From NCBI GenBank assembly GCA_030549335.1, contig CM060188.1, forward strand, positions 45,845,696 through 45,909,695: a stretch of DNA of 64,000 nt. Reading direction: 5' to 3'. This stretch comes from Pontederia crassipes. Its lineage: Eukaryota > Streptophyta > Magnoliopsida > Commelinales > Pontederiaceae. The position numbers and the translations under genes are program-made. Position 1 is the first letter of the stretch; the number at the start of each line of letters is the position of its first letter. The notes under the pieces are model-generated. The model searched no databases, was not told the DNA's origin, and was given only the letters and a program-made list of their open reading frames with translations. This document shows, in pieces, positions 1 through 64,000 of this stretch.

Positions 1-1510
1 ACGTATGAACATAAATACCTGAAGTTAAAAATTGATATTAGAGAGGATTATATGCATTTCAGGGTGCATAAGCATTCATGCATCATGAGCATGCATTGCA
101 TATTACTTTGTTGTAATTGGGAAGTAAAAAGACATTATTACTTGTAGGAAATCATCAAGGTACAAGTGAAAGGGAGAAAATCTAATAAACCTCCTTGAAA
201 GGATAAGGTATCAAGTGAGTGGGTAAATCTACAACAAAGCAAAATGATATATGTTACTTATTTTATTTATGATATTATTTCAAGTAAATATTATTATTAG
301 TATTGTTATTGAAACATACCTTAAGTTAAGAAAGATATTTATGACATGTTTCAAAGATTTCATATGAGATGGAATATCCTTTTACATCAAAATATTTTAG
401 GAGAACAATGCTTGTGAACTTAAAATAAGTTTACTTGATATTGATATATGACGGTGATATCTTATTTTGCTATTATAAAACTCTATGTGTACATTGACCA
501 TATTGAATGAAAAATGTCTTTGAGACCGCATTCGATATACATGAAGTTTTTAGGATATATACCAAGTGTCTTTGTCCTTTGGGGGCTGCTCTGTGTGCAC
601 GTATTGGTTCATGATATGCTCTACGTATCCTAAATGAAGGGATACGTATTGATTCATAATTTTCTCTGTGTATCCGAGACTCTTGATTGTGAAATTCTGC
701 TTAATTGTATGACACACAATCATGGAGGGATATGTATTGACTCATAATTTGCTCTGCATATTTTTTTTATTATGAAGCTATGCTTAACTGTATGACACAT
801 GATCATTGAGGGATACGTATTGACTCATGATGAGTATGTGCAATAACACATGTGTGAAGTTTAATTATGAAAATGATGATATCTTGAACTACTTTTACGT
901 ATGTGAAAGTTCATATCATTTGACAATTTATGCTAATATGTTATGCTTTAACTATCTTCTCGTATGAAAAATATGGTTATTTAAATATTATATGCACTCG
1001 TATTATTCTTCTATGTTGTATTTTTATTTCACTCACTGAACAAATAATTGTTGTTCACAGTATCCATTTTAAATTTTCTAGATACTCATAAATTCTCGAA
1101 TTGAGTCGACTCGAAGCTTATTTTTCTGCATATATAAGAGGTCAAGCCGCTGGAGCACTTTTATTTCTCCCTTCACTTTTATTTTTTGGAGTTGTATGTA
1201 ATAGATAATCATAGATATTATAATTAAGTTTGAGAAGAACTTTTTGTAAAGTTGTATATAATTTGATCCTGTGGGGTGTTAGATATGAAATGGTATGTGA
1301 AACAATAATGATACTATGTGAATGTGATGTCTTATAATTTTTATTTAAACTTTGATGAATATATATATGCATCTTTTGTATGTATTGATAAATAACACAA
1401 AAAAAGTAAGGGAGAGAGGTTTTATCGATTTTATATTTAGAATTACTAAATATAATTAAGGGATGCAATAATTGAAATTATAATTTAGTCACGGAGTTGG
1501 GTGTGACATA
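1..1510. other. AT-rich repeat-derived sequence, possible LTR relic
   Basis: No reading frame of note. The stretch has internal tandem repeats and ends near 1500 with a gggtgtgaca string, a common end of Ty3/gypsy long terminal repeats. No primer-binding site follows and the left edge lies outside the window. An LTR relic is an inference only. Confidence 0.3.
596..835. repeat. Degenerate tandem repeat, about 90 bp unit
   Basis: The phrase gggatacgtattgattcat recurs with small changes at about 639, 727 and 810. A shorter cacgtattggttcatgat version sits at 598. The text between the copies is also shared (gctctgcat, ctgcttaattgtatgacaca, aatcatgga). This is seen directly; its function is unknown. 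Confidence 0.7.
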
Positions 1511-2142
1511 ATCAGTAAAGGAACACCAAGAAATATACAAATCAATTGTGTTGTGTTCTATCATGAAAACGAAAGATAAAATTCAAAAGAGAGAAAAAAA
1601 TGTAGAAAAATCTCCATCGAATCCTGTTAATGTTTGATTAGAAGTAGTCCGATGAGTCAGGGTTCCTTTTTTGGCCATCGACATTATTAAAAAAACATAA
1701 CCCACGAGATGCTCCCACGAAGGGGTTATCTAAATCCTAATGACACACAGAACTCACAAAAACATAACCCATCACTTGTAATCCAAGACTGTTTGGCAAA
1801 AATGAGAGGAATAAGACATTGCTCTCGACGTAATTCCTAATCCAAATGAGGGCCTTGTCTAGAATAATATATATTTATTCTCACTTTATTTTTATGATGA
1901 GAACAGTGATGTTTTTGGATGGGATAAGAACAAATTTATACGCTTCTCTTTTTTTTGCAATAATTAATGTGAAGTCCATATGTTTACAAAATTGATGTTT
2001 GACAATAAAAATGAGAACAACACTTTGTTGTTATGCATTATTCCCGTACCAAACAGAACTTTTGTGCAACCTTTGTGTCCATAATCAAAGGGAGCAAGGG
2101 CAAACATGGACGGCACCAGGGTTGTAATATTCAAACACACAA
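1511..2142. other. Intergenic, nothing recognised
   Basis: AT-rich sequence with no credible gene, repeat or RNA that I can support. Confidence 0.5.
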
Positions 2143-3178
2143 GAAATTTTTTTACAAAATTCCCTTTAACTTTAACGTTTTCTCAGCATCATCCTCTAAC
2201 TTTACTTTTGTAATAAGATTGTCCTCCAACTTTTAGCTCTTTTCACGGAATACCATTTTCACCGTTGATCGCCCGTTCCTCGGTTGCCCACATGGCGACG
2301 TTCTCTCTTTGCCAGCAAGCAAATGCCTGAAGGGGCAACACCATGTAGACTACCCTCCACGTCAACAAACTATCCAAAAATAAAATAAATATAAAATAAT
2401 AAGAATAAAATAATAAAAAAAATAAATGCCATCTCCTCTCTCTCCGATCACCGACATCCTTGCCGGCAAGGGGTGGGATCGCCTGAGCGCCGCTGACTAG
2501 AAAGAGACGAGGAGGAGGCGGCTACCCCCACCCCTCTCCTCTCCAGCGTCAGAGAAGAGAGAATGAAGGGAGCAGGGCCCCTCCCTGCGCGTGCATCCCC
2601 CTCTCCTCTCGGGGGGAGGGGGCAAAAAGGGAAGGGGGGTGTGATGCCCCCCTTCTCGCGTCATCGCGAAAGAGGGGGGCGCGAAATGCCCCCCCCCCCC
2701 CCCCCCCCCCCCCCCTTCTCGCTTTCTCCTTGTGTGCCAGCGATGCACAAAGGCCGAGGTTAGGGGGGCGCGAAGGTGCCCCCCTCCCCCCTCGTGACCA
2801 GCGTGTGACACGAAGAGGGGCCCTAGAGAATGACATCAGAGCAGGTAGGGGGAGCGCGCATTACAAGGGTTACCCCTCTCTTCTCCAGCATCAAAGAAGA
2901 GAGAGGGAGGTTGGGTGCCCCTTGCGCCAACCAGCGGGAGAGGAGGGGCAACCCCTAATTTTTTAAAAACTTTATTATTATTTTAATATATATTAAACAC
3001 GTGGAGGAGAGGACGAGTGCAGCAGAGAGAAAATCGTCGTTTGAGCATCGACATATTAAAAGGGTATTGCAATTGAAAAAGGATAATCGGTGAAATAAGT
3101 AAAAAATGGAGAATAGTCTTATTACAAAATAAAATTTGAGGATGCCAAAATTAAAAGGTATTTGATGTAATTTAATCT
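2143..3178. mobile_element. Long-TIR, GC-cored Mutator-like element (family Y, copy 1)
   Basis: The two ends are imperfect inverted repeats of about 110 bp. Shared phrases include ttttgtaataaga and a ttatttcac-type block, read on opposite strands near 2200 and 3120. The flanks aaacacaca (2133-2141) and aaacaacca (3180-3188) agree at 7 of 9 positions, like an aged 9-bp target duplication. The core is extremely GC-rich and holds a 25-base C run (about 2690-2714). It also holds reiterated CTTCTCCAGC...AGAAGAGAG palindromic units, the same as in the copy at 49734-52373. Open frames in the core are low-complexity by-products. Mutator-like assignment rests on TSD size and long TIRs. Confidence 0.6.
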
Positions 3179-3591
3179 TAAACAACCAACATTATTGACT
3201 GAATTGTTTAATGAAATTGAGTGCCAAATGATTGAGAGTGCTAACAGCTTAAGTTCAATCCTAAAACTCTCCATCTTGTTCTGGAAATTAACTCGCTCTA
3301 TCTTTTCGATTTAAAATTAATCGAAAGTTAGACATCTCATGGACGCGGGTCGACATAAAAAACACACATTATAAAGCCAAGTAAATTAAATTTCACAAGA
3401 AAAATGCGGAGTTAAATCGTCTTAATAATTCATCTTAAATCATGTTTTGTCTATAAAGAAAATTCTGTGCTTTGTCCCTTTTGGACTTTTGGCGAATGAA
3501 ATATAAAATAAAATGAGACATGATATGATTCAGAGAAGCTTCGATTCAGTTAAAAGACTCTTTAATGACCACCATTGCCCCTCCCCTCCGC

Positions 3592-5919
3592 CTACTCAAC
3601 GAGCTCGCCAGGCTTCGTCTTCCTCTTCCACACCAGACCGCCGCCGCCAGATGTCCAACTGCGCCGGGATCTTCTCCCATCTGCCCGCTCCCTGATATTC
3701 CTCCTACCCCCGCCCGTCCTCTTCTGTGTCTCTGCGCCGGCGATCCCGTTGTCCAACCGCGTCTCCGCTGCTCGCCGCTCGACCTCTGCCCCGTCGGTGC
3801 CCGCGGCCTCTTTTTGACCCTCCTCCGGCGATGGGATGTCCTCGGGAACTTTCTTAATAGGTCCGACGGGTGTGCCCTGCGGCGGAACGCAGGTGATCCA
3901 AACTGATTTCATCCGCGGCGGCATAGTTTCCTTCGCTGCGTCCGGCTTAGTCTTATATGCGTCGTCTGTCTTCCCATCAGCGGCGACCACTTTGGCCGCT
4001 GGATGAATCCCATCTGCTTCCCTAGCCTTCTTCTCCGGCACGTGATTTGTGGATGGCTCCTTGGTGATGGCTCCGAGAAACTGGTGTTCTCTCGGCCGGT
4101 TCCTTCTAACTTCCTCGACCTCCTTCGCTGCTTCGGTCGGCCGTTGCTTCGCCGCATTCTCCTTATGGGCTTCCGTGAGGTGGCGCTCTTCCACGTCGCG
4201 CTTCTCCTTGAGGCGCAGCTCCTGGAGTTGCTTCAGAGTGATATAGTTCTGCCGCGGAACGCCGGCGGCCACTTCGACTGCCGAACGGCTCTGGTCATGA
4301 CTGCAGGATTTCTCAACCTCTGACTTCGAGGACGGCTGCTTGGGGACAGCTCGAAGCAGATGGTCATCCCTCGGCCGGTTCCTTCTAACTTCATCAACCT
4401 CCGCCGCCATAGGCGGTCGTTGCTTTGCTGCATTCTCATCATGGGCTTCCTGCAGCTTGCGCAGATGGCGCTCTTCACTGTCTTGCTTCTCTTTGAGGCG
4501 CAGTTCCTGGAGTTGCTTCAGCGTGACATAGTTGGACGGAACGCCGGCGGTCACTTCGGCGGCCGGATGGCTACGATCTTGACTGCCGGCCTTCTCCGCC
4601 TCGAGCTTTGCGGACGGCTGCTTGGTGAGTCCCTGGAGCAGATGGCCGTCATTTCTCCGCCGGTTCCTTCTAATTTTCTTGACCTTCGCCGCCCCCGGCG
4701 GCCGTTGCTTCGCCCCATTCTCCTCATGTGGTTCTTCAAGTTCGCGAAGGCGGTGCTGCTCCCCGTTTTGCTTCTCCTTTAGGCGTAGCTCATGGAGTTG
4801 CTTCAGCGTGACATAGTTGGGCGGAAATCCGGCGGCCACATCGACGGCCAGTTGGCTACGATCTTGACTGCCGGCCTTCTCCGCCTCGAGCTTTGCGGAC
4901 GGCTGCTTAGGGAGTCCCCGTTGCAGATGGCGATCATCTCTCGGCCAGTTCCTTTTAACTTCTTCCACTTTTGCCCCATTCTTCTCGTGGGGTACCTCGA
5001 GTTTGCCAAGGCGGCCGCGTTCCCCGTTTTGCTCCTCCTTCAGGCGTAGCTCCCGGAGTTGCTTCAGAGTCACATAATTCTTCGGAACGTCGGTGGCGGT
5101 CAAGCCCAAGGCCGGATAGCTTCGATCTTGACCGCAGTTCTTCTCCCCTTCGGACTTCTCGGATGGCTGCTTGGGGACCGGCCGGAACAGACGCGGACCC
5201 TTCCGTCGGCCCTTCCTGACTCCCTTGACCTCCGTCACCATGTGCAGCGATTGCTCCGCCGATTTCTCCTCATGGACTTCCTTGAGCTCGCGAAGCCGGC
5301 AGTCCTCATCGTCCTGCTTCTCCTTGAGGCGCAGCTCCTGGAGTTGCTTCAGCGTTAGATAGCTCTTCGGCGCGCCGTCAGCCACTTCGACGCCCGGATG
5401 GCTCAGAACTTGACCGCGGGCCTTCTCTGTCTCAGGCTTCGCGAACGGCTGCACAATAACTGGCCGGAGCAGATGTCGACCCCTCGGCCGATTCCTTCTA
5501 ACTTCGTCAACATCTGCTGCCCCGGGCGGCCGTTCCTCCGCCGTTTTCTGGTGGTGTGCCGCATTGACTTCGCGAAGCCGACGGTCTTCTTCGTCTTGCT
5601 TCTCCTTGCGGCGTAGCTCCTGGAGCTGCTTCAGCGTGACACAGCTCCTCGAAACGCCGGCGGCGACCACAACGGCCGGACGGCTCCGATGTTGGACCAC
5701 CCACGCCTCCTTCGCCTGGGGCTTTGCAGACGGCTGCTTGGGGACCGTCCGGGGAAGACGGCGTCCTCTCGGTCGGTTCCGTCTCACTTCCTTGACCTCC
5801 GCCGCTTGCAACGGCCGTTGCATCGCCGGTTTCCCCTCTTGCTCCTTCTCCTTGAGGCGTCGCTCTTGGAGTTGCTTCAGAGTGACGTAGTTGCGCGGGG
5901 GCAGCGGCGTCTTCTCCAT
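3592..5919 (-). CDS. Basic protein of seven tandem ~90-residue repeats, function unknown
   Basis: A 775-residue open frame with a true ATG at 5919-5917 and a TGA stop; no intron is needed. It contains seven tandem repeats. Each begins (Y/C)(V/L/I)TLKQLxELRLKEKQ, followed by an acidic/basic helix-like stretch (RLRELxExHxE), then VRRNRPR, then a PKQPSAKxExEK linker and an AAGVP spacer. The motif tyrosine (or cysteine) sits at residues 11, 93, 187, 282, 369, 464 and 559, so units are 82, 94, 95, 87, 95 and 95 residues long. All unit lengths are whole codons although units differ by many substitutions, which implies selection on the frame. A unique tail follows (residues ~660-775) with MPPRMKSVWITCVPPQG and an Arg/Gly-rich end. 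There is no signal peptide or membrane segment. Amphipathic coiled coil or nucleic-acid binding is only an inference from charge. An AT-rich, TATA-like stretch lies about 80 bp upstream (near 5995). I do not recognise a named family. Confidence 0.75.
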   Translation of the reverse strand: MEKTPLPPRNYVTLKQLQERRLKEKEQEGKPAMQRPLQAAEVKEVRRNRPRGRRLPRTVPKQPSAKPQAKEAWVVQHRSRPAVVVAAGVSRSCVTLKQLQELRRKEKQDEEDRRLREVNAAHHQKTAEERPPGAADVDEVRRNRPRGRHLLRPVIVQPFAKPETEKARGQVLSHPGVEVADGAPKSYLTLKQLQELRLKEKQDDEDCRLRELKEVHEEKSAEQSLHMVTEVKGVRKGRRKGPRLFRPVPKQPSEKSEGEKNCGQDRSYPALGLTATDVPKNYVTLKQLRELRLKEEQNGERGRLGKLEVPHEKNGAKVEEVKRNWPRDDRHLQRGLPKQPSAKLEAEKAGSQDRSQLAVDVAAGFPPNYVTLKQLHELRLKEKQNGEQHRLRELEEPHEENGAKQRPPGAAKVKKIRRNRRRNDGHLLQGLTKQPSAKLEAEKAGSQDRSHPAAEVTAGVPSNYVTLKQLQELRLKEKQDSEERHLRKLQEAHDENAAKQRPPMAAEVDEVRRNRPRDDHLLRAVPKQPSSKSEVEKSCSHDQSRSAVEVAAGVPRQNYITLKQLQELRLKEKRDVEERHLTEAHKENAAKQRPTEAAKEVEEVRRNRPREHQFLGAITKEPSTNHVPEKKAREADGIHPAAKVVAADGKTDDAYKTKPDAAKETMPPRMKSVWITCVPPQGTPVGPIKKVPEDIPSPEEGQKEAAGTDGAEVERRAAETRLDNGIAGAETQKRTGGGRRNIRERADGRRSRRSWTSGGGGLVWKRKTKPGELVE

Positions 5920-6263
5920 TTCAACGTGGCAAAATTAGGAGACGGCTGCAAGCAGGGAAGAAGGGGGAGTTAGGCTTTGCTTTGTTTGGGTAATTTATTA
6001 TTTATTAGTAAAATGGAAGAATGACGACGAATAAGGGATTAATGTTTTAATAAGAAATTATAAGTTTGACAATAAATTAAGGATATGAATATCGGATTTA
6101 GACGCAAATACATCTAAAATTATTAACAAGAAAAATGCATTTAGTGATTTATACAACTATTTATCTCAATAATTGTATTGATTTCATTGTCAAAGTAAAA
6201 AAAAAAAGATGCTTCCACTAAAATGATCCTAAAGATATATGACATCACCCAAAGGCCACATAC

Positions 6264-6317
<54 letters not shown>

Positions 6318-8107
6318 TTACATCTTGCATTAAAGGAATTAATCAGCAAAATGCACACAGGAAAACCTATAAATCTTCTAAACTCATCTAATCCAAACAA
6401 ATGTTTCAGCCGTTGCTTTGAACATGGCATGCCTGGCTTTCTAGAGTACACAGAGAACAGACGTTTGATGCATATTTTTTGAGAATAAACAAAAGAAGTA
6501 GTGTGGAAGAAAAAGGTTTGGTGCTCATTTTTTGAAAGCAAACAAAATGTATCATGGAAGAAAAAGTGCTGTATCTTCATGCAAGGGCCCCTCCCGGACC
6601 ACTTGCTTACGCTTTCAATGTAAGAAAAAATAAATTTTCTGCTGCATTTGGAAAAAAAGAGAGCTGCTATATCCTCCTAAACTTTAGCATAAAAATCCTC
6701 TGAACTTTTCATGTGAGTGACAGGCTTGCATTCATGGCATGGCAGCCTGAAAAGCTGACCTAACAAAAAGCAAACTAATTCTTCTGAACAAGCACACTGG
6801 AAAAACAGAGTCGAAGTCCATTGAAAATTCGTCACTAAACAAATCATGTCCTGTTTTTAAGAAAAAAACATACATAAAAACAGTTTCTGTATGAAAGTTC
6901 TCATGCTTTCATCAAAACTTCCTAATTTCAGAAACGCATTCAATCTTCTGTGAACAAGTCAGAAGTGAAAGCGAAACGAAGAAGAGGAAAGCCAAAGGAG
7001 GCTGATAAATGAAATAAGAGCATTGCTATGTCCTAATCTTTAATCCAAAAATCCTTCTAACAGACTCAATGGCATGGATACAAATTCATCAATTTTTAAG
7101 GGTATTTTTAAAATGTGAGCACTAAGAGTATTATTAGGCTAAACTTTTAGGAGCACATAAGATTTTTTCATGAAATAAATCATAACAGAAAAGAATTTTT
7201 CATTTGGAGAATTTCTTCCCACACCTTCCCAACACCCAAGAAAGAAAGGGAAGTTTTCCCCTCAAAAAAGGAAAGAGAAGTTTTGATATTGCATTGAATC
7301 ATTTGATCAAGGAGATTTGATAGTACATCTAAGAAAAAAGAAAGATTAAAAACTTGAAGATATATTGTAAGTTGTAACAATGGAATCCCCAATATCACTG
7401 ATTAAACATCAAAAAGTGGCCACAGAACATTTCATGTCCTAGTGAAACAAAAAATATTTGTGATATTTCAACTCTTGTCCTTTTAACATATTCCGATTAT
7501 AATGACACAAGATCAGGCAAAAGGCATCCACAACATTACATGAAAAAAAAAACAGCAGAACAGAATAAAAATAACAACAGTGTCGCCATCTATTTCAAAG
7601 AACCAGATCTAGCATATCTGGTCAGTCTGATGGAGAAACAGATCGAGGGGAAAAGCTTTGAACAGGTATGCTTTCGCAGAGAAGACTAACAAGATGAAAA
7701 TGATAACCATAGCATGAAGAAGTTACAAACATGCAGAGAAGCCACGGATGAAGCTGAAAATGATAAAAGTGGCAAAAAGATGATGTTTCCTTCACCTTGT
7801 TTTCCTCTTGCGTTTTACCCAAGAGAAGACCTAGCAAGATGCGGTCGCCGTTGGTTTGTTGGATGAGATGAAAGAGGTCGAAAGGAGGATAAACAAGACA
7901 TTGAAGGACAAAATTGGAAAGAAATCACCTACCCCCTTCCGTTCCACCAATTGGACGAATAGAAATTTAGAGATTTAGAGGAGTATTTCAACCCTCGAAA
8001 ATCATATTCATCCTAAGATAATGAGTTATTAAACATGCACTTTCCATGTGAAGTGCATATCAAGGGTCTTACATTCATTCTTTTTACTTTTATGAGCCTA
8101 TTGCATT
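5920..8107. other. Intergenic, no gene supported
   Basis: AT-rich. It holds a (TA)n tract, an imperfect ~55-bp duplication near 6475-6580 (gtggaagaaaaag repeated), and a slightly GC-richer patch at 7820-7940. I could not turn these into a gene. Confidence 0.5.
6272..6310. repeat. (TA)n microsatellite
   Basis: About 20 uninterrupted TA units, followed by a few CA units. Confidence 0.95.
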
Positions 8108-8345
8108 AAAAAAGTTGTGAAAAATTTGGTCTCGGGACCTTGCTTTATAAGTAAAGTTGTTTTCCATTGCATTTAATTCTTTGAAAACGTTATCATGATG
8201 TGGCAAAGAAACATGCTATGCATGGCAAATATGAAAACTTAGTTTCGAGACCTTGATTTGTAAATGAAGTTGATTGCCACTGCATTAGATTCTTAGAGAG
8301 TTTTATCATGAGTGGCAAAGAAGCAAGTTCTGCAAGGCAAAATAT
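8108..8345. repeat. Imperfect tandem duplication, ~118 bp unit
   Basis: Two adjacent copies share, in order, tttggtctcgggacc / ttagtttcgagacc, then aagtaaagttgttttcca / aatgaagttgattgcca, then atcatgatgtggcaaagaa / atcatgagtggcaaagaa. This is seen directly. Confidence 0.7.
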
Positions 8346-8945
8346 GATTTGAAAAAAAAAACATGCTCCGCAAGGGAAGACATGATTTAGAGAAAACAGA
8401 GGAAAAGAGGAAAACTAGACAGGAACACTGAGAAAGAACTTAACAAAGAGAGAAAAAACATTTTCACTGAATACAATATTAGAAATAACATTTTAATAAA
8501 TATAAACTTCTGATTAGATAACAGATGCATTGTGTTCCAAAATATCTATGTTCTTATTCCAAAACCAAAGTCAAACATGATAATGCTAGACAGCTAGAGA
8601 ATTAACAACAGTGTCTGCATTGTAACACATGGTTACAATGAAGTATTTGTAATAGTTGGCAAAAGAAAGGTTGTGAGATTAGGCAACATACCAACATATA
8701 ACGAGCATAAAGAAGAGAAATCCATTGCAGTGTGTTCTCCCCTCCTACTTTGCATAAGGATTTTTTTCTCGACAAGCCTGTGAGATAAGGAGCAATAAGC
8801 GGCAAAACACGCTAGTTCTTGCATGGAGGCGATCTCTGGTCACCTGGAGATTTTGTATCAGAAGAAGGGGAAAAAAGTCATTATTATATCCAAGTTTTGT
8901 TTAGTGAATATTATTTTGGTTACTAAATATTATTATATACAAGGG

Positions 8946-10948
8946 ATTCAATTAGGGTCGGGTGGTACGCGACGATGTCATGATGATCATCCAAGAGTTT
9001 GTTGACGGGAACTAGGGCTTTGAGCGCCTCAACTAGGGCCGAGCGAGTGGAGGATTCCAGGCCATATCCAGTGCCATCTACCTCTCGGTGGTTCGGACAT
9101 TGACGAATCGACTCCGAGAGGTGCTTCCTGACCTCATTCATCCAGCACAATCAGCCTCCATCCATGGTCGAGCCATCTCAGACAGCTACATGATTGACTC
9201 GGAGATCATTGCACGGTGGAGGGCTGACAGCCAGGCCTTCCTTTGGAAGATCGATTTCTCCAAGGATATGGTATGCCCTTATGGTCTTTTCTTTGACACT
9301 CCTTGCAGGTTAGAGGTTTTCTCAAGACATAGATCGCTTGGATGAAGCGGTGCATCACCACTACTCATCCCCATGCTTTTTGTGCTTGTTGTTGACACCC
9401 TGGCCAGATGTGCCCAAGCATCTTGTGAGGCAGGACTGTTCAGTGGATTTGGAGGGGTCTGGTCCCACTATTGGAGGCTTGGAGTATGCACATGATACGA
9501 TTTTCTTCGTTGAGGATTTGGTACAGCAGGCTAGACAGGTGGCAATATTGGTGGAGATTTTTGGTGAGGTTTCCGGTCTCCAGATCCACCACGCCAAATC
9601 CTCTTTCGTTCCTTTCGGCACGATCACTCAGGAGGCTGCCCAGTGTGCTACCGATCTGTGTACCCAGATCAGTTCCTTGTCGATCACCTACCTAGGCCTT
9701 CCCCTCTCGGATTGTCATATTGGCTCTCGGGGGTGAACCCCACCAATTATCGCGCGGTGCTCGAGATTACTATCATGTGGATGCCTACACTTCTGTTGAG
9801 ACAATTGAATCCTTTGAGGAGCAGATTTTTTTGACAAGGATGTGACTCGGACAACCGTGGCATCCACCTTGTTGCATGGCACAGTGTACGCCAGCCCACT
9901 TCACAAGGAGGGTTGGGGGTCCGAGACATTCGCTGCATCAATTAGGCTCTGTTGGTGCGGTGGGTGGGGCAAATTATGGGACCTGAGGACAGCTTATGGT
10001 GGTCGGTTTTCACTACATGTTATGAACGTGATTTGTCTTGGAACTCCGGAAGCATTCTCCCACGAGGGGCATCATCTTTCTAGCTGGGAATGTCAACTCT
10101 TATCCCATGGGTTCACCCTTTCATGATCCCCTCATTTGGATCCGGAGTGGACTTTTCTTTTTGGCAGCACGAGTGGCTGCTCCGGGACTTGTTATCGGCG
10201 TCCTACCCTCATCAAGTGACCCATGTATTGGCACATGGACTCCTCTTTTCAGCTCTCTGCTCTCAGTTCAGTGCTTCTCCGAGCTCTTGACACTTTTCCG
10301 AGAGTGGCTCCTTTTCATCCGTATCCCTCCCGACCGAACGGGTGGATATGGGTATTGTCGTCCTTCTCAGCTCGCAGTTTATATCTTTGATTCCTTCCTC
10401 TCACTTCTTCATCAGATAGCCTCAGAGCATACTGCATGGCATTCTCGGGTACCACAGAAAGTCAAGATCTTCGCTTAGCTCATGAAGCGCGACGGGATCC
10501 TCACTAGAGTTTACAAGACGAGGTGGGCCCTCCACACCGATACTTCCTGCCCTTTGTGTGTTGAGTTAGATGAGGTCATCGAACCGTATGTTCTTCGAGT
10601 GTGTGGTGGCCCGTGAGTTCTGGTCGCAGATGGATATTTTGGACACATTTCCAGCAATTGCGAAGACTTTGGTAGGCAAACAGAGATAGAGCTGGAGGGT
10701 TTTGTTAGCATCCTTTTTGGCCGGTACCTAGGCCATTTGGCTTTTGTGGGGAGCGATGTCAGGTGGAGAATATTGTTCATCGTGCATCTTTTCTTCTTCA
10801 GGAGTGGGGGGTTTTGAATAGCTAATGTACACTTTCTTTTTGTTGCTCTCTTCTTGAGAGCTCTACATTTTGACTATTTCATAGTTATATATATACATGG
10901 ATGGCAACCATAACTTTGGCGGCCATCCTTTTTCTCCTCAAAAAAAAA
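8946..10948 (+). mobile_element. 5'-truncated L1-type LINE (reverse transcriptase, zf-RVT, hairpin, poly-A)
   Basis: Scattered frames spell a plant L1-clade ORF2. RT block 1 near 9090-9260 reads LTNRLREVLPDLIHPAQSA, then WKIDFSK. The RT active-site block at 9485-9496 reads YAHD where intact elements have YADD. SITYLGLPLS follows at about 9690. A FWQHEWLLRD segment lies near 10160, PQKVKIFA near 10450, and a zinc-finger (zf-RVT) CPLCVELDE near 10550. The 3' UTR ends with a hairpin (10899-10928), CATCCTTTTTCTCCTC and an A-run (10940-10948). The first catalytic Asp is replaced and the frame is broken repeatedly, so this copy is dead. The 5' half (endonuclease, ORF1) is absent, as usual for target-primed insertion. 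Confidence 0.85.
10899..10928 (+). other. LINE 3' terminal hairpin (copy 1)
   Basis: GGATGGC at 10899-10905 pairs perfectly with GCCATCC at 10922-10928, 12 bp before the A-run. It is one of four related hairpins in which the stem sequence changes but pairing is kept. Confidence 0.75.
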
Positions 10949-11475
10949 GATTGAAGTAACAAACTGACATTGAGATATACAACTGGATGTTGTAACTAGG
11001 GACACAAATACATATACAGGTCTGATTTCTCATGATATATGAATCTTGATATAAAGATCATGGAAAGTTTGGACGAACTACGTTTATCACAAAGCCAACT
11101 CTTGTGCCTATTGGCTACTACAATACTCACTCAATCCTTCCTTGAACTTTCATGTCTTGGATTCTCCCTCATCAAGAATCTCTTTTTACTTGCAGATGTA
11201 TTTGAGTGTCATTTCCTCCACTTTGATTAGCTTAATAAATGCTTCATTTTGATTGGAACACAAGGCATAGGCATCAATCCTTTGGAAATGATGGCCAGAT
11301 ATGGTTGCCTAGAAAGTTTAGTTTCAAAAAGCTTATGAAATCATGTGAGGATCATGCCAGACTATGGAAAAGGAGATTCTAATAGCACACCACTTTGTAT
11401 TAGTTAGAAAGATAGTGGGTTGATTAAGATTTAAGAGCATAATGAGTAGTTACAACTTTTATGTCCATGTTCTGT
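10949..11475. other. Intergenic, nothing recognised
   Basis: AT-rich; no convincing gene, TIR or RNA seen. Confidence 0.4.
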
Positions 11476-12240
11476 TTTTTTATTTTTTTTTTTTGAGATC
11501 CATGTTATTCATTGTTAGTCGTGTCTTTTGAAACGACACTGTTAATTATGTTATATAGTTTCACTAACTAAGCTTTATGTTTTTTTAAGAAGAATTGGTC
11601 CTCTATCATTGAAAGATCCAGATAAATCCTGATACAAAATAATTAGAAGACTCAGAGGAGGGCTCTCCTGCTAAAAAGTGTCGACCAACAATTTTCTTAT
11701 AGGGTTCACTAAGTAATCTTCTGTCCTACTAGTCTTTCAAAATGAATGTTTAACTACAAAAAAGTTTAAGGACTCCAAAACAAGCCAACAATTGGAAATA
11801 ATGTTTTGCAATGATTTGTTTGTGATGTTCGCCAGATTCATCGAGTCACATTCAATCCAGACATATATAAGCCACACTGGAGAGCCCTGACTTCAGTGGC
11901 AAGAACAATCTAAAGTTGTTTTGAAATGGAACCTGCACAAAAGAAACCACCATTAGGAGATTGCAATATGCAGCCTACCCCCCTTCCTCACAGGGACGTG
12001 AAGAATCCATTGGTGTTGAGTTTAACCCAATAAGGAGGAAGGCGCTCCACCTCTCGAAATGTGGTCATGGGGATGAGGTCCCTTAGAACAGTGGAGTCTG
12101 ATGTATTCCGCAACATGTGCCTGCACCCTCGCCCACATGGAAGATGGTAGAATGGCTGTTGTGAAAGTGGATATCATTCCCAAGTGTATATATTCCCGAA
12201 AATCGAAAAGCCATCTGAGATAAGATGATGTTACTGGCGT
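11476..12240 (-). mobile_element. LINE 3' piece with RNase H domain (copy D)
   Basis: On the minus strand near 12038-11840 a frame reads PPYWVKLNTNGF, then GCILQSPNGGFF, then LATEVRALQCGLYMSGL. This is the pattern of the plant-type RNase H (RVT_3) domain found at the C-terminus of some plant non-LTR elements. In-frame stops show it is dead. An A-rich tail (T-run 11484-11497 on the plus strand) lies downstream in the element's own direction, followed by a degenerate gagatccatg that resembles the terminal motif of the other copies. Confidence 0.6.
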
Positions 12241-12249
12241 GGGATTTTA

Positions 12250-12671
12250 TAATTGAAAAAGGATGTCTACCAGATTGTAGACATCCTACGTTATTATATT
12301 AAATTAAAAATATCTAGTACATCATCATAGTATTTACAAAATAAAGGAACAAATCACATTAATTGCCTGCCCAAAATTTGGCCAATGTCTTTGCATGTGA
12401 GGTGATGCTCTCCAATGCAAGCAAATTGTGCCTGAAGACACGCATTTCTCTCTATCCAGATAACCTAAAGGATTGCCAAGGGCAATAGTCTCTGGTGCGT
12501 CGAGACATATCTCCACACATGAGCAAAGGATAAATCCAGCAATCCACACCCCACTGGCTTCCACACCTCCGACGTCACCCAGCAAATAAAGAAGATATGA
12601 TTGACATCCTCAGCCATATCACCACAGAAGGAGCATAAAAAATCAGCTGAGTCTATCCATTTTTTTTTTAT
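12250..12671 (-). mobile_element. 5'-truncated LINE (copy A)
   Basis: The minus-strand frame at about 12650-12340 reads ADFLCSFCGDMAEDVNHIFF then CWVTSEVWKPVG. This is the zf-RVT zinc-finger region at the end of plant LINE ORF2. Downstream is a 3' UTR and a terminal hairpin with a 10-bp perfect stem (12261-12286). The element begins abruptly at ~12671, where the tail of the next LINE starts. Confidence 0.7.
12261..12286 (-). other. LINE 3' terminal hairpin (copy A)
   Basis: GGATGTCTAC (12261-12270) pairs with GTAGACATCC (12277-12286): a 10-bp perfect stem with a 6-nt loop. Confidence 0.75.
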
Positions 12672-12993
12672 CTTTGTCCTCATTTTTTTTCTTTTTTGAG
12701 AGGATAAAGGATGAATTCCTTTTGCATTCATCCAATTTCATTTAAAAAAAGGTCACATTATACATAAACAATTTACAAGGATAGAAAAAGATTAAATATT
12801 TGTCCAATTCTTCATCAACTTATCCGTTGTAGATAAGATATTTTCAGTGTAACATCTTTCCCCTCTAAATAAGCAGCCATTTCTTTGTGTCCCTATAGAC
12901 CACAGTATAGCAAAAGGTTCATTTCGTCATCGCCGGGGTACATATGTTTGAATGGTGAAATTTGGTCCGCCATGCCAAAACGATCTCCAAAAG
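12672..12993 (-). mobile_element. 5'-truncated LINE (copy B)
   Basis: The minus strand near 12920-12800 reads FAILWSIGTQRNGCLFRGE then TTDKLMKNWTNI, typical of the C-terminal end of plant L1 ORF2. The 3' end at 12672-12733 has an A-rich tail, the CATCCTTTATCCTCTC motif and a hairpin. It abuts copy A on one side and copy C on the other, all in the same orientation. Confidence 0.65.
12709..12733 (-). other. LINE 3' terminal hairpin (copy B)
   Basis: GGATGAAT (12709-12716) pairs perfectly with ATTCATCC (12726-12733). Confidence 0.75.
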
Positions 12994-13560
12994 TTTTTTT
13001 TTTTTGAGGAGAAAAAGGATGACTACCAGATTGTGTGGTTGTCATCCAAGTATATATATAACTGAAAAAGGAGAGTCATGTACAAGTGTGTGCTCTCAGG
13101 GAGAGAGCTTCACGATCTCCAGAAGTTGTTCGTAAAAGACATTTCATGTTAATCGGTATGATTTGGTTAGTAGCCTTTCACGCCAAAGGAGCCAGCCAAA
13201 AATCTTAATCCATACAACTTCCATATAATCCTACAATCAGTCATAAAATCAGTCGGCTGAAAACCCATAGCTCTCATGGGAGCTGTATAAACTTTCCGCA
13301 CAGAAAATTGACCAGAATTTCAAGTCCAAGAATCTGAATTATAAGTATCAAGTACACAGCCTTCAAGAAGCCCCATAAAACATTGAGAAATTCTTGAGCT
13401 CATTGGGCAGATAACTTAACGGAAAAGGAAGTGAGCAACATGCCATTACCTACATCCGAGGTCAACCAATACTCAAAAAACGGTTGTCTCCTTGTCCACA
13501 GCGATAGCATATAGGCGTGGAAAGAAGGAGCGTAACGGAATATCAAAAGCCTAAGGATCT
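12994..13560 (-). mobile_element. 5'-truncated LINE (copy C)
   Basis: A 12-base T-run (12994-13005, the A-tail on the minus strand) is followed by the CATCCTTTTTCTCCTC motif, a hairpin and an agttatatatatac stretch almost identical to the plus-strand LINE at 10880-10896. Further upstream in the element, frames read DSWTWKFWSIF and IKIFGWLLWRERLLTKS, the block just before the zf-RVT finger. The two blocks are brought together by internal loss, so it is broken. Confidence 0.7.
13017..13047 (-). other. LINE 3' terminal hairpin (copy C)
   Basis: GGATGAC (13017-13023) pairs perfectly with GTCATCC (13041-13047). After one mismatch the stem continues with TACC against GGTT-type pairing. Confidence 0.75.
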
Positions 13561-14066
13561 GTTCGACGAATGATAAAGAGAAAAGGGTTATTAGTCCAAT
13601 TAATAGAAACTTGAACTAGAAAAGAAGAATACAGTGTAAGAATTGGGAACTTTGAATTCTTGTTCTAGAACCTACCTGATATGAAATAAGTACTAATAAG
13701 ATTTGATATATATGTGTTTAGGTTACCTGGATATTTGATTAGACACTTGGATGACTGGCTAAGGACTAGCATATTCAAGGTGAATAGATTTTCAAAATTA
13801 CATGCCCACAGTGATGGTGGACTTTATTTTATCCCATAGGTCTTTTGATTAACTATGCAAATGAATGATAAGAATATATGATTGCTTTTGAGCTAATATG
13901 ACGATATATGTTGATAAAATTTTCTAAAGCTTTGTGGAATTATGTATGACCTTACCTTGAACTTATTGGTGGCAATTTATGTGATTTATCTTGGGTTTTC
14001 TGAAAGATTTAATTTTATCATGCCATAAATGTTATCAGAATTACTATTTCGATAAGTTTCAACTAT
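13561..14066. other. Intergenic, nothing recognised
   Basis: AT-rich, no gene or element supported. Confidence 0.4.
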
Positions 14067-14495
14067 GAATATTATTATATTATTTGCAAGTCATACATTT
14101 GCATATGAACATGCATGGCAATGTTTCCGCAAATGGTGAGGTGATATACAATTTCAGGCAAATGCTCCATGGGTCATGGAGATAGCAGATGAAATCAAGA
14201 AAAAGTGGAGAAGGGTGTAGTTAAGTAGAACCCAATGTGGCATGGCTTGGGGAAACTGGTGACTTGTGTGTGTATGTAGGTATGAATATTATTTTATTAC
14301 ATAATTTGCAAGTCATGCATTTGCATATGAACATGCACGACAATGTTCATATGCAAATGGCAAGGTGATGTACAATTTTGGACAAATGCTCGATGAGCCA
14401 TGGGGATAGCAAATGGAAATGAGCAACGTAGAGAAGGGTGTAGTTAGGTAGAATCCAGTGTGGTGACTTGCGGAAACCGATAGTTATATACATGT
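14067..14495. repeat. Tandem duplication of ~214 bp
   Basis: Unit 1 (14067-14280) and unit 2 (14281-14495) both start tatgaatattattttatt-like. They share tttgcatatgaacatgca, caaggtgatgtacaatttt, gacaaatgctc and gagaagggtgtagtta in order. Divergence looks like 10-15% by eye. Confidence 0.8.
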
Positions 14496-15441
14496 ATGTA
14501 CGTATGTACCTATATACATATATACACATATACATATGCATGTAATCAATTGTTTTACATCCAATATGTAATCAATAGATCTGGACCACTGGTTGATGGT
14601 TATATGGTTGTATTCAAAATTTCAAATACAACCTCAATTTAATTCAAGATCAGAATGTTGGATTTAATCTCAACCACATAACAATCAGACAACGGTTCAA
14701 ATCTCTTATATATATATTTGATTATGAAAAATTTTGATTGCATACTACTTAAACATACTCCCTCCCTCCCTCTCTCTCTCTCTCTCTAGATTGATTAGGA
14801 CAAAATTAATTGTATCCTTTAGAAACCCCACGATCCTAGTCCGAGCTGGAATAGATCAAAGCCTTATTAAGAGCTCTATGGCCCCCCCAATCGGGATAGG
14901 GATAGAGGACGAGGAAAAAACCAAAGATTTCACATAGTAGTTTCTTTTTTATCGAAAAATCAATCTGATTTGAATCCTTCGCGAAGGTCGCCTACTTGAC
15001 TAGTGTGTGTGTGAGAGAGAGTGAAAATGACAACAAATGGACCCTAAAAAGTCTTCCAGACTTGAATAAACCTTGAAGTTTGGCAAGTTAAAGCATGACA
15101 TGCTTAGGAAAATTTTAATAAATGAATCTGATATAGCAGGAGAAAGATTCTGATGGATGAATAATTCAAAATAACTAAAAAGGCAAAATAAACTTTCTAG
15201 AATTTTTTAAGGTATCCTCTAAAATAAATAGAATCTTTTAAGGTAATATTTGAAGCAGAATTTTTCCCATAACATTAGATTTCATATGCAAGTATCCTTT
15301 CTTTTTTCATTCGCATCATGTATCCAGCTGATAACACTCAGCATGATATCATCCAAGGCCAACAAAGTAGAATTTTCTGCCATAGCATGAATGAAAATAC
15401 AAAGAAAAAAATTTAAACTCTTGCTCCTATCTAATTGTTTC
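14496..15441. other. Intergenic with a short (CT)n tract
   Basis: No gene supported. A (CT)n tract lies at about 14766-14788, just after a pyrimidine-rich ccctccctccc. Confidence 0.4.
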
Positions 15442-15740
15442 TGTTAAATTTGATGTGTTAACCAATTTTTCTAAAAGCTTAAGCCGTTATGAAGGACAAC
15501 ATCGTTGATTTTATATTCTTAACACTCCCCCTCATGTGTGGGCCGATGACAACTTTGTTCTATCCCAAGCCCAACACATGGACACTAAAGGAGAAATTAT
15601 TACTTTTTTTAATAAGAACTTAACGAGGTTTGAACTCGAGACCTCTGCCCTATACCATGTTAAATTTGACTTGCTAATCAATTTTCCTAAAAGCTTAAAC
15701 TCTTAGAAAGAACACCATCATTGATTTTATATTCTTAACG
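15442..15740 (-). mobile_element. TRIM (miniature LTR retrotransposon) with 5-bp TSD
   Basis: Two 83-bp direct repeats (15442-15524 and 15658-15740) begin TGTTAA and end TTAACA or TTAACG, enclosing 133 bp without coding capacity. Read on the minus strand, the LTR at 15740-15658 is followed at once by TGGTATAGGGCAGAG, a variant of the initiator tRNA-Met primer-binding site. The other LTR is preceded by a purine tract (GAGGGGGAG). Target duplications GTTTC flank it perfectly (15437-15441 and 15741-15745). This is a non-autonomous element; it looks structurally whole and not very old given the perfect TSD. It sits in the last exon of the small gene at 15695-16149. Confidence 0.85.
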
Positions 15741-16149
15741 GTTTCAAGTGCATGGAAAGCTAACAGATCAACAGCCTGTCTCTTACCCAACACTTTGCAC
15801 ACAGTAGCCCAAACAAAATCAAACCTCCTCGGCATTCCAACAAACACCTTGCTAAGTGGCACTCAGGGAACCGAATGAACCTTTGTAATTACCCACTAAC
15901 TACAAGCGGTCAAACTACATGGAAGAATCAACAAAGGATATTGAACTACAAAAACTACATGCGCACTATAATAATGTTCTAGAGAACAAAACATATGTTT
16001 TCCAATTTCTCCCGCTAGGACGAGGAACAACAAGATGGTGATGAATAAGAAAAAGAAACAAAGAAAAGGAAAAACCTGATCTTTCTGAGGAGGACAGTGC
16101 GGAGCTTGCGGGAGAGGGCGCAGTGGTCGATTATGGCGCTCGACGTCAT
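15695..16149 (-). CDS. Small two-exon gene, 3' end inside a TRIM
   Basis: Exon 1 is 16149-16076 (ATG, 74 nt) and ends AG before a GT donor. The 224-nt intron ends with an AG acceptor. Exon 2 runs 15851-15695. The joined 231-nt frame gives 76 residues, starting MTSSAIIDHCALSRKLRTVL and continuing ISKVFVGMPRRFDFVWATVC then AVDLLAFHALE. The last ~15 residues and the stop codon are supplied by the inserted TRIM. On the other side of the TRIM the host sequence has an in-frame stop four residues on, so the original protein was probably about 64 residues. No family is recognised. A good TATA box (16455-16446) lies upstream. Splice sites, frame and TATA agree, but it could be a gene relic. Confidence 0.45.
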
Positions 16150-16445
16150 GTTGCAGCGCCTGCTTCAGGCTCCCATCGGGCACCCACACCAGGATGTCCT
16201 CCGCTCAGCACTGACTCCAGTCAGCCTGCGGAGTCGGTGCAGCACCGTCCGGCCACCGCCGTTGGCGTCGTCCGGCCGCTCGGAACGGAGGAGAGCTGCC
16301 GGACGAAACGGTTTGAACGACGGATGGCTCGATCTGATAAACCCGAACCCGTCAACTCCACGTACGGTTTAGTGATACGGGGTTTACACATAAAATGGGC
16401 ATTCAAAGGTGATTTCAAAGTTTTTTTCTTGTGTTTTCTTTCAAA

Positions 16446-16455
16446 CTTTATATAG
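16446..16455 (-). promoter_or_regulatory. TATA box for the small two-exon gene
   Basis: Minus strand reads CTATATAAAG about 300 nt upstream of the ATG, leaving a GC-rich ~270-nt leader. Confidence 0.4.
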
Positions 16456-16459
16456 TATT

Positions 16460-17479
16460 AGGCTCTATTCGGCAATCTTAACGATTTAATAAGTAGATAG
16501 TGATTTGATAGCATATAGTAATTTAAATAGCCAATAGTGAATGATGATTAACGGTTATCGGTTCATTTAAGATATTAATTAATAAATGTTTAATAAATTT
16601 TGAAATAAAATTAGCGGATGAATATAAAATAAGATAATTGGACATATAATAAATTATTCAATTTAATCTATACACATTTTATTACAATTTAATAAATAAA
16701 TTATTAATATCTCGATGAAATAAAATAAACTTTTACAAGTAAATTTTTATTAAAATATATAAAAATTATATTTAAAAATATAGTTCATGCATGATATGAA
16801 AATATTAATTATTAAATTAATTTCTATATACATTATAAATAAATAAATCATTTATAATTCAAATGAATATAAAATAAATATAGTTGAATGGTGATAAAAT
16901 AATAAGATAAATTGAAAAATAAATAATGCATTTGAATAAGGATAAAATCGAAAAAATATATAAATCTTTAAAAGTTAAAAATTGGATGTTAGTAGTAGTA
17001 GTTTTTTAATACTTTTTATTCAAAATGTTAAAATCTACTTGATTATGTCTTTTATCAAACAGAAGAAATAGTGTTTCAACTACTAAAAGCTTTTGTATTA
17101 GGTGACATATTAAACTTTGTGTCAATGAATTTTAACTATCTTGTACTTGTTTTAATTAGCAATTGGCATTAACTGCAATACACAACATTTTTGCAATGTT
17201 AGCTGATGGGAGATATTGTGACTCAAGGAGTCAAACCACAATTGGAATTGGAATTGGAATTATTTAAATAGGCATCTTTAGGTGAGTACCATGTGCTCAA
17301 ATTCAAATAGGATAGAGATACTTGTATAATACCTCAAAATTTTTATCATAGTCCTTGACATGATTAATTGTTCGTCTTAACATCAATATGTTATAACAAT
17401 AACATGAAAGCGAAAGCGAAAGTAAAAGTGAAGATGTAAAAATATAAAGAATTATCATGTCATAAGGTATATATATAGG
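16460..17479. other. AT-rich intergenic sequence
   Basis: Very AT-rich, with no gene. The end (17330-17479) appears to continue beyond 18576, on the other side of the element inserted at 17480-18535. Confidence 0.45.
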
Positions 17480-18533
17480 ATAATATGGATATGCTACGCC
17501 TATCGATGGTAGCACAATGCTACGCGCTTTTATCGCCCGTTCGATCCACAGTGGACGTTGGATGGATAAAGCACGCTGAACCGCGTGATTGAATCGGCAT
17601 CGCTTGCGCTGACCAGTCGAATGTCATAGGGGTCGAGCGAAAAAAACAAGCGCCGAATCATCATCTTCGCCTTCCTCCCCGACCTCGAAGATGCCGACAC
17701 CGAGAAGACTAAGAGACAAAGCAGAGGGACGATGAGCAAGTCCCAGTCGTCAGGCGCCGAATCGACTGCCCGAAGGCTGAGTTCGACCACCACGCGCCGG
17801 ATCAATCGCCAAGCACCCGGACCGGCCGCAGGCATTCCGGCGCAAGCGATCAGATCCGGCCACCTGCAATCAGGATTCATTGCCAGCGATGGAACTGGCT
17901 GCCCACGGCCGAATTTGGCGCCTGCAGCTAGACCCGATGTTGGCGGCTGGTTCGGCCGCCACGAGGCCGGATCTCTCTTTCCTCTCTCTCTCTCTCACTC
18001 TATCGGTGGTCGCCGCTTGGAGATCGTGCTGGCTGGCTGCGAATCTGGCCACCTGGTGGCTGCCTCCCTCTCTTCTACACCCCCTCTCGCTCTCTTTCGT
18101 ATGCTACTCTCGACGAAGATCGACCTCCGCCGTCGGATTAGGTCGTTAGCGGGCGAATCCAGCCGAGGGTCTGATTTTTTTTTATATTTTAAAAATAATT
18201 TTCCATGGGGAAACCCATCAGAATGTCCGACGGGATCGTTCCCATCGGAACGTCCGGTAGGGCTTTCCTATCGAAGGTTTCGACAAGGACGCTCCCGTCT
18301 AAATGTCCGACGGGGTTTTCCAGTCGGAGGTTCCGAGCCAAAAGTACTTGTCGTAGGTTCCGATGAGACTTCTCGCTAGAGCGTACCGACGGTGACTCTT
18401 TCATCCGGCCAGGTGAGTGAGCGCGACACCGGTTCAACACATTTTTCTTCATATGCGTCCGATATTAATCATGCGGTCAAGAATCGAGCGTAGCATGGTG
18501 CTACCTTTAGTGAGCGTAGCATAGCCATTATAT

Positions 18534-18535
<2 letters not shown>
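17480..18535. mobile_element. Hairpin-ended TIR element in a (TA)n site, GC-rich cargo (E1)
   Basis: Inverted ends match over ~45 bp. Left: TATGCTACGCC..GGTAGCACAATGCTACGC (17491-17524). Right, reverse complement: TATGCTACGCT..GGTAGCACCATGCTACGC (18525-18486). Each end folds: GTAGCA/TGCTAC stems at both ends plus an outer GCTAC/GTAGC. The right side abuts a 40-bp (TA)n tract. The interior (17530-18400) is GC-rich, unlike its surroundings, with open frames on both strands and a degenerate ~40-bp tandem repeat (gtccgacggg.., 18215-18360). I do not recognise any protein in it. Non-autonomous element; superfamily not assigned. Confidence 0.6.

Positions 18536-18575
<40 letters not shown>
18536..18575. 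repeat. (TA)n microsatellite
   Basis: Twenty TA units bordering element E1. Confidence 0.95.
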
Positions 18576-18577
<2 letters not shown>

Positions 18578-20600
18578 TTGTCAACGTAAACATAATACAT
18601 GTACTATAGTATAATAATCTACTTGGCACATGAAAACATATCATACATCAAGAAAAGCATTCATAAGTCAATATCATCAACATATAATATAACATAAGAA
18701 GATGCCTTCATGCGCACCTTTCTTATTATCATTTATATTTTTTATTTCATCATCATATAATCCGATCAAAGTTGTTGTATAGTTCTTTGTACATAATTTA
18801 TCATATTAATTCATTTTATCTTTATATCTTTATCATATGATATTTTGAAGTTTGTTACTTTACTTTGAAACATATTTATCATATAATATTTCTTATCTTA
18901 TTTAATTCAAGAATCAAGTTAACCTATTTGGGCCTTGGAAAATATTATATTCTTAATTCACCAACAAGTACCTTTAAAAACACATACTGTTGTGAGTGTG
19001 AGAAATTTATTTTTAGTGAATACATACAGAATATATATATAAAAAATCAACTTTACTTTTGATATATGACACCAACTTATTCTTCAATTGATTACATTAT
19101 GCATTTACAGTACAACAAATACTTGAGTATCTTAATTTTCAGATTTTAAACTAAGTACGATTGTATATAATATATCATGAGTTAATCTTGGAAAAGTTGA
19201 GAAGACCTAACATAGCCACACATTGTCACACATAATATATCATGAGTTCAAATCTCTTTGTAAAAAACCTTTTTCATTAAAGACTAACCGTTGAAGATTA
19301 AAGATAAAATAGAGAATTAAATCAGCACAAAATAGTGTTAACCAGAAATAATTAGAGAAAATAAAATATAAAATTTTGATTGATCCATGGTCCAAGTTAA
19401 GTGGCATATAAGTAGACATGTAATTTAATAAAATACAAGAGGAAAACATAGAGATATTGGCGAAAAAAATGAAAAAGAGCGTACACATTTCATCGTTAAC
19501 ACATCATTATCACCAACAACACTACAACATGATACAATCATCACCACTTACATCACTATTTCATCATAATTAATTCCTTTTGTCATGTAAAAAAAATATG
19601 GATAATATTTTGAATCATATTTCAGCACTAACTAGACGTTCGATCATACTTGACATCAAGTATAGTCTGGGCAAAAATTCTCATTTATCATAAAATTATA
19701 AATGGTCAAATCATCAAAATTTTAATATTAAATAATTATAAGAAAATTAATTAAACAAAAGCAGCTTATTGAACACTCAATAGAAACAAGGAATATTCCT
19801 TTGTTTTTGTTCATGTGAGATGAACAAAAGTATAAATGTTATTATGACAAAAAATAAATAGTGTTTGGATTTGACAAGGAAAAAAAAGGCAAAATAGTAA
19901 TAAATATAATCATGTACTTACATATTTGATTAAGCCATGTTATGATGATGTAAAAATTCTAATACTTGAGTGAAATAAAATAGGATAATTTTTTAGATAA
20001 AATAATAAATACTACTAATAAAACATTTTTAGTTCTTTAAAGAAATACTTTTTTATAAAATTATTTGGTCGAGTTTGTTTTTTTAACAAATATTATATAT
20101 TAAATGATTATTCTATTATATTAATAAAATAACAATTTAATCATTAATTAATATTTCTCATTGTTACCATTTAAAATATTATATTTAATTATCATTTATT
20201 TATAGTGTACTTTTGTACAAAATTTAATAAATATAAAATATAATTAATTACGTGCAATCATTAATATCCGATAAGAAAAAAACATGGTGCAAAAAATTTG
20301 TTCAATATTTTATTTTCATTTTGAGAATAAAATATAGTGGTTTGTATTTTTTTATGTAGTTTTAAAATTTTAAAAAAATGTATCAGTACTGGCTATTCTA
20401 AAGATGTTAGGATTGTCACTTTTAGAATTTGAATGTCACTTCCTTTCAAATAATTTTACCTTGCTATTAATATTTTGATCATAAAATATTATTTAATAAA
20501 AGAATAAGATGATCTAGAAAGTAGTGATTTTAAAAATGACAATAAAAGGATCTTTCTTCTTTTAGATTGGGATTGCTTGGTATCTTAAAATTTGTCTAAA
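18576..20600. other. AT-rich intergenic sequence
   Basis: No gene supported. The 18590-18900 part resembles text near 35600 and 37560-37760 (for example ctttatcatatg with acatttatc..), suggesting an old dispersed AT-rich repeat. Confidence 0.4.
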
Positions 20601-20772
20601 AAATAAACATATGTGTCCCCATTTTGTTCCTAGAACAAACTATTGTTGGCAAATATTGATGTGTGGTCCACCAGCTTGCAAAAATAGGAAAAAATGGTTG
20701 TTTGCGGGATGGAACTACGTATTGTTGCACCCCTCCCCCCTCCCACATTTTGAGATTATACTATATGTATGT

Positions 20773-21630
20773 TGGCCCCCCGGAAGTCCGAATCCTCGTG
20801 TCTTCTTCTCCACCGACGACGCGTGCTACCTGTTGCTCACTGGCCAGCCACGTCAAAGCAAGGAGCGCATCTCGATTGATGTCAAATATGCCGGCGACTC
20901 TAGATGATCAGGTGGATCTTCCGAAGACCCCGAACACTCGAGTCTTCTTCTCCTCGGAAGATGTGTGCTATATGCTGCTCTTCGGCAGGCCATGATGAAG
21001 TGAGTAGAATGGCTCCAGGGATGGAGCCAGGATTGAAAGTTAGAGGGGCGCCAAAATATATAGAGTGGAGAGAAAAAAAAAATAACATGTATATATGCAT
21101 ATATAAATATGTAATTATTTTTAAAAAATAATAAAATTAAGAAAAATATTCTAAAAAATCTACATTATAAAATAACTTATAATTATACAATTTTATCTGT
21201 TTTAGATAAAAATATATATTTTTATTATTCATCATGCATTTTTTTGTCATGTTCATCTTGCAAGTTGAATTTTATGATAAAATAATATAATTATATTTAA
21301 CAATATATATAATATTAAGTTAGATGAAAATATATGTAACTAATTTTTAAAATAATATACTAAGTAGTTTGATTTGTTATGGAAATGAATCAAACTTATT
21401 GGTTATATTTTCCATAAATGCACATATTACACTATAAATATTTTCATAAATACAATAATATATTATATTTATGTATATTTCATAAGAATGGAGGGCTTAT
21501 TAATATATTTTTAGAGAGAATCTAGGCGAACAAGCGCATCTTCTGAGGACCTCGACTGCTCATGTCTTCTTCTCCCTCGACGATGCATACTACCTGCTGC
21601 TCGCCAGCCAGCCATGATGAAGCCAGGACG
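20773..21630 (+). pseudogene. Three copies of a ~90-bp coding-like unit (VFFSxDDAxYLLL)
   Basis: Units at ~20773-20865, ~20912-21000 and ~21534-21625 translate to PNPRVFFSTDDACYLLLTGQP, PNTRVFFSSEDVCYMLLFGRP and TAHVFFSLDDAYYLLLASQP. The last two end with the same ccatgatgaag. Protein-level similarity exceeds what chance would give, so a short exon or gene has been duplicated. Units 2 and 3 are now separated by an AT-rich TIR-element relic. The family is not recognised, and no complete frame spans the units. Confidence 0.5.
20997..21510. mobile_element. Family X AT-rich TIR element, truncated copy
   Basis: Starts gggatggagccaggattgaa then gaggggcgcc, and continues into AT-rich sequence with tgtaactaattttt, attggttatattttccata and cacatattacactataaa. 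The copy at 53843-56155 has close matches to all of these. The right terminal repeat is not visible here. Confidence 0.55.
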
Positions 21631-21743
21631 TTGGCTATGCCATACACGCTCGCTAGTTCATTCGTTCAGCTCGTTCAAGGGATGCATGCGTCGATCAAGA
21701 GCGAGGATAAAGAATCCAACGGCTCGTGGAGAGGCATTGTAGG

Positions 21744-21769
21744 ATGCTACGCCCTGCAGATGGTAGCAT
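21744..21769. mobile_element. Isolated hairpin terminus related to E1
   Basis: ATGCTAC (21744-21750) pairs with GTAGCAT (21763-21769) around a loop gccctgcagatg. The sequence GCTACGCC..GGTAGCA is that of E1's end, and TATA-rich DNA follows. The other end was not found. Confidence 0.4.
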
Positions 21770-21843
21770 AAACATTATACATGGATATATATGTGTATAT
21801 CTATTTATCTATCTATCGATATATATATATGTGTGTGTGTGTA

Positions 21844-22634
21844 GATTTAATGGGGGATCATACGCCTTCTATGGCGTATGCCCCCATACGCATTTCATCC
21901 ACCGTTCGATCTAATCGGAGTAGATCGGATGGTGGAATCAACTTCCCCCCCCCCCCTCCCCTTGCGACAATGCCTCCCAACTCTCCTCTCTCTCATGCGA
22001 TCGGCGCTCCTCTCTCCGCTCCCGTCTTCCCTTCATCGGCCGGCAACTTCTTCCTCCGCTCCAGCGAGCGTCGGTCAACATCCCATTCGGCACGGCCCCC
22101 CAAGGTTCCCGAATCTGCATGTGAGGTCGGATCGGTGACGGATCTTTCCCTCCGACGCGATCTAGATCCTCCCCTCCGGCATGGATCTTTCCCTTTGACC
22201 GCCCTCATCTCGCCACCGTCGCTGTCCGTGCCTCGTTGCTTCGCCTCGTTGATTCTCCTAGCGGCCGGAGAAGGCCGCCTCACCGTCGTCACTCATTATC
22301 CGGGTGCCCGAGGCCTAATCCACCGCCTGGCGACCAGATCAAGCCGCGGCCGGCCACATGGGGGGGGGGGGTTGGGAGAGGGAGATCGATGGAGAGGGAG
22401 AGGAGCCGCCAAATCTAGTCGAATCACGAGAGAGGGAGTGGGAGCAGGAGCCGGTGGAGAGGAGAAATCACTGTCGGAGAGATCGCCTCGAAGGAAGAGA
22501 TCGTCGTCGGAGGCCGGAGGGAGCACCGCTAGAGGGAAAAAAACTCGATCGCCCACCGTCAGATTAAATCTGATGGTGGGCAGGCAGGCCTATGGGGATC
22601 ATACCCATATGAGGCGTATGATTCCCATTAAATC
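21844..22634. mobile_element. Hairpin-ended TIR element in TA/TG repeats, GC-rich cargo (E2)
   Basis: Ends are GATTTAATGGG (21844-21854) and CCCATTAAATC (22624-22634). Inside each is a long hairpin. Left: ATGGGGG..CATACGCC pairing with GGCGTATG CCCCCAT (21850-21887). Right: ATGGGGATCATAC pairing with GTATGATTCCCAT (22592-22628). Flanks are (TG)n and (AT)n. The core is GC-rich (21930-22560) with open frames on both strands but no recognised protein. A 38-bp palindrome rich in GATC (tccaccg..cggtgga type) lies next to the left end. Confidence 0.65.
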
Positions 22635-22734
22635 ATATATATATATATATAGCTTAAAAAAGAATTCTAATTCTACCTAATCCAACTGTCTTGTTCCAAG
22701 TTGCAGCTAAACCATGGTTGTCAGATTTGACCCG

Positions 22735-23270
22735 CCCTAGCCGGTTGGACCGGTCGGTGTCCGAGGCCTAAAACGGCCCGCGGGTCGGTCGAAACTCGGA
22801 GACGGATTTGACCCGCTTTGATCCGATCAAACCCGATCAAAACTCAGGTTTAACCGGCCGACCCGACGAGTTTAACCGATTCGGCCGAGTCAATTATTGA
22901 AATAAAAAAAATGAAAAATAAACAAAATTATTAAAACATTTAGATATATTTTATACATATATATATATATATATATATTTCATGAAATTTTAATTTTAAT
23001 GTCCTCTTGTCACATATATAATTTTTTCACTATTTTTTTATTTATAATTACCTCACAAGATTTTTTTATTTATGTTGATGACTTAATTTATGTTAATTTA
23101 TTATATTATTTAATCTGAATTATTTTATTTTACTTTATTATATTATATTTTGTATTTTTGTTAAATAAGATATTGTATATTAATAAGATTATAACAATCT
23201 TTTTAACTTATTTTATTTTTTTATTAATCCTGACCCGTTGACGGCCGGGTCCGGTCGAGCTAAACCTCCA
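22735..23270. mobile_element. GGGTC/GACCC-rich repeat with AT core
   Basis: GC-rich ends full of gacccg, cgggtc, and an AT-rich middle (22890-23220). The layout matches the hAT-like repeats at 46036, 47064 and 53259, but clear TIRs were not found. It ends ~14 bp before the start codon of the NEMP-like gene. Confidence 0.4.
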
Positions 23271-23283
23271 AACTCTCGAATCC

Positions 23284-26200
23284 ATGTTTACCACTTCGCG
23301 CCTTTCCCTCTTCCTCCTTGCCTCTCTTGTTCTTGTTCCCTCCGCCTCCTCCGTATCCGCCGACGGCGACTTCTCAGGTAACATTTCACGAACACTTTCT
23401 AGGCCGCCTGCTGCGTTGCTCATCCATTTTGTTCCCCGGGTTCTTATTTCTTCTTCGAATTCGCAGTGTTTGCCCATCCTTCCAAGCTGCATCTGCTGCC
23501 TCCAGGCGCTCCGATCCATGGCTCCCCCGGTGCCCATCCCGGCGCCGCCCTCGCATGCGCCCGCGTCCGCTTCATCGGTCTCTCCTGCCTCCGCAGACCG
23601 TCCAAGTACGCACACGCTCTCAAGGTTCACCTCTCCGTGGCTCCCCTCTTCCGTCACCGGACAATCGAGATTTGCTTCCACAAGTAACTGCTCCTACTCC
23701 AAATCCTGATTCTTTCTTTTCTTGGCTGGCAACTTTTTTCCCCTTCAGCGTCGTTCTTTAGATCAATCATTGTGTGGATTTGACGAAATTTCTTTTATTT
23801 TTGTCAGGAATGCATCGATCGGGTTGGGGATGTGCCCCGCGGCACAGTGGGAGAAGGTCTCCAAAGGCTCTTGGTCGCGCAGCATCTCGCTTTATGAAGA
23901 CGGGATTCTTGACGTACGGATGCCGCCTGACCCGTCGCGGACGGTGGAGGTGTCGACTGAAGAAGGTGAGCTGCTTCAAACTATTCTGGCGGGGTTATGG
24001 TTCCCTTTGGGCTTCTTGATGTGTAGTTTACTTCAAATTGTCATTTATCCTGCAGAGTTTCTGTTCCATCGGATTGTTTTTCTGATCTTGGGAGTGGTTA
24101 TGATGATGATAGCCCATACTCTGAGCCAGACGGTGATATTATACTATGGTGGTGCAATGACCTTAGGCATCATTCTTGTCTTACTCTTCTTATTTCAGGT
24201 AAGCAATTGAAGGTCAAATTAATTTCGGGATTCCTCTCAAAAACTTTTCGGGATTATTAGATTTGTAGCTTTCTTATATACCTTTGGTTAAGCATCTATC
24301 TCAGAGTGAACTCTTATCTCTGTCTTCTATCCCTCCTACAAAATCTTGTCTGTTTGTTGCGTGGTTCTTGTTGCTTGCTGATTTTTGGGTTCAGTTATTT
24401 GATTGGATAGAGCTTAATGCAGTTAAATCATGCAACTAATGAACAGTTAAATGCTGACTGTTCAGTGATAATTTATCTACAGATGCATGCGTATTTTCCA
24501 TTAATTTACAGCAAGGATTGTTTTTTCTACTAACACGTTCCACTGGTACTTTCTTTCCAGTCCCTCTTGTTCATAATTTTTTCTATTGTTCACCACTGAG
24601 ATTAAGATTCTACAGTTTGGGAAATAAAAGACATTATTTGAATTATGCATTCTAGTAGATATTTTCATGTAAAGGCTGATCCACTCTTCAGCGCTCATCT
24701 ATTCAAGCATTTTAATGTGGAGATCTTTTCTAATGTTCAACCAGTCAACTTTACTACACTGGTTATTTATTTCACCAGTCTTGTGGTTTCTGCTAAAAGA
24801 AATTCATAAGGCAGGTATGACGATGACAGATCTATGATACAAATGTTTATTCAAATATATCTGTTCGAACACTTGCTTGAAATTTTCCTTAGATTGAAAA
24901 CTAAATGAAAAGTAAACAAATGGTAAAAGATCGTTATGAACTCCTATGTTTGAAGTTTGTATTTACACCCAATTATCTGGGTTTAGCTTGTTTTTTGAGT
25001 ACTTGTATCAATGTATGGTTTTTTGCAGAGAAGGAATCTACTTCCTACAAGATGGAAAAGTTCTCTGGCAACTTTTGCTTATTCATCAATTGTGAGTTTG
25101 GACCTATTAATTACTTCCATTCATATGCTAGTATTATATATGGTACTATATTTTTCTCTTTGGCAGGTGAGTGTTGGAATATTTCTTCAATTTTATCTAT
25201 CCGTATTATGCACACAATTCTTGTTGAGATAGGAATTGCTGAAGACATGCATAATCCTGTATGCAAGCTTCCTTGTACTTCTTTTCCAGAGAAACCTTCT
25301 GTATTTTTTGGCCCTATATTATCAAGGCTTTATAAGTTGCATGCTTACTCTCCTCCATTAAAAAAGTTGCTTGTTGCAAACCATGTCAATCTTTTACATT
25401 TAAATTTCTTACTTTCAGGTGTCTTCATATTTGTGTTTGTGCTTTTATTTATGAGAGTTAGTTTTCCAAACACCACAGTCCAACACAGAAGACCTGCATC
25501 ATCCCCAAAAAATATAGATTGCATTGTGCTACAATTTTATAAAACTTGACACAAACAAGATATAATATCTGCAAACCTGAAACACAAAAAAGGGCTCCAA
25601 AATTTGTTCCTTCATCAGTTTCTGAAATGTAGGTTGTGGATATTCAAATCTACAATGAAGTCAAACAAGAGGATGTTTAACACTTGTTAAACTATGAATC
25701 ATCATGCACCAATCACAGGGTACTCCTGTGAATTCATTTGCTATAATGTTGTCATCAGGTACAAACAGCAACAACTGCCAGTCAATTATTAACTATAGTC
25801 CAAAAGAAAATATTCCTTATAGTGTCAAATATGAGCATATCGCATCAGCTGACTTATCCGAGTTTAGACCATCCTACATGGTAATCATGTCAATGGCCAC
25901 CATTCAGTGTTAATAATCTTACAAGGAATATCTGAGACTATCAATTTCAACCAAGTGTTAATAACTACATTATTGAACATTGTGAATGCCAACCAACAAA
26001 AGTAGAAGTATAACTTTAGATTGGTTTCTAACAAGAACATGTAGTTCATTATCATAATGCAACTTTATCCATTGACTTTAAGTAGGGATGCATTGACTTT
26101 ATGCTCTTTCTTTTTGAGTCAACAATGGCCAAGAGTAGGTTGAAAACCCTGACTGAGCTGAGACGTGTAAGAGTTGATAATCAGACATTGATGGTATACC

Positions 26201-27952
26201 GTTGTGGGAAGTAAGTCTTGCTACCCAGTAAAAAAAACCTTGCATCTTCGGCTGTAAATGTGGTCGCTCTTAATAGCTCTGTATTCAGGTGGGTGAAGCT
26301 TCCAGGGACAGACCTCCTTCCAGGAGATGTTGTCTCAATAGGGAGATCCTCGAGTCTGGATGGTGACGATAGATCTGTACCTGCAGATATGCTTCTATTA
26401 GCTGGAAATGCGATTGCAAATGTTAACTTTTACTTTTTTCCTTTTTTCTTGCTCAATGGTCTATCAACTTATTAATTGGAATAATCATCTGCAGTTGGCT
26501 ATGCTTCTTTTCATGTGTCTTGTGCTTGTCGGAGCTTGGTTTGGTTATCGGGGTGTTCAAAAGTTTGTTCTGACAGAACAAGGCTTGGTTGATTCCGGAG
26601 TTGCTCTTTTTGTTCAATGGGCAATCATGATAGTGTATTCTTCAGGTACACTTGATCTTCTATTTTGTCATGTTACTACTTCAACTATCATTTCCATGAT
26701 TATTATTTATGAGATTTAATCCTTCATTTAGAGCGTCGTATGATCCATGTAGCCGACCCCACCTAGTGGGATAAGGCTTTGTTGTTGTAATCCTTCATTT
26801 AGAGCTTTCTCGATGTGTTATTTTCTGGAGAAGCACTTGACCTAACTATTCTTACTTTAGCAACAGGAAGAAACTTCAGATTTTTCGTCGGTTATTCAGG
26901 TAGGGTTTCATTTCCTTATTATTAATTTTTCTGAAGTTCTTTACAGGTTTAAGTTATCGTTGATTATATGGCAAGAATAATATGTTCGCGTATGGGCGGT
27001 AGAAGGTTTTCCCAACTTCAAAGTACACTTAAATGTTGTCTTATTTAATGAGATTGTGAAGGTTTTATGTGCATCATGGCATTTCAAACATTTCCCGGCA
27101 ATTATACAACTTTGTTATGAGATTCAGGTTTTTCTCGTTACATGTATTATCTATTATATTTCATCCTTGTTTTTTTCTCTTTTTCCTTATTGAGTTATGC
27201 AACATGGTTTCCATCATAACATCTTTAACAATAAGGTTTTTTTTGAGAACTCTGTACATCTTCTTTAACAATAATTCATCCAAATGTTATATTTTTTTTC
27301 AGTTACAATTAGTGTACATTATATAGCTCTTAATTGTAATGCATCTTCAAAATTGTTTTTAATGAGTTAATACTAAATACCACCTTTGCTAAAAGCTTAA
27401 GATTTTATGAGGATACTCATCTTTTGCATCCATATTCTTAATTTTTCTGCTTGTGTGAGTAGGATGTAGCCCCATAAAGAAAATTGATTTCCAATCCATA
27501 AGATACTTAATGTTTGAATGGACGACCCACTTTGATAGCATAGTCATTTTAAGATAAATGACTAGTAACATGAGGAAACAAAAGCCTTAAAACAAAGCAT
27601 AACGAAACAAAATACAAAAACTTGCATCAGAAGAGTAGGGTTTCTCCACCATAAAATTACAAGTGAATTAAAAAATTAGCTGCACAAGTTTATTTACAGT
27701 AATCTCCTTCCCAAAAAGCTAAAGAAAATAAAATACAGTGCCGACATTAGGATCTCCTGTTGTATAAATAATGTCATATACTCTGCAGGCGAATGTTCAA
27801 GAGTTCATGCAAAACTCTGAGGCCGTCTTCACCTAGTTACCATGATGCTCACTGCAGTTCTAACCAGTTCCAGAATGTGCAGTCTCAGTCTCCTGTGGGA
27901 CGAGCAAGAGACTACAAGTTAGCTCCCTGCAATGTACCTGTCACCGTTTTGT
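23284..27952 (+). pseudogene. NEMP: NEMP/PNET2 nuclear-envelope protein homologue, probably broken
   Basis: NEMP proteins (plant PNET2) are inner-nuclear-membrane proteins with a signal peptide, a lumenal domain and a block of membrane helices. Exons read by eye: 23284-23377 (signal peptide MFTTSRLSLFLLASLVLV), 23467-23683 (ARVRFIGLSCLRRP), 23808-23965 (GLGMCPAAQWEKVSKGSW), 24056-24198 (FHRIVFLILGVV, membrane), 25029-25091 (LLPTRWKSSLATFAYSS), 25167-25258 (ILVEIGIAEDMHNP), 26495-26645 (MCLVLVGAWFGYRGVQKFVL), then weaker 26861-26899 and 27789-27952. All introns given are GT..AG. Exon 25167-25258 is 92 nt where 93 is needed: the frame switches between FYLSVL and ILVEIG, which looks like a one-base deletion. 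The conserved stretch after WAIMIVYSS (ILQSSLDP..) is missing. A sequencing error could explain the former but not the latter. The start codon is 14 bp from a repeat. Confidence 0.75.
26735..26788 (+). mobile_element. Au-type SINE 3' piece with 17-bp TSD
   Basis: The sequence gtagccgaccccacctagtg, then ataaggctttgttgttgt, is the 3' end of the plant Au SINE family with its short TTG tail. A perfect 17-bp duplication aatccttcatttagagc flanks it (26718-26734, 26789-26805). It is 5'-truncated and lies in an intron of the NEMP-like gene. Confidence 0.9.
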
Positions 27953-29057
27953 AAAATTGTGAAGTTTCAGGTTACAGTAAAAAGAACCATTCTAGTTGAC
28001 CAAGCTCACATAGTTTATTTCCCTTAGGATTGAATAAACCACTGCAATCTGAGGAGATCTTTTACTCAACATACCATTTTGAACCCCTGAAAGTAGAAGA
28101 GATAATCAAAGAAAGAGTGAGTTTCATTTACCAAAAAGCCGACACGGAAAGGATTGAGTAGATGGGCATCAGCTAACACAGTGAGGATCACTCTCACACC
28201 CCCAAGAGATCACAAGCCAAAGCTACAACGACTTTTCTTCTGAATTTGGTGATGGCAAGTGCTGTGACTGCCCACTCTGATCTGCAAATTCTCGCTGCAT
28301 CGGATATTTTGTTCAGGATTAGAAAGAATGTTTTGCATCATTGGTCTCTCCCCCTGATTTTCTTTCCAGTAGTAGTAGGTTGTTCTATCCTGGTGTTCTT
28401 GTTCCATGACCCTACCGGGGAGATAATCGTTATAGAACGGGGGGAGGGAAGATGTGTCATCAGGCTATTAGATGAGACAAGTTGGTCTGCCAATTCAAAG
28501 GCTAAAATTTTGACTGCGGCTGTCCTTCCAACTGGTTGGTCTTCCGCTCGAATATTCCGCATGCAGCCCCTCATTCTTGTCTTGGGTTCCCGTTCTAGAA
28601 GGAAACTCAGACTACGTTTTGTATAAAAAGGTATTCTACTCTTTCTGATAACAAGTCCTAGTCATTGATTGAAAAAATGAGGTTCTGTTTAAAATATATT
28701 TACCTTTTTCTTCTTTTTTTTTACGCTAGAGAATCGAAACATACCATAGAGTGAAATTGGTAGCGAGTTGAATCAATCGAGGTATATAATAAGATATTTA
28801 CTTTTATTTACAAAAAAATGATATGTACTTTCAAAGACGCATCTGAGTTGAGAAAGAAGCATACAAGAAACGGAACCCGTCCAAGGAAATTGCTACTATT
28901 ATTGCATGCGCAGGTGTACACTTGCGATTGAAGTTTCTTTCTTGGAATATGAGCGACTTACCTTTGTCTTCGGGTCTCGCTCCTTCCAGGCGTTTCCTCT
29001 ATTGCTGTTTTTTCTTCATTGCTTCCATTACTTTTCTGTTCTAAAGGTATCCATTGT
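27953..29057. other. Sequence of organelle-like style, with an open frame at 28249-28626
   Basis: The frame from ATG 28249 encodes ~125 residues (MASAVTAHSDLQILAASDIL.., HHWSLPLIFFPVVVG membrane-like). Base composition and texture (28200-28630, 28850-29000) differ from the AT-rich surroundings and recall plant mitochondrial DNA. I do not recognise the protein, so a nuclear copy of organelle DNA is only a guess. Confidence 0.2.
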
Positions 29058-29058
29058 G

Positions 29059-29060
29059 TA

Positions 29061-29107
<47 letters not shown>
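29059..29107. repeat. (ATT)n microsatellite
   Basis: About 16 uninterrupted ATT units. Confidence 0.95.
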
Positions 29108-29110
<3 letters not shown>

Positions 29111-30507
29111 ATGGATTCAAAAATTATCCAATTAATTGAATGAATCCGACGGGATTAATAGAAGTATAATGATACTTCTTAAAAGGTAGCACAAATATTA
29201 AATTATTATTATTACGAGAGAAATGTATATATAGAATTTGCTATAGAATATATGTAGAACACTAATTTTACTTATTATATTAATAAAATATATAAAGCAA
29301 ATGTATATGTAAATTATTTGATGTAGAACACCAATTTTACTTATCAAATTAATAAAATAATTATATATTAAATTAAAGTATATATATTAGATAGTAAATG
29401 TGACTAAATTAAGATTATTGAATTATCCGATGACCGTTATAATTTAATGGTTATAATTTATTTAACTTTAGATGATACATTTTTATTATCAAATTACTCA
29501 AATATATATATATATATATTATTTCGTTTAAGAAATATATAATTAATTTAAAAATACATTATAATTATTAATATAATTAAATGATAAAAATAAGTACTCT
29601 ACACTAATTTGTACACGAATTTTCCTTCGTAATAAAAATCATAATCAAACACATGGGTGGCCCCTCTTTTTCGCTGTTTTCTTGTGCGAGCGCAGGCATG
29701 GAAATAGTATGGGACCTTCTTAAGTAAATGCGGGCCCCTAATTTCGCGAATTGGGCTTTCTTTTCCAAATTACAAAAGAAAACCCAAAATATAATTTAAT
29801 TTTAAAAATTCAAATCAAATTAAAAAGAGAGATACATAACTTTTATAAATAAGATTTAAATTTGAAGCTTTTTTAGTTTATGATGCGTCATTGCACCCCC
29901 ACTCTCCTAAAGTGGTAGCATCCTGTTTTTTCTCCCCAAAAAAATCAAAATGTATAAATAGCAATAAATAGCTTTAATTATTGTTCTTTTATCCGGTCAA
30001 GGGAGATAAGTTGGATGATATTGATACCTTGGCGAGTGGAAAGCGGTGGAATAAATATCTAACAATTTCTAGCCTTCTATTCAATTAAAGAAGGGAGTGC
30101 ATTCCAACTTGGAAAAAAAAAAAAAACAAAGAGTGCATTATTAGCATCATGGTTTTGGCAGGTGCACAATAAATTCCATGGCCTGCTTTATCTTACAAAT
30201 CATGTCATAAGTTTTTTCTTTTTTTATATCTATTGTCCACGACTCCACGTTGTCGTTCATTTGACTGCCCACCCGCTTGACTCACAATTATATTGCATTA
30301 TAGCCCAAGAAATACATTTTTATATTAAGTCAATGAGAGAGAAAAAAAATTGTGAACTCTTTACCCAATACTTGTAGTTTGTAATCGGTGAAATAAATGT
30401 ACGACATAGAACTTTTTTTTAGACGACAGAGAACTTCGTCACGTATATTTTAAGTAATTAAAGATTCCACCCGTATTCAAGAAATTTTCAATTGTTCCCA
30501 TGGGTTT
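29108..30507. other. AT-rich intergenic sequence
   Basis: No gene supported. Contains a short TA tract at about 29504-29518 and an A-run at 30112-30126. Confidence 0.45.
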
Positions 30508-31214
30508 AATGGATATCCTCCCCCTTAAGCGGGAGGATGGTTGCGTGTGGTTCATGCATAAGAGCACCGTTCGAGGCAAATGAGTGCACTGTTCATGGTG
30601 AAAAAATTAGAGATAGAAGATGCAGCTCTGACAATGGCGAAGAGGTCGCCGTCGAATGGGACGAAGAAGGTCGTATTAGAGAGAAAGGAGGATCGATATG
30701 CAGATCGAAGAGAAAAGGGAAAAAAGATTGCGCCAACACTACGTACCTCCTCACTAGCAATCGGAAGCTCTCCCGCAGCCCCTGTTGCCGACGAATAAGG
30801 TCACGGACTTTTGATTGCGTACTCCATCCCTTCACCCATGTCATTCGATGACTTGACGCGTCTGCCGTCGAGGACACTGCTCCTTACTTTCAAGACAGGC
30901 TACGCGATCATCGTGAAGGAGGAGAAGAGAGAGAGGGAGAGGGGAAAATCGAGAGAGAGGCAAGAGGGACGGCGAGAAGGTCCGACGGGAGAGAGAGAGA
31001 GAAGAGTAACGACGGCGTGAAGCTCCGACGATGTGATCCTTTCGAGCACGAAGGGGCTCGGGAGAGAGAGACAAAGGAGGAGAGAAACAAATGGAGGTGA
31101 ACGCTAGATTTTCATCATTAAATGTGAGAATTTCATCCAATTGTTAAATCACGATTGATGTTTCGCTTCGTACAGTGCTAAACACAGGGCGCTTAACATA
31201 TTTATTTATTCATA
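30508..31214. mobile_element. Possible hairpin-ended element with GC-rich cargo (E3)
   Basis: The left end is tttaatgg followed by a perfect 8-bp hairpin ATCCTCCC/GGGAGGAT (about 30517-30540), as in E2. The interior (30540-31110) is GC-rich and gene-like, including a frame MAKRSPSNGTKKVVLERKED (from 30634). The right side meets an (AT)n tract at 31214-31230. The right terminal hairpin is not clear, so the boundary is tentative. Confidence 0.35.
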
Positions 31215-31793
31215 TATATATATATATAATGGATAAAAAAAATGTTGCTTCGCATAATGTGAAATAATGTTCTAATCATTCAGATGAAATCGAACGACTC
31301 ATGCGATATTTTGACATCATCTCTCCGCCATCCGAACACACACTCCCTCGCCCGGAGGCTATCTGCATTTTCTTAGAAAGTTCATTTTTTTATTTAAAAT
31401 ATTGATTTGATTCGAGCGGACAAAGTCAATATAATACGAAAAGAAATAAATTAGTAGGATGAGATCGACGTCAATTGAAACCTATAAATATTATATCACG
31501 CAAAATATTGGTCCAATGGCGTTCTCGCCTGACTGAATAAAATCGTCCCGTAACAAATACGTCCCTGTCCGAACCTCCCCTTTTGCTGGCCGTCCTGATT
31601 TCATCCGACGGCTTCGATTGCTTCCAGCAGCGTGACAAACTACCCACTGTAGTCGGGCTAAATCGAATCTGGAACGTTCGATGCCTCCCAACCGACGGCT
31701 CAGATGCAGCGTACATAGAATACATTTATATTTTGTTTGGTTCTCTTCTCTTTCGTCACGCGTTCCCCATTCCCCCGTTTCAATTCCGCGTTC

Positions 31794-31810
31794 GACGTGA
31801 CCTATTTAAA
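31794..31810 (+). promoter_or_regulatory. Promoter elements of the CYSTM gene
   Basis: A GACGTG core (31794-31799) is followed by a TATTTAAA TATA box (31803-31810), about 115 nt before the start codon. Confidence 0.5.
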
Positions 31811-31923
31811 CCCACCGACGCCGGGCCTTCTTCTCTCGCCTCCCTATTCGTGTCCTTCCGCCGCCCTAATTCCGATTCTTCCGGCGACCATCCGAGAAGT
31901 AAAGAGTAGTAGAAGTAGCAGAG

Positions 31924-33206
31924 ATGAGTTACTACAACCAGCCTCCCGTCGGCGTGCCTCCGCCGCAAGGTACGCCCGTCTCCGTTCTCATCGTTTACTC
32001 GCCAGAAAGTGTTGTATTTGATTGGATCACTAGCTTTTAGGGTTATGGATTTTTCATGCTTTTTTTTTTCCTCGATCAGGTTATCCCCCCGAAGGGTATC
32101 CGAAGGACGCCTATCCGCCGCCGGGATACGCGCCGCAGGGGTACCCTCCGGCCGGTTATCCGCCCGCGGGGTACCCGCAGCAGGGGTATCCTCCGGCCGG
32201 TTACCCTCAGCAGTACGCTCAGCCGCCGCCACAGCAACAGCAGAGCAGCGGGCCTTCCTTCGCGGAGGGATGGTAAGCCCCTTTTCTCTCCCCCGTTCCT
32301 CTTTTCTCCCCCTTCTGATGTCCTCCAGATCTGGTTGATGCGAGTAGGTCCTTCCGCCTCACGCCGTGGGACGAGGCAGCCGGCGACGGCCGCCCTCTTT
32401 CTACCTTGCTTTCGGGTCACGGCGATCCGAAAGCAAGTGGACGGCGGCGCACGATAGAGGGAGTTGCCTTTCTCTCTATCGTGCGCGGCGTCGGTTGTTG
32501 GAAACTTGGAATTTTAATTTGTTTATTTATCGGTTTCCTCGGTGTAAAGAAGTCGCATGTTGACCACTTGTTGCTTGTGGAGGTGGATTATAAATTGTAC
32601 TATGGATATTATTATTTTTAATGTCACTGTGGAGGTGTCTCTCTTATAGGTGCTAAAATTATTTTTGCGTATTGTAAATAAAAAAAAGTAAAAGCATTCT
32701 AAAAAATGTTATTAAAACATCCTTCCAAAAATATTGGTGTGTATTCGACTAGAACACGCTATAATTTTAACTATTATTGCTTTCGTATTTTAACACTAAT
32801 AATCCTTAGTTTAATTAATATCGATCTGAAGAAATATTATCTTTTTGGCTTCCTAATTTTCGAATGTAGTCAGTGTCATATTGACTCGACACTTAAAAAT
32901 ATCTAGTCTACCTTTTTTTTTTAATTGTCACCACCAGTATGTGGTGTTGGTTTTATTCAAATATATTTAGCAAAACTATTTGAAACTTTAAAATTACTAG
33001 TTAATGCGATGGCATGGGCTGTCTTGATCTTTTCTGTTTGGTGTGGGTACAGCCTGCCTGCCTCGCTTCCAGATCAGCGCTGTTGCCATTTGATAAATAG
33101 AAGAGTATTTTTTTTTCTCCTTTCGTCCGTCTGAATTATTTGTGTGCATTGATTGTGCAGTTTGGCGGCTCTGTGCTGTTGCTGCCTGTTGGATGCTTGC
33201 TTCTGA
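31924..33206 (+). CDS. CYSTM (cysteine-rich transmembrane module) protein
   Basis: Three exons: 31924-31969, 32080-32272, 33161-33206. Introns are 110 and 888 nt with GT..AG borders. The joined 285-nt frame encodes 94 residues. Residues 1-15 are MSYYNQPPVGVPPPQ. Residues 16-62 are GYPPxGYPP-type repeats. A Gln-rich spacer follows. The C-terminal CYSTM module is FAEGCLAALCCCCLLDACF, with four adjacent cysteines inside a hydrophobic stretch and only one residue after the last Cys. Known CYSTM proteins are small tail-anchored plasma-membrane proteins linked to stress responses in plants; that role here is by family. The exon layout (Pro-rich exon, then a tiny exon with the Cys module) and length are usual for the family. 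A GACGTG core and TATA box lie upstream. The gene looks intact. Confidence 0.9.
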
Positions 33207-33816
33207 GAATAAATGGAGGGGGGCGGCGGGAGTTGGGGGGTGAGTGATCTACCCACACTTTGTGGGTAATGCTTGCCGGTGGAAAACCTGTGGATGATGG
33301 ATCTTAAATATCTTTGCTATTTCTCTTTCTTTTTCTTTTCAGTGTTGTCAATTTAGTTTCTGCTGGTAAATTGTAAGAACGAGGCCTGGAGTTTGGACTG
33401 TGTGGTCGATCTGGTCTCGAATTGGAGTTAATATTGGTATTCACATATTGTTCCTTTTTGGAAACAAAAAGACTTTGGTATTTGCCTGGGAGTTGCGTTA
33501 ATGGTTTTTCTTCTTTGTGCTTTATAATTCTTTTGGATAAGATTTGTGCTTTGTGTTTTATATTCATTATATTATTATTATTGCTAAACTTTATAGAATT
33601 TCAATAATATGACCAAAATTATGTCAATCTAGCATTTTTTTTTACATCACAAGAAAATCCTGAGAGTGTTATCTTTTATACATGAATCAAGAATATTTTG
33701 TTCTTCCCACTGTCAAGAATATCGACATTCCAATTCATTCTCTCTTTTTTAGCCACATTTCGCTTTTTAGTCACAAGTTCTTTCCTATGATGATCAGTCA
33801 ATTTTTTTAGCAAGCA

Positions 33817-33960
33817 CAACAACAACAAAGCCTTATCCCACTAGGTGGGGTCGGCTACATGGATCATACGACGGCATTCCGCTCTATATTCGTTGATTCA
33901 TGTTCATAAGATTTGACAAGATTTTATGTTGGTTGTCGGGGCCTAACACAACCCTCCTCC
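33817..33960 (-). mobile_element. Au SINE, minus strand, with 11-bp TSD
   Basis: Reverse complement carries gttgtgttaggccccgacaa, then atgaacatgaatcaacgaat, then gtagccgaccccacctagtg and a (TTG)n tail, the body and 3' end of Au SINEs. A perfect duplication tttagcaagca flanks it (33806-33816, 33961-33971). The tRNA-like 5' part is missing. Confidence 0.9.
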
Positions 33961-34120
33961 TTTAGCAAGCATGTAATTAATTTATACTTTGATGATGCAA
34001 ATAAGTATTAGGTTATTAATTAGTTAGTCATTCAAATAATGATTAAGTACCATAATAAATATAAACTAGTAATAATGAAATGAATAAATACTTTTCGTGA
34101 CAAAGAAATTATTGGTACAA

Positions 34121-34386
<266 letters not shown>

Positions 34387-34568
34387 ACATTTTTTTTGTT
34401 GTATCAATCCAAACACACATATCCTCGTTCCATATGTTTATTAATTTTATTCTCCAGTCAACCAATTAATTCGTAGTTAAACGTAAATGTTGTTGTAGAG
34501 ACATAATATAATCATAACCCATCAAAGTTCTAGTCATAATCACATAACTGCACTTAGCAGCATACGTA

Positions 34569-35232
34569 TGTCACGGGGTCATTCTCGGACACTAGATCAC
34601 GTGCGGCGACTAGGCGGATAGGCACCTAGCCAAGCCTGTTTTGAGTTTGCAGCGAAAGTTTTATGGTCGAGACGACTTTGCCGAAAGTCGCTCTTATAGG
34701 CATTCAAACACGGACATGACTAGAGTGTTGGACTACTCGTCACGAGACCGTGGCATTAGCGCGTTGCGGCACTAATGTAGGCGCTTGGGCGCTTAAAGTC
34801 CGAAGGGGCGACGAAGGGACCACGGGACGCCACGAAGGGACACCGATGTGGGTTGCCACCCCACGCTCAAGGCCATGACACTAGAATTAAAGGAAAGCTT
34901 ACTTGTATTAAATATGATGAAACATAACATACAATTGGGCCTCGGAAGGCACTAGTGAACTCTCAGTGTACCGTATGTATAGGAGTTTTGTTACATATTG
35001 AAGATGCAAAAGACGTACCCTACGGGAACGTCACCTACTTGACCATTCATAAGGACGGCCTTACAAGATAAATGTCTTAAGGGCGGATAACTTGGTACTC
35101 CGCAATATTACGCAGTGCGGGGCGGCTGCATGTGTTCCATGTTTTCGGCGCTGAGCGGCCGAGGGCTATAAGTTGAGCGGCACTGATGCCGCGAGGCTTC
35201 ACGCTTCGTGTCACGGGAAACGCCCCGTGACA
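34569..35232. mobile_element. Solo LTR (LTR retrotransposon fossil)
   Basis: 664 bp bounded by TGTCACGGGG (34569-34578) and CCCCGTGACA (35223-35232), a TG..CA pair with a 10-bp perfect terminal inverted repeat. CGTA occurs directly on both sides (34565-34568, 35233-35236), fitting a 4-bp target duplication. No coding frame. More GC-rich than its surroundings. Lineage (gypsy or copia) not decided. Confidence 0.65.
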
Positions 35233-35236
35233 CGTA

Positions 35237-35975
35237 GACTTGCAACTTCATAAGTTCATTAGCAAACAAGTTCCATATTATAAATTATAATCCTAAAGGA
35301 ACGATGTAACTTTAAAATTAGTCCATGAGCATCAATTAAATGTCGTGATCATAAGCTGCATCATCATCATCTTAGTTCAATTCTCTTGGAGGATAAAGAA
35401 TTAAAGATTAAAAGGTGAATGAATCTATGACTAAGCAGCATGTAAAAGTCTTGCATAATGAGCTATATCGTCTAATTATGAAATGACATGGCCATACTTA
35501 TAAGTTATAAACTCAACATGTCGAAGAACTACACTTTAATATTGTTAACCTAAATGCATAGTTGCACTTGTGTATTATGATTACATTCTTTCAACTTGCG
35601 TCGATGGCTTTTCTATGCAATTTAGAACATTTAACTTTTCTTTTCTTTATCATAATTTTGAAGTTTACTTTCCTAACGTCACATGTGCTTCTAAGTTTCT
35701 TTTGCATGTTTTCATTTTTATCATATGACATTTTATTTTGTTTAATTAACTAAGAAATTGTGATATATCTGATCATATTCTAGTTGGCTCGTTGTCAGTT
35801 CCGTAGACTCTCTTCAAAGAAACACAACGTTGGCAGTGTGAGTATAGTCTTCCGCCGTGGGAGACAACACGCCGTTATCAATGTAGACTTTGTATCTTAT
35901 AATTAATACCGTCAAGACTTCTTCATCTCACACTTTATTGATGTATATCACCCTCCAAAAAAATACGCTTTATTA
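35237..35975. other. AT-rich intergenic sequence
   Basis: Nothing supported beyond resemblance to the old AT-rich dispersed repeat noted at 18590-18900. Confidence 0.4.
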
Positions 35976-35984
35976 ATTTATGAA

Positions 35985-36765
35985 GGGTTATTTTCATAAA
36001 TCACCTCTAAACTATCATGATTTTTCATATCTAATCATAAATTATGAACTTATTTTTTTAATCTCTAAACTATCGCGATTTTTCTAATTTGATTCTTCCG
36101 TCAACTTCCATTTATGAAGTCAAAATTACCCCATTCTCTCATCTTTTTTAATATTTAAAATTAAAAAAAGGAAAACACAAGGGGTGTGGGGGAGTGGATA
36201 CATGGAAGCCGTGGAGGGAAACGGAGAAGCTGACGAGGGCCTCTGCGACGGAGCCGGCGATGCGCTAAGCCCCCAGCCAAATGGACTTGTTACCGTCGGC
36301 GGAGACGACGAGGACCACCCCCCCCCCCCCCCCCCACCACACACACACACCACTCACCGGTGACTCGCGACGAAAGGAGATGATGACGAGAGAAAGAGGA
36401 GGATGGCGGATTGCGGCGAAAGGGGGTGTTGTGTGTGGAGAGCATTTTTTTCGCTCCTCCCCACCCCCCCCCCCCCCTCGCTCCGCGTCGTGGCAGAGCG
36501 AAGAGCATCGCCCTCACCCCTCCTCCCAGTCGTCCGATGGCAGGGAGCATTTTTTTCTTTTTATTTTAAATTTATAAATATTAGAAAAGATGAGAGAAGA
36601 GGTAATTTTAACTTTTCATAAATAAAAAAATGATGTTAATAGAAAAGTTGACGGAAGAATTAAATTAAAAAAAATACGATAGTTTAGGAATAAAAAAATA
36701 AATTCATAGTTTGATATTAGATGTGAAAAATCTTGATAGTTTATAGGTGTCTTATGAAAATAATC
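35985..36765. mobile_element. Mutator-like element with perfect 9-bp TSD (family W, copy 1)
   Basis: Inverted ends of ~150 bp: GGGTTATTTTCATAA..CTAAACTATC..CTTCCGTCAACTT on the left, GATTATTTTCATAA..TAAACTATC..CTTCCGTCAACTT on the right (reverse complement). Target duplication ATTTATGAA is perfect (35976-35984, 36766-36774). Nine base pairs is the Mutator-superfamily signature. The GC-rich core (36170-36560) has a coding-like frame from 36208 (MEAVEGNGEADEGLCDGAGD..) that I cannot assign, and two poly-C/G runs. Confidence 0.8.
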
Positions 36766-36774
36766 ATTTATGAA

Positions 36775-37902
36775 AACAACAATAAATAACACGTCAATAT
36801 TAAACACCTATTTAACAAGAGAGCATGCACATTCTAGATCAAGATCTTATCAGTTATCACCTCATCAAGATTTCATACTCAGAATTGTAGACTTTTTATG
36901 ATCGTAAAGGATGCTGCTTTATCAACATCTTAAGATACATAACATAAATAGAAACATGGAAAAATAATATTGAAACACCATGGCACAATCAAACTTCTTG
37001 ACAACTGTAACAACCTCTAGATCCAACACGGTGTCAATTGGGAAACTTTAGATGCTATCCTCTTTCGCCATAAACGTCACAAAAATGTCATTTATACACA
37101 ATAGCAAAAGACTTCAAAATAAATAAATAAAAAACATCTGAATGAAAAGAAAATAACCAACTTTAATATAATATCACAATAACCTATTGAATGTGACAAG
37201 TATTAATAATATTCAGAAAATTTTAAAGAGAGACTCCATCTAGCTATAACTCGTGAACATTTTTATCTCTAACATGTGCACTCTTGTTGTCATAAATCTA
37301 ACCCCTCATCCTTACTGTTTACACGGATCTAGAGTACATGTGAGAATATTTCAATTAGAATATGTAAAGTATAATCTATATCGTAACCTAAAATGAATTA
37401 CTACATGTTATGTATTGTTTATCACAAATATCAAACATAGAAATACATATCATGCATTACTTCATAATCCTTACATGTCATACAAAGGAACATGCATTTG
37501 TGGTATTTTGATAGTAAGATAAACACAAGCGAAGAATGACATATCATCAATCAAGGTAACATAAACACATTGATCGTCTTACTTTCTTTTATTCTTTACA
37601 TCTTTCATTTCCTTATTATGAAAGCTTCATAAAAGCTACTTCATAACTCCTTGAAGTTATCTTATCATATACACTTTATCTTTTTTTTTTTTTGCTTTCT
37701 TTATCACATGGCATAAGGAAGTTCTCTGCTTCACATTCCTTCATTTTTATTATGTAATATCTTTCATCTTTAACTAAAGAATCAAGGAATCGTCATTATA
37801 CTGGGTAACTAGGCAAGGAAGATGCTATACTCCTATCACATCAACCGACATCCTTAGAAAAATAAAAAAAATACAATATGAAAGTCATTATTTCTCTTCT
37901 TT

Positions 37903-37936
<34 letters not shown>

Positions 37937-38426
37937 AGATATTATTTTTCTCCTTTCAAAGAAATACATATATAGGAGTTTATTTTCATCCATAATAATG
38001 AGCCCAAACATATTCTTCATTGGGTACATTGCGCAATTTTAATATATCAATCATTATCATACGATATTCAATTTTTAACCTAATTATGACTATTATGATT
38101 GTCCGTGAGTCCATGCATAAACGATTGCCTACATTTTTAAAATGTAAGTTATAAATGGAGATAAGTAAATTGCCCTTTTTTTATAAAAAAAACTAAGGAA
38201 ATACAACAATACATATCCAATGAAAATTAATATAATATGCATGTTTGAATACATAATAAGTTGAATATCTTTATCTCATATCCTATAAACTTCTAGGTTT
38301 CTCAAGTAGCATAAGAAAGTTTCTAGCTATTATACCTAATTTACATATCTTATGCCTTCATATATGCATATACAAAGTATACTTGCATGGAAAACAAGCA
38401 TATACCATTCATAACTATTCGAGAGT
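36775..38426. other. AT-rich intergenic sequence
   Basis: No gene. A (TA)n tract occurs at about 37908-37934. A tgtaacaacc string at 37015 recalls the start of Ty3/gypsy LTRs but no partner was found. Confidence 0.45.
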
Positions 38427-38431
38427 AGGAT

Positions 38432-40670
38432 TATAACAACCCAAAACAAAAAGAAGAGAGAAAACAAAACAAGAAAGAAACGGTCAGATGGGGAGATAAA
38501 ATCCCTAATAAAGTGGGAGGTGATTAGATAATGGGATTATGAAGATAAAAGGGAGAAAAATCAAATCTGATGAACTAACAGAAAAAGGATAAAATAACCA
38601 ACAACTTCTTCCACTTATTGAAAAACGATTTTCACACTTATGGAAGTTATTCAAATCGTGCGCATTCTCAAAAGAGAAGACGACATCCACCTCAAATCAG
38701 TAAGGGACGACCGAACATCCATCTCTTTGTATTCCTTTACCCCTGTCCTACATCAGCTCCTCACACGGCGACCTGATTTGTTCTACAGGAGGACAACCGA
38801 CAGAGGAGGCTGGGGCGCTAGGAGAAGAAAGAGGAACACATCAACGTTAATTTAGGTAGTCCGACAACAACAACCGCGAAACAAGGTGGGTGAATTGAAA
38901 TCACCTTGCATGTTTTGAATAGATTTGATCCATGCCCTCTTTCAAGATTAATCCACGACTAGAGCATGATGAACATGAATATCAATATGCTATTGATTGG
39001 ATTGCCCTGTTTTATCTTTAATTGTATAATTGCTTGACTAATTGCTTGTAGGATTTGATTCTGATTGTTGTTGTTCTGCCTTATTGATTGTTAGGATGTA
39101 GAAATTAGATTGTGATGATACTCTGTTGAAGTTTTAGGGATTTCACGATTGAAATCGATCGAAAAACCCCCGCCGTCACGGTCGTGCCACCCTCCTAGCA
39201 CGCCCGTGCCACCTTTGTCACGGTCGTTCCGCCCCTATGATACGCTCGTGCCATGACCGAGTTGGTGGTTGAGCCATCAAGTACAAAATCGGTTGACCGA
39301 TCCCTTTGAATTGGTCGACCGTTCTCATGATCAGGCACGGTCGTGCCACCCATCTGGCACGTCCGTGCCATCGCTCGACCAAACGCTAAGTAAAAGATCG
39401 ATCGACATTGGTCGACCGAGCACCCAAGTCGTGACAATTGTGCCACCCCTTTGGCACGCCTATGCCATGACCAAATTCTCAGTCGAGCGACTAAGCACAA
39501 AACCAGTCGACCGCCCTCATACTCCGTCATAGCTGTGCCACCTTATGGCAGCCCGTGCCATCACCTCTGCATACTCATTTCTAGCATGCTTGTGCCAGTA
39601 TAGACCCGACCGTGCCATTCCCATCGGCATGAACCTGCCACTATGTTGTCATGGTCATGCCAAGCTACAGAGCCCCTTTTAATTCATTCATCCAATCCCT
39701 TTGACTCTGATTCAAATATTGTCTGTTTGCCTTATGATCACACATGATTATGACTGATTTTAATGTCATGTCCTCACCGAGATCCATACATGATTAAGAT
39801 ATGAATCCTTTTTCTAATTTACTTTCCCACTGATACTATTGTCTCCATTGTATGAAGAACAAAGAATAACAAGATCCTAATGTGATTAATAAGTTAAGAT
39901 GAAAGATGAATAATGGGTTGTCAACCCAAGCTAAGTATCTCAAAATAAGGGTCACTCTCTTGATCATGATTTGATCATCTATTGATCCGCACAAGGCTGT
40001 ATCATTTGCTCGGCATACACTAAAAATCTAAAGGCACCTAAAGTTACCAATTTTTTTAAGCGTGATACAAGAATAAGAAGTATGTATAAGTAAAGCAAGC
40101 ATGAATATCAAGTAAAGTATTGTTATGATTCATGCCAGACTTTATAAGACTACTATTGATTCCAAGTTTGTTATGTCTCTTCACGATCTTACTGTTTATC
40201 GAGATTTATTTGTTCTTATTATTCTGATGACTCCATGCTAAATTCCTGGCCAAGATAAGTTATGTCATCTTTCTAATTTCTCTATTCAAGTTATGCATTG
40301 TATACTTATATGGTTCCCCACTAGGTTGTAAAGTTTACGGGAGGACCTCCTCCCCTGTGTTTGATTTTCACAGGGTAAAGTCAGTGTTGGTGTTGAGTTG
40401 GTGTGCCGTGACGATGCTCAAGTGACTAGAAAGCACATGAACTACATGCCCTAATAAGTTATTTATTTCTTCTGCATTTATGAACTTATGATGTAGCCAT
40501 CCAGAACTTCCGCAACTTGTATTATATTCCTTTAGTTTTATTCTTTCTTCCGCTTACGTGTCTTGGTGGTTGACTGAGACTGAGTCAACATGATGGTCAA
40601 TGTCATAGCGTTCGTAGCGTCTCCAAGTTAATTTTCGTCACGTGGTGTCGGTCAATTTGAGGGCATTACA
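38432..40670 (+). repeat. 5' LTR of the Ty3/gypsy fossil
   Basis: 2239 bp, near-collinear with 43049-45278. Contains a ~480-bp block (39180-39660) of reiterated GGCACG/CGTGCC palindromic motifs. Confidence 0.9.
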
Positions 40671-42028
40671 TTTATGGTATCAAAGCCTAAAATCATAACT
40701 CTCTTGACATCCTATTGTATGTGATAGTATGATAATAGTTCATGTGCTTTCGTCGAGCAGTCGCCACACCCTTCACCGTAAAGTACAAGTAAGGTCTTTT
40801 CTTGCTTTATGTTATTCTTTATTAATGTATTAATATATATTTTGTATGAGTGGTTGATTCTTACAATATTGGTGATTATATGAAAGGGTCATAAAGTTTA
40901 TGAAAAATTAGAAAAGAATAAGTAACAAGCATGTTGATAATTATTACCTACATGAAGAATCAGTCCTACATATATTTAAAGAATAAAAATATAAGAAATG
41001 ATTTTGTTTCTTATAATTTATGTTTTTCACCTCTTTCATTATCATCCTATTCACGGACTTCTTCTGCTGACTACAACAATATGAAGTAGAAGATGAGTTA
41101 GCATATGATGTAGATGTACTAGAGAAAGGATGGAATTATAAGAGTAAATAAAATGATTTGCCCCCGTACAACAAGTAGGTGTGAGATAGTCCCAGATAGT
41201 TGAAGTGAATTTATATGAAATCAAGCATGCCTAAGTTATGATTTACTGTTATAACTTATGTGGTTACATTGGGTTGCCAAGATAGGGGTTTAATCAATTA
41301 TCGTATATGTTTATATTGATAAGTATGGAACCATAATGCTCGTTGCGCCTTAGACTTTATATGACCCTTATATTATATTAATAAATGTCATAAGCAAATC
41401 CAAACTAGTTATACGAATTCTCAGTCGGATTACCTTATGTGGAAAAATAAGAATAAAAAAAATATTAATTATGCACAAATTATGTAATATTGTCAAGAAC
41501 GATCCATCCTCAAATGATTTATAAGACTTTTGATTGATTCCAAATATAATTATCTCATTAAACAATTACCTATAGTTTGTACTTTGCTCGATTACTCATG
41601 ATATATGATCTAAGTCGAAGGTCAAGTGATCACACCCCCACATGACGATCATCGCATGATACCACCAAGATATCGACATTGAATGATGCTAATTGTTCAT
41701 TTTAATTGAATAAAAAATAAATTACGAATCCTGAATCCTTAAGGATGTCAAATGTATGTCAGATTAATAGCTATGGATGTAATAGTTATATTGTAATTTA
41801 ATTCACATATGCATTAATCCTTAAAGCTTACGAAGTTGTGAAATAATGATAAACTTTTCTTCAAATTTCAACGTTAAACAATTAAGAAATGTAAAGATTT
41901 CATAAGAAGGGATGAAAGGATAAAAAAAGCTTAATTAATGGTAAGTATAAGGGCCCAAAATGACAACAAAGAGCAACTAATCATATCTATAATACAATTA
42001 TCGTAGGCTGACGTTAGAGTGAAAAAAA

Positions 42029-42029
42029 T

Positions 42030-42118
<89 letters not shown>
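42029..42118. repeat. (AAC)n(AAT)n compound microsatellite
   Basis: About 13 AAC units then about 17 AAT units inside the LTR element. Confidence 0.95.
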
Positions 42119-42120
<2 letters not shown>

Positions 42121-43048
42121 AGAAATGACAGTAAGTGCATGAGATGGTGAAAATTTTTAATGGAACAATTTTTAATAATATAGGTGCTTGTTCATTAAGT
42201 TCAAATATACTCATAATAAGTATATTCACTAACACTCATTTTAAGGAGGTTATTGACCCAAATAGTTATGTATTATATACTAAAAATTTGGTAGATCGGA
42301 GAACTATCCAGACTTTGGGAGACATGCAGAGAGCATGTACACTTGATTGACATGATAACTAGAACAATAATTTACCTGTGATCGAATTTACTTATGATAA
42401 CAGCCACCATTCAAATAATTTAGGGCATCGTTCGATTATATTGGCAACCTTGTTTTTTTTCACCCATTCAATTGAGTGAAATAGGCAAAGAGAAAACCAT
42501 AAATGAAGAGAATATTTTAAGATAGTTGAATTAGTTAAGAAAAGGTTAAAAATAAAAGAGCTACGCAAACGAATGTATACGAGAGCATATCGTTAATGCT
42601 AATGATCAGATGCTATTGAAAGTTTCCTATATGAAAGAAGTAAAGTAGATAAGTAAGCAAGGAACAATTGGTCCTCACTATGATGGACCATTTAAATATT
42701 AAAGTTAGTCAGCAAGGTTGCATGTAGGTTGATACTATCCCCCTTCTTGTGGAGGAGGGCATTACGTATTTCATGTGTTCCTACTCAATAAGTACTAACA
42801 TCATTCGGATTAAGGGGCCTAAACTAGCCCCATACCTCACCTTTGTCAAGTGTCCAACTTATATTATGGAACACAAGGAACAATGTCGAAAGAATAAACA
42901 TGTACTCATGTTCCAAGTAGCCTCGCGTTCCACCACAACAAAGAGGTATGGAAGCTCGAGTTGGGAATGCAGCAAAATTTCCCGTATTTTTTCAATAAGT
43001 CCACCTCATGCAAAATTTGAGAACGAAATTTTTTTTTTGAGGTTATAA

Positions 43049-45278
43049 TGTAACGACCCAAAAAAAAAGAAGAGAGAAAATGAAACAAGAACGATCAGAT
43101 GGGGAGATAAAATCCCTAATAAAGTGGGAGGTGATTAGATAATGGGATTATGGAGATAAAAGGGAGAAAAATCAGATCTGATGAACTAACAAAAAAAGGA
43201 TAAAATAACTGAAAAATGATTTTAACACCTCTAGAAGTTATTCAAATCATGCACATCCTCAAAAGAGAAGACGACATCCACCTCAAATCAGTAAGGGACG
43301 ACCGAACGTCCATCTCTTCGTATTCCTTTACCCCTATCCTACATCAGCTCCTCACACGACGATGTGATCTGTTCTACAGGAGGGCAACCGACAGAGAAGG
43401 CCGGGGCGCTAGGAGAAGAAAGAGGAACACATCGACATTAATTTAGATAGTCCGACAACAACAACCGCGAAACAAAGTGGGTGAATTAAAATCACCTTGC
43501 ATGTTTTGAATAGATTTGATCCATCCCCTCTTTCAAGATTAATCGACGACTAGAGCATGATGAATTTGAATATCGATACGCTATTGATCGGATTACCCTG
43601 TTTTATCTTTGATTGTATAATTGCTTGACTAATTGCTTGTAGGATTTGATTTTGATTATTGTTGTTCTGCCTATTGTTATGATGTAGAAATTAGATTGTG
43701 ATGATACTCTATTGAAGTTTTAGGGATTTCATGACTGAAATCGATCGAAAAACCCCTGTCGTCACTACCGTGCCACCCTCTTGGCACGCCCCTGCCGCCT
43801 CTGTCACGGCCGTTCCGCTCCTATGGTACGCTCGTGCCATGACCGAGTTGGCGGTTCAGCCATTAAGTACAAAACTTGTCAACCGACCCCTTTGAATCGG
43901 TTGACCGCCCTCATGATTAGGCACGGCCGTGCCACCCATTTGGAATGTCCATAACATCGCTCGACCAAACGCTAAGTAAAAGATCGATCGGAACCGGTCG
44001 ATCGAGCTCCCAAGCCATCACTGTCGTGCCACCCCTTTGGCACGCCCGTGCCATGACCAAATTCTCAGCCGAGCAGCTAAGCACAGAATCGGTCGACCGA
44101 CCCATTTGAACCAGTCGACCGCCCTCATACTCCATCACGACCGTGCCACCTTATGGCATGCCCGTGCCATCACCTCTGCGTACTCATTTCCAGCACGCCT
44201 GTGCCAGTATAGACCTGACCATGTCGTTCCCATCGGCACGGCCATGCCACTATATTGTCACGATCGTGCCAAGTTACAGAGCCCCTTTTTAATTCATTCA
44301 TCCATTTCCTTTGACTCTGATTCGAATATTATCTATTTGATTATGATCAAACATAATTATGACAGATTTTAATGCCATGTCCTCACTGAGATTCATACAT
44401 GATTAAGATATGAATTCTTTTTCTAATTTACTTTTCCACTGATCCTATTGCCTCCATTGTATGAAGAAGAAAGAAAAACAAGATCCTAAAGTGATTAATA
44501 AGTTAAGATAGAAGATGAATAATGTGTTGCTAGCCCAAGTCAAGTGCCTCGAGATAAGGGTCGCTCCTTTGGTCATGATTTTATTACTCATTGACCCGCA
44601 CAAGGCTGTATCATTTGCTCGACATACCCCAAGAATCTAAAGGCACCTAAAGTCACCAAGTTTTCTAAGCATGATACAAGAACAAGAAGTATGTACAAGT
44701 AAAGCAAGTATGAATGCCAAGTCAAGTATTGTTATGATTTATGCCATGCTTAATAAGACTACTATTGATTCCAAATTTATTATATCTCATCATGATCTTA
44801 CTACTTATCGAGATTTATTGGTTCTTATTATTCTAATGACTCCATGCTGAATTCCTGACCAAGATAAGTTATGTCATCTTTCTGATTTCTCTATTTAAGT
44901 TATGCATTGTATACTTATATGATTTCCCATTAAGATGTAAAGCTTACAGGACAATCTCCTCCCTTGTGTTTGATTTCCACATGCTCAGGTCAGTGTTGGT
45001 GTTGAGTTGGTGTGCCGCGACGATGCTCAAGTGATTAGAAAGCACATGAAGTACATGGCCTAATAAGTTATTTATTTCTTCTGCATTTATGAACTTATGA
45101 TGTAGCCATCCAGAACTTCCGCAACTTATATTATATTCCTTTAGTTTTATTCTTTCTTCCGCTGGCGTGGCTCATTTTTTGACCGAGACTGAGTCAACAA
45201 GATGGTCAATGTCATAGCGTTCGTAGCATCTCCGGTTGGTCTTCGCCATATGACGTGGATCGATTTGGGGGCGTTACA
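43049..45278 (+). repeat. 3' LTR of the Ty3/gypsy fossil
   Basis: 2230 bp, begins TGTAACGACCC and ends GGGCGTTACA; carries the same reiterated GGCACG/CGTGCC block (43770-44270). Confidence 0.9.
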
Positions 45279-45283
45279 AGGAT

Positions 45284-46035
45284 TGAAAGGTCTTTACATT
45301 AAGAGTGAAGGATCACAAGATCCTTTCTCCTTACATACCTTCAATGTTTTGTATCTTCTTTCCTTTTCTTCCCTCCTACTTATCATTTCTCTTCTTTCTC
45401 CATCCACAACACCTTCCTTACTTAGCGACTCCTTTGCATGTGTTGCATCAATGGATGACTTAACCTTGAGTTTTAAGCTTTCGGAGCATTGGAAGAAAAT
45501 GAAGAAGATCTAGAGGGAAATGAGAGAGGGTCTACATATGGCAGGTGGGGTGCCATAGGCACGACAGTCTTTGTTCTGACAATTTGATTTTGGGATAATA
45601 TTCTTATATTAGAATATATTACTCGGGGTAATATTCTCATAATATTAATTCATATGAACAAATTTGATTTTATGAAGAGCAATAATATATTTTCAACTTT
45701 TTCTTTGTTTTGACAATTAATGACATGAGGTCCAAATGTCTAAAAAAAGAAGATTTTATTTCTCTGTGTTGTTCCCAAACCTAATGATGTTGTTTGCTAC
45801 GGGGATAAATTGGGGACAAAAATCGTGTTCTCAACATTTTACCCAAACAATATTTTTTTCTAATGTGGGCCCACTTGCAATAATTACAAGAACAATGCAA
45901 TTCTAGATCATTTGCTTTCATGATAGAGGTGGGGATAATCTTGCTCCAAGTAGAACAAGATGTGGCAGCAGTCTTCGAGTTAAGAAAAAAAAATGTTCTA
46001 GAGTATCTCTTTTGCATCCATAAAACTCCAACGAA
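45284..46035. other. Intergenic, nothing recognised
   Basis: AT-rich; no gene or element supported. Confidence 0.4.
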
Positions 46036-46528
46036 TAGGGCGTGTTCACCGGATCGGGTCAACCCGATAAATCCATCAACCCCACCAGACTCGACCCGAT
46101 CATATCCTACCTTTCGGATCGGGTACATGTTATAAAATTTTAACATGAGCCAACCTGACTCAACACAATGACTTGACCTTTTTTTATTTAAATTAATTTA
46201 TTTTATTTAGTTTAGAGATTTTACGTGATATAAAAATATGAAAATAAAGCCTTTAAAATATAGAGAACGTATTAAACAAATAAAATGCTATTTATATGGT
46301 TTAAAATAAGATATTAAATATATTTTATATTAAAATATTTAAAAGAAAAAAGAAGAAAAGAAAAAATTGTCAGGTTGGATCAAATTATATGGTTAGGTCA
46401 ACATTTAAAATATTAAATATATTTTTATATTAAAAACATTTCTACGGTTCCCTACTCAAAAGTAACTCAACACGATCCGATCAAAATCGATGTCGGGTCA
46501 GGTTTAATTCAACCTTTGAACATCCTTA
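46036..46528. mobile_element. hAT-like repeat, GGGTC-rich ends (copy 1)
   Basis: Left end TAGGGCGTGTTCACCGGATC, right end (reverse complement) TAAGGATGTTCAAAGG. cgggtc/gacccg motifs lie near both ends, with an AT-rich core. TSD not convincing (5 of 8). Confidence 0.5.
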
Positions 46529-47055
46529 CAAAAGAGGCATCGGATTTTTGGGCACTAGAAGAAAGTGAGAGTGAGGGACTAGAGGAAAGAAACACAGGGT
46601 CATATGATGGTGGCGAAAAGAAATCATAGACATGGTGAGAGAAAGAATTAATACGAGAATAACAAGTGTCATGCATGTTCTAGGAAAGAGCTAAATAATA
46701 TCCATGCCCCTAAAAGGTGTCATTCTTGCTCTGGCAAGTGGAAGGCCTCTAAAGGTGTAATTCTAGGTTTCCCAAAAGTGCCATGCATGCATTTAAGAGG
46801 TATCCTAAGTGAATCTGTGGTTCATTCATGAAGTTTTAATGATAACAATCAAAATTGTAGACAATGATATTAACAAATTATAAGTTGTCACATTTTAACT
46901 GGCGAGTACCTAAATAAATAGAAACATAGCATAAAACAAATTCAGGCAACAAAAGGTTCGAATGACTAATGCCAAGGAATTAAATAAACCATTTATAATA
47001 ATGGTTAACTTGGGTAACAAACCAAGAATAGCCACAACAATCGGACAACCAACCA
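46529..47055. other. Intergenic, nothing recognised
   Basis: No gene or repeat supported. Confidence 0.4.
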
Positions 47056-47063
47056 TGAGAATG

Positions 47064-47523
47064 TAGGGGTGAGCAAAACCGGGTCCGGGATCGGGTTTCG
47101 GCCGACCCGGTCCCGACCCGGTTTGCTCCGAATTTTTGAAAATGCAGACCCAGTCCCGGTCGGGTCCGGGATCGGGTCGTCCCGATCAAATCGGGACAAA
47201 AATTGAGAATTCTCGGTTATCCCGATTTGATCATAAAAATATAAAATAATAAATAAAATAGTAAATAATTAATATTATTATATAAATATGATAACTATTA
47301 ATTAAATTATATATATGATAATATAAAATAATATATATTTAAGATATATACCAAATAAAATATTAATTTTTATTTAAAATCAGCATAAATATACTATTTA
47401 AAAATATTTTAATATTAATATTATATATTTAATTGGGTCGGGACCAGGTCCGGGTTTTAATAATCCGGACCCGGTCCCGACCAAGGTCGGGCGACCGGGT
47501 CGTCCCGGCCCGTGCTCACCCTA
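47064..47523. mobile_element. hAT-like repeat with 8-bp TSD (copy 2)
   Basis: Termini TAGGGGTGAGCA and TGCTCACCCTA are inverted repeats. Flanks tgagaatg (47056-47063) and tgtgaatg (47524-47531) agree at 7 of 8, the hAT target size. GC-rich ends (gggtccgggatcgggt) and AT-rich core; no coding capacity. Confidence 0.7.
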
Positions 47524-47599
47524 TGTGAATGCAAATTTAGGCTGGATGAGTCATTATGATTAAAATCAACAATGGGCCAAGAACAACCAACGTGAGATT

Positions 47600-48850
47600 T
47601 TGGTTGTCCTGTAGAAAGTTCAAATGAACCTTTTTCTAGATCACATCACGTTCAGTGAAAAGTTTGAGAAGGAAAAATCATTCTAGAGCACTTTAGGATC
47701 AATTTGTAAACCTAAAGTCTCTGTTCTTGAGTAATTTAAAATTGTGAAATATAATGGTTTGATAACTCTAGGACAAGCGTGCCTTATTTGTTGAGCAAAA
47801 ACAAGTGGTGTGGGTGTAAAAGGTTCTCCATTTTCGAAAAGAAGAGAGCTAATGAATCCTCAATGTTTTCAAGACATGAGATACTAGAGTAAGAACAGAA
47901 GTTGAGGCGAATTTCATTCACATTCTATCATCTTGTCTTACTTCTTTAAGTTTACCTTTAATCAGATATAAGTGAATTTGGCTTTAGATCTTGTAATTAC
48001 GCTTAAAGTTTTTAACGCACTTATTCACTCTTCTCGGGTAAGGTTGCTCTTTTTTTCAAAGGACCTATAAATCTTTAAAGTTATGACATCAACAAGTTTC
48101 TTAGATGAAAGTCAATTGATTTTTCATTTATCAACTTTTGGCACTTTAATTTTTTTTTTCATTGAAAATTGCGCAAGAAAGATTATATGTGTGCTCTTGA
48201 TTTTAAATTTGTTAACTTAAAAAATCAAACAAGAATATCAAATTTGGTTCTATCAATCATCCACTATGTGACTATGTCCAGTATCTCTTAAAAGATTTTA
48301 TTAAAATCAAAAATGTTTTTTTATTGTTACTTTGACGTTTATGGCATAAATCATTCTACTCCACATAAAACTTAAACAAAAGTTGAACATCTCAAATACC
48401 ACATCAAATGGAGGTTATGTATTCCCAAAATTGATAAATGTAAAGCAAAGAAAATAATGATAATGAGGATATGATTAAATTCAATATGCACAAATAATTG
48501 TCTTCTTAACTCGAAAGTATTTTTGTCTTAATAAGAAAAAAATGAACTCATTGCTGAAAATTTTCATAATATGTGAAAAGAATATGACACCTTGAATAAA
48601 GAAAATGACGTCTTCATAATTAAAGACAAAATATTGAAATAGAAAATTGATTCTTTATCTTTATTTGTGAATCTAATTAGCTTTCTTTTTTTAACTGAGA
48701 ACTTAAAGTTGACTATTTTATTAAAAGATTCACATTGAAAAAAAGTTTAGTTGTAAAAGTATTTGAATGTTACTGTTGCTAGTTCTTTGAGATATGATGT
48801 TACTAAAATTTAGTAAGGAAACTTATTCAAAAACTCTTTTGAACGTTGCA
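47600..48850 (+). mobile_element. Decayed Ty1/copia-like LTR relic
   Basis: The stretch 47760-47960 (gagcaaaaacaagtggtgtg.., agtgaatcctc-like, tctcaagacatgag-like) parallels the LTR relic at 50585-51835 in content and order. Following text is coding-poor and heavily decayed. Boundaries are not defined. Confidence 0.35.
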
Positions 48851-49724
48851 TTTTCATGTTCATTCTAAAAAATCCAAACATGTTCATATTTAAAATAGAA
48901 AGGGAAAAAATAATAAGAAAGAAAGGAGAGAAGGAAAAAATATACAAATAATAATCCAATTGTCTAAGTGCACAAAAGTTATTTGCCTTCCAAATTTTGA
49001 GTTCTTTTATGGCTTCAACGTCATTTTATAGCACTTGAAATTATGTATGAGCATTGTGAATTTCCCTAAGGTCCCGTATGTTTGCGGAATCGGGCGAGAA
49101 TCACACTCTTCTTTCGCCTGTCAAATATCGTTCCGGAACTAGATTATGGGGCGAGAACAAATGTGATGAAACCGGAAGCCACACCATCTTTTTTTGTCTT
49201 TTGATTTTGACATGACGTCTTCTTTTTTTTTCAAAATTCATTTTTTTCTTTTCTCTCACACATATTTTTTATAAGATAAATTATTTAATAAATATAAAAT
49301 AATTTTAATAAGAAATTAATATAATATTATTTATTACTTATTATTTCATTAAAAAATTAAATACTTCATTAAATATAATTAATTAAAAAACATTTTTTAT
49401 ATATAAATAATAAATTTTTAACATTTTTTCCAATAAAAATTTTATATTTTATAATTTTATTTTAATTAATAATAAAATTATACTTCATAATTATAATAAT
49501 TATTTTTACTTCAAAACTCACCAAAAATTCATCCATCACATCAGCCACCTTATTCATCATCATCAAATTTCACTCCAATCAAATACAATCTAAATTAATA
49601 TATCAATTCAATTATACACTGAGAATTTAGGAGGAATCGCGATTCCCTTTCCAAACGACCCTTAAGTCTTTTAGGTTTCAAAACATCATTTCTACTTTTC
49701 AAAAAAGATTCAAACGTTCATCAA
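48851..49724. other. AT-rich intergenic sequence
   Basis: No gene supported. Confidence 0.4.
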
Positions 49725-49733
49725 GGTACTTTC

Positions 49734-52373
49734 GGATAAATTTCACTAAATGTCCTCCCGAACTCTATCCTTCAATTTTAACTTCCCTCCAATTATGAAC
49801 TTATTTCACCGGCTACCCCTTTTACTTATGATCGCATGTTTTTCGGTTGCGCGATCTAAGTGGCATTTTTCTCTCCTCCACGCATGTAGATATCCGACGT
49901 GACAAGTTAAATAATATTAAAATATAGAAGATTTTAAAAAATATAAAAAAATTGAGAGGGCATGCCCCCCTTTTTTCTCCCTTCGACTTCGACTGACGCT
50001 CAACTGGTCGGAGGGAGAAGAGGAGGGGGATGCTGCCCCCTCCCCCTCCCTTCTCCGAGTGAGGGGTGTGGCAGCCCGCTCCTCTGTGAACGTGGGCAGG
50101 GAGAGCTCCTCCCCCTCCTCCTCCTCCTCTTCCTCTTCTACGCACGAAACGCACGCACAAAGGAGGGGCCACCGCCCCCTCCTCCTTTGGGCGTGCTCGC
50201 GCGCATGAGAGGTGGTGGTCGCCCCTTCCCTTTTCTTCTTCAATGTCAGAGAAGGGAGGGGGAGGGGTGGCCACCCGTCCTCCTTTGGGAGCAATTGCAT
50301 GGAGGGGGATGGTGCAGCCTTCTCTTCTCCATCGCTAAAGAAGGGAGGGAGAGGAGGTGGCCTTCTCTTCCCCATTACTAAAGAAGGAAGGGAGAGGGGT
50401 TGGCCGCCCCCTCCTCCTCGGGGCGCGATCCCACGCAAGGGCGGCAGCCGCACCCTCCCCCTCTTTTCTCTGACGTCAGAGAAGGGAGGAAAGGGGGAGG
50501 GGGTGGCCGCCCCCTTCTCTTCTGCACACGATCACAATGCAGGGAACTCTCTTCTCCGGCATCAAAGAAATAAGGGGGAGGGGTTGTTGGTCCAAAGATC
50601 ATATTCTAAGTATTTTGATGATAGAAAATAAGAAAGATGATATACTAACGATGCTTGAAGTGTTAGTTTGAACAAGATAAATAGTTTTCGAAAGTTCTAC
50701 AATTTTTGCAGACAAAACGGACGATCAAAAGTCTTTCGAGCGTCCTCTGGAGTAATAATGAATGACCGAAACAAATGCCGAATGACCACAAAAGTCTGAG
50801 AATTTAGCAACTTTTAAAATGGACGACCGAAATCATTTCGGTCGATCGTTATGGGCATAAAGTTCAAAAGGAGACAAATGATCGAAAAGTTGTTGCAACG
50901 ATTGCAAAAGTCTGAGAAATCGACATTTTTGAATCAGATGACCAAAAGAGTTTCGATCGAAAAGACAACATATGAGATGGACGATCGAAAAGATGATACA
51001 CCGACTGCAGAAGTATGAGAAATTGACATTTTTAAAATGGTCATCCGAAACAGTTTCGGATGACCATTCTAGGTAGCAAAGACAAACTACAACAGCTATT
51101 TATCTACGGACTACTGCGCAAAAAAGACAAATGGCAACGACTATTTTTTGCGTACAAAATGGACAGTTTTTATAACTTTCGACCACTGAGCATACGACAA
51201 AAAGCGCGACGACTAGTTTCAATTCAAAACAGATGCTCTAAATCAAAAATGGGCACTCACTTCAAAAGTGACAATACAACTTTTCTAAAAGTTTTGCAAT
51301 GAACATATTTTGAAGAGAGACCTATAAAAGGGATTCTAAAGACTGAAGGAAGGACATTCAAGCAAGGAAAATTACTCTATAGCATTTTTCAAGTCTAAAG
51401 CATTTTCTAAAACTCAAATTTGTAAATGATTCTTTCCCTCTTCTAGTTCTTAAGTGTGAGCATTCTTTGTAAGAATAAAAAAATTGAGAGAATTCTTATG
51501 TTCTTATTTATTGAATTTGAGAGCTCCTTGTAAAAGAGGTGTGCTTTGTCTCTTGAGCAAACAAGAAGGGAGTGTGGTGTAGAAAGGATTATTCTCTTCT
51601 TATAAGAAAAGATAAAGTTAGTGAATCTCCGATGGTCTCAAGGTCGAGAAGTCGGAGTGGGGACATAGACTAAGGAGTTGAATCAAATCTCGTTAACACA
51701 TTGTGCCTTCTTGAATTTGATCATTCTTACTTGCTTGCGATCGTATTTCTAAAATTGATTTTTACACTTTTTAATTATATTTTCTATACACCAATTCATT
51801 CCCCTCTTAATGCTTGCAATCCTAAGGAATTGTCGCTCACCCCTCCCCGTCTCTTCTTTAATGTTGGAGAAAGGCAGGGGAGGGGTTACCAACCCCTCCT
51901 CCTCTAGGCGTGATTGCGCATGGGGGAGGGGGCAGGCGCCTCCTCCCCCTCTCTTCTCCAATGTCGGAGAAGGGAGGGGGAGGAAGCGGCGGTCCCTCCT
52001 TCTCTGTGCGCTGCCATCCCCTCGCTCCGGCTACCGAAGAAGGGAGGGGGAAGGGCGGCTGCCCCTCCTCTTCCCTGTCTGGCTGCCTGAACGTTGGCTT
52101 AGGCGACTGGAGGGAGAAGAGGAGGGGCGTGCGCGCACACCCCCACCCCCCCCCCCCACCCCCACCCCTCTTTTTTTATTTTTTTTAAATATATTATTAT
52201 TTTAATATGCCATATCAGACACTTAGACATGTTGAGGAGAGAGAAACGTGTGGTAAGTAGGGAAATAGGCAATCTTGATGAAATAAGTTGATATTTGAAT
52301 GGTAGTTTAATTATAAAGTAAAATTAGAGAATAATGTTGGAAAAAATTGAAGAGTATTTAGCAAAATTTATCC
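49734..52373. mobile_element. Mutator-like element, GC-cored (family Y, copy 2), interrupted
   Basis: Inverted ends of ~190 bp, starting GGATAAATTT on both sides, with further shared blocks (ctctcctcc..acatg, ttaaaataat). Target duplications ggtactttc (49725-49733) and gttactttc (52374-52382) agree at 8 of 9. The GC-rich core consists of reiterated TTCTCC..GGAGAAGGGAGG palindromic units (49960-50590 and 51840-52190), the same as in copy 1 at 2143-3178. The core is split by an LTR-type relic (50585-51835). Long open frames in the core are low-complexity by-products. Confidence 0.75.
50585..51835 (+). mobile_element. LTR-like insertion inside family Y copy 2
   Basis: An AT-rich block starting tgttggtccaaag interrupts the GC-rich core. 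Its end (caccaattcattcccctctt) is typical of Ty1/copia LTR 3' regions. No coding capacity. Probably a solo LTR fossil of the same family as 47600-48850; exact ends and TSD not resolved. Confidence 0.5.
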
Positions 52374-52382
52374 GTTACTTTC

Positions 52383-53258
52383 GGATGTGTGAAACATGCA
52401 ATTGTTTATAGCTGTGCACCTGTCAGGAAAGATTTAGATGTTCAAATATTAAAGTTGAACCTCAATTTTAACTAAAATATTCTCTGTCAGCGAGTTATGA
52501 TGTCCAAATTACATAATTTGTTATATGGTAATCGAAATAAAAATTTCTCTTTAATTTTTCTTGAAAGGAAAAAAAACTATTTTTTTCAAATATAAAGTGA
52601 AACATTTATTTCAAAATAATTCGTTAGAACCTCATTCTTTTAAATATGGTTTTTCTAGATAATTGTTGAAATGAAATAATTGTTAATTCTAAAAAAACTA
52701 AAGAATTACATATAACTCTTTATTCGCCTCTTACTCCAAATTTAGTGAAAATATAGTCATATATTAATAGAAAATTAAGTATATAAAATTATTTATTTCA
52801 TATTAACTTTTTTTGACATATTAAATAAATAATTTTAAACATTAAAAAATTTATATCATTATAATATAATTCACTAAGACATAATAAATTTCATGGAACT
52901 AGACATATATTTCATCTTTATCTCTTTTTTTTAAGTACGCAACTAAAGATCGATATTTGAGAAGCGATGTCGACTGTCCAATCCGTACAACGCTACTGAG
53001 CGCATTGGCCACAAGTTGGAAGATGATTCTATCATCGTCTCGAATTGTGTACTTGATAATGACAGGTGAAACTCCCGGCAAAATTTTTTTGTATTCATAA
53101 GAATTCAAACTCGAGGTCTTGCTTAAGCGACGACAAATCACTTACCATTCCACCCTTTATCTTCATCGAACATACTAGTCAATTCTATCTCCTTGGTTAA
53201 GTCCCTCTAGGCTGAGATTCAGTCAACTAAAGAGGGGAGTGATAAGGTCCTCCATGAG
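52383..53258. other. AT-rich intergenic sequence
   Basis: Nothing supported. Confidence 0.4.
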
Positions 53259-53623
53259 TAGGGGCGTTCAACGGGTCAGGTCGACCCGTGAACCCGATGA
53301 CCCGAGCCGAGTTGACTCGATCCGACCCGAAGACCCCACTTTTTTATTTTTTTAGTTTTTAGCCTATATTTTGTATTACAAAATTTAAAAAATATTAAAA
53401 TAAAATATTTTAAATGTGTAAAATAATATAAAAATGTTTAACAGATTATTTTTTATTTTAAAATAAATATTATATCATATTTTTTACATTAAATAATAGA
53501 AAAAGTTAAAAAAATGGTGGTGGGGTAACTCGATTGGATTGGATCCATCCCTCCAAAGAAGGCTGACCCAACCCGACCCGGCCTGATCAAAATTGGATGG
53601 GTCAGGTCGGGTGAACACGTTGA
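53259..53623. mobile_element. hAT-like repeat, GGGTC-rich ends (copy 3)
   Basis: Starts TAGGGGCGTTCAACGGGTC and ends gggtgaacacgttga. Flanks tccatgag and gccatgcg agree at 6 of 8. AT-rich core with no coding. Confidence 0.5.
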
Positions 53624-53879
53624 GCCATGCGGGTGGTGACAGCTTTGGCGAGGTGCTCCAGTAGTAGGTGATGCAACAAAATCAAGCCATAGCCTAAGGA
53701 AGCATAAGTAATATTTGATCACAATTGATTTAGAAAAGATGAAAAATTGATTTTAATTAGAGAGATATATGCTTACAATGGGTGAATGCAATTGATAAAA
53801 GTGTTAGGATGGAAACAATCATATCCCCATGGCCATGAACAAGGACGGAGCTAGGATGAAAAATTTAGGAGGGGTTGAA

Positions 53880-55528
53880 CACGGGAATTACAGACGGTCG
53901 AAACCGTATGTAATTTCTCGAAAACCATCGAAAATGATGATTTCTGACAAATTTTTTGATGGAAATGATTCATCCGAAAAAAGGTCGTTGCAAATCAATT
54001 TTTGACGATTGAAAAAAAATGTCAAAAATTTCGACGGAAGTCCGGCGGTCACGACCATCGAAACTTTCGACAGTCGCGAACCGCCAAAAGTTTCGACGGT
54101 CACGATTGCCGATATTTGCAGCGGTAGACGAAATCGTTGAAACTTCGATGATCGCGGTCGCCGAAACTTCCGACGGTTGTAATGACCGCCGCAAATAACA
54201 GCGATAGCAACCGCCAAAAATTTCGACGGGCTAATATAAAAAAATTAGCCGGCCGCTGGCCGCCGTTGCGATGGCCAACGACCAAAGTCGGCCGTCAGGC
54301 GGCCAATCTGAAGGCAGCAGTCGAGATCCAGCCGCCAGCGATTGGATCCGACTGCCAACGCGGTTGGATCCGGCCGCCAGCAGCTGGATCTGACCGTCAG
54401 CACGGCTGGACTCGGCCGTTGGGCCGCGGTCAGATTCGGTTGCCAACCGGCTGAGCTGCTGATCCGGCCGCCCATCACCGAATCCTGTCGCCATGCAGTC
54501 GATCTGGCCGCCAACGGCCGAATTTGACCGCCTGCGGCCGGATCCGGCCGCCCAGCGGCCAGATCCGGCCGCCTGGCGGACCGAGCTGGAGAGAGAGAGA
54601 GAGAAAGGGAGAGGGACGCCGGCGGGAGAGGGTTGCCGGCGGTCGATGCTTGAGTCCGGTCGTGAGATGCTCGCCAGCAAGGAGAGGGAGAGAGAGAGGA
54701 GAGGGGGAAAGAAATAAAGGGTGGATTGGGGAAAGATTAATATATATAGGTGGAAAGATGAGAAAGCGGGAAAATGAAAAAAAAAGCGGGATAGTGAAAT
54801 TTTAATTACCGAGCTGACCAATATTAAATATTTTTGAAGTTACTGATGGTTGTGACCGTCAAAAATTATTTAATTATAAAAATAAAATACTATATTTAGT
54901 TATATATAATATTTATTTTTTATTTTAGCAACGGTTTGAACTGTCGTTAATTAATACCGACGGTCGGAACCGTCAAAAATTGCGACGGTTCGGACTATCG
55001 CTAATTATATTAATAAAATATTTCTCATATTATATTATTATATATTTACCGACGGTTACAATAGTCGGAAATTACGGCAGATAGATATCCGTCGAAAGTA
55101 TCGACGTTCCTAATCATCAAAAAATAAAATAATAATATCATAAATTACATAATTTATTATTTTTATTTTCGACAGTTGTAACCGAAATTGCGATGGATGG
55201 ATATCCATCGGAAATATCGACGTTCCTAATCATAAAAAAATAAAATAATAATATAATAAATTATATAATTTATTATTTTCATTTCCGACGGTTGTAACCG
55301 TCAGAAATTGCGACGGATGGATATCCATCGAAAATATCGACGTTCCTAATCGTCAAAAAATAAAATAATAATATAATAAATTACATAATTTATTATTTTT
55401 ATTTTTGACAGTTGTAACCGTCGAAATTTCGACGGAAAAACATTTTCGTCGCAAAATCCGTGGCAAATTGCGACGGATCTCTATCCGTCGGAAATTGTCC
55501 GTCGGAAAATGGCAATTTTCTTGTAGTG
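53880..55528. mobile_element. Non-autonomous CACTA (En/Spm) element with 3-bp TSD
   Basis: The right end reads ttttcttgtagtg (reverse complement CACTACAAGAAAA), the CACTA hallmark. The left end CACGGGAATTAC is degenerate. GAA flanks both ends (53877-53879, 55529-55531). Subterminal regions (53885-54235, 54840-55520) are packed with CGACGG / CCGTCG motifs in both orientations, as expected for CACTA transposase-binding arrays. The core holds a GC-rich minisatellite and a (GA)n stretch; no transposase. Confidence 0.85.
54320..54590. repeat. GC-rich ~22-bp minisatellite inside the CACTA
   Basis: Degenerate units of the form ggatccggccgccagcagct repeat about 11 times. Open frames across it are by-products. 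Confidence 0.7.
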
Positions 55529-56179
55529 GAAAGTAAAGATAGCATGTATTATATTTATTTATATATATATAACTGAATTAAGCAAATAAAAATATTACTT
55601 TAGAGTCAACATATATGAAAAAATAACTTATAATTATCATTATTACTATATTTAGATTAAAATATTTTTTATTTATCATGTATACTTTTTATATTTTTTA
55701 TGTTTATCATATTAAAGAAAGAAATATCATATATGTAACTAACTTTTTTTATAACTTAAATAATTAATTTAATTATTTATAGAAAGTAGTCAAAATTATT
55801 GGTACATATATTATATTTTTCATAAATACACATATTATACTATAAATCTTTTATAATATACACGTATATTCTCTCATTAATATAATAACATATTGTAATT
55901 ATGTTAAGATCACAAAAATAGGGGAGGGGGCTTACCATATGTTTTCTATTTATAGAATAATATATATTACTATATATAATGTTACAAAAAGTTAGGGGCT
56001 TAATTATATATGTCAAATTCATAAAATTAGGAGAGCCTTATTATATATTTTATATATGTATATAATAATATATAACACTATATATATAATATTGCAAAAA
56101 ATTGGGGGGAGGGGGGGCATGGTGCCCCCCTAAGCATAAGGTGGCTCCATCTCTAGCCATGAACAATTCTTTAAATTAA

Positions 56180-57853
56180 GAGTTATTTTCATAAACCTCC
56201 TTATTCTGCTAACCCCCCTCGAAGTATACCACCTTTTCCACTTAACTTCATCCGTCAACTTCTGTTAACTTTTCCATTATTTTTTTATTTTTTTTAATTA
56301 TAAAATGACCAATATACCCTCTCTCATAGAGTTCATACCTAAAATAATTAGTAAATATAAAACAATAAAAAAATGTTGGCCGAGGAGGCATCTCCCCCTC
56401 CCCGATCTCACCAGCGCGTTGCACGGGGCACACATGAGGAGGGGAGGTGATCTCGCCGGCGTCGCCCCCCGCCGGCGAGGAGTGGTGAGATTGCAGGGGG
56501 GCACAACACAACGAAGTGTCTCGTAGGCGAGCACGATCTCATCTCCCTGAGGCGATCCAGCCCGAAACCCCTCATCGCTGCTGACCTCTTATCTCCGACG
56601 GCACCTCATCGCCGTTCGAATGCTAGAGAAGATGACGTCCCACACTGGTGACACCGTCCCCCTCCACCCATCCTCCCAATATGACATCGATGCGATCGAG
56701 GACCTCATAAAAAAAAGTTTACTTCGACGGAGGGCATTAAAGGGGCAACACCGAGGGTGGCGTCCCCCCCCCCTCCCTTGAGATCTCGTCGCCAGTTGAA
56801 GTAGATCACCGAGAATCCAAATTCGGCCTCCGCCTCCCTGAGCATCTCCCCGAACAGCGGGTGGTTGAAGTAGATCACCGGCACTAGGTACCTACGCGTC
56901 GCCGCGCCACCTCCCCCAACGTTGCTGCCTGCGTCGTCCTTCCCTCCAACGTACATAGCCAGGAAGCCCTTCGGAGGCGGCTTCCTCCACTCTCTCCAGC
57001 GTTGCCATGTTCCTCTAGCAGTGGCACTCCTCCGAGGCGGTGGTACTCCTTCCCGCCGCTGCGACCGTGATGAAGTCGACGGTCGAGTTGCCAGGTCCAG
57101 TTGAGGAGGTTATTCATCATCGTGGATGCTTTTGGACGCAGAAATATGGCGAAGAATTGGGGCCGGTGGCGGAGTCCAAGTGGAGGTAGTGCTTCGGCCT
57201 GAGGCAGAAGCGGCGGCCGAGGTGGCAACGCCGCGTCGAAAGGCCCATCGCCAGACCATGGCAAGCTTTCGCCCCAACCTGAAGCCTCTGTGTGTCTTCA
57301 TCGCGACCCAAGTCCACGATGAGGATTCAGGTTATGTTACACACAATAGTTTTTTTATTATAATATATTATTTTATATTTTACAATATTAGATTATACGA
57401 GATAAGGGTAGTTTGATCATTTTATAAATTTAAAAAATGAAAATTAATGAAAAAGTTAAGAGAAGTTGACGGATTGAGTTAAGTGAAAAAGACGATATAC
57501 TTCAAGAGAGGTTAGCGGAATATTCGAAAGACGTGGATAGACGTGAAAAAGATTCATAGTTCAAGGGGTCAGCGGAAAAATATTTTCATAAATGATAATT
57601 TTTTTGTTTACCACTTTAATCCTTCCAATATTTTTTATTTTTTATATTTATCGTTTCATGTTTTTCTGAAGGGATAGGTAATTAGCTTTTTCATAAATAA
57701 AAAAAATAAAATTAATAGAAGACATAACAGAAGTGACGAGAAGAATAAAGTAGAAAAATTACGATAATTTAAGGATTAAAAAAATAAATTCGTAGTTTGA
57801 GGTTAAATTTAAAAAAATGGTAATAATTTAAGGGAGATTTATGAAAATAATTC
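56180..57853. mobile_element. Pack-MULE-like element with perfect 9-bp TSD, carries a SAUR (family W, copy 2)
   Basis: TTAAATTAA flanks it perfectly (56171-56179, 57854-57862). Ends begin GAGTTATTTTCATAAACCTCC and GAATTATTTTCATAAATCTCC, the same terminal sequence as family W copy 1. A second pair of ~115-bp inverted repeats lies inside (56199-56340 against 57413-57560; shared ccgtcaacttct and cacttaact). The right end also holds an extra TIR-like segment (57580-57853), so two related elements may be fused or nested. The GC-rich core (56390-57330) contains a SAUR gene copy. Confidence 0.8.
56813..57301 (-). pseudogene. SAUR: Captured SAUR (small auxin-up RNA) gene copy
   Basis: An ATG at 57301 starts MKTHRGFRLGRKLAMVWRWA, the N-terminus of the long, basic SAUR type. 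After a GC-rich stretch, the frame around 56990-56813 reads WRKPPPKGFLAMYVGGKDD and then LVPVIYFNHPLFGEMLREAE, AEFGF. This is the core SAUR domain (PKGF..YVG..VPVxYxNHPLF..LLxEAExEFGF). The two parts are in different frames, so at least one frameshift separates them. The usual end (GxxxIPC) is replaced by a partial repeat SVIYFN and unrelated residues. SAURs are small auxin-induced regulators of growth; this copy is probably not functional. It lies wholly inside the Mutator-like element. Confidence 0.8.
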
Positions 57854-57862
57854 TTAAATTAA

Positions 57863-58388
57863 TGACAAAAGTGATCTAAACTTTTGCGAAGGGAAGATTG
57901 TTTTGAGCGTAGGACTACACATAAAAACCTGTCTTTATTTTAGATGGGATTAAAGAAACTCAACTGTAGTCTACCAGAAAATACTATGCTCTCCTGATGT
58001 CGTGAGTCGATATATTTATTGAGTTTAATTCCAATCGAATAAGTAGAATAGAACATGCAAAAAAGAAATTTCTATCAAAACCAGTCAAAACTAATATAAG
58101 AAAATAATACGATTAAGAACTAACATTTTGTGTTCACAAAATTTCAAAATATTTTAAAAAAATCAAAACTAAGAAAAAGATTTAACTCCTCTAAGAATAA
58201 CTTATTGTCATATTTATATTACTATTTTTTATAATAAATGAAAACAGAAGCACAAATGTGATTTAACTCGTCAATCTCACAAGGCAGAACACCGTTTTAT
58301 CAATGGGGACGGCGTGAGTCGAGTCGATGGCTGCGGCCATTTGTCTCCTTCCCCCGGCCACGTGAAGCCTTAAGCATACCATCGAATC

Positions 58389-58389
<1 letters not shown>
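57863..58389. other. Intergenic, AT-rich
   Basis: No gene supported. Confidence 0.4.

Positions 58390-58425
<36 letters not shown>
58390..58425. repeat. Poly-C run (36 bases)
   Basis: Uninterrupted C tract about 850 bp upstream of the DUF7950 start codon; G-quadruplex-prone on the other strand. Confidence 0.95.
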
Positions 58426-58613
58426 ACATACGCACACTGCAAGCACAACCTCACACCTGCCAAATCCTTCGCGCATGGATTGCTGCCACATACCAAGCAC
58501 CAACCCCGCCCACCTCCACTGCATTCACTCGCCCAACCACTTGCCGCTGCCCCCACGTCGTCTCTTTCCCCGCTTCGTTTTGCCACTCGCCAACCCACGG
58601 CGCAATGCAAACA

Positions 58614-58616
<3 letters not shown>

Positions 58617-58692
<76 letters not shown>
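58617..58692. repeat. (CT)n microsatellite
   Basis: 38 CT units upstream of the DUF7950 gene. Arg-Glu or Ser-Leu frames across it are artefacts. Confidence 0.95.
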
Positions 58693-58695
<3 letters not shown>

Positions 58696-59058
58696 CGAGC
58701 AGGAGAACTAGACAAAGTCCCCCGTGTCTTTCTCATTTCAAAGTTCAAACGAAACCGCACCAACAGCGAAAAGAGACGAAAAAGAAGCTTATGTGTAAGC
58801 CCGCATGGCCTCCATATGTCCATCCCAAAACCTCCCCGATTGGCCATCCATCCGACCCACTGCATCGCTCGCAGGATAAATGTCATGCCATCCCTGACCA
58901 AACTACACCGTCGCTTGACGGCATTCCCAAAGCTACTCTCTCTCTCTCCTTCTCTCTCCTCCTTACCCGACATCTTATTCCTATCGCAGTGCTCCCTTCG
59001 CTCCCCCCCTCCCCCCCGGTCGAGTTTAGAGCCTACGTGTTTCTGTAGTCTCTACTTT

Positions 59059-59064
59059 TATAAA
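59059..59064 (+). promoter_or_regulatory. TATA box of the DUF7950 gene
   Basis: TATAAA about 70 bp before an upstream ORF and 184 bp before the main start codon. Confidence 0.5.
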
Positions 59065-59129
59065 CCACGACTCCACGTACCATATCATCCTCCCACGTGC
59101 CCTCGATCACTATCTCTTCGTAACTCCTC

Positions 59130-59198
59130 ATGTTGCCTCCGTCCATTGGCTATCTCAACTCCACCGCTCCACCTTTAAATTGTCCAGCACACCGCTAG
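59130..59198 (+). CDS. Upstream ORF (22 codons) of the DUF7950 gene
   Basis: ATG at 59130 followed by 21 more codons (MLPPSIGYLNSTAPPLNCPA..) and TAG at 59196-59198. It lies between the TATA box and the main ATG (59243), in a different frame, ending 44 nt before it. If transcribed it could lower main-frame translation. Expression is inferred. Confidence 0.35.
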   Translation: MLPPSIGYLNSTAPPLNCPAHR

Positions 59199-59242
59199 TT
59201 CCGTACCAGTACAACGAGCGGGGGGACAAGAAGGCATCACAA

Positions 59243-60211
59243 ATGGCTGCCATGCTTCACTCCGTCGAGGTGGCCAAGACGCACGAGATCATGGCCAGGT
59301 ATCGCCCCATTGCCCCCAAACCCCCTCTCGCCCAAGGCTCCCCTGAGAAGGCCACGTTCGCTGCGGCCTCGATCCACCTCCGTAGGCGCCCGTGCCGCTC
59401 GCGGAAGCGTGGGAGGGCTTCTTCGCTGGCTCCTGCCTCCGCCAAGCGGCAGAAGGCCTTCTTCTCCATCGTCCCTTCACCGGCGGTGGGGACCCCCTCA
59501 GATCCGTTGAGCCCCGCTTACCCGCCAGTCGTCGCCGCATTCTCCAGTACCCCTGATAGCAGTCATGCTGAGAAGAGCTACAGGGACTCCTTGACCCTCA
59601 CTCTCCTCCCTCTCTCCCCGCCGGCGCACGAGACGGATGGAGCCACAACCTTGCCGGTCGAGCAGGACCTGCTGCAGAAGCTGCAGAAACCCAGGGTCAT
59701 CGTTCCGCAGCCCGTCCGGCCCGTGGGCTCGAGTATCAGCGTGGGGTTCATCAACCAGATGGCCGCCGACTCCGATCTCCCGGGCATCTTCCCGCCCGTC
59801 ACAAAGATACCGGAGGAGGTGGAGGAGGAGGTCGAGTCCGAGGACCTCCCTGCAGTCATCTCCGACTCTCACAACCGCGTGCGGCTCGCCAACTCGGCGT
59901 ACAAGCAGATGGTCGGACAGCCAGAGTGCCCTTGGCTCGAAGCTATGATGGACGGCATCGGCGGCAAGAAACTGCGCGCCTCCAGGAGGATCAGCGGGGA
60001 GGTGATGCTGGACGTGGGGGGCTCCTCGGTGCCGGAGACCTCCAGCGGATTCTCCTGCAGGGTCAAGATCGAGTGGGCGTGCAACGGGAGGAAGAACTCC
60101 GTCAACGCGCCATGCAACGTGACGAGGCTCTTCTGCAAGTCCAAGGATTACATGTTCGCGTGGAGGTTCCACACGTCCGAAGCCTCCCTCACAACCTGCT
60201 GCTGCGCATGA
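59243..60211 (+). CDS. DUF7950-domain protein
   Basis: Intronless, 322 residues, GC-rich. The start is the ATG at 59243 (caaATGGCT, strong context). The frame is open further upstream to 59180 but has no ATG there (59180 is TTG). Residues ~16-26 read MARYRPIAPKP, the N-terminal motif of this plant family. A basic Arg/Lys-rich stretch (residues ~45-70, RRRPCRSRKRGR) looks like a nuclear localisation signal. The DUF7950 domain fills residues ~208-316: NSAYKQMVGQPECPWLEAM, RRISGEVMLDV, FSCRVKIEWACNGRKNSVNA, then CKSKDYMFAWRFHT. Family function is not known; nuclear regulatory action is an inference. Length and domain position are usual. Upstream are a TATA box, a uORF and a long (CT)n tract. It looks intact. 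Confidence 0.9.
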   Translation: MAAMLHSVEVAKTHEIMARYRPIAPKPPLAQGSPEKATFAAASIHLRRRPCRSRKRGRASSLAPASAKRQKAFFSIVPSPAVGTPSDPLSPAYPPVVAAFSSTPDSSHAEKSYRDSLTLTLLPLSPPAHETDGATTLPVEQDLLQKLQKPRVIVPQPVRPVGSSISVGFINQMAADSDLPGIFPPVTKIPEEVEEEVESEDLPAVISDSHNRVRLANSAYKQMVGQPECPWLEAMMDGIGGKKLRASRRISGEVMLDVGGSSVPETSSGFSCRVKIEWACNGRKNSVNAPCNVTRLFCKSKDYMFAWRFHTSEASLTTCCCA

Positions 60212-60957
60212 GGGATGTACGCATGCAAACATATGTCAAAAATAATTTTCTTGCAGATAACGGGAATATGAAATTGTAGATATGATTAGTAGTACTAGAG
60301 ATTTTAAAGACTAAAAGAAGTATATAAAGGAGAAAAATAGTTGAGTTTAGTTTAACGTGTCCTTATTAATAGAGGACGGTAAATTTTGAAATTCGAAAAA
60401 AAAAAGTAAAGTTCCAAAATACTTACTTAAATTTACTCATCCAACGTGTGGCCAAATAGAAAAGAAAAAAAAATCAGAGCTTTCGGCAGAAAAATATCGA
60501 GAAATTGTTGTGAAATTTACAGGCGATCAGGAAAGGTGGATAGTAGTTATATTAGTCCCTTCTGGTTTACAGCCGAGTTAAATCCTCACTCCTAACATTT
60601 TCTTTCTTTTTTTTTTTTTGAATTTCCAAAGAAAACAGGTCTATGTAAAAGGTCGCAGCACGACGCCACGACCGGCAGGTGAGCCACAAATTTATCGGTG
60701 TCTTAAGGGTGTCTTAAGTTTTTTTTAAGTCCGATCCTATAATTTATCGGTGATGATAGATCTTTCTAAATCAAAATACTCACGAAATATGCAGTCGGCA
60801 CACTCTCCACCACATCAGCATATTTGAAGTGATAATAATATAATTTTAAAAATATATACTTAATAAAAAAACTCAGAAAAAACCATATTTAATAAAAAAA
60901 TATTCTAATTTATTAAATAAAAATAATGCCAAAAGTAATTACAATAAGAAGAGAAAA
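60212..60957. other. 3' flank of the DUF7950 gene, intergenic
   Basis: No further gene supported. Confidence 0.4.
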
Positions 60958-61230
60958 TAGGAGTGTTCACCGGATCAAGTCGATCTGGTGAATCCGATAA
61001 CTCGATCCGACCAATTCGAGTCAACTTGATACAACGACCCGAGTTTTTTTATTTTTTTTATTATCATTTAAACTTAAACTTATATTTCATTAAAAAAATT
61101 TAAAAAATGAAATAAATATTTTAAATACATAAATAATTAGAAATAGTTTATATTTTAAGATAAATATTAAATAATATTTTATATATTAAAAAATTATAAA
61201 ATAGTAAGAAACAATTTAAATAATCTAAGG
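60958..61230. mobile_element. hAT-like repeat, degraded (copy 4)
   Basis: Starts TAGGAGTGTTCACCGGATC with gatccgacc and gagtcaac motifs as in copies 1 and 3, then an AT-rich core. The right end is not found. Confidence 0.4.
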
Positions 61231-61420
61231 TTCGTGACAAGATAAAAATCATTAACTTTAAACAACACAAAGTATATTATTAAGTTTTGTAGAATATCAT
61301 TTCAAATAGTAATGGAAGCATAAATAAAGAAAATGAAAGAAGACAATATCAACATGCAATTTTATGCACATCCTTCCCAATTTTCACCATAGAATGCATG
61401 ATTCTCAGCCATATATATAT

Positions 61421-62531
61421 GGAATTAATGTGGTGTAACCCCTTAGGTGTAACCCCAAATTCGTTGGGTGGTAATCGAATAGTGCTCATGCTCTCTCTCT
61501 TCACTCATGCGCGATGTCACCGTCCTCCCTTCTTCGATGTCGTCGATTGCCCTCCTCCTCTCCTATCAGCATCACCTGTCTTGCACGACCTTCTCCTCCA
61601 AGCACCACCGCCGACCTCTACGAGTGTGGTTTCTTCCTCCATCGCCACCCCTCGTCCTCCCCTTGTGAGTGTCGCCCCCTCCTCCGCTCGTCGTCTTGCG
61701 AGCGCCACCGACCTTCTAATAGTCATCCTCCCCTCTTATCGTCGTCGTGCAAGAGCCCTCGAGGCCCCCATGTGACAGATGGACCTCCCCTCCCCTCCCC
61801 TACGAGCGCCGCCCCCACTGCAACCCACCGGCGATGATCCCCTACAAGTGTGGCAACCCACTAGCGAGCTCCTCTCTCCGATCATGTTTCATGTCCTCCC
61901 CTCGCTCGCCCCTTTCTTCGAGCATCACCTCCCGTCCTCTCCTCTCTCGCCCTTTCATCTGATTGCCACTATCGACCATCGAAGGAGGAGAGAAGAGAGA
62001 GATCGTGATTGTATGGGCACTCCTGGCCTGCGTTCGCAGGTGGTGTTCTCGGCCGGCGGTGCTCGCAGTTGTGTTATCCTTCTCAAAATCATGATATTCT
62101 ATTACTTGTGTTATCCTTCTTTTAATAATTCTATTACATGATATTCTATTACTTGTGTTATCCTTCTCAAAATCATGTCATGGTGGATGCTTCAAGAATA
62201 GAAGCAATAAAATAATTATACCCAATAAATAAATAAAATTTTGGAAAATTATTAATCTTAAACTGCTGTCAAGTATAAAATAAAACATGTACCAAACTGA
62301 AATAATTAAGTACAAAGTGACTGATATTTCTTTTATATTTTCTAAATATTGAATGTTTATTGACATTGTAACATTGCATAATTATACCCCAATAAATAAA
62401 CAAGAAAATAAAATTTTGGAGTATTATTAATCTTAAACTGTTGCAAGTATAAAATAAGGGCAAGTGAAGTAAGCACAAAATGAAAGGTAGGAGGCTCCTA
62501 CCTACTCAAGTGGGTAGGAGCTCCATTAATC
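61421..62531. mobile_element. Possible hairpin-ended element with GC-rich cargo (E4)
   Basis: The right end is clear: CCATTAATC (62523-62531) preceded by an ~11-bp stem (GGAG.CTCCTACC..GGTAGGAG.CTCC, 62490-62524), the same design as E2. On the left, (AT)n is followed by gaattaatgtgg and a direct repeat ggtgtaacccc (61433-61457); a hairpin there is not evident. The core (61490-62060) is GC-rich with open frames but no recognised protein. Two copies of a 24-bp-scale phrase (tattacttgtgttatccttct) lie at 62097 and 62146. Confidence 0.4.
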
Positions 62532-62984
62532 ATATTATATAAGGACCTATCCAGTTTCTCTAACATGATTAGAATCTTAGCAGAGACATTTCATTTGGAT
62601 CCAATCACTAAAGTACATAACTTTAACCAAATATATATCAAGAAATACATAACTGAAGGTTCACATCTGTATGCATTAAATAACACTAGTCATGACAGAT
62701 GCTTAATCTAGCCTACCATATGAAATGAGGTACACCAGACTCTGCACTAAACATCAAAGTGAGATTCCTCAAAATCTTAGCTAAAAGTGTCATGATTCCT
62801 TTTAGGAAATGGGTTTCTTTTTTCAAGGTGACAGGTACACAAAGGTTCTATCATGCAAGTGTTTAGATGTCCTGGCCATTTTTGTTCTCATACATTTCTT
62901 CACTTGGTGGTCTTTGCATTCCTTGGATTTTTCAAGTTGTGCACTATTTTTTAGTCATGTTTTATTATTTTTTTTGTAGACACA
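62532..62984. other. Intergenic, nothing recognised
   Basis: No gene supported. Confidence 0.4.
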
Positions 62985-64000
62985 AAAGTTAGGCAGACAA
63001 CCAATTGATTATGAAGTTTTTTTAGCATTGTCATAAACGTCGTGGCAAAGAAAAAATTGATGAATATATTGATAGAAAATTAAAAAAAGTTTGTATAAGT
63101 TTTTATACAAAAAAATATTTATTCATCCACCTTATATATCATTTTACTTTTTCTAACATATTATGTTTGTGTTGAAATGAAAGAACGTGTTTGTGCACTT
63201 GTATTACAAGTTACTCAACAAGCAAGTAGTAAGAGATTCTGCTCCACGTCAGTATCTTATTTATATATCACTATCTTATGATATTGCTTCATTATTTTAA
63301 TATTTCTCTATTTAAATTACTAGATTTTAATATTTTATGTGTATATTTGATTATAGGTTTCAGCTTTTTATATGGATAGATAATCACAATTCATCAAGGG
63401 AAAAAGTGGATATGTTGTGGGGCTATAATTTGCTTAAGTTTCATTCTTAAATTTGGATAATCAAAACTTATGTAGTGGATTCAATATTTTGAATATTTTA
63501 ATTACAAATGTTTGAACTGTATGATTTTTGACATGTTTAGAAATGAATATCTTGCATTATATTATTTTTATTATATAATTATTTATGTGTAGTAGTATAT
63601 TTAGAAAATAAATTGTCACATAATGGTTGATTCATTAAAAATTATGTAAATTATATTAAATAATTATATAAAATTTCATCATAATTTCATCAAAATAATT
63701 AATCGCTAATCATCACAATTTTGTCACAAAACATCGACGTGAAATTTGTCACAAATCTATCACAATCATAATCGTCACAAAATAATCACAAATAATCATC
63801 ACAAATCTATCATAAAAATCAACACAACATATATCCGTCAGAAATTAATAGTTAGTAATCCGTCAAAAAATCATCACATTTGTGACGGAATACTCATTTT
63901 ATTAATTATTTTATCAAACTTTTATGATAAAATTTTTTTAATCTTGTGACGATCGTAGCCGTCACAATTATCTTTGTGACGAAAATAATTCGTCATAACA
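62985..64000 (+). mobile_element. Partial CACTA element, right end outside the window
   Basis: Near 62990-63090 broken frames read KLGRQPIDYEVF and KRRGKEKIDEYIDRKL, resembling the tail of plant CACTA transposases (QP..EVF..TH..RKD). From 63690 the sequence is full of gtcacaa / tttgtgacg motifs in both orientations, as in CACTA subterminal arrays. The terminal CACTA is not reached. The motif differs from the CGACGG of the element at 53880, so it is another family. Confidence 0.55.

Follow-up and report, generated by a model that had tools for sequence, protein, structure and literature searches.

Four hairpins, each at the 3′ end of a LINE remnant, are found in the 64-kb stretch of DNA analysed here (the window). 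This raises the question of whether they represent a selected RNA structure, and if so whether that structure is the signal by which a LINE reverse transcriptase would recognize its template. The hairpins are present in the sequence with the stems and strands that an earlier note on this DNA had given, one on the plus and three on the minus strand. Hairpin A (10899..10928, plus strand, 30 nt) has the stem GGATGGC/GCCATCC with an inner CCA/TGG helix and a folding z-score of −5.5. Hairpin B (12261..12286, minus strand) has the stem GGATGTC/GACATCC, extended to 10 bp, with the loop AATCTG and a z-score of −5.0. Hairpin D (13017..13047, minus strand, 31 nt) displays GGATGAC/GTCATCC and an inner ACCA/TGGT helix (z −4.3). 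Hairpin C (12709..12733, minus strand), with the stem GGATGAA/TTCATCC, is unremarkable when taken alone, as its RNA folding z-score is only −1.7. CATCC, which the note treated as a flank of the hairpin, is in fact the 3′ arm of the stem. The tail said to be shared before the A-run is found after A (10929..10948, plus strand; TTTTTCTCCTC, then A9) and D (12994..13016, minus strand; TTTTTCTCCTC, then A12). The tail of C (12692..12708, minus strand) reads TTTATCCTCTC, then A6, and that of B is TTTTTCAATTATAAAA, with neither CTCCTC nor a clean A-tail.

The LINEs that end in these hairpins are decayed. LINE A retains a reverse-transcriptase remnant (9314..9733, plus strand; RVT_1, E 0.025, below cut-off), and related coding sequence lies upstream of other tail copies. 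It also has a zf-RVT-like remnant (10479..10613, plus strand), identified without a Pfam scan from tblastn matches (E down to 1e-10) to sequence that precedes the tail of A in its other copies. The reading frame of LINE B with its zf-RVT remnant (12468..12737, minus strand) matches PF13966 with E 6.7e-6 and 27.1 bits against a cut-off of 27.5; a protein database search with this frame gave one candidate and no scored match. C was probably inserted at the upstream end of this frame. Upstream of D, a LINE coding remnant (13170..13319, minus strand) had no Pfam match, and by tblastn it resembles sequences upstream of other tail copies (E 8e-4 to 5e-5).

Chance does not readily account for the four hairpins. 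GGATGNN/NNCATCC with 4–20 nt between the 7-nt arms is found at four loci in the window, and about 0.06 are expected from 200 dinucleotide shuffles (each locus is scored on both strands, which gives 8 observed, and a mean of 0.12 and maximum of 2 in shuffles). A covariance model built from A–D brought out no further clear copy in the window; after the four reverse-strand matches of the hairpins themselves, the next has E 0.088. Rfam gave a chance-level match only (E 0.54) in positions 10000–14000. When the four rows are taken alone, the covariation score was equalled in 11 of 500 shuffles and the number of pairs changed on both sides in 110 of 500. Covariation judged from the window is thus only suggestive, and the weight of the case lies on genome-wide data.

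In the 1.13-Gb genome, apparently that of a plant, the pattern GGATGN{13,19}CATCCTTTT is found at 3,165 places, and its reversed control at 49. The figure does not cover every copy, since the pattern takes in hairpins of 23–29 nt and only B of the four window hairpins fits it, A and D being too long and C having CATCCTTTA; copy counts are in addition inflated by duplicated chromosome blocks. The matched strings were read for the first 100 places in genome order, a non-random sample, and the consensus GGATGAC…GTCATCC is present in 37 of these 100 listed matches. The tail CATCCTTTTTCTCCTCAAAA has 623 exact places (reversed control, 0). A tail search free of the stem gave 518 places (control, 1), and CATCC precedes the tail in 78 of 100 among the matches listed. 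Together, the stem-free and CATCC-anchored searches yielded 116 distinct sites. In 101 of them, a 5′ arm resembling GGATGAC could be located from the sequence alone. Each of the seven stem positions is paired in 85 to 96 of these 101; the 15 sites without a recognizable 5′ arm were dropped from the pairing count. Hairpins with a different outer stem would escape these searches, which took GGATG and CATCC as anchors. A GGGTG/CACCC module, with pair 3 as G-C, was tried and set aside: it occurs at 472 places (control, 30), yet by eye only 3 of 100 listed matches resemble the hairpin family, most being another palindromic repeat (GGGTGGTCGGGTTACCC…). A scan of viral contigs with the tail gave one locus (L001), which is without this hairpin and was taken as chance.

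That the hairpins end LINEs, as proposed in the note, is borne out by 21 of 58 long sites, which have related LINE coding sequence on the same strand, upstream of the hairpin. One more listed match (L030), which would be the 22nd, was excluded, its similarity being to the hairpin itself only. Ten pieces, mostly ones with LINE matches, were picked from 20 loci and scanned for domains. zf-RVT is above cut-off in four (E 4e-13 to 8e-21) and below it in one, RVT_1 is present in one (E 1e-24), and four are without a domain match. The elements are termed L1-like because zf-RVT and poly(A) are present, a combination we take to be the mark of an L1-like LINE. Target-site duplications with a score of 12 or more were found at 13 of 116 sites and at none of 578 controls, in a search that reached 140 nt upstream. 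At a score of 10 or more, 16 sites are listed, in which 5 to 92 nt of insert precede the U-run (2 of 578 controls reach this score). The shortest copies within target-site duplications consist of CATCCTTTTTCTCCTC and poly(A). The poly(A) end, 5′ truncation and target-site duplications that mark target-primed LINE insertion are all seen.

Pairing in the inner stem was assessed in 85 distinct hairpins from the first 100 of the 3,165 places in genome order. In register, pair 6 is formed in 78 (65.5 by permutation), pair 7 in 62 (51.9) and pair 10 in 63 (38.9). Pairs 8, 11 and 12 show no excess over permutation, and pair 8 was accordingly rejected as a covarying pair; two of the shifted-register controls reach p below 0.05. 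Pairs 6 and 10 remain significant when the hairpins are collapsed into 42 or 33 families, and pair 7 does not at 42 (p 0.22). Of the two positions that the note had reported to covary, pair 6 keeps its significance and pair 7 loses it with family collapse. Pair 6 occurs as five standard pair types, and pair 10 also takes several. Where the 5′ base of pair 6 is not A, the first 100 of 607 places show G-T 51, G-C 29, T-A 7 and C-G 2, i.e. 89 paired and 11 unpaired; where the 3′ base is C, the 5′ base is an unpaired A in 29 of 70.

The outer stem GGATG/CATCC behaves differently from the inner stem. Changes at pair 3 are fully compensated in 2 of 50 and give G-U in 22 of 50, and changes at pair 5 are paired in 4 of 100 among the matches listed. 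As these changes are rarely compensated, the outer stem looks, in our reading, conserved as sequence rather than as shape. The argument of the note from compensatory change to a selected structure therefore applies to the inner stem, which is compensated genome-wide and in register; by the same reasoning, pairs 3 and 5, where changes are mostly uncompensated, would speak against a signal of structure alone. In a tree built from LINE sequence outside the hairpin (L025 and L015 omitted; row L028_27 shows the wrong site), carriers of G-C at pair 6 fall in one clade, and carriers of G-C and G-U at pair 3 in a clade apart from these.

The transcript would end in GGAUG, inner stem, loop, inner stem, CAUCC, four or five U residues, a pyrimidine-rich stretch and poly(A); the loop sequence varies, and the hairpin sits just before the poly(A). 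The hairpin looks like a handle for the copying enzyme because it lies at LINE ends and its inner pairs change together across families. It is probably the 3′-terminal template signal of "stringent" L1-like plant LINEs, of the kind that Ohshima (2013) described in maize and sorghum, though the conserved letters differ. The LINE protein may recognize the sequence of the outer stem and U-run and the shape of the inner stem, and so bring the poly(A) end to the nicked target, where target-primed reverse transcription would follow. A family that lost the pairing would cease amplifying, and surviving lineages would therefore show compensated or wobble pairs.

A selected RNA structure might instead have another job, such as transcript 3′-end formation, export or stability, with the reverse transcriptase reading only poly(A). 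The position just before poly(A) suits any 3′-end role, the hairpin is tied to the LINE protein only by inference, and poly(A)-only recognition has been proposed for other plant L1 lineages (PMC3747384). Nevertheless, the outer stem and U-run (both required by the searches) are common to families with differing spacers and loops, as expected of a protein-read signal, and in zebrafish LINEs of the stringent type ORF2 is reported to bind such a stem-loop (PMC4176376); another job seems rather unlikely. It is very improbable that the hairpin is a DNA palindrome whose arms are kept alike by gene conversion or template switching without RNA selection. The arms are short and symmetric, and the duplicated copy L180 retains identical 7-nt arms in all four hairpins, but many different stems are found, not one. 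G-U exceeds A-C 13 to 1 at pair 6, which DNA symmetry does not predict; this argument stands on pair 6 alone, since the ratios at pairs 7, 9 and 10 are 3:4, 3:7 and 8:8. Conversion of a single palindrome, named beforehand as what would overturn the proposal, is disfavoured by the G-U excess and by the five pair types at pair 6. Also very improbable is shared descent only, in which a few much-copied ancestral hairpins mimic covariation. Each pair type lies in few clades within the CTCCTC family, and at the coarsest collapse, to 9 clusters, pair 6 alone is below 0.05; against this stand the p of 0.0006 or less for pair 6 when 42, 33 or 17 clusters are used and the variety of pair types at pairs 6 and 10.

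Comparable 3′ handles have been described before in maize and sorghum; the present ones differ in their conserved letters and come from another genome. According to PMC3747384, the Monocot 1a (ME1) L1 LINEs and ZmSINE2/ZmSINE3 of these two plants have a 3′-terminal hairpin, with CGAG after the stem, a conserved UCU in the loop and variable stem letters; mammalian L1 is taken there to read poly(A). On that description, Monocot 1a and the present LINEs have in common the plant L1 type, the 3′-terminal hairpin, compensatory stem changes and stronger conservation of the 3′ end than of the body. They differ in that the latter keep the outer stem GGATG/CATCC and the U-run, have a variable loop and, in a small sample, yielded no SINE. 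The four window copies, which did not come from a tail search, lack CGAG after the stem and have TTTTTC or TTTATC there; the genome searches are uninformative here because TTTT was required. TCT is found in the loop region of B and D, not of A and C, and 22 of 85 hairpins have it between the 7-nt arms (mean 15.6, maximum 25 in 300 shuffles); it is thus not clearly enriched. The zebrafish L2-clade elements ZfL2-1 and ZfL2-2 likewise have 3′-tail stem-loops, and experiments (PMC4176376) indicate that their own LINE protein reads the stem generally and the loop specifically. In contrast, the present loop is variable and the hairpin is known from sequence alone. Human L1 and Alu are also described as having stem-loops close to the 3′ end (PMC5135761), a mammalian case among L1-clade elements.

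The 58 long sites and 20 further loci, few against a total above 3,000, yielded no SINE with the same tail, and no B-box-like motif was found within about 300 nt upstream at the 20 loci. The 58 long sites, likewise few, show no separate SINE-like cluster; 44 of them, some LINE-coding ones included, form one cluster, and two are a near-identical pair.

Perhaps, more tentatively, a two-part tail code is common to many divergent LINE families, with GGAUG/CAUCC-U4 as fixed sequence and the upper stem as shape, such that one protein class could read all. If so, families could cross-mobilize each other, and short RNA ends, a few dozen bases long, could insert. The large natural set of hairpins, in which inner pairs covary and the outer stem hardly changes, offers a ready test system and shows which pairs to test.

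Sequence identity among 23 LINEs is 78 and 83% in the two 20-nt blocks over the hairpin, 55–78% in the intervening 200 nt and 40–58% in the most upstream 160 nt. The sites were chosen by their tail, which favours the 3′ end, and the alignment left out 6 of 46 sequences. Conservation of the hairpin is little above that of the adjoining upstream stretch.

Four hairpins in the window, A (10899-10928, plus strand), B (12261-12286), C (12709-12733) and D (13017-13047; B, C and D all on the minus strand), share the outer stem GGATG/CATCC with TTT after it, and their stems are those given in the earlier note. About 0.06 loci of this kind are expected by chance in the window. The tails of A and D read TTTTTCTCCTC-A(n), that of C TTTATCCTCTC-A6 and that of B TTTTTCAATTATAAAA. 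Decayed LINE coding surrounds the hairpins: B has a remnant of zf-RVT that falls just short of its cut-off (E 6.7e-6), and A has a weak match to RVT_1 (E 0.025). From their order, the insertions appear to form a nested cluster, C being seated in the LINE of B and D lying against that of C; a search for target-site duplications of these insertions gave none that was convincing.

The tail is abundant in the genome (1.13 Gb, 43 contigs), whose gene frames and type of LINE point to a plant. A 20-base form that includes CATCC is found at 623 places, and at none when the pattern is reversed as a control; a form without the stem letters is found at 518 (control 1). All 100 of the listed stem-free matches were read. 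CATCC precedes the T-run in 78 and is absent from 22, of which, by eye, 16 are recognisable hairpins whose 3′ arm is changed or shifted, and six show no hairpin. The module GGATGN{13,19}CATCCTTTT is present at 3,165 places vs. 49 for the control. It spans hairpins of 23 to 29 nt, and therefore A (30 nt) and D (31 nt) fall outside the count, as does C because of its TTTA. Tails vary by family in 40 further loci read, the layout being TTTT(T), a stretch of mostly about six to eight bases, often rich in pyrimidines, and usually a closing A-run.

Judged from coding matches, the hairpin tails are LINE 3′ ends. In tblastn searches with the LINE fragments of the window, 21 of 58 long sites display same-strand upstream matches, those of zf type mostly some 300 to 500 nt ahead of the tail; a 22nd site, L030, was excluded, as its match is the hairpin itself. 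Among ten translated pieces, zf-RVT is above cut-off in four and below it in one, one has an RVT_1 match and four have no match. At 13 of 116 sites, short copies are flanked by target-site duplications scoring at least 12, vs. 0 of 578 mismatched controls. Thus, heavily truncated copies still keep the hairpin end, the outcome expected of target-primed reverse transcription whatever the 3′ end of the LINE. Five very short insertions (L036, L042, L128, L047 and L126) are flanked by target-site duplications; their inserts have 5 to 22 nt ahead of the U-run and thus retain the hairpin only in part, together with its tail and poly(A). The insert of L036 is CATCCTTTTTCTCCTC and ten A residues; its duplication score, 11, is reached by one of 578 controls.

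Stem pairs are numbered here from the outer end, with pairs 1-5 forming the outer stem. Pair 6 was freed in two ways. With a 5′ base other than A there are 607 places in the genome (control 2), and among the 100 matches listed 5′ G is opposite T 51, C 29, A 2 and G 1 times, 5′ T opposite A 7, T 4 and C 1, and 5′ C opposite G 2, T 2 and C 1. With a 3′ base other than T there are 388 (control 4); in the 100 listed, 3′ A is opposite T 13, A 6 and G 3 times, 3′ C opposite G 37, A 29, C 3 and T 1, and 3′ G opposite A 5, C 2 and G 1. At pair 7, a 5′ base other than C is found at 719 places (control 4); in the 100 listed, 83 have 5′ T, opposite A in 62 and G in 17, and the 17 with 5′ G or A are all unpaired.

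A permutation test was applied to the 85 distinct strings among the matches listed for a module free inside GGATG/CATCC. In-register pairing exceeds the permuted value at pair 6 (78 vs. 65.5, p < 0.0002), pair 7 (62 vs. 51.9, p 0.0002), pair 9 (62 vs. 56.9, p 0.015) and pair 10 (63 vs. 38.9, p < 0.0002), and is not above permutation at pairs 8, 11 and 12. Two of 13 shifted registers tried give p < 0.05 (10-11, p 0.042; 11-12, p 0.014). When edit distance is used to reduce these strings to 42 clusters, pairs 6 (p < 0.0002), 10 (p 0.0016) and 9 (p 0.027) persist and pair 7 does not (p 0.22); with nine clusters, pair 6 alone persists (p 0.044). The compensation proposed in the earlier note for positions 6 and 7 thus withstands family collapse at pair 6, and at pair 7 is seen in the 85 strings and lost at 42 clusters.

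For the outer-stem searches, pair 6 was fixed as A-T and pair 7 as C-G. Pair 3 has an altered 5′ base at 50 places (control 0), namely G-T 22, T-T 19, C-T 5, T-A 2 and C-C 2. At pair 5 there are 103 (control 2), and the 100 listed comprise A-C 47, T-C 37, C-C 11, T-A 2, A-T 1, T-G 1 and A-A 1, so that four of 100 still pair. Changes at both pairs are mostly uncompensated; thus, in searches anchored on the GGATG/CATCC letters, the outer stem looks fixed as sequence and the inner stem as shape. In one small clade (L021/L022, L068, L070) pair 3 is compensated, some members having G-T and others G-C. The sequence GGATTACTACCCATGCTTAGAAGTCATCC, with a T-C mismatch at pair 5, is present in 21 identical copies among the 100 pair-5 matches listed. 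Most of the 100 matches listed of 472 from a GGGTG/CACCC search are an unrelated palindromic repeat like GGGTGGTCGGGTTACCCGACCACCC, then TTTT.

A duplicated block on another chromosome, L180 (C5:27138300-27140750), aligns with window positions 10786-13172 at 92% identity (BLAST, gaps counted), or 96% over 2,252 gap-free columns. It carries all four hairpins in the same order with identical 7-nt arms, and the four insertions therefore predate the duplication. Hairpin differences are confined to the between-arm part of A and D; the intact arms are not evidence of present selection because there are so few changes overall. Many further listed strings recur on the contig with the neighbouring number, which suggests an old genome duplication.

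The ORF2 protein of stringent-type zebrafish LINEs binds a 3′ stem-loop (PMC4176376). By analogy, the outer stem and U-run would be read by sequence and the inner stem by shape; this is the simplest account, the recognition step itself being inferred. For a single lineage of monocot L1 elements, together with the SINEs that belong to it, Ohshima (PMC3747384) describes a 3′ hairpin with compensatory changes, UCU in the loop and CGAG after the stem. The GGATG/CATCC tail is of the same kind, but in other letters. CGAG is absent from the four window copies, and TCT between the arms is not clearly enriched (22 of 85 strings among the matches listed, vs. 15.6 in shuffles, maximum 25). Whereas that lineage has partner SINEs, none with the GGATG/CATCC tail was found in a small sample of 58 long sites and 20 further loci. 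A literature search by topic, not by letters, and in few subscription journals found no title or opening abstract on this tail, which may have been published elsewhere.

Elsewhere in the window, a stop-to-stop frame of 780 codons lies at 3592-5934 (minus strand) and repeats a motif like NYVTLKQLQELRLKEKQ. At 34066-34476 there is a long run of AAT/ATT-type triplets, whose frames give poly-Asn or poly-Ile.
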